A stretch of DNA of 56,878 nt from Campylobacterales bacterium (GCA_024280035.1 JAJRQV010000044.1:1-56878); one strand, 5' to 3'; shown: positions 1 through 56,878, counted from the stretch's first letter. Numbers and translations are program-made. The notes: generated by a model not told the origin, from the sequence alone.

Positions 1-1106
1 GTTTCAATCTTTGCATTCATAAAAAAGTCATCAGGGATATTCTTTGTTCTAATATCAATGGCACCCCCACCAAATTGCGCTGGCATATCTGCTGAATATG
101 TTTTTTGAACCGAAATACTATCAATAATAGCCGCAGGAAAAAGAGATAAGGGGACAACACGACGTGTGGGTTCTGGGCTTGGAATACCAAGACCATTAAG
201 TGTTGCTGTTGTATAGCGTTCACCTAAACCACGAACATAAATACTACCATCAACAATAGTAACTCCAGAGAGACGTTTAAGCGCACTTTGGGCATTTGAA
301 TCACCCGACTTACTCATCTGATCGGAACCAATAATATCTTCAACCTTAGCCGAGTTTCTTTTCTCATTAATAATAGAAGAGATAGACCCTCCGACATGGG
401 GGGCTAACACAACAAACTCTTCTAACTCCATAGATGAAGGGGAAAGTGTCACATCTTTTGTAACTAACTCTTTAGCAATCATTTTTACTTTTATACTCTG
501 GGTAGAAAAGTCACTATGAATAATAGAGATTGTGTATTCACCCTCTGCTAACTCCATAGAAACAGAGCCATCTGCCTTAGAAAGAAAATCCATACTTTGC
601 CCTTGGACAAAAACACGTGCATCTTTCACTGGGCTAGAGTCTTCTTCTGAACTAATCTTAAGTAGAAGTGAACCCTTTATCTTCTTTTTTGTTTGAGAAA
701 TACGAGTAGTGTTTTGTGCTGCTGGTGATTCCGTATCTGAGAAGGCTAAAGACCTGTCTTTTTTAAGCGATAAAATCACTTGAGACTCTTTATCTCTTTT
801 AATACTAAACTTCTTTTTCAAAAAAGCCAAGGCAATACCATCTTTTTTTGCAAAAAGGTGTAGTTTATACTCTCCCGTAGGAAGTTCTGTACTCACATAA
901 CCATCTTCATCTGTCACATACTTTGAGTACTTCTCATATCTTGGCTTTTCATTCTCATTAAGAGCCTTATGCTTTTTAAACACAACAAGTTCTTGATTCG
1001 CCAAGGGTTTTCCATCTTCTAATAAGAAAACTGTTAAATCACCTGTATTAACTACGGCGGCTAACAAAGAACCCATTAAGGCGATAACTAAAATTAAGGC
1101 TCTCAT
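1..1106 (-). CDS. TonB-dependent outer-membrane receptor, 3' part cut by window edge
   Basis: An open frame runs from the ATG at 1106 to the window edge; about 368 N-terminal residues are visible. It starts with a short signal peptide. Two beta-sandwich segments of carboxypeptidase-regulatory type follow (about residues 20-75 and 130-190), the second running into a TonB-box-like acidic stretch ending EEFVVLAP. A plug domain comes next, with NAQSALKRLSGV, VRGLGERY and GGGAIDIRTK, all typical of TonB-dependent receptors. The beta-barrel lies outside the window. The start codon overlaps the stop of the upstream TPR gene (ATGA), so it is the last visible gene of the TtpC/ExbBD/TonB operon and shares its upstream PhoB-type sites. 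The ligand is unknown; the context suggests a phosphorus-containing or phosphate-limitation-related substrate (inference). Confidence 0.88.
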   Translation of the reverse strand, partial: MRALILVIALMGSLLAAVVNTGDLTVFLLEDGKPLANQELVVFKKHKALNENEKPRYEKYSKYVTDEDGYVSTELPTGEYKLHLFAKKDGIALAFLKKKFSIKRDKESQVILSLKKDRSLAFSDTESPAAQNTTRISQTKKKIKGSLLLKISSEEDSSPVKDARVFVQGQSMDFLSKADGSVSMELAEGEYTISIIHSDFSTQSIKVKMIAKELVTKDVTLSPSSMELEEFVVLAPHVGGSISSIINEKRNSAKVEDIIGSDQMSKSGDSNAQSALKRLSGVTIVDGSIYVRGLGERYTTATLNGLGIPSPEPTRRVVPLSLFPAAIIDSISVQKTYSADMPAQFGGGAIDIRTKNIPDDFFMNAKIE

Positions 1107-2248
1107 ATTTCACACTCCCAACCATCATTTTCACATTTGTGTATGTTTTTACGTAATTCTGTTGCTTTTGCAAAAAGGTCAGGACGTGTAAGCTGTTTCA
1201 ATTGATTTTCACTCTTTTTAAAACGGTATGTCATATAATAAGAGTATGCCAAGGCATAACGAATCATTTCATCTTCTATCAGACCACTTCGTCTTAAGGC
1301 TTTTTCACTCACAATAATTCTCTCATAAGCAGCAAACTCAATATAAATAGCAATACGCTGTTTTAATTTCTCTTTCATATCTAACATCTGAGAGTTTTTA
1401 TATAAGGCAATTATAAACTGTTGAGCACGACGCATCATTTCAGCAGCTTCTTTAGTATATTTTCTATCTTCAATAGAGGCTTCATCAAAAAGCTCTGCTG
1501 CAGCTACTAACATCTCTTTATCCATATATAAATGTGCTAAAAGAACAGTTACCTTAGCTGACTTAATATATTGAAGATTTGCCATTTCTGCTAATTCAAT
1601 AGCCTTATCTGTGTCGCCACTCTCTTTTAAAACAGAGATAAAAGCTAATACTGTTTTTTCATTAGCCTCTGCATTTTTTAGATAAACCTGAGCATCATTT
1701 AATGCTGCTTGATACAGACGAAGTGTCACAAGATAATTAAAACGCTGTTTATAAAAAATCCACTCAGAAGGAAAAAGTCTAAGACCCTTTGATAAGGTAA
1801 CTAGAGCTTCATTTTCACGCTTTAATCTCCAATTACACTCTGCTTCAAGCGCAATAACTGAAGGTTTTTTATCGGCTAAGTCTCGTACCTTAGTAATAGC
1901 ATCTAAACTTTCTTGATACTTTTGGAGTTTATAAGCATTTTGCGCAATATAAAGATACAAGGCTCTATCAGCACCCTCATAGCTTAAGGCTTTTTTAAAG
2001 CTTAGGTTCGCTTTTTCATAATTAGAAAGTTTTGTATACACCAATCCGTCAATGGTATAAAAACGAGCTAGGTCAAGCTTCTCTTTGTTAAGGTCTACCT
2101 GCTTTAACTCCTCTTTTGCACGAGAAGTAAAACCATCTTTAAGAAGAAGTGCTGCTAGTGCCAAGTGGTCTATCTCATCTTGAGATTTTGTATCTGCCGC
2201 AAAACTATTAAGGACAATAACTAAAATTAAAACTAATACTTTTTTCAT
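1103..2248 (-). CDS. TPR-repeat periplasmic protein of the TonB2/Ttp system
   Basis: A 381-residue protein with a cleavable signal peptide (ends near SFAA). The body is almost wholly helical with repeated TPR-like pairs (for example around residues 60-100, 128-165 and 230-260), and the tail carries two Cys (KCENDGWECEI). In gammaproteobacterial TonB2 clusters a TPR protein regularly follows tonB2, and the same position here supports a role as periplasmic partner of TonB or the receptor. It starts 8 nt after tonB and overlaps the receptor start by 4 nt, indicating translational coupling. Its molecular function is not established by sequence. Confidence 0.8.
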   Translation of the reverse strand: MKKVLVLILVIVLNSFAADTKSQDEIDHLALAALLLKDGFTSRAKEELKQVDLNKEKLDLARFYTIDGLVYTKLSNYEKANLSFKKALSYEGADRALYLYIAQNAYKLQKYQESLDAITKVRDLADKKPSVIALEAECNWRLKRENEALVTLSKGLRLFPSEWIFYKQRFNYLVTLRLYQAALNDAQVYLKNAEANEKTVLAFISVLKESGDTDKAIELAEMANLQYIKSAKVTVLLAHLYMDKEMLVAAAELFDEASIEDRKYTKEAAEMMRRAQQFIIALYKNSQMLDMKEKLKQRIAIYIEFAAYERIIVSEKALRRSGLIEDEMIRYALAYSYYMTYRFKKSENQLKQLTRPDLFAKATELRKNIHKCENDGWECEI

Positions 2249-2256
2249 AACTAATC

Positions 2257-2886
2257 CTATTGAAGATCAAAGCGAATTTTCTGTTTCGCCCAGACCTTAA
2301 CTGCTTGACCCTTATATTGAGCCGGTTTAAAGTGCCAAGATTTTACTCCTGCTATAGCCACTTCATCAAACACATCTGCAGGTAAAGACTCAAGCACTTT
2401 TACCTTCTCTACATCTCCATTTTTATTTACAAGTAAATTCATTAAAACATAACCTGATATACCCAGTTTTCTTGCTTTCTTAGGATACAGCATTGCCGTT
2501 CTTTCACTTGGAGTAGGAGCAACATCTACAGAGTCTTCACTCATAATCATATTTTTTCCTACATCTCCAAGAAGTGCATCATCCATATTCATATCTTCAG
2601 ACATAAAAGCATCTAAACCGGTATCAATTCCACTTAAAGATGACGATAAACTTGGCACAGAAGCAGACCTTTTTGCCTTAGCTCTTTTTGGTTTCTGTTT
2701 TGGTTTTGGTTTTGGTTTCGGCTTTGGTTTTACACTCTTTTTTGCCACAAAACCCATGCTCTCGTTTTTCTTTTTAGGCTCAAGTATGCCACCATTGTCA
2801 TTCATTAAAATAAGCAATGAAAAAACAAAAACAAGACCAAAAACCATCCAAACCGATGCTTTTAGGATGTTAAGCTTATTTTTCAC
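2257..2886 (-). CDS. tonB: TonB energy-transducing protein
   Basis: A 209-residue protein with the TonB layout: an N-terminal membrane anchor (about residues 12-28), a Lys-Pro-rich periplasmic spacer (about 45-70, repeated KP units ending in a basic KAKR stretch), a low-complexity linker and a C-terminal TonB domain (about 125-209) containing YPKKARKLGISGYV, a KVLESLP segment and the conserved SWHFKPA. It would carry proton-motive energy from ExbB/ExbD to the outer-membrane receptor encoded two genes downstream. Only 1 nt separates it from exbD. The gene order matches TonB2-type systems. Confidence 0.93.
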   Translation of the reverse strand: MKNKLNILKASVWMVFGLVFVFSLLILMNDNGGILEPKKKNESMGFVAKKSVKPKPKPKPKPKQKPKRAKAKRSASVPSLSSSLSGIDTGLDAFMSEDMNMDDALLGDVGKNMIMSEDSVDVAPTPSERTAMLYPKKARKLGISGYVLMNLLVNKNGDVEKVKVLESLPADVFDEVAIAGVKSWHFKPAQYKGQAVKVWAKQKIRFDLQ

Positions 2887-2887
2887 C

Positions 2888-3292
2888 TTAACCTACCTCT
2901 TTCTCAGTTGCAACAGCAACATCTTTAGCCCCTGCCATACGACACTGGTCCACCACTTCGATCAATTTATCTACAGCAATGGTGTCATCAGTAATGACTA
3001 AAACAGAGCCTTGTGCCGAAGCACGTAAAAGGTCACGAACCTTTCCTTGAATAGCCCATGTTTTGACAGGTTGAGTATCTACATAGGTATCTCCAAGATT
3101 ATCAATATAGACACGAATCACCTTTGAAGATGCCTTTGATGCCGAAGAAGCTCCTGGACGATTAAGGTCGAGTTTCATATCTTTTGTAAAGGTAGAACTC
3201 ACCATACAAAAGATTAATAGAATAAAAACCATATCAATCAGTGGTGACATATCTACATCAATTTCTTTTGCTTTTCGTGGACGAAATTTCAT
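2888..3292 (-). CDS. exbD: ExbD biopolymer transport protein
   Basis: A 134-residue protein with one N-terminal membrane helix holding the conserved Asp (DMSPLIDMVFILLIFCMV) and a periplasmic domain, the size and layout of ExbD/TolR. It forms the proton channel with ExbB and drives TonB. A gap of 118 nt separates it from exbB upstream, unusual in this otherwise closely packed operon; the gap contains a perfect 6-bp inverted repeat. RBS-like AGGATAC precedes the start. Confidence 0.93.
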   Translation of the reverse strand: MKFRPRKAKEIDVDMSPLIDMVFILLIFCMVSSTFTKDMKLDLNRPGASSASKASSKVIRVYIDNLGDTYVDTQPVKTWAIQGKVRDLLRASAQGSVLVITDDTIAVDKLIEVVDQCRMAGAKDVAVATEKEVG

Positions 3293-3309
3293 TTAAGTAT
3301 CCTCTGTAT

Positions 3310-3324
3310 GAGTTCTTAGAACTC
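3310..3324. promoter_or_regulatory. Perfect inverted repeat between exbB and exbD
   Basis: GAGTTC-TTA-GAACTC, a perfect 6-bp inverted repeat with a 3-nt spacer, lies 18 nt before the exbD start inside the only large gap of the operon. There is no T-run, so it is not a typical terminator. It could be an RNA processing hairpin or an operator. Function is unproven. Confidence 0.3.
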
Positions 3325-3410
3325 TTTTATATGAAAATTGGTTCTTCCCATTTTCAATCTTAATGCTAAGTGCTTTTTGGTATAAGCCCCCGACTAGACT
3401 GAAATCCAGA

Positions 3411-4037
3411 CTATCTTTCATTCGGAGAACCTTCGGGCTCTTTTGTTGATAAAATATCTTTTATCTGATCTAAGTCTGTAATCATATTGTCTTGTTTTCT
3501 GTCCAAAATACGCCCTATAATTAATCCAGGAACTGCCACTACCAGACCCAATTGTGTGGTAAAAAGTGCTTGAGAAATTCCCCCTGCTATCCCTCCTGTT
3601 TGTGAGAACAAAACAGAATCAGCAAGTGAATCAAAGGTCTCAATCATTCCAATAACTGTTCCTAAAAGCCCAATAAGTGGAGCTGCAGCAACAATCGTCA
3701 TAACTAGACGTCTGTACTTAGCCATCTCTGCCAAATGATAAGCAAAAACATCATCTAAATACCTACGTGTTTCACGTGTTCTTCCATAAGCATCCACAAT
3801 AGAAATCGCTTCAACTATAGCGCCATCAATCAAACCCTTTGTATCTCTTCTAATCCCCCTGCTGTACTTTCTTACAAGATTTCTAACATTTGCATTTGAT
3901 CCACGTTTTAAGGTGTGATATCTATATCCAAGGGCATACCAAAGTATTATGACGGAGATAAAAAGGGGCCACATAACTAATCCGCCACTTTGCATATACT
4001 CAATAAACTGTCTAAAAAATTCTGTTAAGGTTTCCAT
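3411..4037 (-). CDS. exbB: ExbB/TolQ-family proton channel protein
   Basis: A 208-residue MotA/TolQ/ExbB protein with an N-terminal membrane helix (SGGLVMWPLFISVIILWYAL, about 17-37) and two later helices around residues 112-135 and 155-178. The ExbB signature AAAPLIGLLGTVIGMIETF precedes the second helix. It lacks the long periplasmic extension of its upstream paralogue and therefore corresponds to ExbB2, while the upstream gene corresponds to TtpC. It starts directly next to the TtpC-like gene's stop. Confidence 0.92.
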   Translation of the reverse strand: METLTEFFRQFIEYMQSGGLVMWPLFISVIILWYALGYRYHTLKRGSNANVRNLVRKYSRGIRRDTKGLIDGAIVEAISIVDAYGRTRETRRYLDDVFAYHLAEMAKYRRLVMTIVAAAPLIGLLGTVIGMIETFDSLADSVLFSQTGGIAGGISQALFTTQLGLVVAVPGLIIGRILDRKQDNMITDLDQIKDILSTKEPEGSPNER

Positions 4038-5351
4038 TTAGTACTGCTTGTTATACTCATTAATGATATGCAGTGCTGAATGCTCCATTGAGTCTTTAAT
4101 ACGCTCAGCCCAACCACCAAGAAGGTTTCCAAGCATTAGTACAGGAATGGCAACAATTAAACCTAATTCTGTAGTTACAAGGGCAATTGAGATACCTCCT
4201 GAAAGTAACTTAGGGTCACCTGTTCCAAACTCAGTAATAATGTCAAAGGTTGCAATCATCCCAGTTACCGTTCCTAATAAACCTAACAAAGGAGCCACCG
4301 CGGCAACCACTAAAATCACTGAACCAAAACGGTCTAATCTTCCACTCTCATGCAAAATTGCTTCAGATACAATATCTTCAATATGTTCACGCTCTCTATC
4401 AAGATTACGAATAGTTGATTTAATGACTCGTGCTGTTGAACCTTTTTTAGCCTTCATAAAAGCTAAGGCTTCATCTTTACCGCCTGTTAATAACTTTTCT
4501 AAGGCTTGTTTAGCAAGAACACCTGTTGACTTACTTGCACCCAATAAGAAGAAAACTCTTAAGATAACAAGTAAGATAGCCACCGCACCAAGTGCCATGA
4601 TTACCCAACCAATAATTCCACCTGAGTTAATAACATCAATAACTGTTTTCTCTGTAGCATCTGCAATCTCTTTATTTGCATTTTCATAAATAAACATATG
4701 AATACTATTGGCTTGCGTTCCTGCTGATAAAGCAACTGCCGTTTCTCCTGCTTCTGGAGCATTCCACAATTTGAACTTACCTGCACCTGCTGGAACTAAA
4801 GCACCTGAAGCTGAGTCAGAAATAGCATAAGAAGCAATATTCCCAACCTTAACAATTTGAGCATCTATTTCACTTCCATCTTTAACATAAAAACTACCCT
4901 TCTGAACTCTTACGCTAGAAAGCTTTTTAATTAGTGCATTAGCCTGAGTAAAAATAGTCTCTAAAGAGCTTTGATAGGCATTAGGATCAACCTGAACATC
5001 TACCCCATAAGGTTTTAATGTAGCTGCTGATTGCATAGCTACATTTTCTAAAAGTGAAGTATCATCTGAAATCACCTGCGCATTTTGGTGTGTTCTAAAA
5101 AGTTCATCTTCAAGTTTTTCACTCTGAGCATTTCTTTTAAGTACCTTGTTTTGTAAAACACTAAGGTCTTTTTTGGCTATAGTAATATTTTTAGACTGGC
5201 TTGACTTAAGCTCACTAAGACGTTTTGTAAGCATATTTTTTTGTGCTTTTAAGTAAGCAAACTCTTTAGCATACGCACGTTCTAATTCTGACTCTGTTGC
5301 TGCAAATAGGCTTAAACTTGCTATTAATAAAACCAATACAATCTTTTTCAT
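4038..5351 (-). CDS. ttpC: TtpC-like long ExbB-family protein
   Basis: A 437-residue protein with a signal peptide (ends near LFAA), a long periplasmic coiled-coil region (about 20-110) and a globular part, then three membrane helices with a MotA/TolQ/ExbB domain (about 240-430; APLLGLLGTVTGMIATFD). This two-part architecture is that of TtpC, the additional component of Vibrio-type TonB2 systems. The start overlaps the stop of the DUF3450 gene (TAATG) and the stop abuts exbB. The symbol is given by architecture and gene order, not by an alignment. Confidence 0.85.
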   Translation of the reverse strand: MKKIVLVLLIASLSLFAATESELERAYAKEFAYLKAQKNMLTKRLSELKSSQSKNITIAKKDLSVLQNKVLKRNAQSEKLEDELFRTHQNAQVISDDTSLLENVAMQSAATLKPYGVDVQVDPNAYQSSLETIFTQANALIKKLSSVRVQKGSFYVKDGSEIDAQIVKVGNIASYAISDSASGALVPAGAGKFKLWNAPEAGETAVALSAGTQANSIHMFIYENANKEIADATEKTVIDVINSGGIIGWVIMALGAVAILLVILRVFFLLGASKSTGVLAKQALEKLLTGGKDEALAFMKAKKGSTARVIKSTIRNLDREREHIEDIVSEAILHESGRLDRFGSVILVVAAVAPLLGLLGTVTGMIATFDIITEFGTGDPKLLSGGISIALVTTELGLIVAIPVLMLGNLLGGWAERIKDSMEHSALHIINEYNKQY

Positions 5352-6109
5352 TATTTAACCTCCACAGCAGCTATCGCATTAGGTAGAGTAAAATAACCTG
5401 AACGAATCTGCTTTTTAAATGAGTCAAACAAGGCTAAGACCTGCTCTTGCTGCTCTTTTTCTACAAGCTCTTTATAGTACCAACCCTTTGAATCCTTATC
5501 TACAAAACCAACTTTATCATCAGGAAGTTTGTAAAACATTGCTACGGTTCCAAGACGGGCTACCTCAGCTAAACGGTCTGTTCCACCAATTTTGATAGTC
5601 TGTTTAAAGATACCATTCTCTTTTGTCATACGAATGGCATCACCATAAGCATTCCAGGTAAGGGCTAAGGCCTTTTGAGGAGCAATAAGACTAGCATTAA
5701 GTTGTGAACGAATCTTTTCAATATCATTAAGACGTTCTGTCGTTTTAAAAGGAAGTGCTATTTTCACATTAGCTTCTAAGATGTCTAAGGCATTTAAAAC
5801 AAGAGGTTTAAGCCCTTGTGTATTTTTTCCTGCTTCTTTAATCTCTTTTTTTACCTTAGTTAACTCTCTTTGAATCTGTTTGATTTTAAGATCTTCTCTT
5901 GCCACCACTGATTCTAAGTCATTTTTCTGACGAAGAAGTGATCTCATTGATGCCTTATACGCATCTTTTTCATCTGTAATAGAAGCATCAAGTTGTTCAA
6001 CGTCTGCTCTAAGTTTCATTAATGATTCCGCCATATTGTTTGACGAAGCATAAAGTGATGTTGTCCCTAGAACAACAACTACTGCCATACTTAGCATAGA
6101 TTTTCGCAT
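5351..6109 (-). CDS. DUF3450-family periplasmic coiled-coil protein
   Basis: A 252-residue protein with a signal peptide (ends near SLYA), a long coiled coil (about 28-95) and a helical C-terminal half. DUF3450 proteins are regularly the first gene of TtpC/ExbB/ExbD/TonB operons, as here, and are thought to work with TtpC in the periplasm; the exact role is not known to me. RBS AAGGGAAG precedes ATG 6109. Upstream lie four tandem PhoB-type half-sites, making this the first gene of a seven-gene, probably phosphate-controlled, operon. Confidence 0.85.
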   Translation of the reverse strand: MRKSMLSMAVVVVLGTTSLYASSNNMAESLMKLRADVEQLDASITDEKDAYKASMRSLLRQKNDLESVVAREDLKIKQIQRELTKVKKEIKEAGKNTQGLKPLVLNALDILEANVKIALPFKTTERLNDIEKIRSQLNASLIAPQKALALTWNAYGDAIRMTKENGIFKQTIKIGGTDRLAEVARLGTVAMFYKLPDDKVGFVDKDSKGWYYKELVEKEQQEQVLALFDSFKKQIRSGYFTLPNAIAAVEVK

Positions 6110-6154
6110 GCATTCTTCCCTTAGTCTTATATGAAAGAATTTTAGAAAAAAGGA

Positions 6155-6193
6155 GTTACTTTAAAGTTACTAAGAAGTGACCGTTTGGTTACA
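6155..6193 (-). promoter_or_regulatory. Four tandem PhoB-type half-sites upstream of the TonB/Ttp operon
   Basis: Read in the direction of transcription, half-sites TGTAAC, GGTCAC, AGTAAC and AGTAAC occur at exactly 11-bp steps (plus-strand gttac/gttac/gtgac/gttac start at 6155, 6166, 6177, 6188). PhoB-family boxes are 11-bp direct repeats, and the Campylobacter PhosR box has the form GTTTC-N6-GTTTC. The array ends about 46 nt before the DUF3450 start. That this organism's PhoB binds it is inference. Confidence 0.75.
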
Positions 6194-6261
6194 AAAAGAG
6201 GATTAAAAAAAAGAAAAAGAAAGTAAGAAGATTGGATCTCTTCTTACTTGAGGATTTATCT

Positions 6262-8562
6262 CTACGGAGCTACATAGGTTCCATTAAAGATTGCTTCGGT
6301 TTCAGAGGCAAGAACACCATCTTTTCCGGAGAAGTTTATATTATTATCAGAATTAAGCGTTACTGCAGTGAATGCAATTTCACCATTATCACGTGTTGCT
6401 GTATTTCTAATCATAAGGGCTGCTATGCCTAGCACTGCTGATTTCGAATTTACCGTACCCGTAATAAATTTAGCACCCGTACCTTCACGTAAGTAGATAC
6501 CTTCTCCACCCGCTGCTGTTGTTGTAATACTAAAGTTAGCAACTGTTGGATTTGAACGGGGGATGCCATCATGATTTGAACCATCATTATCGGCTTCAAT
6601 TCCACGTGAACCATCATCTTTTACATTTGATTGTGTAATAACAAGCCCATCAACAGAACCTGTCCAACCATGATCCCAATCAAGTGAATCATCAAAGGCA
6701 TTTGTAATCGTTATGTTCGTAAGACCAACTGTTCCACCCCATAACTCAATACCATCATCCGCACCATTTTCTACAATAATATTATCAATAACCGTTCCTG
6801 AGCCTATACCTGCTAATGAAAGACCATTGAGTTCAGCATCTATTGATACCTCATAACCTGTATTTCTAATCGTTAGATAACGTAATGTTCCTGAACTTTC
6901 TGTATTAAAGTCTGTTGTAGCAGAACCAAATTTAAGTGAGGTGTCTGCTTCATAAGACTCTTCACCCTTATTGGTTTGTGCTCGCCCTAGAAGCGTAAGC
7001 CCACCCCATTGACCTTGAGCATCTCCACCACCAAGTATAGCTATTTCAGAAGTAAATAAGATACGTGCGTCTGCTCTACCATTCGCTTCAAGTTTAGCCC
7101 CTTGTTTAATGGCTAAATATGAACCATCTGTTCCATACATTGTAATTCCTGCTGGAATAGTAAGGGTTGCACCACTCTCTACTAAAACTGCACTTATAAT
7201 CTTGTACAAGTCCGCAGATGAAAGTGTCATATTAGATGTAATACTTGCTGGAAGTACACAGACTTTCTTCGCCCCTATAACACCATCTTGTATTGTACCT
7301 GCTACACAAGGAACACCAAGATTAAAGATTGCTTCGGTTTCAGAAGCAAGAACACCATCTTTTCCTGAAAAGTTAATATTATTTGTAGAGTTAAGACTTA
7401 CCCCTGAAAATGAAATTTCTCCATTATCACGTGTTGCTGTATTTCTAATCATAAGGCTTGCAATTCCCGTTACTGTTGAGTTAGAGTTTACGATACCATT
7501 TACGAACTTCCCACCTGTACCTTCACGTAAGTAGATACCTTCTCCCGCATTAGCTACTGTTGAGATAGTAAAGTTCTCAATGGTTGGATTTGAACGGGGG
7601 ATTCCATCATGATTTGAACCATCATTATCGGCTTCAATTCCACGTGAACCATCATCTTTAACGGTTTGTTGAATAATAGTAAGCCCATTTACTGAACCTG
7701 TCCAACCGTGATCCCAATCAAGTGAATCATCAAAGGCATTAATAATAGAAACACCCTGAAGCGTTACTGTTCCACCCCATAATTCAATACCATCATCTGC
7801 ACCATTTTCTACAAGAATGTTTTCAATAATAGTTCCTGAGCCTATACCTGCTAATGAAAGACCATTAAGTTCAGCATCTGTTGAAACCTCATAACCTGTA
7901 TTCCTGATAATAAGATTACGTAAAACACCTGAACTTTCTGCATTAAAATCTGTTGTAGCAGAACCAAATTTAAGTGAGGTGTCTGCTTCATAAGACTCTT
8001 CACCCTTATTGGTTTGTGCTCGCCCTAAAAGCGTAAGCCCACCCCATTGACCTTGACCTGCTGCTCCACCCAGTACCTCAGCTTCTGAAGTAAACACAAT
8101 AGGTCTTTGTGAAGTAGCATCTGCATTCAGTTTAGCGCCTTGTTTAACCGCAAGATATGCTCCTGTTGTTCCAAAAAGCTGCGTTCCTTCTTCTATCGTT
8201 AAGGTAACACCATCTTCAACCAGTACAGCTGAAGTAATTCTGTACATATTACCTGTTGGTAAAGTAAGGTTTGACGTAATACTTGCGGGAAGCTCACATA
8301 CCTTATACCCTTGAAGTGTAATTGTTTCTGTTGTTGTTGCTGGACAAGGTGTCGTCCCTGGTGCATTAATCTCACCATCAATAACAATAGTACCTAAGGT
8401 AGAGTCATCAGTTGTAGTATCACCTGTTGTGGTTGGTGTTACTGTACCATCTCCATAATTAAATGTGATTGTATCACCATCACCACCGCCACAACCTGTT
8501 AATAATAACGTAGTTGCCGTTAATGCACTTAAGACTAAGCTTTTTGAAGTTTGAAGTTTCAT
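6262..8562 (-). CDS. Duplicated parallel beta-helix lipoprotein, phosphate-regulated context
   Basis: A 766-residue predicted lipoprotein with lipobox LLTGC (Cys24) and a Thr/Asp-rich linker, followed by two copies of a domain of about 346 residues (about 73-418 and 419-766). Each copy has short Gly/Asn/Asp-rich beta strands typical of a right-handed beta-helix and carries WGGLTLLGRA, DDGIELWGGTV, FDDSLDWDHGWTG and GIEADNDGSNHDGIPRSNP. The acidic loops suggest metal binding (inference). The two copies are nearly identical in long stretches. RBS AGGGAG precedes ATG 8562, and three 11-bp-spaced PhoB-type half-sites lie upstream. It stands between a phosphate-regulated TonB operon and phoB-pst, so a surface ligand-binding or hydrolytic role with the receptor is plausible. 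I do not recognise a characterised function. Confidence 0.75.
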   Translation of the reverse strand: MKLQTSKSLVLSALTATTLLLTGCGGGDGDTITFNYGDGTVTPTTTGDTTTDDSTLGTIVIDGEINAPGTTPCPATTTETITLQGYKVCELPASITSNLTLPTGNMYRITSAVLVEDGVTLTIEEGTQLFGTTGAYLAVKQGAKLNADATSQRPIVFTSEAEVLGGAAGQGQWGGLTLLGRAQTNKGEESYEADTSLKFGSATTDFNAESSGVLRNLIIRNTGYEVSTDAELNGLSLAGIGSGTIIENILVENGADDGIELWGGTVTLQGVSIINAFDDSLDWDHGWTGSVNGLTIIQQTVKDDGSRGIEADNDGSNHDGIPRSNPTIENFTISTVANAGEGIYLREGTGGKFVNGIVNSNSTVTGIASLMIRNTATRDNGEISFSGVSLNSTNNINFSGKDGVLASETEAIFNLGVPCVAGTIQDGVIGAKKVCVLPASITSNMTLSSADLYKIISAVLVESGATLTIPAGITMYGTDGSYLAIKQGAKLEANGRADARILFTSEIAILGGGDAQGQWGGLTLLGRAQTNKGEESYEADTSLKFGSATTDFNTESSGTLRYLTIRNTGYEVSIDAELNGLSLAGIGSGTVIDNIIVENGADDGIELWGGTVGLTNITITNAFDDSLDWDHGWTGSVDGLVITQSNVKDDGSRGIEADNDGSNHDGIPRSNPTVANFSITTTAAGGEGIYLREGTGAKFITGTVNSKSAVLGIAALMIRNTATRDNGEIAFTAVTLNSDNNINFSGKDGVLASETEAIFNGTYVAP
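6288..8364 (-). repeat. Internal direct duplication of about 1,038 bp
   Basis: The lipoprotein gene contains two in-frame copies offset by 1,038 bp (346 codons). For example, a matching segment begins at 6291 and again at 7329, and the segments around 6560-6620 and 7600-7660 are almost identical at DNA level. Other parts (for example around 7020-7240 versus 8060-8280) have clearly diverged. This mosaic suggests either selection on some motifs or partial gene conversion. Confidence 0.8.
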
Positions 8563-8606
8563 TTAGTTCTCCCTAAATTAATTTGAACGAATTATAAAAA
8601 TAAATT

Positions 8607-8634
8607 ATTACTGGTTTGACACTCTTTGGTGACA
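8607..8634 (-). promoter_or_regulatory. Three PhoB-type half-sites upstream of the beta-helix lipoprotein
   Basis: In the transcription direction TGTCAC, AGTGTC and AGTAAT stand at 11-bp steps (plus-strand gtgac at 8629, gacac at 8618, attac at 8607). The array ends about 45 nt before the start codon, almost the same distance as in the TonB operon. Confidence 0.6.
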
Positions 8635-8681
8635 AAAAGAAGACCTTGCAATAACATTTTAATTACATTTTTTTGATATCT

Positions 8682-8698
8682 TGTAACCTTTATGAAAC
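8682..8698 (+). promoter_or_regulatory. PhoB-type box upstream of phoB
   Basis: TGTAAC and TGAAAC are separated by exactly 11 bp (8682 and 8693). A -10-like TATTAT follows at 8709-8714, and the start codon is at 8764. The position is what an autoregulated PhoB promoter would show. The divergent lipoprotein promoter with its own array lies 50 nt away. Confidence 0.65.
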
Positions 8699-8763
8699 AT
8701 TAATTCCTTATTATTCTCACCATAAAAGTATTTATTTTTATAGGTGCTTTCAAAGGGAAGAGA

Positions 8764-9441
8764 ATGACTAAAGCACTTATATTAATTGTTGAAGATGATA
8801 AAGATTTATTAGAGCTCTTAGAACATCGCTTAGAAAAAGAGAATTACGAAACCCTAGGATTTTTAAGCACTAAGTATGTAAAAAATGTATTAGATGAAGA
8901 AGAGGTTGACCTTATTATTATGGATAGAAACCTGCCTGATGTAGAAGGGTCTGAATATATCTCTATGCTAAGAGAGCAGGGTATGAATGTACCTGTTATT
9001 TTTCTTTCAGCAAAAGGGAGTATGGATGATATCGAAGAGGGATTCTTACGAGGTGGGGATGACTATATGACAAAACCATTTGAGCTTAAAGAACTTCTTT
9101 TACGTATTAATGCTCTATTAATGCGTACTAAAAAAGATATTAAAAAAGAGGTTCTAACCTTTAGGGATATTGTTATGGATCTTAACCTTAGAGTTACAAG
9201 AATAAAAGAAATTCCTGTTGAGTTAACAAAACTAGAATTTGACCTTCTTCTGACTTTTATTAAAAACAGAAACAGTGTTTTGCAAAGAGACTATCTTCTT
9301 AAAAATGTTTGGGGAGAGGGAAAAACAACAGAAGAGAGAACAGTTAATGTTGCAATTAAACGACTTAAAGAGAAGATAGACCCAACACAGACAAACAACT
9401 ACATCAAAACAATCCGTGGAATTGGCTACAGTATCCATTAA
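8764..9441 (+). CDS. phoB: PhoB/OmpR-family response regulator (PhosR-like)
   Basis: A 225-residue two-domain regulator. The receiver domain (about 1-120) has the acidic pocket DD near residue 12, phospho-acceptor Asp54 (IIMDRNLP) and conserved Lys in YMTKPF. The C-terminal winged helix (about 130-225) has LTKLEFDLLL and TIRGIGY typical of OmpR/PhoB. RBS GGGAAGAG precedes the ATG. It is followed by pstCAB, and boxes of its own expected type precede all four flanking transcription units, supporting a PhoB/PhosR role. No PhoR/PhosS kinase is adjacent; the partner must be elsewhere. Confidence 0.87.
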   Translation: MTKALILIVEDDKDLLELLEHRLEKENYETLGFLSTKYVKNVLDEEEVDLIIMDRNLPDVEGSEYISMLREQGMNVPVIFLSAKGSMDDIEEGFLRGGDDYMTKPFELKELLLRINALLMRTKKDIKKEVLTFRDIVMDLNLRVTRIKEIPVELTKLEFDLLLTFIKNRNSVLQRDYLLKNVWGEGKTTEERTVNVAIKRLKEKIDPTQTNNYIKTIRGIGYSIH

Positions 9442-9445
9442 GTCT

Positions 9446-9459
9446 CGATTTTAAAATCG
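9446..9459. terminator. Hairpin-forming palindrome after phoB
   Basis: A perfect 14-bp palindrome (CGATTTTAAAATCG) lies just behind the phoB stop and directly before the pst PhoB-type boxes. It is AT-rich and lacks a T-run, so at best it is a weak or partial terminator separating phoB from pstC. Confidence 0.3.
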
Positions 9460-9487
9460 GGTAATCTTTATGTAACCAAAATGAAAT
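9460..9487 (+). promoter_or_regulatory. Three PhoB-type half-sites upstream of pstC
   Basis: GGTAAT, TGTAAC and TGAAAT start at 9460, 9471 and 9482, exactly 11 bp apart. The pstC start is at 9563. This is the expected place for a Pho box, and its match to the arrays before the TonB operon and the lipoprotein gene ties those genes to the same regulon. Confidence 0.7.
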
Positions 9488-9562
9488 AAAATTCTCTTAA
9501 TAAAACTAGACGTAGCCATTTCGCTAACGAAAAGTTTCTTTAGTACATTTAAAAGAAGAATA

Positions 9563-10423
9563 ATGAACAAGTTTTTAGATCGGTTTTTTCATCTGTCAAC
9601 ACTCTCTATTGCTCTGTTAACCCTTCTTATAACAGGCGCAATTTTTGGCGTCTTGTTTGAAGAAGCTAAGCCTGCAATAGATGCCTTTGGTTTTGAGTTT
9701 ATTACGAATTCAAAATGGGCACCAAATCTTGAAAAATTTGGTGCCTTACCTGCTATTGTTGGTTCAATTATGTCAACAAGCTTAGCTATGGGACTTGCTG
9801 TTCCTGTTGCTATTGGAGTGGCTATCTTTCTTTCTGAAATTGCACCTGAGAAACTTAAGAATCCTGTTGGTATTTCTATTGAACTTCTTGCCGCGATTCC
9901 TTCTGTTATCTACGGTATGTGGGGGCTTTTTTATTTTGTGCCTATTATTAGAGATGCCTTCGGTGGTCTAGGCATCGGGCTCTTAACAGCAGGAATTGTG
10001 CTTGCCGTTATGATTCTTCCTTTTATGGCTGCGGTCACACGAGATGCTATGAATACAACACCTGATATCTTAAAAGAGTCTGCCTACGCTCTTGGTGGAA
10101 CAAAATGGGATGTCGTCAAAGATATTGTTATTACTTATGCCAAAGCAGGAATTATTGGAGCCGCTATCTTAGCCTTAGGTCGTGCCGTTGGTGAAACCAT
10201 GGCAGTAACCTTTGTGATGGGTAATGTGCATAAGATTCCTTCCCTTATTACTGATCCTACGACCTCTATTCCAGTGGCATTAGCAAATGAGTTTGCTGAA
10301 GCAGATGAAGACTTATACTTCTCTTCTTTGTTCTACTTAGCCATGATTTTATTTATGATGTCTTTTGCTGTCATTACCTTTGCTAAGTTCGCCTTTTTAA
10401 AACGAGGAAGGAGTGCTAAATGA
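9563..10423 (+). CDS. pstC: Phosphate ABC transporter permease PstC
   Basis: A 286-residue inner-membrane permease with about six helices and the BPD-transport signature around residues 170-200 (KESAYALGGTKWDVV, the EAA-type loop that contacts the ATPase). ALGRAVGETMAV is diagnostic of PstC/PstA. It forms the phosphate channel with PstA. RBS AGAAGAA precedes the start. The stop overlaps the pstA start by 4 nt. No pstS precedes it, which is unusual. Confidence 0.93.
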   Translation: MNKFLDRFFHLSTLSIALLTLLITGAIFGVLFEEAKPAIDAFGFEFITNSKWAPNLEKFGALPAIVGSIMSTSLAMGLAVPVAIGVAIFLSEIAPEKLKNPVGISIELLAAIPSVIYGMWGLFYFVPIIRDAFGGLGIGLLTAGIVLAVMILPFMAAVTRDAMNTTPDILKESAYALGGTKWDVVKDIVITYAKAGIIGAAILALGRAVGETMAVTFVMGNVHKIPSLITDPTTSIPVALANEFAEADEDLYFSSLFYLAMILFMMSFAVITFAKFAFLKRGRSAK

Positions 10424-11268
10424 GTTATACGGAAAAAAGAATCCTGATAAATAAGCTTGTTATGGTTTTATCAACACTTTCAGCACTTATTGGAATGGGT
10501 TTTTTATTATGGATTTTAAGCATCTTAGTTATTAATGGTATTGATGCAATTAACTGGAATATCTTTATTTATGAAGGTGCACCTCCTGGTTATGAAGAGT
10601 CTGGGCTTAAACATGCCCTTATTGGTCAAGCTCTGCTGATTGGTGTTTCAACTTTAATTGGTGTTCCTCTTGGAATTTTAGCAGGGACTTACCTAAGTGA
10701 GTATGGTGGGCTAAAATCTAAACTGGCTAATATTATTAGAGATATCTCAGATATTATGATGTCAGCACCTTCTATTGTCATTGGCTCTTTTGTTTACGCA
10801 GTTATTGTTGCACCTATGGGTAACTTTAGTGGTTGGGCAGGAATTGCGGCATTAAGTATCATTATGGTGCCTATTATCTTAAGAACGACTGATGATATGC
10901 TCCAGCTTGTTCCTTCAACCTTACGCGAAGCAGCTTTTGCTCTGGGTGCACCAAAATATAAGGTTATCTTACAGGTTGTGCTTCGTGGGGCTAAAACAGG
11001 TATCTTAACTGGTGTTTTACTTGGTGTGGCAAGAGTTTCTGGAGAAACCGCTCCGCTTCTGTTTACCTCATTTAATGATAACTTCTTAAACACCGACCTA
11101 AGTGAGCCAATTGCTTCACTTACGGTTACGATGTTTAATTATGCAACCAGCCCTTATGAAGACTGGCAAAAACTAGGATGGGCTGCGGCATTTATCTTAT
11201 CCATGTTTATTTTAACACTAAATATCCTTGGAAGAGTTATATTAGCACCAAAACGAAATAAGAAATAA
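10420..11268 (+). CDS. pstA: Phosphate ABC transporter permease PstA
   Basis: A 282-residue permease paralogous to PstC, with six predicted helices, the motif [15 protein letters not shown] facing the ATPase, and [15 protein letters not shown] typical of PstA. It starts inside the pstC stop (ATGA overlap) and is followed 13 nt later by pstB, with RBS AGAGAGA, so the three genes form one operon. Confidence 0.93.
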
Positions 11269-11281
11269 GAGAGAGATTATT

Positions 11282-12067
11282 ATGGCAACTATTATCAACA
11301 TCAAAGAAGAAAAAGCACTTGAAACGAAGAAATTTGAATTTACTTATGCGGGTGCACCTGAACCTAGTTTAAAAAACATCTCTATGCCCATTGCGAAAAA
11401 CAAGGTAACGGCACTTATCGGTCCTTCAGGTTGTGGAAAAACAACACTTCTTCGTTCATTTAACCGTATGCATGATCTTTACCCCGGTAACAATTATGGT
11501 GGGGAGATTCTTTTTGAGGGGCGCAATATCCTAACAGAAAAAGAGGATATGATTAAACTTCGTACGCAAATCGGTATGATTTTTCAAAAACCCACGGCAT
11601 TTCCTATGAGTATCTTTAATAATGTTGCTTATGGGCTTCGTCTTAAGGGTATAAAAAATAAGACTGAACTTGCGGATCGTGTTGAAAAAGCACTTAAAGA
11701 CGCCGCGATCTGGAAAGAGACCAAAGCACGTCTTAAAGATGATGCTAATGGTATGTCAGGGGGGCAACAGCAACGTCTTTGTATTGCAAGAGCCATTGCT
11801 GTTGAGCCAGAGGTTTTACTTTTTGATGAACCTACCTCAGCACTTGATCCTATCTCTACTCAGGGTATTGAAAGATTAATTATTGAACTTAAAGAGAAGG
11901 TCTCTATTTTAATTGTTACACATAACATGCAACAAGCTGCTCGCGTATCTGACTATACAGGTTTTATGTATCTTGGTGACTTAATTGAACTGGGTAAAAC
12001 AGAAGAACTTTTTGTAACCCCTGCTGAAAAACTTACAGAAGAGTATATTACAGGTAAGTTTGGTTAA
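11282..12067 (+). CDS. pstB: Phosphate ABC transporter ATPase PstB
   Basis: A 261-residue ABC ATPase with Walker [10 protein letters not shown], PstB-specific [11 protein letters not shown] directly after it, Q-loop [10 protein letters not shown], signature [14 protein letters not shown], Walker [14 protein letters not shown] and switch His in [12 protein letters not shown]. It energises phosphate uptake through PstCA. No phoU follows, so the common PstSCAB-PhoU unit is incomplete here. A short GCCTAT/ATAGGC inverted repeat lies just downstream. Confidence 0.95.
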
Positions 12068-12280
12068 GCCTATCTTATAAACCATAGGCATGAGTCCTCA
12101 CAAAGAAACAAAAAAATTATCTCTTATGGCAAAAGCTATCTTTTAACATTACAAAATAGACGAGGGCTAAAGACTAAGTTTTATGCCCTTATATTTAGAC
12201 TCACTTTAAGCACTACATTTACTTCAGCCATCGTTTTGTGCGTTATAATCTTTATTCATTATATATTTTGGAGACTTTAC

Positions 12281-14104
12281 ATGCGTATTATACTTTCTAT
12301 ACTTTTTCTTTTTACATTGGCATTCTCTTTTGATATTAAATACCTTGTTGTTCAAACCCCTATCTTACACTCTTTACAAAAGGTACATAAACTTCAAGAA
12401 CAAGCCTTTGACAGAAACAATAGTATCAACGAAGAGACCATGCAAAAACTCTTTAAAGATAATCAAGATTACCTGCAAGAGATTTTAATTCATGTCAAAG
12501 ATGACCCCTATTCTAATGGTTTTATTGTTCAAAAAAAGTTTCAAGCCCGTACCCGTTTTTTACAAAACAGAATTGTACTGAACCTGAAAAGAGGAAATAG
12601 TTTTGCAGCTAAACGTGACCAACTTGAACTGGGTTATTTAGAGCAGTTAAGGTACTTAAATCATTATATTATAAGCTTAGGAGAAATCCTTCAAACCTAT
12701 CCCACTAAAAATGAGATAAAAACTTTTACACAAAACCAAAAAGAGAAACATAAGAAAATAAATAAAGATAAGTTTACTAAGATTTACCACTCTGTTTTAA
12801 ATGACAAGAACCCTATGGCAGAGACTATAAGAGAAAACTACAAGGCGTATATAACCATCTCAGAAACATTAGATATGTTATTATCGTATACCCAAGAAAA
12901 CCCTCAAATTCTTGCACAAAAGACCATTTTTTCTTTGATTAATTATGATGAAATCATTAAAAGCGTTAACGCCGCTCCTTCTGCCCTTTGGTTAAATAAA
13001 AAGATTAACTTTTTATACCTTAACACAGGTAAGCTCGTAGCTCTTTTAATTATTATTTTACTTCTGTTTTTAAGTTCATTTCTTATGAAACTGATTTTAC
13101 GTTTTAGAATCTTCAATTTTAAACATTATGAAAATAGAAAGTTACTTCGTCCTGTGCGTCTTTTGCTTCTTGTTACTGCCATTGACTATTTTGTTATTAT
13201 GTTAATGTACCCTCTTCCTCCTCAAGAAGGTTTTGTATCTTTTATTAGTTTGGCATATATTATGAGTTTGGCATACTTTTTTATGGAAATCTTAGCCTAT
13301 ATTTTTGTTGGATATTTTGAGACACACGAGAAAAATAAAAACCAAAAAGCACTGATTTCTTTGTCTATTGACCTTTTAAAAATGCTCATAGCTATTATCG
13401 CCTTTGTGGTGTACCTCAATGTTATGGGTATTAGTCTTCAAACCGTACTCACCACTTTAGGTATCTTTGGTTTAGGCATTGCATTGGCTGCTAAAGATTC
13501 TATGGCTAACTTTTTTGGTTCTTTAAATATCTTACTTGATAATACCTTCTCTCAAGGGGATTTGATTAGTATCAATGGTATAGAAGGAGAGGTGGTCAAT
13601 GTGGGGCTTCGTTCTACGAAAATCAGAACCTTTGATAACTCTCTTGTAATTTTACCTAATGCCGAAGCCTCTGTTAAACCAATTGTTAATTGGAGCAAAA
13701 GACATTTAGGAAAAGAGATTAAAACAACTATCTCTATCTCCTACACTACTCAGCCTCAAAAGGTTCGTGCGCTGATTGAAGAGATAAAACATATGCTTTC
13801 ACAACACCCCGAGCTTGTTCAAAGTGATGATATTGAAAACCTTGAAAATGAGTATAGGGATAATATTTTTGTCTCTAAAAAGAACCTTTTAGGACTGAAA
13901 AAAGAGCGTTTTGTTTATCTTGATAGTTTTGAAGACTCTCATCTAAATATTCTTGTACAGACCTTTTCACGTACTATTACAAAAGAAGAGTGGCACAAGG
14001 TTAAAGAAGATATTCTTTATAATATCTGGGAAATCTTACAAAAACATGAGATTGATTTTGCCCTTCCTGGGCAGACTGTTTTTCTTAACAATACCCAATA
14101 TTAG
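12281..14104 (+). CDS. MscS-family mechanosensitive channel
   Basis: About 607 residues from the ATG at 12281, chosen because GGAG lies 8-11 nt upstream and a clear signal peptide follows; an upstream in-frame ATG at 12236 would place an odd extension before that signal. It has a large helical periplasmic N-terminal region (about 20-240), four or more membrane helices, and an MscS core with the pore-lining LGIFGLGIALAAKDSMANF, the beta domain GDLISINGIEGEVVNVGLRST and LPNAEA. It is larger than MscS proper (286 residues), closer to the YnaI/MscK-like group. It is probably monocistronic. Confidence 0.88.
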   Translation: MRIILSILFLFTLAFSFDIKYLVVQTPILHSLQKVHKLQEQAFDRNNSINEETMQKLFKDNQDYLQEILIHVKDDPYSNGFIVQKKFQARTRFLQNRIVLNLKRGNSFAAKRDQLELGYLEQLRYLNHYIISLGEILQTYPTKNEIKTFTQNQKEKHKKINKDKFTKIYHSVLNDKNPMAETIRENYKAYITISETLDMLLSYTQENPQILAQKTIFSLINYDEIIKSVNAAPSALWLNKKINFLYLNTGKLVALLIIILLLFLSSFLMKLILRFRIFNFKHYENRKLLRPVRLLLLVTAIDYFVIMLMYPLPPQEGFVSFISLAYIMSLAYFFMEILAYIFVGYFETHEKNKNQKALISLSIDLLKMLIAIIAFVVYLNVMGISLQTVLTTLGIFGLGIALAAKDSMANFFGSLNILLDNTFSQGDLISINGIEGEVVNVGLRSTKIRTFDNSLVILPNAEASVKPIVNWSKRHLGKEIKTTISISYTTQPQKVRALIEEIKHMLSQHPELVQSDDIENLENEYRDNIFVSKKNLLGLKKERFVYLDSFEDSHLNILVQTFSRTITKEEWHKVKEDILYNIWEILQKHEIDFALPGQTVFLNNTQY

Positions 14105-14169
14105 AGTGAAACATAGAAATTAAAGGCTATAATATATTAGAAACTTTAATATTTATAGTGGGGTGCAAA

Positions 14170-15051
14170 ATGAAAAAAGTTGGATTTCTTACACTTTTAT
14201 TGCTATTTTTAAGTGCTTGCTCTTCCCCATCTCATGATCACACTCTTAAGATATCTACCACTACCTGGATTGGTTATACACCTCTATTTTACGCTAAAGA
14301 GAAGGGTTGGCTTGATGAAATTGACATTAAACTGATACATGTTGTCTCCTTAAGTGAAAACATGTACCTTTATAAGGCGGGAAACTCTGAGGCATACTGT
14401 GGAACACAGTATGAACACTCTGCCTTAAAGCCTCAAATACCCTCTCTTGTACCTATTATACTTTTTGACCGCTCTAATGGTGGAGATATTATTATGAGTA
14501 ACCATTCCATTAATGAATTACAAAACAGCAATAAAAAAATAGATGCTTACTTAGAGATGGACTCTGTTAATTTCACCCTCTTAGAAGACTTTATTAAACA
14601 CTATAAAATAGATGAAAGCCGTATCAACTACATTAACCGTGACCAAACAGAGATAGCAACGCTGAAAAATAACAACAGTGAAAAACTTGTACTCATTATC
14701 ACCTATATTCCTTTTGATTTCAAGTTAGAAAAAAATGGATTTAAAGAGATTCTCTCCACTAAAAATAAGCTCGACTTACTTGTTGTAGATGCGCTTTATA
14801 CTACAAAAGAGGCTCTAAATTCTCATTCTAATCAGTTTAATAACTTACATCTACTTATTAATAAAGCAATTGAGGCTCTTCGCAAAGATCCAAAAGAGTT
14901 CTTTGAAGTGATTAAACCTTATATGAATGAACTTAATTATCAAGAGTTTGAAGCCTCTTTAAACGATATTGTCTGGATTAATAACTCTTTAAGTGAAGAG
15001 TTAAAAGAACGTATGCGTCAAGCCTCATTTCCAACCAAAGACCTCTTATGA
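14170..15051 (+). CDS. NMT1/SsuA-type substrate-binding lipoprotein
   Basis: A 293-residue lipoprotein (lipobox LLFLSAC, Cys17) with the periplasmic-binding fold of the NMT1/ThiY/SsuA group: TTTWIGYTPLFYAKEKGWL at the N-terminal lobe, then GGDIIMSN. The ATG at 14170 is preferred over a GTG four codons upstream because that GTG lies within the likely RBS (GTGGGG). No ABC permease or ATPase follows. Instead the stop overlaps the start of a membrane GGDEF-EAL protein, so it is probably a sensory rather than a transport binding protein, as with NspS/MbaA of Vibrio (inference by analogy). Ligand unknown. Confidence 0.82.
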   Translation: MKKVGFLTLLLLFLSACSSPSHDHTLKISTTTWIGYTPLFYAKEKGWLDEIDIKLIHVVSLSENMYLYKAGNSEAYCGTQYEHSALKPQIPSLVPIILFDRSNGGDIIMSNHSINELQNSNKKIDAYLEMDSVNFTLLEDFIKHYKIDESRINYINRDQTEIATLKNNNSEKLVLIITYIPFDFKLEKNGFKEILSTKNKLDLLVVDALYTTKEALNSHSNQFNNLHLLINKAIEALRKDPKEFFEVIKPYMNELNYQEFEASLNDIVWINNSLSEELKERMRQASFPTKDLL

Positions 15052-17042
15052 ATCTTAGTATAAAAAACTTTACCATTGGGATATTCTTACTTCTTATAAT
15101 AGGTCTGTATGCTGTTTTTATAAACTACTTTTTTAGCCAAAGAGAACTCACTGCAAGGGTAATAACAAGAAGTATAACTAATGATCTTTCTGAACTCTCT
15201 TATATTCTTTCTAAACATGTTAGAAAAGAGCCCATAACAACATCTCGGGCACTTTTAGACAGAACTGCCGCAAACAGTATTTATGTTAAAGCCATCTCGA
15301 TTTTTGATGATGATAAGCTTTTACTCACAACCGATCCAAAGTACCTTACCGCTTTAAACAGTAATGAGGTTTTTAAAGCCACTCAAAACAAAATACATAA
15401 AGAGCTCTTAACAAAAATAGGTTTTGAGGCAGATATTCACTATTATGTAGGGAAAAACCAAAGGTCTTATACCCTTATATTTTATATTGACCATCATACT
15501 ATAAATGAAAATTTTGAACATGCTAGAGAGAAGTTTTTTCTACTTTTTGTCTTTTTACCCATTATCCTTATTCTTCTTTTTTGGTTAGCCATACGAAGGT
15601 TTATTGCTATACCTCTTGAGCTTCTACGTCAATACTCTTATTATCAATCTCAGATTCCTTATCCTTTTAAAATTAAAGAACTTGAGTATATTCGCTCTTC
15701 TATGGTGCAGACCTTTTTACGACTTGAACAAGAAAGAGCTGATTTATATAACCTCTCTCGTACAGACACCTTAAGTGGTTTAGCCAATAGAAATCATCTC
15801 CAAGAAAGAGTAGAACATATTATTGAACAGAGTAAACGAAACAAAAAATCATTTGCCCTACTTTTCTTAGATTTAGATCACTTTAAATCTGTAAATGACT
15901 CTCTTGGGCATGATATAGGGGATGAACTTCTAAAAAACATTGCCCATACTATTCAAGATATTTTACGTGCTAATGATGTTGTTGCACGTATTGGTGGAGA
16001 TGAATTTATTATTGTACTGACTGATTTTAAAGATGAAATAGAACTTATTGAAATAATCACTCGTATTCAAAACAGACTTATGAAACCTTGGGTTATTAAA
16101 ACCTTTCCAATTAACATTTCTAGCAGTATCGGTATTACTCTCTACCCTAAAGATGGAGAAAACCTCTTAACGCTTATGAAAAATGCTGATATCGCTATGT
16201 ATGAAGCAAAAGAGAAGGGACGACGAGGTTATCACTTCTTTACCGAAGAACTTAATAGAAAAACACAAAAGATTATAGAGTTAACTAACAGCATGAGTGA
16301 TGCCTTAAATAATAATCATTATGAACTCTTTTATCAAGCCCAAAACAGCGTTTTAACTAACGAAATTATTGGAGCAGAAGCTCTTATTCGCTGGAAAGAT
16401 CCAGAAAAAGGTCTTATTCCACCCTTTCTTTTTATTCCTATTGCTGAGCAAAATGGTTTTATTGTTGAACTGGGTAAGTGGGTACTTGAAACAGCCATCA
16501 AACAGAAAAAAGCTTGGGAAGACCAAGGTATAGACATTAAACTCGCTATCAATGTAGCCGCTAAACAAATGAAAGAAAAAGACTTTGTTCATGATTTGGA
16601 GTTTCTTTTAAACCAGTATCAGGTTAATGCTAATAATATTTTTCTTGAAATTACAGAATATATTTTTTTACACAACAACAGTTCTGTACATAAAACCTTT
16701 AGTGAGATTAAAAAACTTGGTGTACAGATATCTTTAGATGACTTTGGAACCGGTTACTCCTCTTTGTCTTACCTTAAAAAGTTTCCTATTGATGTTTTAA
16801 AGATTGATAAGACTTTCTTAGATGATTATAATAGTGAAGAGGGTTCTGTTTTTATTGAGACCATTATTAATATGGCACAGACTTTAAAACTTCAGGTTGT
16901 TGCAGAGGGAGTAGAAACAAAAGAACAGGTACAATACTTAAAAGAGAAGCATTGTGATGTTTATCAAGGTTATATCTGTAGTAAACCTGTGCCTATAAAA
17001 GAGTTTAATACCCTTTATAAACAAAAAAAGAGTGCCCCTTAG
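15048..17042 (+). CDS. Membrane GGDEF-EAL c-di-GMP protein paired with the binding lipoprotein
   Basis: A 664-residue protein: membrane helix (about 9-30), periplasmic sensor segment (about 31-160), second helix (about 162-182), linker, then GGDEF (about 230-395) and EAL (about 405-655). The GGDEF motif is intact (RIGGDEF, 316-320). The EAL domain has EALIRW (EAL at 444-446), a Glu in ITEY, DDFGTGYSSL and VVAEGVE, so both activities are possible. The 4-nt overlap with the upstream substrate-binding protein indicates coupled translation and probably a ligand-sensing pair. It converges on the nitroreductase gene with a 4-nt tail overlap. Confidence 0.92.
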   Translation: MNLSIKNFTIGIFLLLIIGLYAVFINYFFSQRELTARVITRSITNDLSELSYILSKHVRKEPITTSRALLDRTAANSIYVKAISIFDDDKLLLTTDPKYLTALNSNEVFKATQNKIHKELLTKIGFEADIHYYVGKNQRSYTLIFYIDHHTINENFEHAREKFFLLFVFLPIILILLFWLAIRRFIAIPLELLRQYSYYQSQIPYPFKIKELEYIRSSMVQTFLRLEQERADLYNLSRTDTLSGLANRNHLQERVEHIIEQSKRNKKSFALLFLDLDHFKSVNDSLGHDIGDELLKNIAHTIQDILRANDVVARIGGDEFIIVLTDFKDEIELIEIITRIQNRLMKPWVIKTFPINISSSIGITLYPKDGENLLTLMKNADIAMYEAKEKGRRGYHFFTEELNRKTQKIIELTNSMSDALNNNHYELFYQAQNSVLTNEIIGAEALIRWKDPEKGLIPPFLFIPIAEQNGFIVELGKWVLETAIKQKKAWEDQGIDIKLAINVAAKQMKEKDFVHDLEFLLNQYQVNANNIFLEITEYIFLHNNSSVHKTFSEIKKLGVQISLDDFGTGYSSLSYLKKFPIDVLKIDKTFLDDYNSEEGSVFIETIINMAQTLKLQVVAEGVETKEQVQYLKEKHCDVYQGYICSKPVPIKEFNTLYKQKKSAP

Positions 17043-17719
17043 TCTATAAAGGTTACAACCTCATCTAAGGCAACTCTCGCTGGCTGATATGAGTTTTGAA
17101 TAGCAGAGTTGTCTTCATATCCTAAGACTACTGAATATAAAAGAGCTAGATTATCAGGGGTCTCTAAGACCTTAGCAATAATACGCCCGTATTCTGTTGT
17201 AGAACCTTGAGGGCAAGAGTCAATTCCAAAGGCTTGTGCGGCAAGCATAATGTTTTGCATATAGGCACCACAATCAATTAAAGCACCCTGAGCACCATCT
17301 ATTAAATTCTTATCTGTAAAAATAAAAAACACTGTTTGTGCACCAAACCAACGGTAGTTATCGTACCACAGCTCTTGACGTTTTTCTTTATCTTTTCTAT
17401 CTACACCCATCTTTTCATACAGACCTACACCGGTCGTAATACGACGAATTTTATAAGGATTTTTCCATTTTAAAGGATAATATTGAATAAATTGATCAAC
17501 CTCTCCACCTGCTTCAATATGTGAAATAATAGTATTACCGATCTTATCTAACACCTCTTTTTTAGAGATAGCATATACTACCCATGGCTGCATATTTGCA
17601 CCCGATGGTGTCATACTTGCTGCATGTAAAATCTTCTCTTGTATCTCTTTTGAAACAGGTTTTGGCAAAAATTTTCTTTTTGATGAACGCGAAGTAATCG
17701 CTTCAATAATATCTTTCAT
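17039..17719 (-). CDS. Nitroreductase-family flavoprotein
   Basis: A 226-residue protein of the FMN-dependent nitroreductase family: SRSSKRKFLPKPVS at the N-terminus (FMN phosphate contact), HAASMTPSGANMQPW (flavin binding) and SCPQGSTTEY near the C-terminal third. Such enzymes use NAD(P)H to reduce nitro compounds or quinones; the physiological substrate cannot be read from sequence. Monocistronic, converging with the GGDEF-EAL gene. Confidence 0.88.
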   Translation of the reverse strand: MKDIIEAITSRSSKRKFLPKPVSKEIQEKILHAASMTPSGANMQPWVVYAISKKEVLDKIGNTIISHIEAGGEVDQFIQYYPLKWKNPYKIRRITTGVGLYEKMGVDRKDKEKRQELWYDNYRWFGAQTVFFIFTDKNLIDGAQGALIDCGAYMQNIMLAAQAFGIDSCPQGSTTEYGRIIAKVLETPDNLALLYSVVLGYEDNSAIQNSYQPARVALDEVVTFID

Positions 17720-17883
17720 TAGTGAGATATCCTTACATTTTAATAATTTACAGTAAAATAAATTCCTGCATTATACCCTTCTAAACCTTCAGCAATAACG
17801 GTACTTATTTTAAGATAAAAGCATTTTACCTGAGAAGGAAATATCAGAAGTATTATAATAACTTAAAATACCAAGATTAATAT

Positions 17884-17978
17884 AAAAGTTAAACTTTTCT
17901 ACCATCTTTGATGAAATTGAGTTTAAAATTAGCTCCCTTATTTCTAAGGGGTGAAGAAACAACTTTATAGTTAAAGTT
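17884..17978. other. Inverted repeats downstream of the NTF2-like gene
   Basis: Three short perfect inverted repeats lie in the 258-nt intergenic stretch before the nitroreductase gene: AAAAGTT-A-AACTTTT (17884-17898), CCCTTA-TTTC-TAAGGG (17935-17950) and AACTTTA-TAGT-TAAAGTT (17961-17978). The last sits immediately behind the stop of the minus-strand NTF2-like gene and may end its transcript. I see no ORF or RNA gene here. Confidence 0.35.
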
Positions 17979-18424
17979 TAATCCACTTTACGTCCTGCCT
18001 TATAGTCTATTTTCCACTGCTTATCATGCAAAGATGTATAAAGTTGCTTATCTTTTCCATCTTCTTTATAGCGTACCATACAGCGGCTTTTACCTAAGAA
18101 GGTCTCCTTAAGTTCGGTTATCATTTTTTTACGAGAGCGCAGTAGTTTAAGATGAACAGCTTGTCTTACCTCTTCATCTATTGTTGTGTCTTGTCCATAT
18201 GCCTTAAGCTTTTTTGCAAAGTTTTTATCTTTTAAGGCTTTGGACAGAGCCCACACTTCAATAGTTAAATCAAAAGATGACTTCATCATAACCTGATTTA
18301 AACGCTCTATATCCGCATTGTTCATTGCCTCATAATAAGACCTAACTGCCTGAGTAGGTGTACTTAAACTACTGGCTTGTACTAAAAGCGTAGCAAAAAA
18401 AAGACCTACAAATAAACGAGACAT
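17978..18424 (-). CDS. Secreted NTF2-like (DUF4878-type) hypothetical protein
   Basis: A 148-residue protein with a signal peptide (ends near VQASS) followed by TPTQAVRSYYEAMNNADIE, the start typical of small NTF2-like/DUF4878 secreted domains, and a C-terminal QLYTSLHDKQWKID strand pair. It probably binds a small ligand or protein in the periplasm; no catalytic residues can be named. It lies 5 nt after the DUF2202 gene and is probably cotranscribed with it. Confidence 0.6.
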   Translation of the reverse strand: MSRLFVGLFFATLLVQASSLSTPTQAVRSYYEAMNNADIERLNQVMMKSSFDLTIEVWALSKALKDKNFAKKLKAYGQDTTIDEEVRQAVHLKLLRSRKKMITELKETFLGKSRCMVRYKEDGKDKQLYTSLHDKQWKIDYKAGRKVD

Positions 18425-18429
18425 ACTAA

Positions 18430-18981
18430 TTACTTAGTATAGGCGTCTATTGCCCCTCTAAAAGCATCTAAATGACTAAAAGAACCTGCTTTTAAATTTT
18501 CATATACATTCACAACATCTGAAGGCATTTCCTCTTCAGCGTCTTCTAAATCATCAATGTCAGTAAGTTCAATATACTCACCTACCATTAAACCACTTAA
18601 CTCAGATTGATACCCTTGAGCAACTAAGGTATCATATAACTCTTGTAAAACAGGAACAACAAAAACACCAACATCACTCTCATCTACATTAGAAATATCT
18701 ACCTTATATGTTTCACAAAGCCCTTGCGCACTGTCCATGTGTTTCTGTTCTGAACTCTGAATACTTTGATAAACACTCTGATTAGAATAATACTCTCCTA
18801 AAACAATATAGACATCACGTGCAACTTTTTCTTCTTGATAAATAAACAGTAAGGTGTCTTTTTGTTCCTCACTTAAGTTGTTTACACTTGTACTTGCTCG
18901 ATTATTTCCATTGCCTGCTGCAAATGATGTTGTAGCTGCTAACGCTACACTTAGTCCCGCTAATACGACCTTATTTAACAT
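18430..18981 (-). CDS. DUF2202 ferritin-like protein, copy 1
   Basis: A 183-residue exported protein: signal peptide (about 1-21), then a helical DUF2202 domain with LSEEQKDTLLFIYQEEKVAR, DVYIVLGEYY and SEQKHMDSAQ. The E..E and E..H pattern is that of a four-helix ferritin-like bundle that may bind a di-metal centre. A paralogue of the same length with many identical residues lies immediately upstream (19171-19722). The role is unknown; stress or metal binding are guesses. Confidence 0.75.
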   Translation of the reverse strand: MLNKVVLAGLSVALAATTSFAAGNGNNRASTSVNNLSEEQKDTLLFIYQEEKVARDVYIVLGEYYSNQSVYQSIQSSEQKHMDSAQGLCETYKVDISNVDESDVGVFVVPVLQELYDTLVAQGYQSELSGLMVGEYIELTDIDDLEDAEEEMPSDVVNVYENLKAGSFSHLDAFRGAIDAYTK

Positions 18982-19170
18982 ATATCTATCCTTTAATTTT
19001 GATAAGAAGTATTATAAAAACTTCTATGTTAAAAAATCGTTTATATTATAAAAAATTATGTTTTAAGCTAAAACCTCGTCCATAAAATTTATTATTGAAA
19101 CGCTTAAATATTAAAACTATTGTTTATCTACACTCTCTATTTTACCTACACTAATTAAATAGAAAAACAA

Positions 19171-19722
19171 CTATTTATTATAAGCGTCAATTGCCTTTCT
19201 AAAAGCAGCTAAATGTTTATAAGCATCTTCTTTTAACTCTTCATATACACCGATTACGTCTGAAGGCATTCCCTCTTCAGCTTCTTCTAAATCAACAATA
19301 TCTTTTAATTCAGCATACTCACCTACCATTAAACCGCTCAACTCAGATTGATACCCTTGAGCAAGTAAGGTGTCATATACCTCTTGGAGTACAGGCACAA
19401 CAAAAACACCGACTTCACTCTCATCTACATTAGAAATATCAACACCATATGTTTCACAAAGCTCTTGTGCGCTGTCCATATGTTCTTGTTCAGAAACCTG
19501 AATATTTTGATATACATTTTGGTTAGGATAATACTCTCCTAAAACAATATAGACATCACGTGCTACTTTTTCTTCTTGATAAATAAATAAGAGTGTGTCT
19601 TTTTGTTCCTCGCTTAAATTGTCAACCGTAATACTTACTTGATTATTTTTGTTACCTGTTGCAAATGATGCTGTAGCAAGCAATGCTACACCTAATCCTA
19701 GTAATATAATTTTTTTTACCAT
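19171..19722 (-). CDS. DUF2202 ferritin-like protein, copy 2
   Basis: A 183-residue paralogue of the downstream gene with the same signal-peptide layout and the same EEQKDTLLFIYQEEKVAR core; differences cluster in the last third (EEAEEGMPSD, KHLAAFRKAIDAYNK). RBS AAGGAGA precedes ATG 19722. A 189-nt gap separates the two copies, so each probably has its own promoter. The tandem arrangement indicates local duplication with later divergence. Confidence 0.75.
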   Translation of the reverse strand: MVKKIILLGLGVALLATASFATGNKNNQVSITVDNLSEEQKDTLLFIYQEEKVARDVYIVLGEYYPNQNVYQNIQVSEQEHMDSAQELCETYGVDISNVDESEVGVFVVPVLQEVYDTLLAQGYQSELSGLMVGEYAELKDIVDLEEAEEGMPSDVIGVYEELKEDAYKHLAAFRKAIDAYNK

Positions 19723-19934
19723 AAATGTCTCCTTAAATTTGACAAACGAATTATAACAATTTTTATATTTACAAACTGTTGTTAAAAGTTAAAGTTTTAC
19801 TAAGTTTTCAATAAAAAAGCATACTTATATAAATATGTTTTATCTTTTTTTAATCATTTATTAGCACTCAAAGTCCTGTATTAATAATGTATATTTTTGC
19901 TTATGCTATACTATAAACAAAAACAAGGCCCTGC

Positions 19935-20342
19935 TTGCCAACTTTAACAACTATCGATACCACTTCTTTTTTAGCCAAGTGCTACATTCATTGGAAAACA
20001 CGAAATTATGGGCGAAAAGTCGAACATGTTGCTCTACTTTTAGCAGTAGCCATTTTTATCAATAAAAATATTTATGAGGAAGAGCTTGAAAGTGCTCATG
20101 ATTTTCTACTTAAAATAATGCATGATGAAGAAGATGTACAGAATGTAATGGATTATGTAAAAATGAAATTAGGCTTATACCAAGAAGACTCCGGAGTTTG
20201 GATGAAGGACCGTCAAGAAGCTTTTAACCTAATAGTGAAAAATGAAGAACTTTATGCCTGTATGATTGATATTTTTCATTCAGATGAAAGTTTTGATGAG
20301 AATGAAAAACTTTTTGAAGCAGCCTTAAAGCGTTTATTATGA
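19935..20342 (+). CDS. Conserved hypothetical protein upstream of cca
   Basis: A 135-residue helical, cytosolic protein with a TTG start (no in-frame ATG until well into the protein; AAGG lies 8-11 nt upstream). The segment HVALLLAVAIFINKNIYEEEL followed by a second acidic helix resembles the TerB-like helical fold, but this is a weak pattern call. Its stop overlaps the next gene by 4 nt, so the two are translationally coupled. Function unknown. Confidence 0.55.
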   Translation: MPTLTTIDTTSFLAKCYIHWKTRNYGRKVEHVALLLAVAIFINKNIYEEELESAHDFLLKIMHDEEDVQNVMDYVKMKLGLYQEDSGVWMKDRQEAFNLIVKNEELYACMIDIFHSDESFDENEKLFEAALKRLL

Positions 20343-21709
20343 TAAAAATTCCCGAATCTATTGAAAAAGTCTTTACTGTTTTGTTTGAGCATGGTGCTTA
20401 TCCTCTTATTGTGGGCGGTTTTGTTCGAGACCATTTTTTAAAAAAACAGAGTAAAGATATTGATATTGAAGTGTATGGCATTAACTCCTTAAAAAAACTT
20501 CAAAAAGCCCTTGAAGAACTTGCTCCTGTGCATGAGGTTGGAAAAAACTTTGGTGTCTTAAAAATGGATTATGATGGTTATGACCTTGATATCTCTCTGC
20601 CAAGAACAGAAAGAAAAACAGGAAAAGGGCATACCGGCTTTGAAGTACAAACAAATGGTCAGTTAGACTTTAAAACAGCCGCAAAACGTAGAGACTTTAC
20701 TATGAATGCTATCGGTTATGACACAAGATCAGGTTATTTTATTGATCCGTATGAGGGTCAAAAAGACATTAAAGAAGGAATTATTCGCCATATTAATGAT
20801 GACACCTTTATTGAAGACCCTCTTAGAGTACTTCGTGCTGTCCAATTTTCTGCACGTTTTAATTTCAAACTAGATACTAACACTTTAAAACTATGTCAAC
20901 ACATGATTAAAGAAAAGATGCTTGATGAGCTCCCATCTGAACGTATCTTTGAAGAATATAAAAAACTATTACTTAAGGCTAACAAACCCTCACTTGGTTT
21001 TGAACTTTTAGACAAGATGAATGGGCTTTACCCTGAACTCAAAGAACTTCAAGGCGTAGAACAAGATAAAACATATCACCCAGAAGGTGATGTTTGGGTT
21101 CATACTATGATGAGTATAGATGCTATGGCTGAACTTCGTACTACAGATAACAAAAGAGATATTATTCTTATGCTTGCTACCTTATGTCATGATTTTGGAA
21201 AAGTAGAAGCCACTGAGCTTGTTGATGGTAAGATTCGCTCAATAGGACATGAAAATATACTCAAACCAAGCCAAACCTTTATCCAACGTTTAAGTGATGA
21301 AAAAGCTCTCTTAGAAGAAATTGAGCCTCTTATTAAAGAGCACTTAATGCCATCAGCCCTATTTAAACAGAAATCAAAAGACCCTGCAATTAGAAGACTA
21401 TCAACCCGTGTTAATATTGAAAATCTGGTTTTAGTGGCTAGTGCTGATCATTTTGGACGAACAACAAAAGATGCTAAGGCTAAAAAGTATGAGGCTGGAG
21501 AGTGGTTATTAGCTAGAGCTAAAAAATTAAAAATTAAAAACACACAACCTGAGCCTTTCTTATTAGGACGACATCTAATAAATGAGGGAATGAAACCTGG
21601 GCTAGAGTTTAAAGTTATTTTGAAAGAGGCTTATGAAAACCAGCTTGATGGAAAAATAAGAGGAGAGAAGTCAGCTATAAATTGGTTAAAAAAATATCTA
21701 AATACTTAA
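20339..21709 (+). CDS. cca: tRNA nucleotidyltransferase/poly(A) polymerase family with HD domain
   Basis: A 456-residue class II nucleotidyltransferase. The head domain has YPLIVGGFVRDHFL (GG motif and RxD) and the metal-binding SKDIDIEV; then the RRDFTMNAIGYD motif, the helix IEDPLRVLRAVQFSARF (B/D motif) and a C-terminal HD domain (HTMMSIDAM and LCHDFGKVE). This layout fits CCA-adding enzymes of Campylobacterota that repair the 3' end of tRNA. The ATG overlaps the upstream stop. The C-terminus overlaps the convergent DUF2062 gene by 4 nt. Confidence 0.88.
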   Translation: MIKIPESIEKVFTVLFEHGAYPLIVGGFVRDHFLKKQSKDIDIEVYGINSLKKLQKALEELAPVHEVGKNFGVLKMDYDGYDLDISLPRTERKTGKGHTGFEVQTNGQLDFKTAAKRRDFTMNAIGYDTRSGYFIDPYEGQKDIKEGIIRHINDDTFIEDPLRVLRAVQFSARFNFKLDTNTLKLCQHMIKEKMLDELPSERIFEEYKKLLLKANKPSLGFELLDKMNGLYPELKELQGVEQDKTYHPEGDVWVHTMMSIDAMAELRTTDNKRDIILMLATLCHDFGKVEATELVDGKIRSIGHENILKPSQTFIQRLSDEKALLEEIEPLIKEHLMPSALFKQKSKDPAIRRLSTRVNIENLVLVASADHFGRTTKDAKAKKYEAGEWLLARAKKLKIKNTQPEPFLLGRHLINEGMKPGLEFKVILKEAYENQLDGKIRGEKSAINWLKKYLNT

Positions 21710-22194
21710 TTTTTATTTTTATTTTTTTTTTCTCTGTTTACCGAAAGTACCCAAAGCCAGTTAATAAGATAATACCCACCTACAGAAAAAAGTACTGAAT
21801 AAAAAGCTGTTCCTACGTAAAGAGGAATAAAGATATCTGCGATATTGGCGGTAAACCACTCCAGACTCAGTTTAATATCAGAAACACCCTCTCGCATCAA
21901 TAAAAAGTTTCCTGTAATATATTCAATATAATAAATAATAGGCATAGTAAAAGGATTTGTAATCCATACTAAAGAGACACCAATGGGAACATTAAAACGA
22001 AAAAATGGAGCAACTAAAACAACAGCAAGCATCTGAATCGGCATAGGAATCATTGCAATAAACATCCCTACTAAAACAGCGCGCGCTACCATTTTGCGAT
22101 TTACAGAAAGAAGCTCTTTGGGAATTTTATACTTCTTCATTAAAGCGTCTAATCTTGGATTTGATGATTTCTTTTTAAAGGCTTTTCTTATCAT
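21706..22194 (-). CDS. DUF2062 membrane protein
   Basis: A 162-residue protein with a basic N-terminus, a membrane helix around residues 37-60 (VGMFIAMIPMPIQMLAVVLV), the family motif SLVWITNPFTMPIIYY, and a C-terminal helix pair. DUF2062 proteins are small inner-membrane proteins of unknown function. It converges with cca. Confidence 0.8.
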   Translation of the reverse strand: MIRKAFKKKSSNPRLDALMKKYKIPKELLSVNRKMVARAVLVGMFIAMIPMPIQMLAVVLVAPFFRFNVPIGVSLVWITNPFTMPIIYYIEYITGNFLLMREGVSDIKLSLEWFTANIADIFIPLYVGTAFYSVLFSVGGYYLINWLWVLSVNREKKNKNKN

Positions 22195-22302
22195 TGTCTT
22201 TATTTATATTAATTTTCTAAAGAAACATCGTATACCAAACGATTCTCTTGTTTTGCAGAATTATACCGTTTTAGTAAAGAATATGCATTTATTTAAATAA
22301 AT

Positions 22303-22434
22303 TAGCTTATATCTAAGGGGAAAATGATGATATAAGCTAGCTTTAACTATAGGGAGAATAAATGAATATCAGAACTACATTCTGACATGCGAAAAGAGTA
22401 AGAAGGAAAGGGGAAGAACCCTCTTCTCTTTTTC
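22303..22434 (+). ncRNA. Candidate small RNA or leader with micro-ORFs
   Basis: The 376-nt gap between the DUF2062 gene and queF has no normal gene but is structured. A perfect 11-bp inverted repeat (TAGCTTATATC at 22303-22313, GATATAAGCTA at 22329-22339) encloses AAGGGG and a three-codon ORF (ATG ATG ATA TAA). Then AGGGAG at 22351 precedes a seven-codon ORF (22362-22385), and an imperfect hairpin (about 22391-22434: GAAAAGAG..AGAAG against CTTCTCTTTTTC) ends in a T-run like a terminator. It may be a small RNA or a regulatory leader. Speculative. Confidence 0.3.
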
Positions 22435-22570
22435 TATGTGTATTATAAAGAGCAGATGTGTAGATAATGTGTGAAAACTTTCATGTTTATTTTTTATAAG
22501 ATATTAGTTTTACAGGTAAAGAATATTTAACTCTTTTGCTATATTCTAGGCTTTAAAAACTAAAACTGTT

Positions 22571-22947
22571 CTATATTTTACTACTGTCTATCTCAATTAC
22601 CGTATGTACATTTCCACGAGGGTTAAAATCTACTGTAATTTTCATATATTTAGGTTCTAATTTTTTCTCTAGAACATTATAAATTTCATTTGCTGTGTTC
22701 TCGTGAGAGATATTTCTATCTCTAAAAGAGTTAATATACAGTTTAATAGCCTTTAACTCTACTACATACTCGTTTGGTATGTATTCTAAGTATATCGTTG
22801 CATAGTCAGGATAACCACTTCTAGGGCATAAGCAAGAGAACTCAGGAAGTGTCATTTTAATAAGATAATTTTTTTATACTCATTTGGCCAAATCTCTAAA
22901 TCTTTTTCTACGTCAAATTCTGTTACTATTTTTTCACCATATTTCAT
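22571..22947 (-). pseudogene. queF: queF, 7-cyano-7-deazaguanine reductase, with -1 frameshift at A7
   Basis: Read from ATG 22947, the frame begins MKYGEKIVTEFDVEKDLEIW and stops after about 31 codons. The remaining protein (TLPEFSCLCPRSGYPD with catalytic Cys, then ELKAIKLYINSFRDR and HENTANEIY) is in the -1 frame down to 22571. The frames join at a run of seven A (plus strand T 22869-22875); one extra A gives WPNEYKKNYLIKMTLPEF and a protein of about 125 residues, the normal QueF size. QueF reduces preQ0 to preQ1 in queuosine synthesis. The start overlaps the upstream GGDEF/EAL stop (ATGA). It could be a consensus error, a true mutation, or slippage on the A7. Confidence 0.88.
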
Positions 22948-24338
22948 CTTTCTCCTTCTACAAACTCTTTTAATTTATCAAAATTTATTATTTTTGAAAT
23001 TAGATTACCTTGAATATAATCAATATTCATCTCTTCAAAAAATATTTTTGTTTCTTCATTATCTACCATTTTTATCCAGCTTTTAATCTTTAACTCTTTA
23101 CACATGGTGGTATATCCAAAAAGTAAAGATTTATAAACAATAGAGTCAATATGTTTAGCAAAGACTTTATCAAAACGAATTATATCCACTTCAAGTCGTT
23201 TTATATACTCTACTGAAGAGTTTAAAGAACCCACATTATCTAAAACAAACCTTACTCCCAGGGCTCTAAACTCTTGTAAAATACTATTATAACGTTTCAT
23301 ATTTGCATAAACCTCTTTTTCAGACAAGATGATAATAAGACGTGAACAGTCTATATTAGCAGTCTTAGTCATCTGTATAAAACGTTGCTTAAATCGATTA
23401 TTTCTTAATACTGAAGGAGAGATATTAAAAGCAAAAGATATTGGCTCTATTTTTTTACATGTGGCTATAACTTTTTCTAAAATAATCTCTTCAAATTCTC
23501 TTTCATAACCTAAACGATTAACAATAGGCATAAAAACTTTTTGATGAATTATTTTATTATCTCGTCCATGAAGCTTAAAACTTACTTGGGCAATTTTTTC
23601 ATCAGCTTGAACAAGTTGATACATTGAAGAAAAATTTCTTTTTGCAATAGCATACCTAATATTCTCTTCTAATTCTAAAATGCTTAAATCATCTTCAGAA
23701 ATAGTATGAATATATTCTCCCTCTTCTATCTCTGTTTCATTAAGTTCAAAAAGTCTCTCTATTAAGGATGAAACATCATTACTTAAACTCTTATCTACAA
23801 TTGAACCACGAACTTTTATCTCAATGTCATTCATGCTGTAATCTTCAAACTTAAGACACATCATTTCTAAAAAAGGACGTATAGTATTGTAATTTCCTTT
23901 TAATCCAATAAGAAAATCACCCCCTTTAAAGTGACCAATAGGAAACTTATCAAAACCCTTATTTGTAAAAAATTTACCTGTCTCTTTAGCCACAAGCTGA
24001 AGGACTTTATCGCCCGCTTTTGTTCCATAACGAGAGTTTATATCTGCAAGGTTTTCTATCCCTACAAGAACAATACTATATTTATCATATTTTTTAATAT
24101 CATTTTCTAATATAGAGATAACTTGTTGACGTGTAAAAGTATGTGTTATCGGATCAGTTATCTGCTCATCAAACCCTCTATAAATCATATAAAAAATAAA
24201 ATATATAGAAACAGCAAGAATAAAAAGAGAAGAGATAAAAAAACCTGTTGGTATTTCTAAAAAGTAATCACTCAAACGAGTAAACATTAAAATTGTTGTA
24301 AGTAAAAAAAGAGGAAGCCCTGTTCTAAGGGCTAACAT
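22944..24338 (-). CDS. Membrane protein with degenerate GGDEF and EAL domains
   Basis: A 464-residue protein with two N-terminal membrane helices (about 8-22 and 32-52), a GGDEF-like domain (about 60-190) whose signature is reduced to FKGGDFLIG, and an EAL-like domain (about 220-460) lacking the EAL motif (YQLVQADEKIA in its place) and the DDFG pair (VLDNVGSLNSS). Neither diguanylate cyclase nor phosphodiesterase activity is expected; a c-di-GMP or GTP sensing or scaffold role, as in LapD-like or CsrD-like proteins, is possible. It sits between gyrB and queF and overlaps queF by 4 nt. Confidence 0.83.
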   Translation of the reverse strand: MLALRTGLPLFLLTTILMFTRLSDYFLEIPTGFFISSLFILAVSIYFIFYMIYRGFDEQITDPITHTFTRQQVISILENDIKKYDKYSIVLVGIENLADINSRYGTKAGDKVLQLVAKETGKFFTNKGFDKFPIGHFKGGDFLIGLKGNYNTIRPFLEMMCLKFEDYSMNDIEIKVRGSIVDKSLSNDVSSLIERLFELNETEIEEGEYIHTISEDDLSILELEENIRYAIAKRNFSSMYQLVQADEKIAQVSFKLHGRDNKIIHQKVFMPIVNRLGYEREFEEIILEKVIATCKKIEPISFAFNISPSVLRNNRFKQRFIQMTKTANIDCSRLIIILSEKEVYANMKRYNSILQEFRALGVRFVLDNVGSLNSSVEYIKRLEVDIIRFDKVFAKHIDSIVYKSLLFGYTTMCKELKIKSWIKMVDNEETKIFFEEMNIDYIQGNLISKIINFDKLKEFVEGER

Positions 24339-24386
24339 AAAGCGATGAGAACGCTCTTTTTGTTTTGGATAGAGTATGATTGACTC

Positions 24387-26765
<2,379 letters not shown>

Positions 26766-26872
26766 CTATCGTTTTTTATCTAAATGTTTTGTTTAAGAGG
26801 CATATAAGTAGAAGAAATGTGTGAGAGTGATACTTTTAACCACCTGTAAAGGCAGTAAAAGTGTTTTAAAAT

Positions 26873-27940
26873 TTAAATGACGATTGGCATTATTATTGTT
26901 TTAAAGTCTTCAGAAGAGACTACAAAAGGAAGATTAGATTCATTTATACCAATATTAAATTCATTTGTATTTATTTGAGAAAGAAAGTCTAAAATATATT
27001 TACTATTAATTGCTAAAACAAAGGCTTCATTAAAAGGTGTATTAAATTGAATCTGTGTTTTTGCTTCGATATTATCTTCACTTAAAGACTCAAAAATAAT
27101 AAGAGAATTTTCAAAAGTAATTTTTAAATCATTAGAAATTGTAGTAATTTGTTTAATAGCATCTATCATTAGAGCTTTTGGAATTGAGAGATTATAAGTT
27201 GTTTCTTTTGGAATGATTCGTGTAAAGTCTGGAAATTTACCATTTATTAATTTTGTAAAAAATGTGTATTGTTCAGATTTAATAATTAAATGTGTATTGT
27301 CATAATAAATTTCAATAGCATTAAAGAAAAGTTTTTGCATCTCTATAATTGCTTTTTTAGGAATAATTAATGAAAGCTCTTCACTTGAGTTATTATCTAT
27401 GTTAACCAGAGCTAAACGTCTTGTATCTGTAGATACGATTGAAATAGTGTTTGCTGATATATCAATTAAAGCACCATTAAGTTCAAACTTTGGATTATTA
27501 TTATCAATAGCAGGGGTAATCTTTTTAAGTGAAGTTATGAGTTTTTGAGAATCTAAATTGATTTTTGGTTTAGAATCAATGGTTGGAAACTCAGGAAATT
27601 CATTCGCATTAAAGGTAGGAAGTTTAAAATTAGAACTGTTTTGTTGAATATGTAACATCTCACCTATAGTATCTAAGGTAATCATCTCATCTTTTAAAAT
27701 ACGAACAACATCAAGAAGTTTTTTTCCATTAGCAGTTACAGACCCAGGAGATAAGGTTTCTACCTGATCAGTTTCAACTCTTAAACCAATTTCATAATGC
27801 GTAGCTTTTACAATAAGTTTACCTGCTACGGTTTCTAAAAAAATATGTGAAGTTATTTGAGAGGTATCTTTTTTTTCTAAAAAAGCTTGTGAATGAATAA
27901 GGACATTTTCTAAAACGGTTTTAGCAATTGATATCTTCAT
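26873..27940 (-). CDS. dnaN: DNA polymerase III beta sliding clamp
   Basis: A 355-residue clamp of three similar domains (about 1-115, 120-235, 240-355). FELNGALIDIS and STDTRRLAL are characteristic of domain 2, and the C-terminal MPIVI fits the MPxR/M-type clamp terminus. RBS TAGGAAT precedes ATG 27940. It follows dnaA after a 196-nt gap that carries DnaA boxes. Confidence 0.96.
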   Translation of the reverse strand: MKISIAKTVLENVLIHSQAFLEKKDTSQITSHIFLETVAGKLIVKATHYEIGLRVETDQVETLSPGSVTANGKKLLDVVRILKDEMITLDTIGEMLHIQQNSSNFKLPTFNANEFPEFPTIDSKPKINLDSQKLITSLKKITPAIDNNNPKFELNGALIDISANTISIVSTDTRRLALVNIDNNSSEELSLIIPKKAIIEMQKLFFNAIEIYYDNTHLIIKSEQYTFFTKLINGKFPDFTRIIPKETTYNLSIPKALMIDAIKQITTISNDLKITFENSLIIFESLSEDNIEAKTQIQFNTPFNEAFVLAINSKYILDFLSQINTNEFNIGINESNLPFVVSSEDFKTIIMPIVI

Positions 27941-27994
27941 GTTGAAATTCCTATATATTTAATAATAATTGTAGTGGTAGTAGTAGGTGAGATG

Positions 27995-28080
27995 AATAGG
28001 TGAAAAACATCTTCAAAGCCTTTGCTACTGCACATGAACAGATGTGAACACTTTTAAAAAGTTATTCACATCTGTTCACC
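27995..28080. other. oriC downstream subregion with DnaA boxes and a 14-bp inverted repeat
   Basis: The dnaA-dnaN gap has four TTCAC-core boxes: one near 27999-28005 (minus), one in GTGTTCACAT (minus, about 28043-28050), TTATTCACA (plus, about 28062-28070) and TGTTCACC (plus, 28073-28080). A perfect 14-bp inverted repeat, 28035-28048 with 28065-28078, contains the middle boxes, and its 16-nt loop itself contains ACTTTT-A-AAAAGT. An AT-rich stretch follows at 28081-28136. Campylobacterota DnaA is known to use TTCAC-core boxes. Binding and unwinding are inferred. Confidence 0.75.
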
Positions 28081-28136
28081 TAAGAAATTATATCTTTTTT
28101 TATGAACTTTGAGAAGTAAATATTAAAAGGGTTCAT

Positions 28137-29462
28137 TTAAATAGATTTTTGAGCCGACATTTTATTATTTAATTCATCAATTTTAACTTTAAAATCTTCA
28201 TCATCTTTAAGCAGTTGATTAATCTTACGCATGGTATGAGAAATAGCTGTATGGTCCTTCATACCAAAGAATTGTGCTAATTGAGGCATAGAGTTTTGGG
28301 TAAGTTCACGTGCTAAGTAGATACAGACACGACGGGCATAAACTATATTTTTGCTTCGACTTTTTGAACGAATTTCACTGGGTTTAACATTAAGTTCTTT
28401 AGCAACAAATTTAATAATGTCTTCAATAGTAATATTCTCTTTTTTGTCTTTAAGTTGTTCTTTGAGTACATTTTTTGTAAATTCTAGTGTAATTTCTTGA
28501 TTCATTAGTTTGGCATAAGCATGCAGTTTAGATAAAATACCCTCTATTTCACGGGCATTATTATCAATAATAGTTGCAATATAATCAATAATCTCTTTAG
28601 AAATATCAACCTTATTCATTTCACACTTTTTCTTAATAATAGCAATTTTAGTTTCGAGTTCAGGAGGTTGTATATCTGCAATAAGCCCCCATTCAAAACG
28701 GCTTTTAAGACGATTTTCTAAACCAGCAATCTGTTTAGGGTGTTTATCTGAGGTTAAAATAATCTGTTTATTTTCAGCTCTTAGGGTTTCAAAGGTGTGG
28801 AAAACCTCTTCTTGAGTTTGATTTTTACCTGAAAGAAATTGAACATCATCAATCATTAAAACATTACATTTACGATATTTATCTTTAAATCTGTCCATGG
28901 TTTGATTTCTTAAATGACGGGTAAAATCATTTACAAATTGTTCAACAGAGGAGTAAATAACAGATTTGCCCTGTGTTTGAAGCCTGTTACCAACAGATTG
29001 CATCAGGTGTGTTTTACCTAAACCAACCCCTCCATAAATAAAAAGAGGATTATAGGCTTCACCAGGTTTTTCACATACAGATTGAGCTGCAGAAAAAGCA
29101 AATTGATTGGTTCCGCCAACAACATAATTGTCAAAGGTATAAGCAGGGTTTAAAAGACTTTGATGAGCTGAATGTTGAGGGGTAACAAGATTAGATTCTT
29201 TAGATTGACTCTTTTTTCGTCTATTTTTAAGTTCAATAACTACCTGAGGTTTAACAGAAGTTTTTACTTCAAAAAGATGAGCAATTTTTTCACTATATTT
29301 TGTTTTTACCCAAGAAGCAATAAGAGGATTAGGCGCAAGAAAAAGAGCATAATCTGTTTTTGAATCTTCTGTACAAAAACTAAGTTGTTTAATATAACGA
29401 TTATATTCAACTTCATTAATCTCTTCTTTAAGAAGCTTTAAAATAGAATCACCAATAGTCAT
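28137..29462 (-). CDS. dnaA: Chromosomal replication initiator DnaA
   Basis: A 441-residue initiator: N-terminal domain I (about 1-85), short linker, AAA+ domain with Walker A GGVGLGKTHL, Walker B VLMIDDVQFL and sensor arginines (ENRLKSRFEWG), and the C-terminal DnaA-box-binding domain with the signature FGMKDHTAISHT. It initiates replication at the flanking oriC. Divergent from ruvC, with DnaA boxes between them that also imply autoregulation. Confidence 0.97.
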   Translation of the reverse strand: MTIGDSILKLLKEEINEVEYNRYIKQLSFCTEDSKTDYALFLAPNPLIASWVKTKYSEKIAHLFEVKTSVKPQVVIELKNRRKKSQSKESNLVTPQHSAHQSLLNPAYTFDNYVVGGTNQFAFSAAQSVCEKPGEAYNPLFIYGGVGLGKTHLMQSVGNRLQTQGKSVIYSSVEQFVNDFTRHLRNQTMDRFKDKYRKCNVLMIDDVQFLSGKNQTQEEVFHTFETLRAENKQIILTSDKHPKQIAGLENRLKSRFEWGLIADIQPPELETKIAIIKKKCEMNKVDISKEIIDYIATIIDNNAREIEGILSKLHAYAKLMNQEITLEFTKNVLKEQLKDKKENITIEDIIKFVAKELNVKPSEIRSKSRSKNIVYARRVCIYLARELTQNSMPQLAQFFGMKDHTAISHTMRKINQLLKDDEDFKVKIDELNNKMSAQKSI

Positions 29463-29499
29463 AAATAACCTTTAAAGTTTTACACATAGTTAGTAGAGT

Positions 29500-29677
29500 T
29501 TATTCACATATTTGTCTCTGTGAATAACTTTTAGCAATAATATCGAAATTTTCTAGAAAACTCGCTAAAATAGCGAAGAAACAGGCTGTGAATAAAAACT
29601 TATTCACAGCTGTGAACAAAGGTACAAAAAAAAGCAAATATACCCTTACACAAGGGAAAAAGGTAAGATGTGAATAT
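29500..29677. other. oriC upstream subregion: six DnaA boxes
   Basis: Between dnaA and ruvC are TTATTCACA-type boxes at 29500-29508 (+), 29519-29527 (-), 29587-29595 (-), 29600-29608 (+), 29611-29619 (-, TGTGAACAA) and 29669-29677 (-, overlapping the ruvC start). Two boxes form a perfect 11-bp inverted repeat (29585-29595 with 29600-29610), and TTCACAG/CTGTGAA makes a palindrome next to it. Two further palindromes, TTTTCTAGAAAA (29549-29560) and TCGCTA-AAA-TAGCGA (29562-29576), lie between the box groups. With the dnaA-dnaN cluster this gives a two-part oriC as known from Helicobacter and relatives. Confidence 0.82.
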
Positions 29678-30146
29678 CTTAGGTATAGATCCAGGAACAC
29701 GAAATATGGGATATGCCATTATTTCTTTGGAAATGGGCAAAATGAAACTAATTGAAGCGGGTCTTATTAAGATGAAACAAGATGATCTTCAAAATCAAAT
29801 TCCACAAATGATAGAAGGATTTGATCTTATTTTTAAAGAACATAGAATTGATGAAGTGGCGATGGAAGATATTTTTTATGCTCATAACCCAAAAACAACC
29901 ATTAAACTTGCTCAGTTTCGTGGAGCAATAATGCTAAAAATTTTACAAGAGTTTGGACATTTTTCAGAATACACAGCCTTGCAGGTAAAAAAAGCACTTA
30001 CGGGTAAGGGAAAAGCACAAAAAGAGCAGGTAGCCTTTATGGTTCAGCGTCTTTTAGGTATAAAAAAAGAGATACGACCCTTAGATATTTCGGATGCAAT
30101 GGCAGTTGCCATTACGCATGCACAAAGGGTTAAATTACGAAAGTAG
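29670..30146 (+). CDS. ruvC: Holliday junction resolvase RuvC
   Basis: A 158-residue resolvase with a GTG start; GTAAG lies upstream and the N-terminus [16 protein letters not shown] is the expected RuvC beginning. Catalytic acidic residues are visible: Asp7, the Glu pair in [10 protein letters not shown], and the C-terminal [13 protein letters not shown]. It cleaves Holliday junctions with RuvAB. The start codon lies within a DnaA box. Confidence 0.95.
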
Positions 30147-30355
30147 AGCCCGCTTTTTACACAATGAAAAAAGTTTTAATTCAAGCAACACACAAGACTA
30201 GCTAAGGTGGTTTTATATAATAAAAAATATCTAAGTTTTTTATGAAAATAAAAAAGCCCACAAAATTAACATTTTTTTAAAAGATACTTATTTATTAACT
30301 TAAGATACAATAGCTCCAATCAAGGGGAAGTTTTGATGTGTAAGAAGGAATTTTT

Positions 30356-30700
30356 ATGAATGAAAAAATTATTTTAGCCCTAAAAAATGCAGAAAAAAAT
30401 TATGTAGATTGTAAAAGTTTAGATGGTGGAGAACTAAAACTACCCAAACATATTGCCGCGCTTCATATGCTTTTTGACTCTTTTATTTTTTATGGAGTAG
30501 CCGCTTCTCAAACAGCAGAAGCAATTAAAGAACTGGATGAAAACACCTATCTTTTTGAAATACTTATTGAGCCTCACTTAAGAGTGGTAGATGATGTAGA
30601 TATGATTGCTAGACAATATACCCCGATGTTTGTGAAATATATAGCACAGGTCGCGCAAGGTGTAGAGAGTAAAGAAGCCGTTGAAAAACTTTTTGCTTAA
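30356..30700 (+). CDS. Conserved hypothetical protein
   Basis: A 114-residue, mainly helical, cytosolic protein, with GAAGGAA upstream of the ATG as RBS. There are no membrane segments or recognised motifs. The conserved-looking core LPKHIAALHMLFDSFIFYG and the acidic second half suggest a small folded domain. Its last bases overlap the end of the convergent folA reading frame. I do not recognise a family. Confidence 0.6.
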   Translation: MNEKIILALKNAEKNYVDCKSLDGGELKLPKHIAALHMLFDSFIFYGVAASQTAEAIKELDENTYLFEILIEPHLRVVDDVDMIARQYTPMFVKYIAQVAQGVESKEAVEKLFA

Positions 30701-31197
30701 TTTTTTAAAACTTTAAAGTCTACAAATTCATAATCATAAGGGTTTTTTTTGTCCTTAAGGTGTTTCTCTCTTTTTATCTCTTTTAAGTTCAACTTCTCAA
30801 ATTCTGGAAAAAGAGTATCCCCATCAACATCCAAGTCTATAAATGTTAGGTAGAGTCTATCCGCAAAAGAGATAGTTTGTTCATATCAAAATCCCCCACC
30901 GACTATCATCACTTCTTTTTCATCAGATACAAGCTGTAGAGCCTCTTGTAAAGAAGTTACTGTCTCACACCCTTCAAGAAAATACTTTTTATCTCTGCTC
31001 ATAACAATATTTTTTCTACCCGGAAGAGGTCTACCAATAGATTCATAAGTTTTTCTACCCATAATAATAGGTTTACCTAGGGTTACAGTTTTAAAGTGTC
31101 CTAAGTCAGCAGGAAGATGCCAGGGCATCTCATTATTTTTTCCAATCACACGGTTGTTTGCCATAGCAACAATTAAAGAGATAAGAGGTTTAGACAT
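30697..31197 (-). pseudogene. folA: folA, dihydrofolate reductase, interrupted by in-frame TGA at codon 104
   Basis: The frame starts at ATG 31197 with DHFR features: SLIVAMANNRVIGKNNEMPW, LPADLGHFK, IIMGRKTYESIGRPLPGR and MIVGGGF. A TGA at 30886-30888 ends it, but the same frame continues as YEQTISFADRLYLTFIDLD, GDTLFPEFE and YDYEFVDF down to TAA 30697-30699. That gives 166 codons, normal for DHFR (about 160). The TGA replaces the residue between GGGF and YEQ. DHFR regenerates tetrahydrofolate used by the thyA product encoded 8 nt upstream. Either a nonsense mutation, a consensus error or readthrough; the 103-residue product would lack the C-terminal strands. Confidence 0.9.
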
Positions 31198-31205
31198 ATT
31201 TTCTC

Positions 31206-32057
31206 CTAAACTGCAAAAGGGTATTTAATGGGATCATGACACTCATAACCTGAAACAGTAAAATCATCCATACTAACCCATGTTTCTAAGTCTTCAAGAC
31301 TTTGAATTTTATCGCTAATATGGAGCTGTGGTGAAGGGAAAGGTTTACGTTTGACCTGAATATCACGCATAAGCTCTAACTGGTCTTCATAAATATGCGC
31401 ATTAACGATTTTGTGATAGGCTGTTCCCGCTTTTTTCCCTGTAATTCTTGCCATAAGTGCTAAAAATGTAAAAACCTGTACCTGATTAAAGTTAAGCCCT
31501 AAAGGAACATCACATGAACGTTGATATGAGGTTAAATGTAGAGTATCACCTACTAAAGAGAATGTGTGTGTATGCATACATGGACGAAGACATCCCATAT
31601 GAAACTCACCAGGATTGTAAAAGGTAACAATTTCAGCGCGGTCATCAATACCGTTTTTTAAGTTGTCGACCACTTTTTTAAGTTGGTCAATGGTGGTTCC
31701 CTCAGGTGTTTTCCATGAACGGGCTTGAACACCATAAACACGACCCATATCATCCTCACCTTTTCGATAAGGATTATTTAACCATGCCTCATTAAGATTG
31801 GCATTAGCATCCCAAGTTTTTGTTCCTAAGGCTCTAAAATCAGCAGCATTATCATAAGCACGGATGTAACCTAAAAATTCAGCAATAGCAGATTTAAAGT
31901 ACGATTTTCTAGAAGTGATTAAAGGAAATTCATTTTTTCCAACCTCATACTGAAGATCCGCATTAATAACCGTTAAACAACGTTTACCGGTACGTTCATT
32001 TTTAATCCACGTGCCCTCATTAATTATCCTATTACACAAGTCTAAATACTGCTTCAT
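31206..32057 (-). CDS. thyA: Thymidylate synthase
   Basis: A 283-residue ThyA-family enzyme converting dUMP to dTMP with methylene-tetrahydrofolate. Visible motifs: [29 protein letters not shown], the catalytic-Cys region [30 protein letters not shown] (phosphate and dUMP binding) and [14 protein letters not shown]. It differs from the E. coli PCH-type active site (PCMH), as in some divergent ThyA proteins. It forms an operon with folA. Confidence 0.92.
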
Positions 32058-32126
32058 ACTCTACCTTTCATAATGGGGATAATTATAGTCAATATAGGTA
32101 TAATATAATATAAGAGATGAGGAAAG

Positions 32127-32360
32127 ATGATGAAATATTTAATTTTTATACTACCGGTGTTAATTTTTACTGCTTGTTCATCAAAGAATATTCGTATAAA
32201 TGGTTTAGCATGCCCTGCAGAATTTTCGCAAGAGAGAGTGCATAAAGACATTACAGAGTGTCGTTATTATGATGAAAGAGAGGCAGCCGAAGCTTCTAAA
32301 AGCCCAATTAAAAAAGATTGTGTTGAGTGCTTAGAGAAAAAAGGGTATAAACTCGAATAA
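32127..32360 (+). CDS. Small Cys-containing lipoprotein, copy 1
   Basis: A 77-residue lipoprotein with signal peptide and lipobox (LIFTAC). The mature part carries ITECRYYDEREAAEA and a terminal CVECLEKKGY pair of Cys. The next gene encodes a similarly built protein (TECRAYSEEEAQKA ... CLKCKKAQK), so the two are tandem paralogues. The second start overlaps the first stop (TAATG). Possible heme or metal binding through the CxxC is only a suggestion. Confidence 0.65.
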   Translation: MMKYLIFILPVLIFTACSSKNIRINGLACPAEFSQERVHKDITECRYYDEREAAEASKSPIKKDCVECLEKKGYKLE

Positions 32361-32578
32361 TGAGATATGTGTTAGTTAGTGTAGCCTTTTTATTTATGGC
32401 GTGTGAGGGGTTTAAGTTCGAAGCTACTATGTGTGACTCATTGCAGCAAGGAGAGTTTTCTACTGAGTGTCGTGCTTATTCTGAAGAAGAGGCTCAAAAA
32501 GCGACGGAGCACAAATTTAATGATAAGGGTGAATGCCTAAAATGTAAAAAAGCACAAAAGATAGAAATTCGTAAATGA
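32360..32578 (+). CDS. Small Cys-containing lipoprotein, copy 2
   Basis: A 72-residue paralogue of the preceding gene with lipobox FLFMAC, the shared ECRxYxEEEA segment and a C-terminal CLKC. Its stop overlaps the following MOSC gene start (ATGAG), so all three are translationally coupled. Function unknown. Confidence 0.65.
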   Translation: MRYVLVSVAFLFMACEGFKFEATMCDSLQQGEFSTECRAYSEEEAQKATEHKFNDKGECLKCKKAQKIEIRK

Positions 32579-33108
32579 GTATGAAAATAGAAGTTAATAT
32601 TTCTTATCTTTATAGTTCTGCTGAACATCACTACTTTACAAGAAAGAAGTTTGATGTTGGAGATGCTGAAACCTTTGAGCATGATAGACTTATGTTAGAG
32701 ACAAACAGGGGTATAAAAGGGGATAGGTTTGAGTTTTCAAAGTACCCTATAACCTTTATGAGTGAAGAGGTTATGAGAGAGGTTTGCAAAGCATTAGCCC
32801 TAAGTTATAAACCTTCTTTATTTAGACGAAATATTGTTATTTCAGGTATAAATTTGAACCAACTTATTGGTAAAAGATTTAGCATAGGAAGTGTAGAATT
32901 TGAAGGTTTAGAACATTGTGCCCCGTGTACATGGATGAATGCAGTACTGAGTAAGGGTGCTTATAGATTAATGAGTGGACGAGGGGGTCTACGTGTTAAG
33001 GTGATTAAAGATGGATATTTAAAACGCGGAACTAACTGTTTACAAACAGCAGATAACTTTGAGTTACTTAATCCTCTGCAAGCACTTCAAAAACCAAAAA
33101 TCCCTTAA
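32575..33108 (+). CDS. MOSC-domain protein
   Basis: A 177-residue MOSC domain (molybdenum cofactor sulfurase C-terminal type): NRGIKGDRF, FRRNIVISGINLNQLIGKRF, then GLEHCAPCTWMN with the conserved Cys, and GRGGLRVKVIKDGYLKRG. Stand-alone MOSC proteins are linked to sulfur transfer to or handling of molybdenum cofactor. Overlaps the upstream lipoprotein gene. No Moco genes are nearby. Confidence 0.8.
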   Translation: MSMKIEVNISYLYSSAEHHYFTRKKFDVGDAETFEHDRLMLETNRGIKGDRFEFSKYPITFMSEEVMREVCKALALSYKPSLFRRNIVISGINLNQLIGKRFSIGSVEFEGLEHCAPCTWMNAVLSKGAYRLMSGRGGLRVKVIKDGYLKRGTNCLQTADNFELLNPLQALQKPKIP

Positions 33109-33175
33109 AGGAAACCTCAAAATTATGTGATTGAATATCACATTGTTGAAGAGTAAAATAAATAAGGATACAGTA

Positions 33176-34273
33176 ATGCAAGCACATGACAGATTTTATG
33201 GAATTTCGGATGATTTCCGTTCTCCTTATGCCCGTGATAGAGATAGAATTATTCATTCTGGAAGTTTTAGAAAGTTAGAATATAAAACACAGGTGTTTTT
33301 AAATCAAGAGGGTGACTTCTTTCGAACACGTTTAACACACTCAATAGAAGTTTCTCAAATCGCTCGTTCTATCTCTTCACAATTAGGCTTAGAAGAGTCC
33401 TTAGCAGAAGCGATTGCCTTGGCACATGACCTAGGACATACGCCTTTTGGTCATGTGGGTGGAGATGAGTTAGACAAACAGTTAAAACTAGCGGGTTTTA
33501 AAAATGGTTTTGAGCATAACTATCAATCTTTTAGAGTGCTTACCTTTTTAGAAAAACGTTATAAAGGTTTTAATGGATTAAATCTATCTTTTGCTACCTT
33601 AGAAGGGGTTTTAAAACACTCTTATCCTTATGACAAGTCTTTTTTACCCCCTGAGATAGATAAGTTTTTTAAACTTGACACTCACCTTTCTATTGAAGCA
33701 ATGGTGGTAGATAGAGCAGATGAAATTGCTTATATGAGTCATGACATTGATGATGGTATTCATTCTGGATTAATTAGTTTTGACACCTTAAAAGAGAGTG
33801 AATTAGCACAAGAGGTCTTACAAAAAGTTTATGATGAAGGGGTTTCAGAAGATGAAGATGAGATGTTTAGATATCGTTTCTCTTCACATTTTATTAACCA
33901 TCTTGTTTATTCTTTGCTTGAGTACTCTAAAGATAAGGTAGATAATTCAAAGATTCTTTCGTCTTGCATCTCTAGTTCACAAGCTATTCCCATAGGCTTT
34001 AATCCTGAATTAGAGACAAAAATAAAAAAGCTAAAAAAGATACTTTATAAAGAACTTTATCAACATAAAGAGATAGTGCGAAAGATGTTTGCTGGAAAAA
34101 AAGCAGTAGAAGGGCTTTTTCAAGCTCTAATGGAAGAGCCTAAGATGTTACCGAAGTATTTTGCCTTACAGTTAGAGTCACGTGCTAAACATAGGGTTAT
34201 AGCTGATTATATAGCAAGTATGAGTGACCGCTATGCGATGTCACTCTATAATGAAGTATTTGGAAAACTCTAA
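33176..34273 (+). CDS. dgt: dGTPase-like HD-domain triphosphohydrolase
   Basis: About 365 residues from ATG 33176 (RBS AAGGA just upstream); an alternative TTG at 33131 would add 15 residues without a good RBS. Motifs: SPYARDRDRIIHSGSFRKLE, TQVFLNQEGDFFRTRLTHS, the HD motif ALAHDLGHTPFGH and MSHDIDDG. Enzymes of this family hydrolyse dGTP or other dNTPs to the nucleoside and triphosphate, controlling nucleotide pools; the substrate may differ. It converges on the hook gene with a 4-nt overlap. Confidence 0.9.
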   Translation: MQAHDRFYGISDDFRSPYARDRDRIIHSGSFRKLEYKTQVFLNQEGDFFRTRLTHSIEVSQIARSISSQLGLEESLAEAIALAHDLGHTPFGHVGGDELDKQLKLAGFKNGFEHNYQSFRVLTFLEKRYKGFNGLNLSFATLEGVLKHSYPYDKSFLPPEIDKFFKLDTHLSIEAMVVDRADEIAYMSHDIDDGIHSGLISFDTLKESELAQEVLQKVYDEGVSEDEDEMFRYRFSSHFINHLVYSLLEYSKDKVDNSKILSSCISSSQAIPIGFNPELETKIKKLKKILYKELYQHKEIVRKMFAGKKAVEGLFQALMEEPKMLPKYFALQLESRAKHRVIADYIASMSDRYAMSLYNEVFGKL

Positions 34274-36030
34274 CGTTTTATACCAATTAGTGTCTCAAGA
34301 AGCTGATCAGAAGTGGTAATTGTTTTACCATTTGCCTGATACCCACGCTGAATAATAATAAGCTGAGTTAAAGAACGTGAGAGGTCAACATTAGAGGCTT
34401 CAAGTGCAGAGGACTGAATAAATCCACGCCCGGCTGTTGCCGCCGTACCAATAATTGGATCACCTGAATTGGCAGACTGTAGATATACATTTCCACCATC
34501 AGCAGTTAGACCTTCATTATTAGTAAATTTTGCCATTGACATCTGTGCTAAACCAAAAGAACGCCCATTTGTAAATGAACCGACTAAGGTACCTGATTGG
34601 TCAATTCTAATTCCAAGTAAATCACCACCAGGAAAACCATCTTGTGAGATTCCTGAGGTTGCTGATGGATTATCAAAAGAGGTTAAACCATCAAATCCAT
34701 TAATTGAACCAAAGTTTAGATTAACACTTTGGTTAGGTGCAGAACCATTGTTGGCAGTAAAGTCTATAGTTGGAATATTATAACCAGCAAGAGCACCAGT
34801 ATCAGTAAAGCTTATTACCCCACCTGTTAAAATATTTTCATTTGGAGCGGTTGAGTTATTTAAAGAACCTGGTTTAGGTACAGTCACTGTATATGCCCAC
34901 TCACTACCATTTGTATTACCTGTTTTTCTAAAATCCATTTTAACCGTGTGTTTTGAACCCAAAGAGTCATAAATATCAATACTTGATGAGTGTGTCGCTG
35001 CATTAATTGCCTGAGAAGATTTATTTGCAGTGTCTTGTGTTGTTCCATTAAGTGTTACAAAGTTAGCTGCAAATCTCTCATTAGGGTTAGCTGCAATATC
35101 AATAATATCTGTAGTAATAGTGGCACCTGTATTATTAGCAATATTAAATTTACCATCGGGGCTTACTGTAACATCAACACCAGCTCCATAGATATTAGCA
35201 AGTTCATCTCTTAAACCATTAACGGTTTGAAAGGTTCCATCATTGATAGCACCATCACCTGCTGTGGCATAAACGAGATCGGTATAGGTTGCTCCGCCAT
35301 CAGTAGAGATAGAAACACCTTGACCATCTTTTAGATTAAAGGCTTCTCCAGAGGCATTAAATAAAACACCCATATCTTCAGGTACAGGAAGAATATCTGC
35401 AGCCACAGGAGTGACACCATCTGCTTGAACAAAAACACCATTAGTATCTAACGCATATGAAGGTTGGTATTGAGATACTGTACTTCCTGAGTTAAGGTTT
35501 GCTTTTAAAACAATTTCAGAAGTCCCATTAGCAGGAGTTGTTAAACCTGGTGGGATAACAATATTTTGAATAGGTGCCGTTGAGTCAACAAGCCCAGTCG
35601 TTTCATCTCTTAACCAACCTTGAGCAATAAAGCCGTTATTATCAACAAAGTTTCCACTAGCATCAAATTTAAAATCCCCAGAACGTGTGTATTTGTAGGT
35701 ACTTCCACCATCTGGTGAGATGATGAAAAAACCATCGCCTTGAATAGCAACATCGGTGTTCTTGTCTGTGTTTTGAATAGAACCTTGAGAGTGCAGACGT
35801 GTTACAGAGGCAACAGTTGCACCAAGACCAACTTGAACAGCATTTTTACCACCAAGAGAACCCTGGGGTGCGGTAGCAATCTGATTGGTCTGAGCGAGTA
35901 GATCAGAAAAGTTTGCACGAGAATATTTGAAACCAATGGTATTTACATTAGCGATGTTGTTTGCTTCAACATCCATAGCGATTTGGTGAGACTGAAGACC
36001 AGATACACCTGAAAATAAAGATTTTAACAT
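34270..36030 (-). CDS. Flagellar hook protein FlgE family (second copy)
   Basis: A 586-residue FlgE/FlgF/FlgG-type rod-hook protein: N-terminal LKSLFSGVSGLQSHQIAMDVEANNIANVNTIGFK-like helix region, TDVAIQGDGFFII (hook D0/D1), a Thr/Asn-rich variable central part and a C-terminal EASNVDLSRSLTQLIIIQRG helix. It is longer than the neighbouring hook gene and has its own sigma54-type promoter. Which of the two builds the main hook cannot be told from sequence alone. Confidence 0.88.
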   Translation of the reverse strand: MLKSLFSGVSGLQSHQIAMDVEANNIANVNTIGFKYSRANFSDLLAQTNQIATAPQGSLGGKNAVQVGLGATVASVTRLHSQGSIQNTDKNTDVAIQGDGFFIISPDGGSTYKYTRSGDFKFDASGNFVDNNGFIAQGWLRDETTGLVDSTAPIQNIVIPPGLTTPANGTSEIVLKANLNSGSTVSQYQPSYALDTNGVFVQADGVTPVAADILPVPEDMGVLFNASGEAFNLKDGQGVSISTDGGATYTDLVYATAGDGAINDGTFQTVNGLRDELANIYGAGVDVTVSPDGKFNIANNTGATITTDIIDIAANPNERFAANFVTLNGTTQDTANKSSQAINAATHSSSIDIYDSLGSKHTVKMDFRKTGNTNGSEWAYTVTVPKPGSLNNSTAPNENILTGGVISFTDTGALAGYNIPTIDFTANNGSAPNQSVNLNFGSINGFDGLTSFDNPSATSGISQDGFPGGDLLGIRIDQSGTLVGSFTNGRSFGLAQMSMAKFTNNEGLTADGGNVYLQSANSGDPIIGTAATAGRGFIQSSALEASNVDLSRSLTQLIIIQRGYQANGKTITTSDQLLETLIGIKR

Positions 36031-36058
36031 AACTTATCCTTTATATAGTAAAGATAAC

Positions 36059-36076
36059 AAGCAAAGTCTGTTCCAA
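36059..36076 (-). promoter_or_regulatory. Sigma54-type promoter before the second hook gene
   Basis: On the minus strand TTGGAACAGACTTTGCTT has GG and GC exactly 10 nt apart (plus-strand CC at 36073-36074 and GC at 36061-36062), matching the sigma54 -24/-12 form TGGCAC-N5-TTGC. It lies about 31 nt before the start codon. Campylobacterota rod and hook genes are known sigma54 targets. Confidence 0.75.
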
Positions 36077-36178
36077 CATGAGTATGATAATGTAAAGAAA
36101 GTTGATATAAAAATATATAAGTTTTTTTGAGTCTATATAGATAAGGTATTTAAAAGAAAGAGGGTTTTTAATGGATGC

Positions 36179-37447
36179 CTAAGCATCCATATTAAGAGCA
36201 TTTTTAAGCATCTCATCACCCGTTACGATGGTTTTTGAGGCAGCATCATAAGAGCGTTGTAAAATAATGAGTTCTGTAAGGGCTGTATCTAGAGATACAT
36301 TCGAGTTTTCAAGTGTTCCCGAGAGTAGTTCACCATTATTAGTTTCGTAAAAAATAGCCTTACCACTATTATCAGTAGCACGAAAACTATTTCCACTGAC
36401 AGCTTCTAGTCCTTGATCATTTTGAAAGTGGTAGATGGCAACCTTACCAACAACACTCTGTGCACCATTGGTAAATGTTGAGATTACTTCACCATTTCTA
36501 TTAACACTATATCCTGTTAACTCACCACTAAGGGTTCCATCTACAGTAGAAGAGCTAACAACAGAAGGACCACTATTGGATTGAATCCCTGCAAACCCTT
36601 GTCCTAAATTTGCTACAACCTGTGCGCCATCATTATCAAGGGGAGGAAGAGTTGAAGAGATTAAGGCTCCTGATTCATCAAAGGTAGCTACACCGGTTTT
36701 AGTGTCATATATTATGGTACCATCTGCTGATTGTGTGGTTGCTAGGATATCCCAACTTATTCCCGATACAGGTTGAGGCGTTGTTTGTACAAACTCTAAA
36801 CGAAGATTATTTTTATCACTTTTTGGACTAATAACGGGAGCAGAGATAACTTGAGGAACATCTTCAAGCCCAAGATTTCCAAAAAAGTCTGCCTGAGTAC
36901 TGGGTATTACAGGAAAACTTAAATCAGCAGGAAAGCTTAGGGATTCTTGAGAGGCTACATCTCCTAGGTCTAAATCTAAAAAATCTACAACAGGACTAAG
37001 CACACCATTGTTAGTATTGTTAGCCAGTGTACCCGTAACCAGCAAACCTTCTGGATTGGTTAGACGTAAGTCAGTTTGAGTAGCACTAGAACTGTAGGGC
37101 TCAAAATTAAAGTTTCCTGCTCGTGTATAATAATTATCACTTCCCAAACCTGTTAGACCAAACCAACCATCATCTCCAATAATAGCAAGATCTGTAGTGT
37201 TTTCAGTTTGATAAAATGAACCTATGCTTGTATCTAAAGATATAGCAGAAACCTGTGTCCCTAATCCAAGTTGGCGTGTAGTAGGTGCGGATGAAGAGGC
37301 AACTTCCATATCAAAAAGGTTTGAAAATTCTGTAGAAGAGCCTCTAAAACCAACGGTGTTAACATTGGCTATGTTATTAGAGAGAACATCAATTCCTGTT
37401 TGAAAAGATTGTAAGCCAGAAATACCAGCATAAATTGATTGAAGCAT
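36179..37447 (-). CDS. flgE: Flagellar hook protein FlgE
   Basis: A 422-residue hook-family protein with SIYAGISGLQSFQTGIDV, LSNNIANVNTVGFRGSS and C-terminal ENSNVSLDTALTELIILQRSYDAASKTI-type helices that pack in the hook core. It follows fliK and flgD directly, which is the usual place of the structural hook gene. It is expressed from the sigma54 site before fliK. Confidence 0.88.
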   Translation of the reverse strand: MLQSIYAGISGLQSFQTGIDVLSNNIANVNTVGFRGSSTEFSNLFDMEVASSSAPTTRQLGLGTQVSAISLDTSIGSFYQTENTTDLAIIGDDGWFGLTGLGSDNYYTRAGNFNFEPYSSSATQTDLRLTNPEGLLVTGTLANNTNNGVLSPVVDFLDLDLGDVASQESLSFPADLSFPVIPSTQADFFGNLGLEDVPQVISAPVISPKSDKNNLRLEFVQTTPQPVSGISWDILATTQSADGTIIYDTKTGVATFDESGALISSTLPPLDNDGAQVVANLGQGFAGIQSNSGPSVVSSSTVDGTLSGELTGYSVNRNGEVISTFTNGAQSVVGKVAIYHFQNDQGLEAVSGNSFRATDNSGKAIFYETNNGELLSGTLENSNVSLDTALTELIILQRSYDAASKTIVTGDEMLKNALNMDA

Positions 37448-37458
37448 ATCTATTTCCT

Positions 37459-38121
37459 TTACTGATAAATTTCTACAATAGAGTCAAATGGAACATATGA
37501 TGAACCAAGTTTTAATAAACTTTGCCCATTTTCAAAACGTACAGACTCAATAGGATAGGCTCCAGCACGAGTAGTTAGGTTTTCACCCGCACTATTGGTG
37601 TAGGCTGCTTCAATATAATAAGCACCAGAATCAGCGGCATCACCTGCATCAGTAATCCCATTCCATTGAAAAGAGTAGACACCTGAATCATTTGGTGCAA
37701 TTTCAATGGTAGAGATAACATTTCCGCTATCATCTTTAATTTCAACATTTCCTGAAGCAATATCTTCTGGAAAATAAATCTCAAAATTTGAGTCAATCCC
37801 TGGTTCATAAAGTATACCATTGCTTCCAACATCTGCAATTTTTCCAATAGCAGAAATAGTACTGTATTGTGTACTGCTTAGAAGTGAAGCGGATAACTCC
37901 TCAAGTGCCTTGTTAGTATTGTCTGAGCTTTCTAAGGCAGCCAGTTGTGAGGTTTGTGAAAGAATTTTATCTGAATCCATAGGATCAGTGGGATCTTGGT
38001 ATTGTAACTCTACGAGTAACAACATCATAAAATCATCTTTATCAAGGATACCGTCTGGGTTAGTTCCTGCTGGTGCATCTGTAAGTGTAGTTGATGTGCT
38101 ATAACTTGTGTCGATTGCCAT
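37459..38121 (-). CDS. flgD: Hook-capping protein FlgD
   Basis: A 220-residue protein with the FlgD N-terminal signature DKDDFMMLLLVELQYQDPTD (about 27-48), QTSQLAALESSDNTNKAL, and a C-terminal FlgD Ig-like plus tudor-like region (YSFQWNGITDAGDAA). It is needed for hook polymerisation. Located between fliK and flgE with short gaps. Confidence 0.9.
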   Translation of the reverse strand: MAIDTSYSTSTTLTDAPAGTNPDGILDKDDFMMLLLVELQYQDPTDPMDSDKILSQTSQLAALESSDNTNKALEELSASLLSSTQYSTISAIGKIADVGSNGILYEPGIDSNFEIYFPEDIASGNVEIKDDSGNVISTIEIAPNDSGVYSFQWNGITDAGDAADSGAYYIEAAYTNSAGENLTTRAGAYPIESVRFENGQSLLKLGSSYVPFDSIVEIYQ

Positions 38122-38133
38122 TTTAAATCCTTT

Positions 38134-39432
38134 TTATATATATCTTGGAACAACAATTTCTAGGGCTGTTGCTATTTGTGTAATCTCTTCGTCAAACTCA
38201 GCAAACTCTTCATAAGTTAAAAAACCTTGTTGTTGAGAATTTTTCTCTTGTTGCTGTTGTTGATTCTGTTGAGAAGAGAAATTCATTGTGGCATCACCTA
38301 AACCTTGAGCACTAAGCGCTGATTTAAGTTCATGTGCATTTTGCATCATTAAAGTGAGTGCAGATGTATTCGCATTAATGTTAATGTGAACATTATTTCC
38401 ACGTTGCACCATTGTGACATCCATCTCACCAAACTTTTGAGGATTTAACTGCATTTTGATTCGGGTAAAGGGTGGTTTATAGTTTTCCACACACTCTTTA
38501 ATATTTTGAGCCGTATGGTTGACTAACTGCTTAGCCTCACTGACTTTTTGAGAAAGTTGCTCTGTTTTTGTTTGTAAGGTAGCAGTAACTTTTTCACTGT
38601 TCTTGTCCCCTTCTACCTTTAAACTTAGTTCGGAGTCTTCTTGTTTAATAGAATCTTCTCCATGCAAAAGAGCACTTAAAGAAGAGCTAACTTTAGTAGG
38701 GATCTTTGCGGTAGAAGGTGTTGATAAAACTTCACGAGGAGACTCTTCAATAGGACCTTCTTTTGTGAGCAAAAAGGCTAAAGGCTTATCCTTACTAAGC
38801 TCTTTTTCATTTTTTGTAGAGACAAGAGGTTTAACCAATTCACTGGTTGTATGAGGAATTGTTTTGAGCATCTTAGTAGGAGTTTCTTGTGCTATGGGGG
38901 TCTTATCCAATTTAATTGCTTGTTGAATCTCTTCTTTTACAGGACTTGGATTGAGGGACTCAAAACGAATAGCTTTAACATCAATTCCAGATTTTTCAGC
39001 AAGTTTAATAAGACCACCTAAGGTTTTTGGCAACTCTTTAGTATCACTTTTAAGAGTAATCTGCTCTTTTAAATACTCTTTGGCTTCACCAATAAGTTGT
39101 TTAATTTCTTTAGAAGGAAGGGCTTTTAAAACAGCAGGGTGAAAATTGTCTTCTTCTGCATCTAAATTTTCACCTTCTTCTACTTGCCCAAGTTTAAAGA
39201 GTTGAGATAGAGATGATTTTGTGCGGGTGTTCTTGGTTTCAGAAGCATCAAACTGGGTCAATTGCTCAAGTTTATCCAGATCTTTTAAGACAGAATTTTT
39301 ACCTGTTTTACCTAAAGAGAAAGACTCTAATAGTAGTGAAAACTTGTCACTTTTAACATCAGCATCGAGTTTGAGCAGATTAGACATTAGTCCTTTTGAA
39401 CTTGTGCTCTCATCTGTTTTTACACTTAGCAT
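38134..39432 (-). CDS. fliK: Flagellar hook-length control protein FliK
   Basis: A 432-residue protein: a long Ser/Lys/Glu-rich ruler region and a C-terminal Flg_hook domain (about 315-395) with MQLNPQKFGEMDVTM and VHININANTSAL, followed by a Gln-rich tail. It measures hook length and switches export specificity. First gene of the fliK-flgD-flgE operon. Confidence 0.85.
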   Translation of the reverse strand: MLSVKTDESTSSKGLMSNLLKLDADVKSDKFSLLLESFSLGKTGKNSVLKDLDKLEQLTQFDASETKNTRTKSSLSQLFKLGQVEEGENLDAEEDNFHPAVLKALPSKEIKQLIGEAKEYLKEQITLKSDTKELPKTLGGLIKLAEKSGIDVKAIRFESLNPSPVKEEIQQAIKLDKTPIAQETPTKMLKTIPHTTSELVKPLVSTKNEKELSKDKPLAFLLTKEGPIEESPREVLSTPSTAKIPTKVSSSLSALLHGEDSIKQEDSELSLKVEGDKNSEKVTATLQTKTEQLSQKVSEAKQLVNHTAQNIKECVENYKPPFTRIKMQLNPQKFGEMDVTMVQRGNNVHININANTSALTLMMQNAHELKSALSAQGLGDATMNFSSQQNQQQQQEKNSQQQGFLTYEEFAEFDEEITQIATALEIVVPRYI

Positions 39433-39464
39433 TCTTTCTCCTTTACAGTTGTCGTAAAGATAGA

Positions 39465-39482
39465 AAGCAATTTTTATTCCAT
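39465..39482 (-). promoter_or_regulatory. Sigma54-type promoter before fliK-flgD-flgE
   Basis: Minus-strand TATGGAATAAAAATTGCTTT carries GG and GC separated by 10 nt (plus-strand CC at 39479-39480, GC at 39467-39468). It sits about 35 nt before the fliK ATG. With the site before the second hook gene, it indicates common FlgR/FlgS-sigma54 control as in Campylobacter and Helicobacter. Confidence 0.72.
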
Positions 39483-39495
39483 AATATGGGTTTTT

Positions 39496-39939
39496 TTAAG
39501 AGAGCTTTTCTTTAAGAAGTTGAGTAACGCAGGTTTCAATCATTTCAAAGACCTTATCAAAACCTTCGAAACCATCAAAAAAGTAAGGATCGGGAACATC
39601 TTCATCCTTATAACCAAAGTGACCAAGTTTTACAAGCTGTGTAGCACCAAGTTTTTTAAGATTACTCATATTACTTTCATCAAGTCCAACAATAAGATCA
39701 TATTTCGAAAAATCTTCAGGTGTAACCTGACGACCTTTATAGCCAGAGATATCTATATTATGTAATGAGGCAACTTTTATGGAGTTTGGACAAGGGGCTT
39801 GTCCTATATGCCAATCTCCTGTACCTGCTGAGTCAATAGTTAAGTCTAAGTCTTTCTTAGAGACAATCTTTTTAGCAATACCTTCTGCAAGGGGATAGCG
39901 ACATATATTTCCAAGACAAACGAATAAAATAGATTTCAA
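39496..39939 (-). CDS. Low-molecular-weight protein tyrosine phosphatase
   Basis: A 147-residue LMW-PTP: P-loop CLGNICRYP with catalytic Cys8 and Arg14, and the general-acid motif VPDPYFFDG near the C-terminus. The residue after the Arg is Tyr15 where nearly all family members have Ser, which normally helps activate the Cys. Activity may be altered. Monocistronic. Confidence 0.88.
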   Translation of the reverse strand: MKSILFVCLGNICRYPLAEGIAKKIVSKKDLDLTIDSAGTGDWHIGQAPCPNSIKVASLHNIDISGYKGRQVTPEDFSKYDLIVGLDESNMSNLKKLGATQLVKLGHFGYKDEDVPDPYFFDGFEGFDKVFEMIETCVTQLLKEKLS

Positions 39940-40054
39940 GATTTTCCTTCTTTTAAAATAGACTTCTTAGACAATCCAAATTATAACTAATAACAATCTT
40001 ATCTTAGAGCAAATCCGAATAATGACATTAGAGTTCTGCTTAAAGAGAGATAAA

Positions 40055-40471
40055 TTAGAGGAGGTCTTTTTTAAGTCTTGAGAAACCTTTTTCAAGCTGT
40101 TTAGTACCAAGTGCCTCATCTAAATCAATATAATAACTATATAAGAGCATTTTATCTTTTTTAAGTTCTAGCCTAAGGTAAGCACTTGGCATACCTTGTG
40201 CTTTTGTAGATGAGTTTTGATTTGAGTTACAGACAATATTACTCTTATACGAGATATAAAGGTTAAATGGACAGGTATTGCTAAAAGGATAAAGTGTTTC
40301 TAAATCTTTTTTAATTCTTTCATTAGGAGGAAAAACAATCAGTTTCATGCACTCTATTTTTTCTTTTTGAATCTTTTTAGTAGCTGTTTTAATAATAGCC
40401 TTGTCCTCGCAGGCGTTGAGAAAAAGAAGGATGCCTATAAAAGATAAAGTTTTAATTATATAAGAATACAT
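40055..40471 (-). CDS. Hypothetical lipoprotein
   Basis: A 138-residue lipoprotein (lipobox GILLFLNAC) with an acidic and Lys-rich mature part containing two further Cys pairs (KIECMKL, NTCPFN and IVCNSN). No recognised family. It overlaps the upstream thioesterase gene by 16 nt, suggesting coupled expression. Confidence 0.6.
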   Translation of the reverse strand: MYSYIIKTLSFIGILLFLNACEDKAIIKTATKKIQKEKIECMKLIVFPPNERIKKDLETLYPFSNTCPFNLYISYKSNIVCNSNQNSSTKAQGMPSAYLRLELKKDKMLLYSYYIDLDEALGTKQLEKGFSRLKKDLL

Positions 40472-40863
40472 ATATCTTGAAACCTATTTTTTAAATCTTT
40501 TGGAATGGCACGAGGGCGTTCGGCATCATAATCAACGAGTACCCAAACTGTACTTGCCTTGGCAATAAGCACATCTTCTCGGTAACACTCATACAGGCGG
40601 GTAATACGTGTTGGTGTTACTCTTGTTATCCATGTTTTAATCTTAAGGGTGTCGTTTTGATATGCAGGTTTTTTATACTTAATAGAATGTGAAATTGCCA
40701 CCCAAGCTAAACCGAGCTCTTTACATGCTTGCATTCCCCATCCCAACTCTTGTGCATGTTCAATGGCTGTTTCAATAAACCATTCAAGATAACGAAGGTT
40801 ATTCACATGGCGAATGTAGTTTTCGGGTTTTTCATTAACAATAAAAGTCTTTTCGTAAATCAT
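40456..40863 (-). CDS. Hotdog-fold acyl-CoA thioesterase
   Basis: A 135-residue 4HBT-type hotdog protein: NNLRYLEWFIETAIEHAQELGW (hotdog helix with the region that normally carries the catalytic acid), AWVAISHSIKYKKPA and ARITRLYECYRED-like strands. It resembles YbgC/FadM-like thioesterases. The substrate is unknown. Adjacent to a methyltransferase gene 1 nt upstream. Confidence 0.8.
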   Translation of the reverse strand: MIYEKTFIVNEKPENYIRHVNNLRYLEWFIETAIEHAQELGWGMQACKELGLAWVAISHSIKYKKPAYQNDTLKIKTWITRVTPTRITRLYECYREDVLIAKASTVWVLVDYDAERPRAIPKDLKNRFQDICILI

Positions 40864-40864
40864 C

Positions 40865-41485
40865 TTATCTCTTTTTTACTATAACGCGAATAACAAGTGC
40901 CTGACCTTGATGACCATCCCCTTCATCTAAAAGAACATCTTCTTCTTGTAAGTGGATTATCTCACAGGCAGCATTTGAAAAGATAGACTCTAAAGATGCT
41001 AGGGTATAGAGCAGTTCAGGTTTTTTAGGTCCACCACTATCTCTTGGTATTTGATTAATAGAGAATAATTCACCAATAAAATAACCATCTGTTTTAAGTG
41101 CTTGAATAGCTTGTTGAAAAGCCTGTGTACGAAGAGGATCTTCTAGATGTAAGTATGAAGTTAAGATAGCATCATAACTTTGTGTGGGTTGCCACTGCTC
41201 TAGATCTAAGAGTTCAGTTTTAAAACTAACACCCTTGTTAGTTGCCATCATCAATGCCTTTGTCATGCCTATTGGCGAAGCATCTAGTGCCGTTACATTA
41301 AAACCTTTAGAAGCAAGATAAACAGCATTTCGACCCTCTCCCTCTCCTAAGCACAGAATCTCACCTTTGGGAGCTAGAAGATCCGTTTTAGAAGCAATAA
41401 AAGCATTTGGTTCAAAACCATAAAAGTAACCTTCACGAGAAAACTTATCGTCCCACAGTGCACCAATGCTCTTCTCTTGTTTCAT
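40865..41485 (-). CDS. SAM-dependent methyltransferase, TehB-like
   Basis: A 206-residue class I methyltransferase: WDDKFSREGYFYGFEPNAFI at the N-terminus, SAM motif I EILCLGEGEGRNAVYLA, motif II VTALDASPIGM and DAILTSYLHL. This layout fits the TehB/thiopurine-like small methyltransferases. The acceptor is unknown. Probably cotranscribed with the downstream thioesterase. Confidence 0.82.
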   Translation of the reverse strand: MKQEKSIGALWDDKFSREGYFYGFEPNAFIASKTDLLAPKGEILCLGEGEGRNAVYLASKGFNVTALDASPIGMTKALMMATNKGVSFKTELLDLEQWQPTQSYDAILTSYLHLEDPLRTQAFQQAIQALKTDGYFIGELFSINQIPRDSGGPKKPELLYTLASLESIFSNAACEIIHLQEEDVLLDEGDGHQGQALVIRVIVKKR

Positions 41486-41571
41486 AAGTTATTTCCTCTT
41501 TGTAACAAAATGTTATTCACTAACTGCTCTTAAGCTCTTGTTCTTCACCATTTCCCCTGAAAATAGCTAAG

Positions 41572-42213
41572 CTATTTCTGAACCCCACTTAAAACAGGAA
41601 CAAAAGAGCACTCTTCTAACTCTTCAGCTTGAAGAGAGTTTCCTATTTTAGTGAAACGGGTGATCACTTGTTTTCCACCCTTTTGCATAGGTGCAACAAT
41701 AATACCATCAGGTGCTAACTGGTCTATTAGTTTTTGAGGAAGTGAAGTTGCCGAAGCTGAAAAAAGGATTCTATCATAAGGGGCATACTGAATCCAACCG
41801 CCTTGACCATCATCTGTTCGGGTATGCACATTTGAGATGTTTAAGGTACGAAAACGTTGTTTAGCTTCTATCATTAAGGGTTCAATTCTTTCAATAGTAA
41901 AAACACGTCTAAAGAGTTTGGAAAGTACAGCCGCTTGATAACCCGAACCGCAGCCTACTTCTAGGACGGAATCTGCCCCTTGAGGGTAGAGGTATTCACT
42001 CATTTTTGCAACAGTCAAAGGTGAAGAAATCCATTGATTTGCACCAATGGGTAAGGCATCTAGTTTATAAGCATTATGGGTAAAGCCTGCGGGTACAAAA
42101 GCCTCTCTATTTGTATTAGCAATAGCCTTTTTTACATTGTCACTTAATTCAAACTTTGCATTAATGTCTTCAGCAAGTCGAGCATTTTTCATAGCAATAT
42201 TTCTTTGTTGCAT
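41572..42213 (-). CDS. pcm: Protein-L-isoaspartate O-methyltransferase
   Basis: A 213-residue Pcm: FVPAGFTHNAYKLDALPIG, ISSPLTVAKMSEYL, motif I VLEVGCGSGYQAAVLSKL, and APYDRILFSASATSLP. It methylates isoaspartyl residues in damaged proteins. It lies 7 nt downstream of the nrdB/nitrilase frame and is probably in its operon. Confidence 0.93.
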   Translation of the reverse strand: MQQRNIAMKNARLAEDINAKFELSDNVKKAIANTNREAFVPAGFTHNAYKLDALPIGANQWISSPLTVAKMSEYLYPQGADSVLEVGCGSGYQAAVLSKLFRRVFTIERIEPLMIEAKQRFRTLNISNVHTRTDDGQGGWIQYAPYDRILFSASATSLPQKLIDQLAPDGIIVAPMQKGGKQVITRFTKIGNSLQAEELEECSFVPVLSGVQK

Positions 42214-42220
42214 TTAACCT

Positions 42221-43972
42221 CTATTTTATTCCTACGTCGAGGTATCTTCTCATTCGACGTATCTCTTGTTTATCATATGGTGTTATTAAGCAAAGATTAT
42301 TCCCATTGCGTGCGGCTTTTCCAAAGGGTGTAATGATGCCACTCATAGAAGTGCAGTCTTCATTTGAAGCATCTGCCCCTAGAACATAACATTGGTTCAT
42401 AACCGCGAGAGCTTGACTTAAAACTCTAAAGTTTTCAGTGCGATTTTTCCCCCAGCGTGAAGGAACTAAAATAATATCAGCACCTTCTAAGTCCTGCCAG
42501 TAACTCTTAAAACGCATCTCAAAACATATTAAAAGACCAAATTTAATACCATCAATCTCAAAAAGTTCAAAGTGTTTATCTTTTCCCGCGGTAAAATACT
42601 TATGCTCATCACCCAATTTAAAAAGCATGTTTTTTGACTGTTCATATACTACTTTTTCTTTATGTATAACTTTAGCAATATTAAAAAATTTTCCATTTTC
42701 ACGTTTTTCTATAGTAGTTAAACAGATAATACGTTCTTTTGAAAGTGTCAAAAGACTATCCATAGCCTTAATAGAAAAAACAGAAGCTGCTTCAAAGTTT
42801 TCATAATCAAAACCTGTTAAGCAGACTTCAGGAGCTAAAATAATAGTATTATCGGGAGTCTCTTGTATAAGGGTTACAAGTTTCTGTAAGTTCTCTTCAT
42901 AATTCTCTGTAGAAGAGAATTGAAGAGTTGCAAGAAAGCGTTTATTCATCGTATAAAAATCATCAAAATCTAATGAACCTTTAGAATAGTTGGCTACTGT
43001 ACCTTCAAAGAAGTTTGTTTTTTGGTCATTAAAGCTTGAAAAGTCATCTACCCATTTAATAGGATTATTGACATTATAAAGTTTTTCAAAACCAACAGAA
43101 GTTAGACGATCATCGGCTAAGTACTTAATATACTGCTCAACAATATCATCAGTAAGCCCAAGAATTTGTCCTTGAGTAATATATTTACCCCATTGAACTT
43201 CAAGCTCAACAGCCTCTTCGAACATAGCATAAACCTCATCTTTTAACTGTTCTGTAAATAGATCAGAACGCTCTTTTTTTAAGGTGTTGATAAGGTTTTG
43301 AAAAAGAACAAGGTGAGTTACTTCATCTCTTTGGATAAAACGAATCATCTGAGCAGAACCTAACATCTTTCCTGAACGAGCAAGTGTGTATAAATAAGCA
43401 AAACCTGAATAGAAGTAGATACCTTCTAAAATTTGGTTAGCAAAACATGCTTTAACAAAGTTGTGCTCTGTTGGATTAGAAGCAAGTTCTGTAAAAACAG
43501 CGGCAATGGCATCATTTTTATGCTTAAGCTTCATGTCTGTTCTCCACAACTCATAAATCTCATCAGAGTTCGGCGAAATTGTATCTACCATTACTGCGTA
43601 AGATTGAGAGTGAAGTGCCTCTTCAAATGATTGGCGAACAAGAATAAGATTAACCTCAGGTGAGGTAACAAAAGGGTTAACATTATCAATTAAGTTATTA
43701 GTTTGAAGGGAATCCATAAAAATAAGCTGAGCAAGTGCTTTATCGTAAGCGTCTTTTTCAACTGCAGAAATATTTTTATAATCCATAACATCTTTAGTCA
43801 TATCCACTTCTTTAGGAAACCATGTGTTGTTTAACATCATTTCCCAAAGATTGTATGCCCATTGGTACTTAATATTATTTAATTCAAAAATACCTGTAGG
43901 GTTTCCACCAAAGATTTTTCTATCATTTACATGTTCTGTTGATTCGGGATTGTATATTTTTTTTCTGTTCAT
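42221..43972 (-). CDS. nrdB: Ribonucleotide reductase beta subunit joined to a nitrilase-family domain
   Basis: One open frame of 583 codons. Residues 1-341 are NrdB (R2) with di-iron ligands in [26 protein letters not shown] and [13 protein letters not shown]. Residues 342-583 are a carbon-nitrogen hydrolase (about 242 residues, start at ATG 42949) with the Glu-Lys-Cys triad in [24 protein letters not shown] and [10 protein letters not shown]. The join lies in a T5 run (42955-42959). One more T would end NrdB as ...DDFLYDE with TAA at 42942-42944, overlapping an ATG for the nitrilase by 8 nt. So either a true fusion or two genes merged by a one-base deletion; I favour the second. NrdB makes deoxyribonucleotides. 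Confidence 0.88.
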
Positions 43973-44110
43973 GTGTGCATCTCTTATCTGATTTAAGTAA
44001 AAGATTATACATCCGACCTACCTATGAAAACTTTAAATACGAAAAGAATTTTTACTTTTTTTTGTTACACTTGTGGCAAGAAATATTTCATCCCCATAAA
44101 AGGGCATATC

Positions 44111-44985
44111 ATGCTAAAACTACTAAGTTACATTTTTTCACTTCTTATACTATTTACATTTTCTGTAGAAGCGAAGTCTTTACTTTATAAGGTGAGTTCT
44201 AAAAGTTCATCTGTTTATATTTTAGGCTCGATTCATTTAGCAAAACCTGAGCTTTATCCTTTAAATAAAGAGATTAGTTTGGCATATAAGGCTTCAGATA
44301 TGTTAGTGGTTGAAGTGAATCCCTCTTCCAAAGAATCTACGCAAACAATGCAATCGGCAATGCTAAACCTTGGTCTGTATAAAGAGGGTCAAACATTAGA
44401 AACTCAACTGAGTGCTAAAACCTATAAAAGCTTAAAGTCTTATACAAATAAGCTAGGCATACCTCTAGAGAAGATGCAGATGATGCGACCTTGGGTGGTA
44501 ATGATTCAATTAACTGTAACAGAGATGATGCGTTTGGGTTATCTCCCTGAATTAGGAATAGATCAACATTTTCTTAATTTGGCAGTTCAAGATAAGAAAG
44601 AGATTCTTGAGCTAGAAACAGCTCAGGAACAGATGAATCTTTTAAGTAAAGAAGACAAAGAGTTCCAAGATAAACTCCTGTTTTATACCCTAGAGTCTAT
44701 GCAGGATCTAGAGCCAATGTTAGATGATATGTACAGGGGTTGGAAAAAGGGGATGAGAAGGCTTTTGAAAAGATTATAATGAGCCCTGTTGAAGAAGATC
44801 CTTCTTTAAAAGATATGTATGATGAACTTATTACAAACCGTAACTATGCCATGACAGAGAAAATAGAGGGTTTTTTAAAGACAGATAAAAACTATTTTGT
44901 TGTTGTGGGTGCAGGTCATGTTATAGGAGAAGAGGGTATTGTGGCACTTCTTCGTAAAAAAGCTTATCGTGTTAGCCAACGTTAG
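44111..44985 (+). pseudogene. TraB/GumN-family protein with a frameshift near 44744-44752
   Basis: From ATG 44111 (RBS AAAGGG; signal peptide ending near SVEA) the frame shows the TraB/GumN start VYILGSIHLAKPELYPL and MMRPWVV, then runs out of register after MYRGWKKG. The rest (DEKAFEKI, NRNYAMTEKIEGFL and VVVGAGHVIGEEGIVALL, the conserved C-terminal GAGH motif) is in the -1 frame to TAG 44985. The frames join in AAAAAGGGG (44744-44752); one extra A or G restores about 291 residues, normal for the family. These proteins are exported, metalloprotease-like (TIKI/TraB relatives), with conserved GxxH sites present here. Consensus error, slippage or decay. Confidence 0.85.
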
Positions 44986-45176
44986 TTTGTCTACAGACTT
45001 AGAAAATTATAAATCTGTGAATTTTCGCGCTTAAGAAGAAGGTGTTTTTTAACTAAGTTTGTGTTTTATCAGATATTGCCTTCTGAAATAATGTTATTTT
45101 TATCACAATATACGTTTACTTTTCATTTATTTTCCAAATAAAGCCTTTTCCTCACTACTTAATCACTACTCTTATG

Positions 45177-45222
45177 TATAATCGATTTAATTATTTAAGA
45201 ATTATGTAAAAGGGCTATATTG
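45177..45222 (+). promoter_or_regulatory. Promoter and RBS for the hybrid kinase gene
   Basis: TATAAT at 45177-45182 lies in the 234-nt gap before the hybrid kinase, with an A/T-rich region typical of Campylobacterota sigma70 promoters. AAAAGGG (45207-45213) is 7 nt before the TTG start at 45220 and decides that start. No gene is seen in the rest of the gap. Confidence 0.4.
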
Positions 45223-47229
45223 AAAAAACTAAATACTGCTGCACTAGTACAAAGTGAATTAACTTATGTAAGTAAAAAGCTTGATTTAGCACAAAACAAT
45301 ATTAAAATGAACCATATAATTGAAGAGTTTATATCTTCAGTATTGGAAAGTGAATTTACATCCTTATGGTTTTTTAATGCACAAAAGATGATGCTTTTAA
45401 GAGAGAGGGATGATAGCACGGTTAGAGAACTCTCTTTGGATACAAAAGAGGGAATAATTTATAAATGTTTTATGATGGAAAAAGGTCAAATCTATAACTA
45501 TATAGCAAGTGATAAAGATTATGTTGCTTTAATGGATAATCCTGATAATATAAAAATAAAATCAAAAATCATTCTTCCTCTTTTAGATCATGGAAAACTT
45601 ATAGGTATTGTTACTGCTTACTCTTCTATTAAAAAGATTAAAAAATTTGTAAAAGATGATATGGAGCTTTTAGAAGCACTTTCTCCTTATTTGCTCAATA
45701 TACTTTACAAAATGCATATGCCTAAAAAGAGTTTTACTAAAGAGTCTATGGTTGTTGAAAATATAAAAGAGATAGAAAAATCAAGAGAAGCAGTAGAAAC
45801 ACCAGATGAAACACTTCATGTAGTAGCAAATTTTGTTCATGATATTCGTACTCCTGCGAATACTCTTTATGGTTTTTTGGAGCTTTTAGAAGATCAAATA
45901 ACAGATAAAAGACTTAAAGAATATCTTATTAATGCAAAAGAGAGTGCAGGTTTTATAAATGAACTCACAAGTGCGATGTTAGATAGGGTTTCGCTTCATA
46001 GAGAAAGGACAGAGTCAAAGGTAAAAGAGGTAGAAAGTGTTAAGTTTTTTTCTGGTATAGCAGAAATGTTTATCTCGAATATGCATGCAAAACAGATAGG
46101 GTTTAATATTTATATTGACCCTCGTTTACCAAAGCTTATAGAGATTGAAGAGTTAAAACTAAAACGTACACTTATTAATCTTTTAGGTAATGCTTATAAA
46201 TTTACACCCAATGGAAAGAATATAGAGTTTTTTATTAAATATGATGGAGATACTAAAAAAATAAGTATCTCCATAAAAGATGAGGGTATAGGCATACCTA
46301 AAGAAAAACAAGAAGAGATTTTTGAAGCTTTTAAACAAGCTGATGATGCAACGGCACTTAATTATGGAGGAACAGGCTTAGGTTTGTCAATATGTTCAGA
46401 ATATGTGCGTGATATGGGTGGAGAACTGCATATTAAGAGTGAAGTAGATAAGGGAACTGTTTTTTACTTTAATCTTCCTCTATTATCTACTAACGATAAA
46501 GATGGATGTTGTTTAACTCTGCAAAAAAATAATAATGTGAAAATAGCTGTTTTAATGCGTACTAAAAACTCTTTTAGTTTAACGAATATAGCACGTTATA
46601 TGATTCGTATGGGAATAAAGAAAAAAAATATTATTGCAGTTACCTCAGCAGAAGAGATACCACCAGATGTAAATAATTTAATTATCTTTCAACATAAAAT
46701 TAACGAAGCAACAGAAATCTTAATGAACAAGTCTCTTAAGGTTTTGATAGTAGAAGAGGACCTTTTCTCTATAGGAAGTGATGAAAATCATAGCTATGAT
46801 GTTATTTCTCAGTATGCATATTATGCCCAAAAATTATATCAGCTTATAGATGTTAAAAAAATACCAAAAGCCTTAATAGTAGATGATGATAAAACGAGTG
46901 TAGTTCTATTAGAGAGAATTTTGGAGAATGAATATTGTGAAGTAGATACTGCAAACAATGGAAAAATTGCCTTAGAGATGATTATCGATTCGCATAAAAA
47001 AGAGGCTCCTTATAATGTTGTATATATAGATAATAATATGCCTCTAATGAGTGGTATTGAAGTTATGAAAAATGTTAGAGAGTATGAAAGAGACAATAAT
47101 TTAAAACCTATATATGTTGCATCAACATCAGGCAATGTTTTAGATATGCAAAAAGATGGTAAAGACTTTGATCTTTATATTGGCAAACCATTTAAAGTAG
47201 ATGAGATTAGAAAAGCGTTAAACCATTAA
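45220..47229 (+). CDS. Cytosolic hybrid histidine kinase with GAF-like sensor
   Basis: A 669-residue protein with TTG start. Residues about 25-165 look like a GAF domain; HisKA with His207 in VVANFVHDIRTPANTL; HATPase (about 310-425: LLGNAYKFTPNGK, DEGIGIPKEKQEE, GGTGLGLSI); a degenerate receiver-like region (about 435-545); and a C-terminal receiver with Asp604 (VVYIDNNMPLM) and YIGKPFK. No membrane segment. It starts a four-gene cluster with a PAS protein, a roadblock protein and a SixA-like protein. Confidence 0.9.
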   Translation: MKKLNTAALVQSELTYVSKKLDLAQNNIKMNHIIEEFISSVLESEFTSLWFFNAQKMMLLRERDDSTVRELSLDTKEGIIYKCFMMEKGQIYNYIASDKDYVALMDNPDNIKIKSKIILPLLDHGKLIGIVTAYSSIKKIKKFVKDDMELLEALSPYLLNILYKMHMPKKSFTKESMVVENIKEIEKSREAVETPDETLHVVANFVHDIRTPANTLYGFLELLEDQITDKRLKEYLINAKESAGFINELTSAMLDRVSLHRERTESKVKEVESVKFFSGIAEMFISNMHAKQIGFNIYIDPRLPKLIEIEELKLKRTLINLLGNAYKFTPNGKNIEFFIKYDGDTKKISISIKDEGIGIPKEKQEEIFEAFKQADDATALNYGGTGLGLSICSEYVRDMGGELHIKSEVDKGTVFYFNLPLLSTNDKDGCCLTLQKNNNVKIAVLMRTKNSFSLTNIARYMIRMGIKKKNIIAVTSAEEIPPDVNNLIIFQHKINEATEILMNKSLKVLIVEEDLFSIGSDENHSYDVISQYAYYAQKLYQLIDVKKIPKALIVDDDKTSVVLLERILENEYCEVDTANNGKIALEMIIDSHKKEAPYNVVYIDNNMPLMSGIEVMKNVREYERDNNLKPIYVASTSGNVLDMQKDGKDFDLYIGKPFKVDEIRKALNH

Positions 47230-47241
47230 AAAGGAGAAAAA

Positions 47242-47763
47242 ATGACAAGACCAGAACCAACAGATGTGGAACATGAGGTAAAGAGTGTAGATTTAATTGT
47301 ATCAAAATCAGATGAAGCAGGAAATATTACTTATGTAAACCCTATTTTTATAAAAATATCAGGTTATACACAGGCGAGTTTACTTGAAAAACCGCATGCA
47401 ATATTACGGCATCCCGATATGCCAAAGGTGATTTTTAAATACTTATGGAAAAATATTAAAGAGGGAAATGATGTTGTAGCTTATGTTAAAAATCTATGTG
47501 CAGATGGGGGCTACTACTGGGTACTAGCAACTGTAAAAATGGCAAAAAATCCTGATGGAAGCTTTCGGAACTATATGTCAACACGTAGATGTATCACAAA
47601 GAGGGCTAAAGATATTATAATCGTACTATATCTAAAGCTTTTAGATATAGAAAAGAAAGAAGGTGAAGAAGCATCAGAAGCTATTTTCGAGAGATTCTTA
47701 AGTGAAAATGGAATTACAGATAGTAATTCGTTTAACGAATATATGAAAAATTTAAATAAATAA
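47242..47763 (+). CDS. Aer/CetB-type PAS-domain protein
   Basis: A 173-residue protein: a PAS domain (about 15-125) with YVNPIFIKISGYT, AILRHPDMPKVIFKYLWKNI and GGYYWVLATVKM, the pattern of FAD-binding aerotaxis PAS domains, followed by a helical tail (about 130-173). No output domain is present, so it would act by protein contact, as CetB does with CetA in Campylobacter. RBS AAGGAG. Located 12 nt after the hybrid kinase, so it may sense redox state for it (inference). Confidence 0.85.
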   Translation: MTRPEPTDVEHEVKSVDLIVSKSDEAGNITYVNPIFIKISGYTQASLLEKPHAILRHPDMPKVIFKYLWKNIKEGNDVVAYVKNLCADGGYYWVLATVKMAKNPDGSFRNYMSTRRCITKRAKDIIIVLYLKLLDIEKKEGEEASEAIFERFLSENGITDSNSFNEYMKNLNK

Positions 47764-47774
47764 GGGAGTATTAA

Positions 47775-48164
47775 ATGATAGATTTTGATACACAGATGAA
47801 AAAACTTCGTAGCGTAAATGGATATTTAGGTTCAGCAATTTTGAACTATTCGGGAGAAACACTTTATATTGATGAAGAAAATACAGGAGCAGATATTGGA
47901 TACGCATCTGCAATTTTTAATGACTCTTTTCGTCAAATAAATGAAGCATCTTTAGATGTTGGGTTTAGTGATGTTTCGTCATTTGAGACAAAAACAGAAG
48001 ATGGGCATGTCTTCTTAATGAAAAGTGCTGGCTCACATACACAAGATGTTCATACTAAAATAGATATATTTTGTATTTTTCGTGATGATGGAAATATTGC
48101 TTTGGCTAAAATGATTATAGATAAATCATCAAAAGCAATTTCTAGCGAATTAGCAAACATATAG
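47775..48164 (+). CDS. Roadblock/LC7-like protein
   Basis: A 129-residue protein with an alpha/beta pattern of the roadblock/LC7 fold: MKKLRSVNGYLGSAILNYSGETL, SAIFNDSFRQIN, FETKTEDGHVFLMKSAG, and FCIFRDDGNIALAKMII. Roadblock proteins partner with Ras-like GTPases (MglB with MglA). A Ras-like GTPase is encoded 1.7 kb downstream on the other strand, supporting that link. RBS AAGGGAG. Confidence 0.7.
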   Translation: MIDFDTQMKKLRSVNGYLGSAILNYSGETLYIDEENTGADIGYASAIFNDSFRQINEASLDVGFSDVSSFETKTEDGHVFLMKSAGSHTQDVHTKIDIFCIFRDDGNIALAKMIIDKSSKAISSELANI

Positions 48165-48171
48165 GCTAATT

Positions 48172-48702
48172 GTGAAGAAGATATACCTAATAAGAAGTGC
48201 AAAAGCAGAAAATTTTTCTGAGGGCCTTAGTGATTATGAGAGAAGTTTAAGAAAAAAAGGTCTTAAAGATATTAAGACTATGGGCTCCTACCTTTTGCTC
48301 CAAGGTATATCCCCTGATATTGTTCTCTCAAGTTGTGCTTTACGAGCGCAAGAGACGACATCAAATTTAACAAAAATACTTGATTTTAAAGGTATAAAGC
48401 ATTTTCTACAAGAGCTGTATTTTTTACCTTATGAAGAGGTTCTAAAAATTATTATGGCACAAGATGAAGAGAGTAAAAGTATGTTTATTGTAGGGCATAA
48501 TCCACAATTAATTGAGCTTATTAATAGTCTCTCAAGTACTTTTATAAGTGATATTCCATCTATGGGTATAGTAGCGCTTAATTTTGAGATTGATGAGTGG
48601 TCGGAGATTGAAACTAAAAAAGGTACAATGGAGTTTTTTATAAGCCCTAAGCAGTTTAAGTATTATATGCCACAACAAATTAGAGTGACATTACCGCGTT
48701 AA
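48172..48702 (+). CDS. SixA-like histidine phosphatase-family protein lacking the catalytic His
   Basis: A 176-residue phosphoglycerate-mutase-superfamily protein (GTG start) of the SixA group: YLIRSAKAENFSEGLSDYERSL, SSCALRAQETTSNL and FIVGHNPQLIELI. The RHG motif reads RSA: the phospho-acceptor His is Ser (AGT), which is two or three base changes from a His codon and so not a single read error. The second His (GHN) and Arg in LRAQET are kept. Probably a binding or regulatory protein rather than an active phosphohistidine phosphatase (inference). It overlaps the convergent GGDEF gene by 12 nt. Confidence 0.82.
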   Translation: MKKIYLIRSAKAENFSEGLSDYERSLRKKGLKDIKTMGSYLLLQGISPDIVLSSCALRAQETTSNLTKILDFKGIKHFLQELYFLPYEEVLKIIMAQDEESKSMFIVGHNPQLIELINSLSSTFISDIPSMGIVALNFEIDEWSEIETKKGTMEFFISPKQFKYYMPQQIRVTLPR

Positions 48703-49884
48703 CTTTTTATCTATTTTTATCTTTTTTATACTTTTTTGAGCATTTGTTAAAAGCTCTTTCGTATTTTTTATATCATTTGGATAATCTAAGAGAAGAGAGG
48801 TGTATTTTAGGTTTATGATATCATCAGCTGTATACTTAAGAGGATGAGATAAAGAGCTCTCTTTAAGTTTTTCAATAATGGCTTGTATATAGACTCTACT
48901 TTTATTTTCTGAAAAAATAATAGCAAAAAAATCACCATATATTCTAACTAAAATATCATCACTATCAATAACACTATTGATAAGCAAAGTGATATGTTTT
49001 AAAAGCATGTCTCCTGCATGTGAGCCATGTTCTTCATTGATGTAATAAAAATTATCTATATCTATAAAACAGAGGCTAAAAGAGAACTCTTTTGCAATAT
49101 ATGTATCAACTTTTTTTAAAAAATAGTGTCGGTTTGGTAATCCTGTAAGTGTGTCATATTGTGAGGCATTATCAAGCTCTTTTTGTATCTGTTTGAGGTA
49201 GGTAATATCTTGTATTATGATAATGTTTTCAATAACCCTATCTTTTGTATCTGTTAGTGGAATAATATTTGCATGAAAAAAGATATTTTTCCCCATAAAG
49301 TCTTTGGCATTAAATATATGAGTATTTTCATTTAATTGTGATTCTTGTGTATGAAAAAAATAAGAAAAATGTTTACCAATAATATTGTTTTTTTCAAGAT
49401 TAAAAAAATGACTACAGGTATCATTAACAGTCGTTATAATTCCGTCTAAATCAACATGAAAAGTCATCATATGCTTATTGATTTGTTGGTAATACGTCGT
49501 ATGTTTTTTCTCATTACTCGTTTCATATATAAGTGTCTTTTTATTTATCTCCTTAATGACCTTAGCATATTTATATGTTTGTTGAGACTTCTGTTGCATA
49601 TATGCGATATAAAGCTTTTCACCGGTTTCTGATATAAAGGTGTCTATATCTAAATCATAATAACTGTTATTACGAAAAATCATTGGAATTTTTATACTTT
49701 CTTGAGTCATGCTTAAGGTTATAATATTTTCTTCAATTCCTACAATTTCCCATAAAAAATCTCGAATATCTGTGTTTAACTCAATTAAAATATTGTTTAC
49801 CTGCGAAACTATAAAATTTTGGTTAAATATAATATAAGAAGTATTGTTTTTTTTGCACAAGAGATTAAGTAAATTTTCATGCAT
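48691..49884 (-). CDS. PAS-GGDEF protein with degenerate active site
   Basis: A 397-residue cytosolic protein: an N-terminal PAS-like region (about 1-90), a second PAS (about 125-235, DGIITTVNDTCSHFF and FFHANIIPL), and a GGDEF-fold domain (about 240-395, DTLTGLPNRHYF and IDIDNFYYINEEHG) in which the signature is RIYGDFFAI instead of GGDEF. No cyclase activity expected. It follows the small GTPase gene by 2 nt, so it may be an effector or scaffold of that system. Confidence 0.82.
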   Translation of the reverse strand: MHENLLNLLCKKNNTSYIIFNQNFIVSQVNNILIELNTDIRDFLWEIVGIEENIITLSMTQESIKIPMIFRNNSYYDLDIDTFISETGEKLYIAYMQQKSQQTYKYAKVIKEINKKTLIYETSNEKKHTTYYQQINKHMMTFHVDLDGIITTVNDTCSHFFNLEKNNIIGKHFSYFFHTQESQLNENTHIFNAKDFMGKNIFFHANIIPLTDTKDRVIENIIIIQDITYLKQIQKELDNASQYDTLTGLPNRHYFLKKVDTYIAKEFSFSLCFIDIDNFYYINEEHGSHAGDMLLKHITLLINSVIDSDDILVRIYGDFFAIIFSENKSRVYIQAIIEKLKESSLSHPLKYTADDIINLKYTSLLLDYPNDIKNTKELLTNAQKSIKKIKIDKKLTR

Positions 49885-49885
49885 A

Positions 49886-50383
49886 TTATTTACTCATATT
49901 ATCTTTAATTTTTTTATCGAGTTTTAAAAAAAGTTCTTCAACAGCATCACCATTTTTTGCAGAAGTTTTAAGAACCTCGATAATTAATTCAGATGAATTT
50001 TTAATTATTTGTAGTTCTTTGTCTTCTAGTGTGTGAGGCATATCACTTTTGTTTAGAGCTATACAAAGGGGAGCACCTTTTATGACTTCATTGCAGAGTT
50101 TTATATGGTTGTGAATATCTATAATACTTTCTTGTCTGAGTAAATCAGCAACAACAATAAAGCCTTTTGCACCCAGAAGGTATTGTTTAAATATAGGTTT
50201 AAACTCGGTATGACCTTCTATATCCCATATCATTACCCTTGCATTTTTTATAGTTTTTTTAGAGATACTCACACCAATGGTACTAAGGTACTCTTGGCTA
50301 AAAGAGTTTTCAACAAACCTTCTTATAAGACTTGTCTTACCTGCACCAAAATTACCCACTAAAACGATTTTATAGCTCAACAC
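49886..50383 (-). CDS. Ras-like small GTPase
   Basis: A 165-residue Ras-superfamily GTPase. P-loop GNFGAGKTS (residues 10-18), switch I Thr in YLSTIGVS, G3 WDIEGHTEF (DxxG), G4 ALNKSD and G5 TSAKNG are all present. The length is that of a bare Rab/MglA-type G domain with no lipidation Cys. In Ras the residue after G3 is Gln; here it is His. The GTG start overlaps the stop of the OmpA-family gene (TAGTG), coupling translation. Its context (OmpA/BON protein, coiled-coil protein, roadblock protein) suggests a GTP-dependent switch at the cell envelope. Confidence 0.9.
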   Translation of the reverse strand: MLSYKIVLVGNFGAGKTSLIRRFVENSFSQEYLSTIGVSISKKTIKNARVMIWDIEGHTEFKPIFKQYLLGAKGFIVVADLLRQESIIDIHNHIKLCNEVIKGAPLCIALNKSDMPHTLEDKELQIIKNSSELIIEVLKTSAKNGDAVEELFLKLDKKIKDNMSK

Positions 50384-52017
50384 TAGTTTGACTTATTTTG
50401 CAGTGTTAGCGTTATTTTACGAGCTTTATTTGGCTCTTTTTGTGCATCTATACCAGGAGGAGGTGTTTCAAATATTTGACTTATTACGGTATTACTAAGA
50501 GCACCCTGTTTTCTAAGAAAATTTTCTATATTTTGAACTCTTTTTTTTGCGAGTTTTCTATTAAGATTAATATTTCCTATCATATCACTATAGGCACTGA
50601 GCTTTATAGTTGTATTATTATCAAGCCCTTGTATTGCTTGACTGGCTTTTAGAAGTTCTGCTTGTGTAGAGCTGTCCAATGCACTTGATGCTGTATCAAA
50701 ATAGATATTTACATCTTTAAAAGGAGGTATTAGCATTTTGGTTTCATCTTGAAGTGTTTGTACTCCTTGAATTCGACTTATCTCTTGTAAAACTCTCTTT
50801 TTAATTTTGTAATCTTTAAAATTACCCTTGAGTGTTAATGTGTTATAGTCAAAACTATAGGTTAAGTTTGTATTGTTATTGAGATTAACTCCCCTAATAA
50901 GGTAGGCAATATTACTACTGACTTGCATGGGATCAGTGAGTGTTGCAATAATAATAATATCATTATGAATATCTTTTACACCTTGAATACTTTTGAGAAG
51001 TTTTTGTGTTTTATTTTTATAATACTCAAAAGGGACACTCCCTTTGAGGGTAGCTACTGCATCATCAACATCAACATCAATTCTAAAAGAGGTAAGAGAG
51101 GGGGTCTCTTGCAGAAGAATTTGTATCTGTTTTGCAAGTGTTTCATCTTTGTAGTCTTGATAAAATAAGTAAGAGAGCCAAACTAAAAAAAGCAAGGGAA
51201 AGATAAAAATGAGCGGATGAATTTTCTTCTTCTTTTGTATTTTGTTGTTATTATTAATCAGTAAATTTAACTCTTCTTCTAATGCTTTATTAGGAAATAT
51301 TTGAAAATCTCCAGTAAATTCTTTAATCTCTTTTCCATACTCAAGAATTATATTTTCTAAGGTATTTCTGATTTTTGTATATGTTTTTGCATAAGCTGCA
51401 CCTTCGACAATAACGGCAAGATAACTGTAACCACTGGCCTCAATAATAATTTTATTACCACCATATTCAATCTCACCAAGTTCACTGTTTGTATTGTTAG
51501 CTTCAACCCAGTCATTAACAAAGCTGCGTATGGCTGTCATCATTGAGGCTAACATATCCGCATCTTGTAGAGCCTCTTGTTCTTTTTGAACTTTTGCTAA
51601 AAGTAAACCACTCTCTTTGTGAATAAAAAGCACAGTTTTTATATGGGCTTCGCTATTTTACTCCAATAAAAGTTCTGTTTCACTAACACCTTTAATTTTA
51701 GCTTTGATTTTTCTCTTAATGACTTCTACGGAGAGACCATTTTGTATTTGGTTATTTATTTTATTGAGTAGCTCTTCAAGACTTTTGCTTACAAACTTAC
51801 TGATCATACTACCCATCACAGGATATAGAGCATCAACAATATCATCTTTTTGACTCTTTATTTGCTCCCGTATTGCTCCTCCTATGAGGGGTGCAATTTG
51901 AGAGGCAATTTTATCACCAGAGTTTTCAAAATTTTTATCAATAAGTTGATTAATTATTGGAGAGAGAGCATTCTCTAAGGCATCGATTTCATTGATAGTT
52001 GTATTGTTGTTTGACAT
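50383..52017 (-). pseudogene. OmpA/BON envelope protein with cytosolic longin/roadblock-like domain; in-frame TAA at 51658
   Basis: Two pieces lie in one frame, separated only by TAA at 51658-51660. The first (52017 to the TAA, 119 codons) is helical: ALSPIINQLI, SQIAPLIGGAIREQI and DALYPVMGSMISKFV. After the stop the frame continues as NSEAHIKTVLFIHKESGLLL. The second piece has a longin/roadblock-like domain (IHKESGLLL to FTGDFQIF), a Lys-rich stop and one membrane helix, two BON domains and a C-terminal OmpA peptidoglycan-binding domain (SAYSDMIGNINLNRKLAKKR). A GTG at 51633 could start the second piece but has no clear RBS. The whole would have 544 residues. I believe homologues near small GTPases are single proteins, which needs a check. 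Either nonsense mutation, error or two genes. Confidence 0.78.
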
Positions 52018-52029
52018 TGTTATCGTGTG

Positions 52030-52599
52030 CTACTTTTTTTGGGCTATTGCCAGTTGTTCTTTAATTTGTGTACCTTTCATTGCCATTGCTGCTTCCATTA
52101 AAATTTCTGCTGCATCATCACGTGAAAGCTTAACGCCACTTATTTCAGATATTTTTTCATTAAGGGTATTAAGCACTTCGTCTTTAAGTGTATCCATTTC
52201 AGAACGAAGAGCAGAATTGCCTTCAATTTGCTGCTTATGAAGTTGTTCTCTTTTAGCATTGAGCTCTTCTTCCATAATGTCCATTGTATGTTGAAGACGT
52301 TTTTCTTGCTTAAGCGCACCGTCTCTTATATCAGAAAATTCATCCTGTTGTTGTGTAGTGATATTTTTCATCTTTCTTGATAATGCTTCTAATTCACTGT
52401 CAATTCGGATATTGAAATCATTTTGTGTCTGCTCAATTTTTTTTCTCATCTCGTCATGCATTGATTTTATGGATGTCTCAAGTTTTTCAAACTTTTCATT
52501 GAGCTCACGTGATTGTGAGCCAAAAAGAATCTCACGAATCTGATCTACATTACCCAGTTGAGATATGTCACCCTCTTTTTGTTTATTCTTATTTTGCAT
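52030..52599 (-). CDS. Coiled-coil protein of the GTPase module
   Basis: A 189-residue soluble protein. The N-terminal IREILFGSQSRELNEKFEKL leads into a heptad-rich coiled coil (about 30-155), then a small helical end (KLSRDDAAEILMEAAMAM). No membrane segment or signal. It lies 12 nt upstream of the OmpA/BON frame and is the first gene of the minus-strand operon with the small GTPase. It could link cytosolic parts or act as a GTPase effector (inference). Confidence 0.72.
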   Translation of the reverse strand: MQNKNKQKEGDISQLGNVDQIREILFGSQSRELNEKFEKLETSIKSMHDEMRKKIEQTQNDFNIRIDSELEALSRKMKNITTQQQDEFSDIRDGALKQEKRLQHTMDIMEEELNAKREQLHKQQIEGNSALRSEMDTLKDEVLNTLNEKISEISGVKLSRDDAAEILMEAAMAMKGTQIKEQLAIAQKK

Positions 52600-52724
52600 A
52601 CTCTAATTCCTATCTTCTGAAATATCTTATTTACATAAATTATATTATATTTAACTTAATAATATAATAAATTTATATATTATTTGATATAATATCACTT
52701 AATTGATTATAGTTGGAATATAAT

Positions 52725-53411
52725 ATGACAGGTACGGATGAGAGAGCATCACTAGAAGAAATATTTAGAATTATTGCACATCAATGGAGACAGCCTTTGT
52801 CTCAAATCAATGCTTTAGTTGGAAGCATTGATAATAGACTTTATGAATTAAAAACTGAAGACTCTTTTTTACAACAAAAGCTATTAGAAATAGAAACCCT
52901 TACACGGAGCATGTCCAATAGTATGGATGATTTTCGACTTACAAATCAATATGTTCTACAAAAAATATCTTTTACTGAGATTCTAAAAAGTACTATAGAA
53001 CCTCTTTTGTATGGTTTAAGAGATAAAAAGATAGAATTGTCTTTAAACGTTGAACTCACAGCTATGCTTGATGGTGATGAAAAGCTGTTAAGACAGATTT
53101 TAATAACATTAATAGATAATGCTAGAGATGTTTTAGTTGAGAGAAATATTTATAATCCTAAGATTTGGTTGAGTGCTTATGAAAAAGAAGAGAGCATTTT
53201 TATCGAAGTTAGTGATAATGCAGGTGGGATGAGTAAGAGCATGATGAATAAAATTTTTGACTCAGGTTATACTACTAAACATAGATCTGAAGGTACGGGA
53301 CTAGGGCTCTATATGGCAAAAAAACTTCTTAAAGATAAGTTTGATGCGCAGTTAAGTGTAAAAAATGTTGATGCGGGTGTGTGTTTTATAATCAAGCTAT
53401 CAAGGTATTAA
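52725..53411 (+). CDS. Sensor-less histidine kinase
   Basis: About 228 residues from ATG 52725 (GGA upstream; a TTG four codons earlier is the alternative). The H-box IIAHQWRQPLSQINALVG has His19, then HATPase motifs LITLIDNARDVL, VSDNAGGMS and GTGLGLYMAKKL. No sensor domain or membrane helix, so input must come from a partner protein. Divergent from the coiled-coil gene across 125 nt and followed 1 nt later by a response regulator. The H-box is of the type common in Campylobacterota. Confidence 0.88.
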   Translation: MTGTDERASLEEIFRIIAHQWRQPLSQINALVGSIDNRLYELKTEDSFLQQKLLEIETLTRSMSNSMDDFRLTNQYVLQKISFTEILKSTIEPLLYGLRDKKIELSLNVELTAMLDGDEKLLRQILITLIDNARDVLVERNIYNPKIWLSAYEKEESIFIEVSDNAGGMSKSMMNKIFDSGYTTKHRSEGTGLGLYMAKKLLKDKFDAQLSVKNVDAGVCFIIKLSRY

Positions 53412-53412
53412 A

Positions 53413-54102
53413 ATGAGTAATGAAAAATACAAATATAGTATTCTTTATGTAGAAGATGATGCCGTTGTCAGAGCAAATTATATAAGTTACATGAGTAGAT
53501 TTTTTGATAATGTTTATGAGGCAGAAAGTGCTGAAAAGGCTCAGCAGATATATAAAGATAAAAAACCTGATATCTTGGTTGTTGATATTAAATTACCCCA
53601 AAAAAGTGGTATAGATTTTTTAAATGAAGTTAGGGAGTTTGATCACTCAACGAGAACTATTATGCTAACGGGATTGAGTGATGTTGAGACACTAATGAGT
53701 GCATCAGAGTTAAAACTTACAAGGTATCTTGTTAAGCCAATATCTAGAGATGAACTTAAGCGTGCGTTAGATATGGCAGTAGACGAGATTATTCATTATA
53801 CAACATACTCTAATAGAATTATTCAGATAAAAGGGTCATGTTATTGGGATCAGGACAAAGAAAAGTTAATTTATCAAGATAAAGAGGTGTTCTTAACTCG
53901 AAAAGAGAGAGATCTTTTGGTCTTGCTTTTTTCTAATATAAACAGAGTGTGTAAAAGCGAAGATATTATTTATGAACTTTGGTATGATTATGATATGTCT
54001 AAAATCTCCTCACTTAAAACACTTGTAAAAACCTTACGAAAAAAACTTCCAAATGATACTATAAAAAATGTTTTTGGTACGGGTTATACTATTGAAATAT
54101 AA
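53413..54102 (+). CDS. OmpR-type response regulator
   Basis: A 229-residue regulator: receiver (about 8-120) with acidic DD, Asp58 in VVDIKLPQKSG and Lys in YLVKPIS; C-terminal winged helix (about 145-229) with LTRKERDLLVLLF and NVFGTGYTIEI. It pairs with the kinase directly upstream. Its target may be the divergent GTPase operon, but no operator is evident to me. Confidence 0.9.
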   Translation: MSNEKYKYSILYVEDDAVVRANYISYMSRFFDNVYEAESAEKAQQIYKDKKPDILVVDIKLPQKSGIDFLNEVREFDHSTRTIMLTGLSDVETLMSASELKLTRYLVKPISRDELKRALDMAVDEIIHYTTYSNRIIQIKGSCYWDQDKEKLIYQDKEVFLTRKERDLLVLLFSNINRVCKSEDIIYELWYDYDMSKISSLKTLVKTLRKKLPNDTIKNVFGTGYTIEI

Positions 54103-54304
54103 TCAGTACAAATTAAATATCTACTTAAGAATAGCGTTCCTTAATGGAGAATTAGTTCAATATTTACAAAGAGCTAATAGTTTAGTTTAAGAAGTATTCC
54201 CGCAATAAAATAGATTCCACATACATATCCTTTTGTGCATTTTAAATACAATATATTGTCAAAATTTCTCTTGCTTTATGGAGATTGGTTATAATACATT
54301 TATA

Positions 54305-55422
54305 ATGAACAAAAATAATTTTTTAAATACACTACTAACAGCAGATATTCTTTATGAAAAGTATAGTCGTGACTACAGACGACTAATTTTACTGAATGTG
54401 TTGTTATATGTCGCAATCTTTTTAGCGGCACTGTTTAGTCTTCTTAATATTTTTAAGAATAATGACTATTTAGTAGCTGCATTAGACTCTTTTGTTATGC
54501 TTTCACTTTTTTATGCTTGCCGTGATGTACATACGTCTAAAAGACACAAAAAGCGACCTATATCTTTGTAGTAACACTGTTTACTTTTTTACTCTCTTTT
54601 GCCCTAGTGAATCAAAATAATCATTATGGGCTTATCTGGACAACTTTTTTCCCCATTGTTTCTATCCTAATAATGAACAGAAAAAAAGGGATTATTGTAG
54701 TAGGTGTTTTTTATCTTATCTTATTTATTTCTGCTTTTAATGGTATTGGAGTCTGGCAAAATGGAGAGTGGGATTTAACCAGTTTCTTACGATTTTTTGC
54801 AGCCTCAATTACCTTAACGTATATTGTATATTTTATGGAATATTCTCATGAGCTTTCTGAAATTCAACTTCAAATTACACGTAAAAAAGAGGCTGAAAGT
54901 ATGAAAGCCTTGCATGAGGTCTCCATTAAAGATGCGTTGACACAACTTCATAATAGACGTTATTTGCATCAAGTATTTGATAAAGAGTTTCAAACAGCAA
55001 AACGACACCAATACTATTTCTGTTTTTATATCCTTGATCTTGACTATTTTAAGCAGTATAACGATACCTATGGACACCAAAAGGGTGATGATGTACTCTG
55101 TGCCTTAGCCGATGCTTTACGGCTATATATGCGACGAAGTGAAGACCTTATCTTTCGTATGGGGGGAGAAGAGTTTTGTGGCATTAGTGTAAGTGATGAT
55201 AAATCAAAGATTCAAGCCCAGCTAAAAGTTTTGGTACATGCCATTGAGTCTTTACAAATTGAACATAATAGTTCAGAGGTATCAAGGGTAATTACGGTCT
55301 CTCTTGGGGCTAAAATTATTAATAATTATGATGAATACAGTTTTGAAAGACTCTATAAAGAAGCTTATGAAGCCTTATATCAAGCAAAGAATAAAGGAAG
55401 AAATCAAATCTGTTTTAGCTAA
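54305..55422 (+). pseudogene. Membrane GGDEF protein split by a frameshift at about 54539
   Basis: The first frame (ATG 54305; ATG 54278 is possible) gives a membrane segment RRLILLNVLLYVAIF and ends at TAG 54568-54570 after HTSKRHKKRP. The -1 frame reads from KTQKATYIFVVTLFTFLL through GLIWTTFFPIVS and further helices, then GGDEF (DALTQLHNRRYL, ILDLDYFKQYND and FRMGGEEF, an active GGEEF site) to TAG 55422. The frames join in TCTAAAAGAC (A4 at 54539-54542); one extra A gives a continuous five- or six-helix sensor plus cyclase of about 373 residues. A start at 54607 (GTG) would cut a membrane helix. Same kind of lesion as in queF and the TraB gene. Confidence 0.82.
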
Positions 55423-55503
55423 AATTTAAAAGTATAAGTTTTACTTATTTAATATCTGTTAACTAATCTTGTTTAAAATTATTAAATAGAATTAGGAGGA
55501 CAG

Positions 55504-55635
55504 ATGATGATTAAAGATATTGTATTTGTATTAATAGTTTTAAGTATTACAGCCTATGCTCACACGAAAAAATGTGAATTGATTGATATTTATGAGAAAG
55601 AGGTGATAAAAGCAGAGACTGCTCTTATCAAATAG
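55504..55635 (+). CDS. Small secreted protein (43 residues)
   Basis: ATG 55504 (or the ATG directly after it) is preceded by a very strong RBS, AGGAGGA (55495-55501). The 43-residue product has a signal peptide (IVFVLIVLSITAYA) followed by a short charged mature part beginning HTKKCELIDIYEKE with a single Cys. It stops at TAG 55635, six nt before the convergent typA end. Function unknown; the signal peptide and strong RBS support a real gene. Confidence 0.6.
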   Translation: MMIKDIVFVLIVLSITAYAHTKKCELIDIYEKEVIKAETALIK

Positions 55636-55641
55636 AAGTTT

Positions 55642-56878
55642 TTAACGAGACGCGCGTTTTCTTTCATTTTCAGTAAGAAGACGTTTACGAATACGAACAC
55701 TTAATGGTGTAACTTCAAGAAGTTCATCATCTTCAATCCACTCAAGTGCTTTTTCAAGGTTCATATCACGTGGTGGAACCAGTTTGATGGCTTCATCTGC
55801 ACCTGAAGAACGTACATTTGATTGTGCCTTACCTTTAATAGGGTTAACAGAAAGGTCATTTGAACGCGAGTGCTCACCAATAATCATACCTTCATAAACC
55901 TTATCTTGTGGTTTAATAAACATGCCACCACGGTCTTGTAGATTAAAGATTGAGAATGCCATTGCTTCACCTTTCTCTGTAGAGATAAGGGCACCATATT
56001 GACGAGAAGCAACCGAGCCTGAATAAGGACGGAATTCCATGAAAGAGTGATTCATTACACCCTCTCCTTTAGTATCTGTTAAGAACTGACCACGAAAACC
56101 AATAAGCCCACGTGCAGGAATTTCAAATTCGATACGTTGGAAACCAACACCCATTGGAAGCATAGACTTCATTTCAGCCTTACGTTTACCAAGACGCTCA
56201 ATTACTGTTCCACCTAACTCTTCAGGTACATCAATCACTAAGTGTTCAAATGGCTCACATTTAACACCTTCGATCTCTTTAACAATAACTTCTGGACGTG
56301 AAATACCAAATTCAAAACCTTCTCGTCTCATGTTTTCTGCAAGTACAGTAATTTGAAGTTCACCACGTCCAGAAACTCTAAATTGACCTTCTCCAGCTGC
56401 TTCAAATTTCATAGCAACATTGGTTGTCATTTCAGACTCTAAACGCTCACGGATTTTATTACCGGTAACGTGTTTCCCTTCTTGACCCGCAAGAGGAGAG
56501 TTGTTTACAGAGAAAACAACGGTAAGTGTTGGTTCTTCAACATGCATTGGGTCTAAAGCAACAGGGTTAACTGGATCACAAATAGTATCTCCAACATCAA
56601 CTGTTTCCATACCCGCGATTGCAACGATATCGCCTGCTTCTGCTTCTTGGATTTCCATACGGTTAAGCCCGTGGAAACCAATAAGTTTAGAGATTTTACC
56701 ATTAACCATTTCGCCATCAGCTTTTGCAAGTTTAACATTATCACCTTTTTTAAGACGACCATTAAAGATACGAGAGATACCAATTTTACCTACATAGTTA
56801 TCATAATCAAGTGTAAATACTTGGGCTTGAGCTGGGTTTTCTGCACTTCCTTCTGGTTCTGGAACATCATTAATGATA
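55642..56878 (-). CDS. typA: Ribosome-associated GTPase TypA/BipA, 5' part cut by window edge
   Basis: The frame is open from the window edge to the stop at 55642 and gives the C-terminal ~411 residues. Visible: domain II ([20 protein letters not shown]), domain III and V regions [20 protein letters not shown] and [20 protein letters not shown], and the BipA-specific C-terminal part [19 protein letters not shown] and [20 protein letters not shown]. The GTPase domain lies outside. The protein acts on ribosome assembly and stress adaptation. Confidence 0.95.

Follow-up and report, generated by a model that had tools for sequence, protein, structure and literature searches.

A candidate Pho-regulated TonB system of the Ttp type with a beta-helix lipoprotein in Campylobacterota and other phyla

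Gene content of the locus and its continuation on a second contig

The window analysed here is a stretch of 56,878 nucleotides that forms the start of contig C47 in the assembly of a Campylobacterales bacterium (GCA_024280035.1, JAJRQV010000044.1:1-56878; genome of 2.5 Mb in 107 contigs). Its positions 1-8562 are filled by eight minus-strand genes, all confirmed as open reading frames (Table 1). A large lipoprotein gene, here called HELIX, is followed by TtpB (DUF3450), TtpC, ExbB, ExbD, TonB, TtpD (a TPR protein) and a TonB-dependent receptor, and a phoB-like gene with pstCAB adjoins. Counted from the receptor, the gaps among the seven genes up to TtpB are -4, 8, 1, 118, 0 and -1 bp; HELIX lies 152 bp upstream of TtpB and has its own promoter region. 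DUF3450, TtpC, ExbB, ExbD, TonB and a TPR protein are thereby united in one operon, which is the gene content of a TonB2-type energiser. The Pfam domains were as expected, namely Plug and CarboxypepD_reg in the receptor, TPR, TonB_C, ExbD, DUF3450, and MotA_ExbB in both ExbB and TtpC. The first-pass annotation had described seven coupled Ttp and receptor genes beside phoB-pst and a large lipoprotein, and the reading frames, domains and gaps confirm this arrangement; all seven genes are present, but the receptor is incomplete at the contig edge.

The missing part of the receptor was found on contig C23. Residues 323-368 (46 aa) are encoded a second time, with 100% identity, by the terminus of that contig, and the two contig ends have exactly 141 bp in common, which gives a joined receptor of 1047 aa. 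In Arcobacter NORP14, the order PhoB / HELIX-TtpB-...-receptor-Lcl-PhoA runs unbroken on one contig and independently supports the join. An assembly artefact is ruled out by the exact overlap together with the Arcobacter order. Beyond the receptor barrel, C23 carries an Lcl_C-domain protein, a small ORF, two PhoA alkaline phosphatases, phoR, phoB, phoU and pstS. Among the loci read, this genome and Arcobacter are the only ones with PhoA beside the receptor. The second phosphatase (PhoA2) is, like HELIX, a predicted lipoprotein.

Table 1. Genes and candidate regulatory sites at the start of the window
Feature	Position	Strand	Remarks
TonB-dependent receptor, N-terminal part (SpaA-like and CarboxypepD_reg-like domains, plug)	1..1106	-	barrel on contig C23, L005:15045-17222
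TtpD, periplasmic TPR protein	1103..2248	-	TPR_2 and TPR_19
TonB	2257..2886	-	PF03544
ExbD	2888..3292	-	PF02472
ExbB	3411..4037	-	PF01618
TtpC, large ExbB-like, periplasmic N-terminal region	4038..5351	-	PF01618 in C-terminal part; class II clade 100/100
TtpB (DUF3450), periplasmic	5351..6109	-	PF11932, E 9.9e-29; class II group
Pho-box array at TtpB promoter	6155..6192	-	GTAAC-N6-GTCAC-N6-GTAAC-N6-GTAAC, four tandem 11-bp repeats
HELIX, predicted outer-membrane lipoprotein	6262..8562	-	two tandem right-handed beta-helix units, ElpS/FI-like; lipobox C24
Looser candidate Pho-box triplet upstream of HELIX	8607..8633	-	GTCAC-N6-GTGTC-N6-GTAAT; read from sequence, weak alone
Candidate Pho box upstream of HELIX	8651..8666	-	GTAATTAAAATGTTAT
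PhoB-like response regulator, divergent from HELIX, without adjoining kinase gene	8764..9441	+	TIGR02154 PhoB best family
Candidate Pho box upstream of pstC	9461..9476	+	candidate site
pstC, pstA, pstB (phosphate ABC transporter)	9563..12067	+	TIGR02138, TIGR00974, TIGR00972 over cut-off; pstS on contig C23

The phosphate island of this genome holds two PhoB-like regulators, the one in the window and another on C23 (L005:7034-7711). The window regulator matches TIGR02154 at 171 bits, below the family cut-off, and a 73-76% identical regulator occupies the same place in three loci (L130, L145, L154); similar regulators adjoin HELIX or the receptor in many relatives. The phoU gene on C23 (L005:6320-6988) is interrupted by a single in-frame TAA with the remainder of the frame open, which could reflect an inactive phoU, a strain mixture or a sequencing error. 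In several genomes (L005:14520-15041, L154:20209, L164:11377, L183:10342) a small Lcl_C-domain (PF07603) protein is encoded after the receptor, and it is possibly a further member of the system.

Two classes of Ttp proteins and the HELIX lipoprotein

DUF3450 matches over the cut-off in 399 genomes of the order split into two groups: class I, with 30 matches above 200 bits, and class II, with 34 genomes at 77-123 bits, including the window's kind. In a tree of 66 TtpC proteins, in which the classic Ttp proteins of the order are represented by class I and Vibrio TtpC itself is absent, class II makes up one side of a 100/100 branch and is set off from class I by long branches. The class II clade extends to Gammaproteobacteria and Desulfobacterota, whose members, with unclassified proteobacterial ones, are nested among Campylobacterota; one sequence labelled Bathyarchaeota (L149) also falls among Campylobacterota and was taken as mis-binned. 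By this TtpC tree and the DUF3450 scores, the Ttp proteins of the window resolve as a distinct subfamily outside the order's classic Ttp proteins, and the system is not a classic TonB2 system. Two copies of the operon per genome were seen in Ca. Thiovulum imperiosus (L047 and L068, one contig) and in genome G509 (L303 and L304).

HELIX carries the lipobox LLTGC24 and an internal duplication of 343 aa at 75% identity, and its predicted structure (mean pLDDT 84.6) contains two stretches of right-handed beta-helix, so that the earlier description of a duplicated beta-helix lipoprotein holds. Two acidic motifs, DDGIExWGGTV and DDxxDxDxGYxG, are invariant. No family match was obtained in Pfam or NCBIfam, and a profile search against PDB sequences found no relative. 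The fold search returned generic beta-helices only, the nearest being PL6 alginate lyases and other polysaccharide-active beta-helices, and the TM-scores near 0.2 would identify the predicted model as a beta-helix only.

Of the 399 genomes searched in the order, 35 have HELIX, and 30 of these also have class II DUF3450. The discordant genomes number four and five; in the four class II genomes without HELIX, TtpB stands at a contig start in three and the contig ends inside the receptor in the other (G190). A weak HELIX group (26-28% identity; L072, L074-L076) showed no linkage to Ttp genes and was excluded. In a Pseudomonadota sample, HELIX matches occurred in 31 of 299 genomes, and the receptor was the next gene after HELIX for 25 of the 27 HELIX genes read. 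In the window, HELIX and the receptor share one gene string with the Ttp genes between them.

Phosphate genes and Pho boxes around class II loci

In the stretches read, Pst or PHO4 genes lay near the operon in 15 of 34 class II genomes and at 0 of 21 class I loci (Fisher p 3e-4), and the class II count rose to 18 of 34 when strong PhoB-like genes were included (again 0/21 for class I; p 2e-5), p-values that serve only as a guide because the species are related. Ten class II loci had been read with longer flanks than class I, which favours class II in this comparison; without the extension, pst genes were still found at about 10 class II loci against 0/21. In about half of the class II loci, the sequence read contained neither pst genes nor a strong PhoB-like gene, in some cases on account of contig ends. 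Chance adjacency of Ttp and phosphate genes was ruled out by the class I control. The proximity to phoB and pst noted in the first-pass annotation therefore extends beyond this genome: comparable neighbourhoods occur across many genera and several phyla, accompanied by Pho boxes and by pst, PHO4, phoBR, phoA or olsF genes.

The olsF gene, encoding a bifunctional ornithine lipid synthase (OlsF, over the cut-off), adjoins HELIX in 11 of 78 named loci, among them L040, L043, L132, L133, L136, L142, L143, L175, L184 and L192. Ornithine lipids replace phospholipids under phosphate limitation, and OlsF beside HELIX may link phosphorus-saving lipid remodelling to the locus.

Among Gammaproteobacteria, Halothiobacillaceae and Hahella have TtpB..receptor-X-pstS-HELIX-pstC-pstA-pstB as one gene string (PstS by Pfam). 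The X between receptor and PstS in gammaproteobacterial operons is a 361-aa secreted protein without a Pfam family (L125:7639-8724). A search of 369 Gammaproteobacteria for class II TtpC gave 12 genomes above 300 bits, all other matches listed being below 125. As a prediction test, another ten class II loci from Gammaproteobacteria were examined, two of which (L303 and L304) are copies in one genome: the receptor was present in nine, and the contig of the tenth ends before it. HELIX adjoins the receptor in eight of these nine, and the ninth has pstCAB and a PhoB-like gene instead.

Tandem repeats with an 11-bp period, a feature of the Pho regulon, lie upstream of these genes. Upstream of HELIX and of class II TtpB, the distances between GTNAY motifs peak sharply at 11 and 22 bp, with almost none elsewhere. 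A GTNAY-N6-GTNAY pair was present in 22 of 32 class II TtpB regions and 15 of 28 HELIX regions, compared with 2 of 16 class I TtpB regions, counts that rest on one consensus and on neighbouring species that are not independent. As a positive control, pstS regions had the pair in 11 of 12 cases, and dinucleotide shuffles gave a mean of 0.1-0.54 regions with a pair per set. Across the whole genome under study, the triple-box repeat occurs at four places: the TtpB promoter, the promoter of a PHO4 phosphate transporter, one intergenic and one intragenic site. When Fur boxes were sought, the best match in the HELIX/phoB intergenic region was 11/19 against a shuffled mean of 11.7, which is chance level, and the best at the TtpB promoter was 10/19, with none above chance.

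Relation to known systems and proposed function

The Ttp set belongs to an established type of TonB energiser: the TtpB-TtpC-ExbB-ExbD-TonB-TtpD gene set has been described in V. vulnificus, where TtpB and TtpD are needed for TonB-dependent transport and the characterised system serves iron uptake (PMC6957404). Six gene kinds are common to the window and to Vibrio TonB2 (TtpB2-TtpC2-ExbB2-ExbD2-TonB2-TtpD2; PMC6957404). Whereas Vibrio TonB2 is iron-induced, the window system has Pho boxes and includes HELIX and the receptor in its gene string, and its TtpC and DUF3450 proteins stand apart from the order's classic Ttp proteins.

HELIX and its receptor match ElpS (CC0170) and CC0171 of Caulobacter and resemble the FI lipoprotein and TonB-dependent transporter (TBDT) of Flavobacterium, a match made solely on gene order and protein type. 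ElpS is a lipoprotein that Caulobacter produces when starved of phosphate, and it has been connected with alkaline phosphatase activity; it is surface-exposed and later released, and in Caulobacter elpS and cc0171 precede type II secretion (T2SS) genes (PMC2996285). A phosphate-starvation context is common to both systems. The lipoprotein gene stands directly beside the receptor gene for ElpS and for most HELIX genes of the Pseudomonadota sample, with the Ttp genes in between in the window, and one HELIX-receptor pair (L239) likewise precedes gspD-gspE-gspF, a synteny that supports ElpS homology of HELIX. Unlike ElpS/CC0171, for which no dedicated Ttp-TonB module is described, the window system has a duplicated HELIX and its own energiser operon. 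In Flavobacterium, FI, FII and FIII share 31-36% identity with the lipoprotein of Caulobacter, a polygalacturonase-like model was obtained for FI, and the lipoprotein/TBDT pair is strongly induced by phosphate depletion (PMC8115612). The likeness to FI/FII/FIII and the PUSIII TBDT Fjoh_3857 lies in the polygalacturonase-like lipoprotein and the Plug plus CarboxypepD_reg receptor; the phylum differs, and an ExbB or TonB system is unmentioned in that paper (PMC8115612). PusCD of Bacteroidetes also combines a phosphate-induced TonB-dependent receptor, a surface lipoprotein and periplasmic phosphatases (PMC8115612), but its lipoprotein is SusD-like rather than a beta-helix and no Ttp proteins are reported for it.

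Lipoprotein-receptor pairs of this type had thus been reported as phosphate-starvation proteins in Caulobacter and Flavobacterium (PMC2996285, PMC8115612), which the first-pass annotation did not take into account, and the pair by itself belongs to a familiar class of phosphate-starvation module. What is new is the combination of the pair and the Ttp set in a dedicated operon that has Pho boxes and a Ttp branch of its own. For this combination we found no description: a literature search on DUF3450, TonB-dependent and phosphate returned the Vibrio paper only, and the titles and abstracts listed for Epsilonproteobacteria, TonB and phosphate yielded no such system.

Taken together, the distinct Ttp version, the Pho-box signals and the adjoining phosphate transporters and phosphatases suggest that the most likely role of the system is to energise the acquisition of scarce phosphorus at the surface of the cell. 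We put the probability of a Pho-regulated outer-membrane phosphorus acquisition system at roughly 0.8. The phosphorus-linked TonB2-like system with a lipoprotein partner proposed in the first-pass annotation is thus supported by the recurring neighbourhood and the Pho boxes, with no Fur box above chance. From the boxes we infer that at phosphate starvation PhoB would bind the 11-bp-period repeats and activate HELIX together with the operon from TtpB to the receptor; the later steps, including exposure at the surface, the direction of transport and the ligand, are drawn from knowledge of the families. HELIX, as a putative surface beta-helix lipoprotein of the ElpS/FI type, would gather a phosphorus-bearing ligand and hand it to its cognate receptor, while TtpC-ExbB-ExbD would drive TonB with the proton-motive force. 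TtpB and TtpD would be periplasmic coupling parts, since they are essential in the Vibrio TonB2 system. The pull of TonB on the receptor would bring the ligand in, the paired PhoA phosphatases in the periplasm would free phosphate, and PstSCAB would then take it into the cell.

The ligand could be an organic phosphate, favoured by the phosphatase genes beside the receptor here, or phosphate itself, favoured by the gammaproteobacterial strings that have pstS and pstCAB without a phosphatase gene. A version in which inorganic, mineral- or cation-bound phosphate is pumped across the outer membrane, with the acidic motifs of HELIX holding a cation-phosphate complex and the receptor feeding PstS directly, is tentative and rather unlikely. 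Uptake might also be induced by starvation and yet serve a phosphorus-free ligand, such as a glycan or a cation required during starvation, with the beta-helix as polysaccharide binder or lyase. The nearest folds, the polygalacturonase-like model of FI (PMC8115612) and the potential of both HELIX motifs to bind cations point that way, but TM-scores this low indicate a beta-helix only and the neighbours are phosphate genes, not carbohydrate enzymes, so we regard this reading as improbable.

Hardly more probable is export or surface display, in which, during phosphate starvation, the receptor and TonB machinery would secrete HELIX or a phosphatase or display it on the surface. There is a precedent in Myxococcus Oar, a TonB-dependent transporter required for secretion of the protease PopC (PMC6434023), and the predicted lipoprotein nature of HELIX and PhoA2, the release of ElpS from the surface and the type II secretion genes beside some ElpS-type pairs (PMC2996285) would fit. 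However, surface localisation of ElpS in Caulobacter did not need the T2SS, and the protein was still made in the absence of CC0171 (PMC2996285), and strings joining receptor, pstS, HELIX and pstCAB fit inward flow. A TonB2 system for iron or heme whose position beside the pst genes is incidental would agree with the function of the characterised TtpB/TtpC/TtpD system (PMC6957404), but we consider it very improbable, given Pho boxes in place of Fur boxes, a pst/phoB linkage kept over several families and phyla against 0/21 classic Ttp operons, and the presence elsewhere in this genome of three additional TonB and ExbD genes and seven other receptor plug matches.

Ttp-type TonB systems have so far been treated as iron machinery. 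If phosphorus acquisition is the function, a distinct phosphate-bound Ttp branch in several phyla would mean that bacteria maintain an energised path across the outer membrane that is set apart for phosphorus. It would also place the abundant, unexplained ElpS/FI lipoproteins in the context of a whole system and would make phosphorus scavenging in Sulfurimonas- and Sulfurovum-type bacteria testable.

Further gammaproteobacterial genomes have the order phoB-phoR-pstS-HELIX-receptor, in some with a Pho-boxed class I Ttp operon next. Class I operons of this kind, beside HELIX-receptor and with Pho boxes, were seen at L232, L233, L236 and L242, unlike class I in Campylobacterota. As some gammaproteobacterial class I operons are Pho-boxed, the link between Ttp proteins and phosphate may have arisen more than once.
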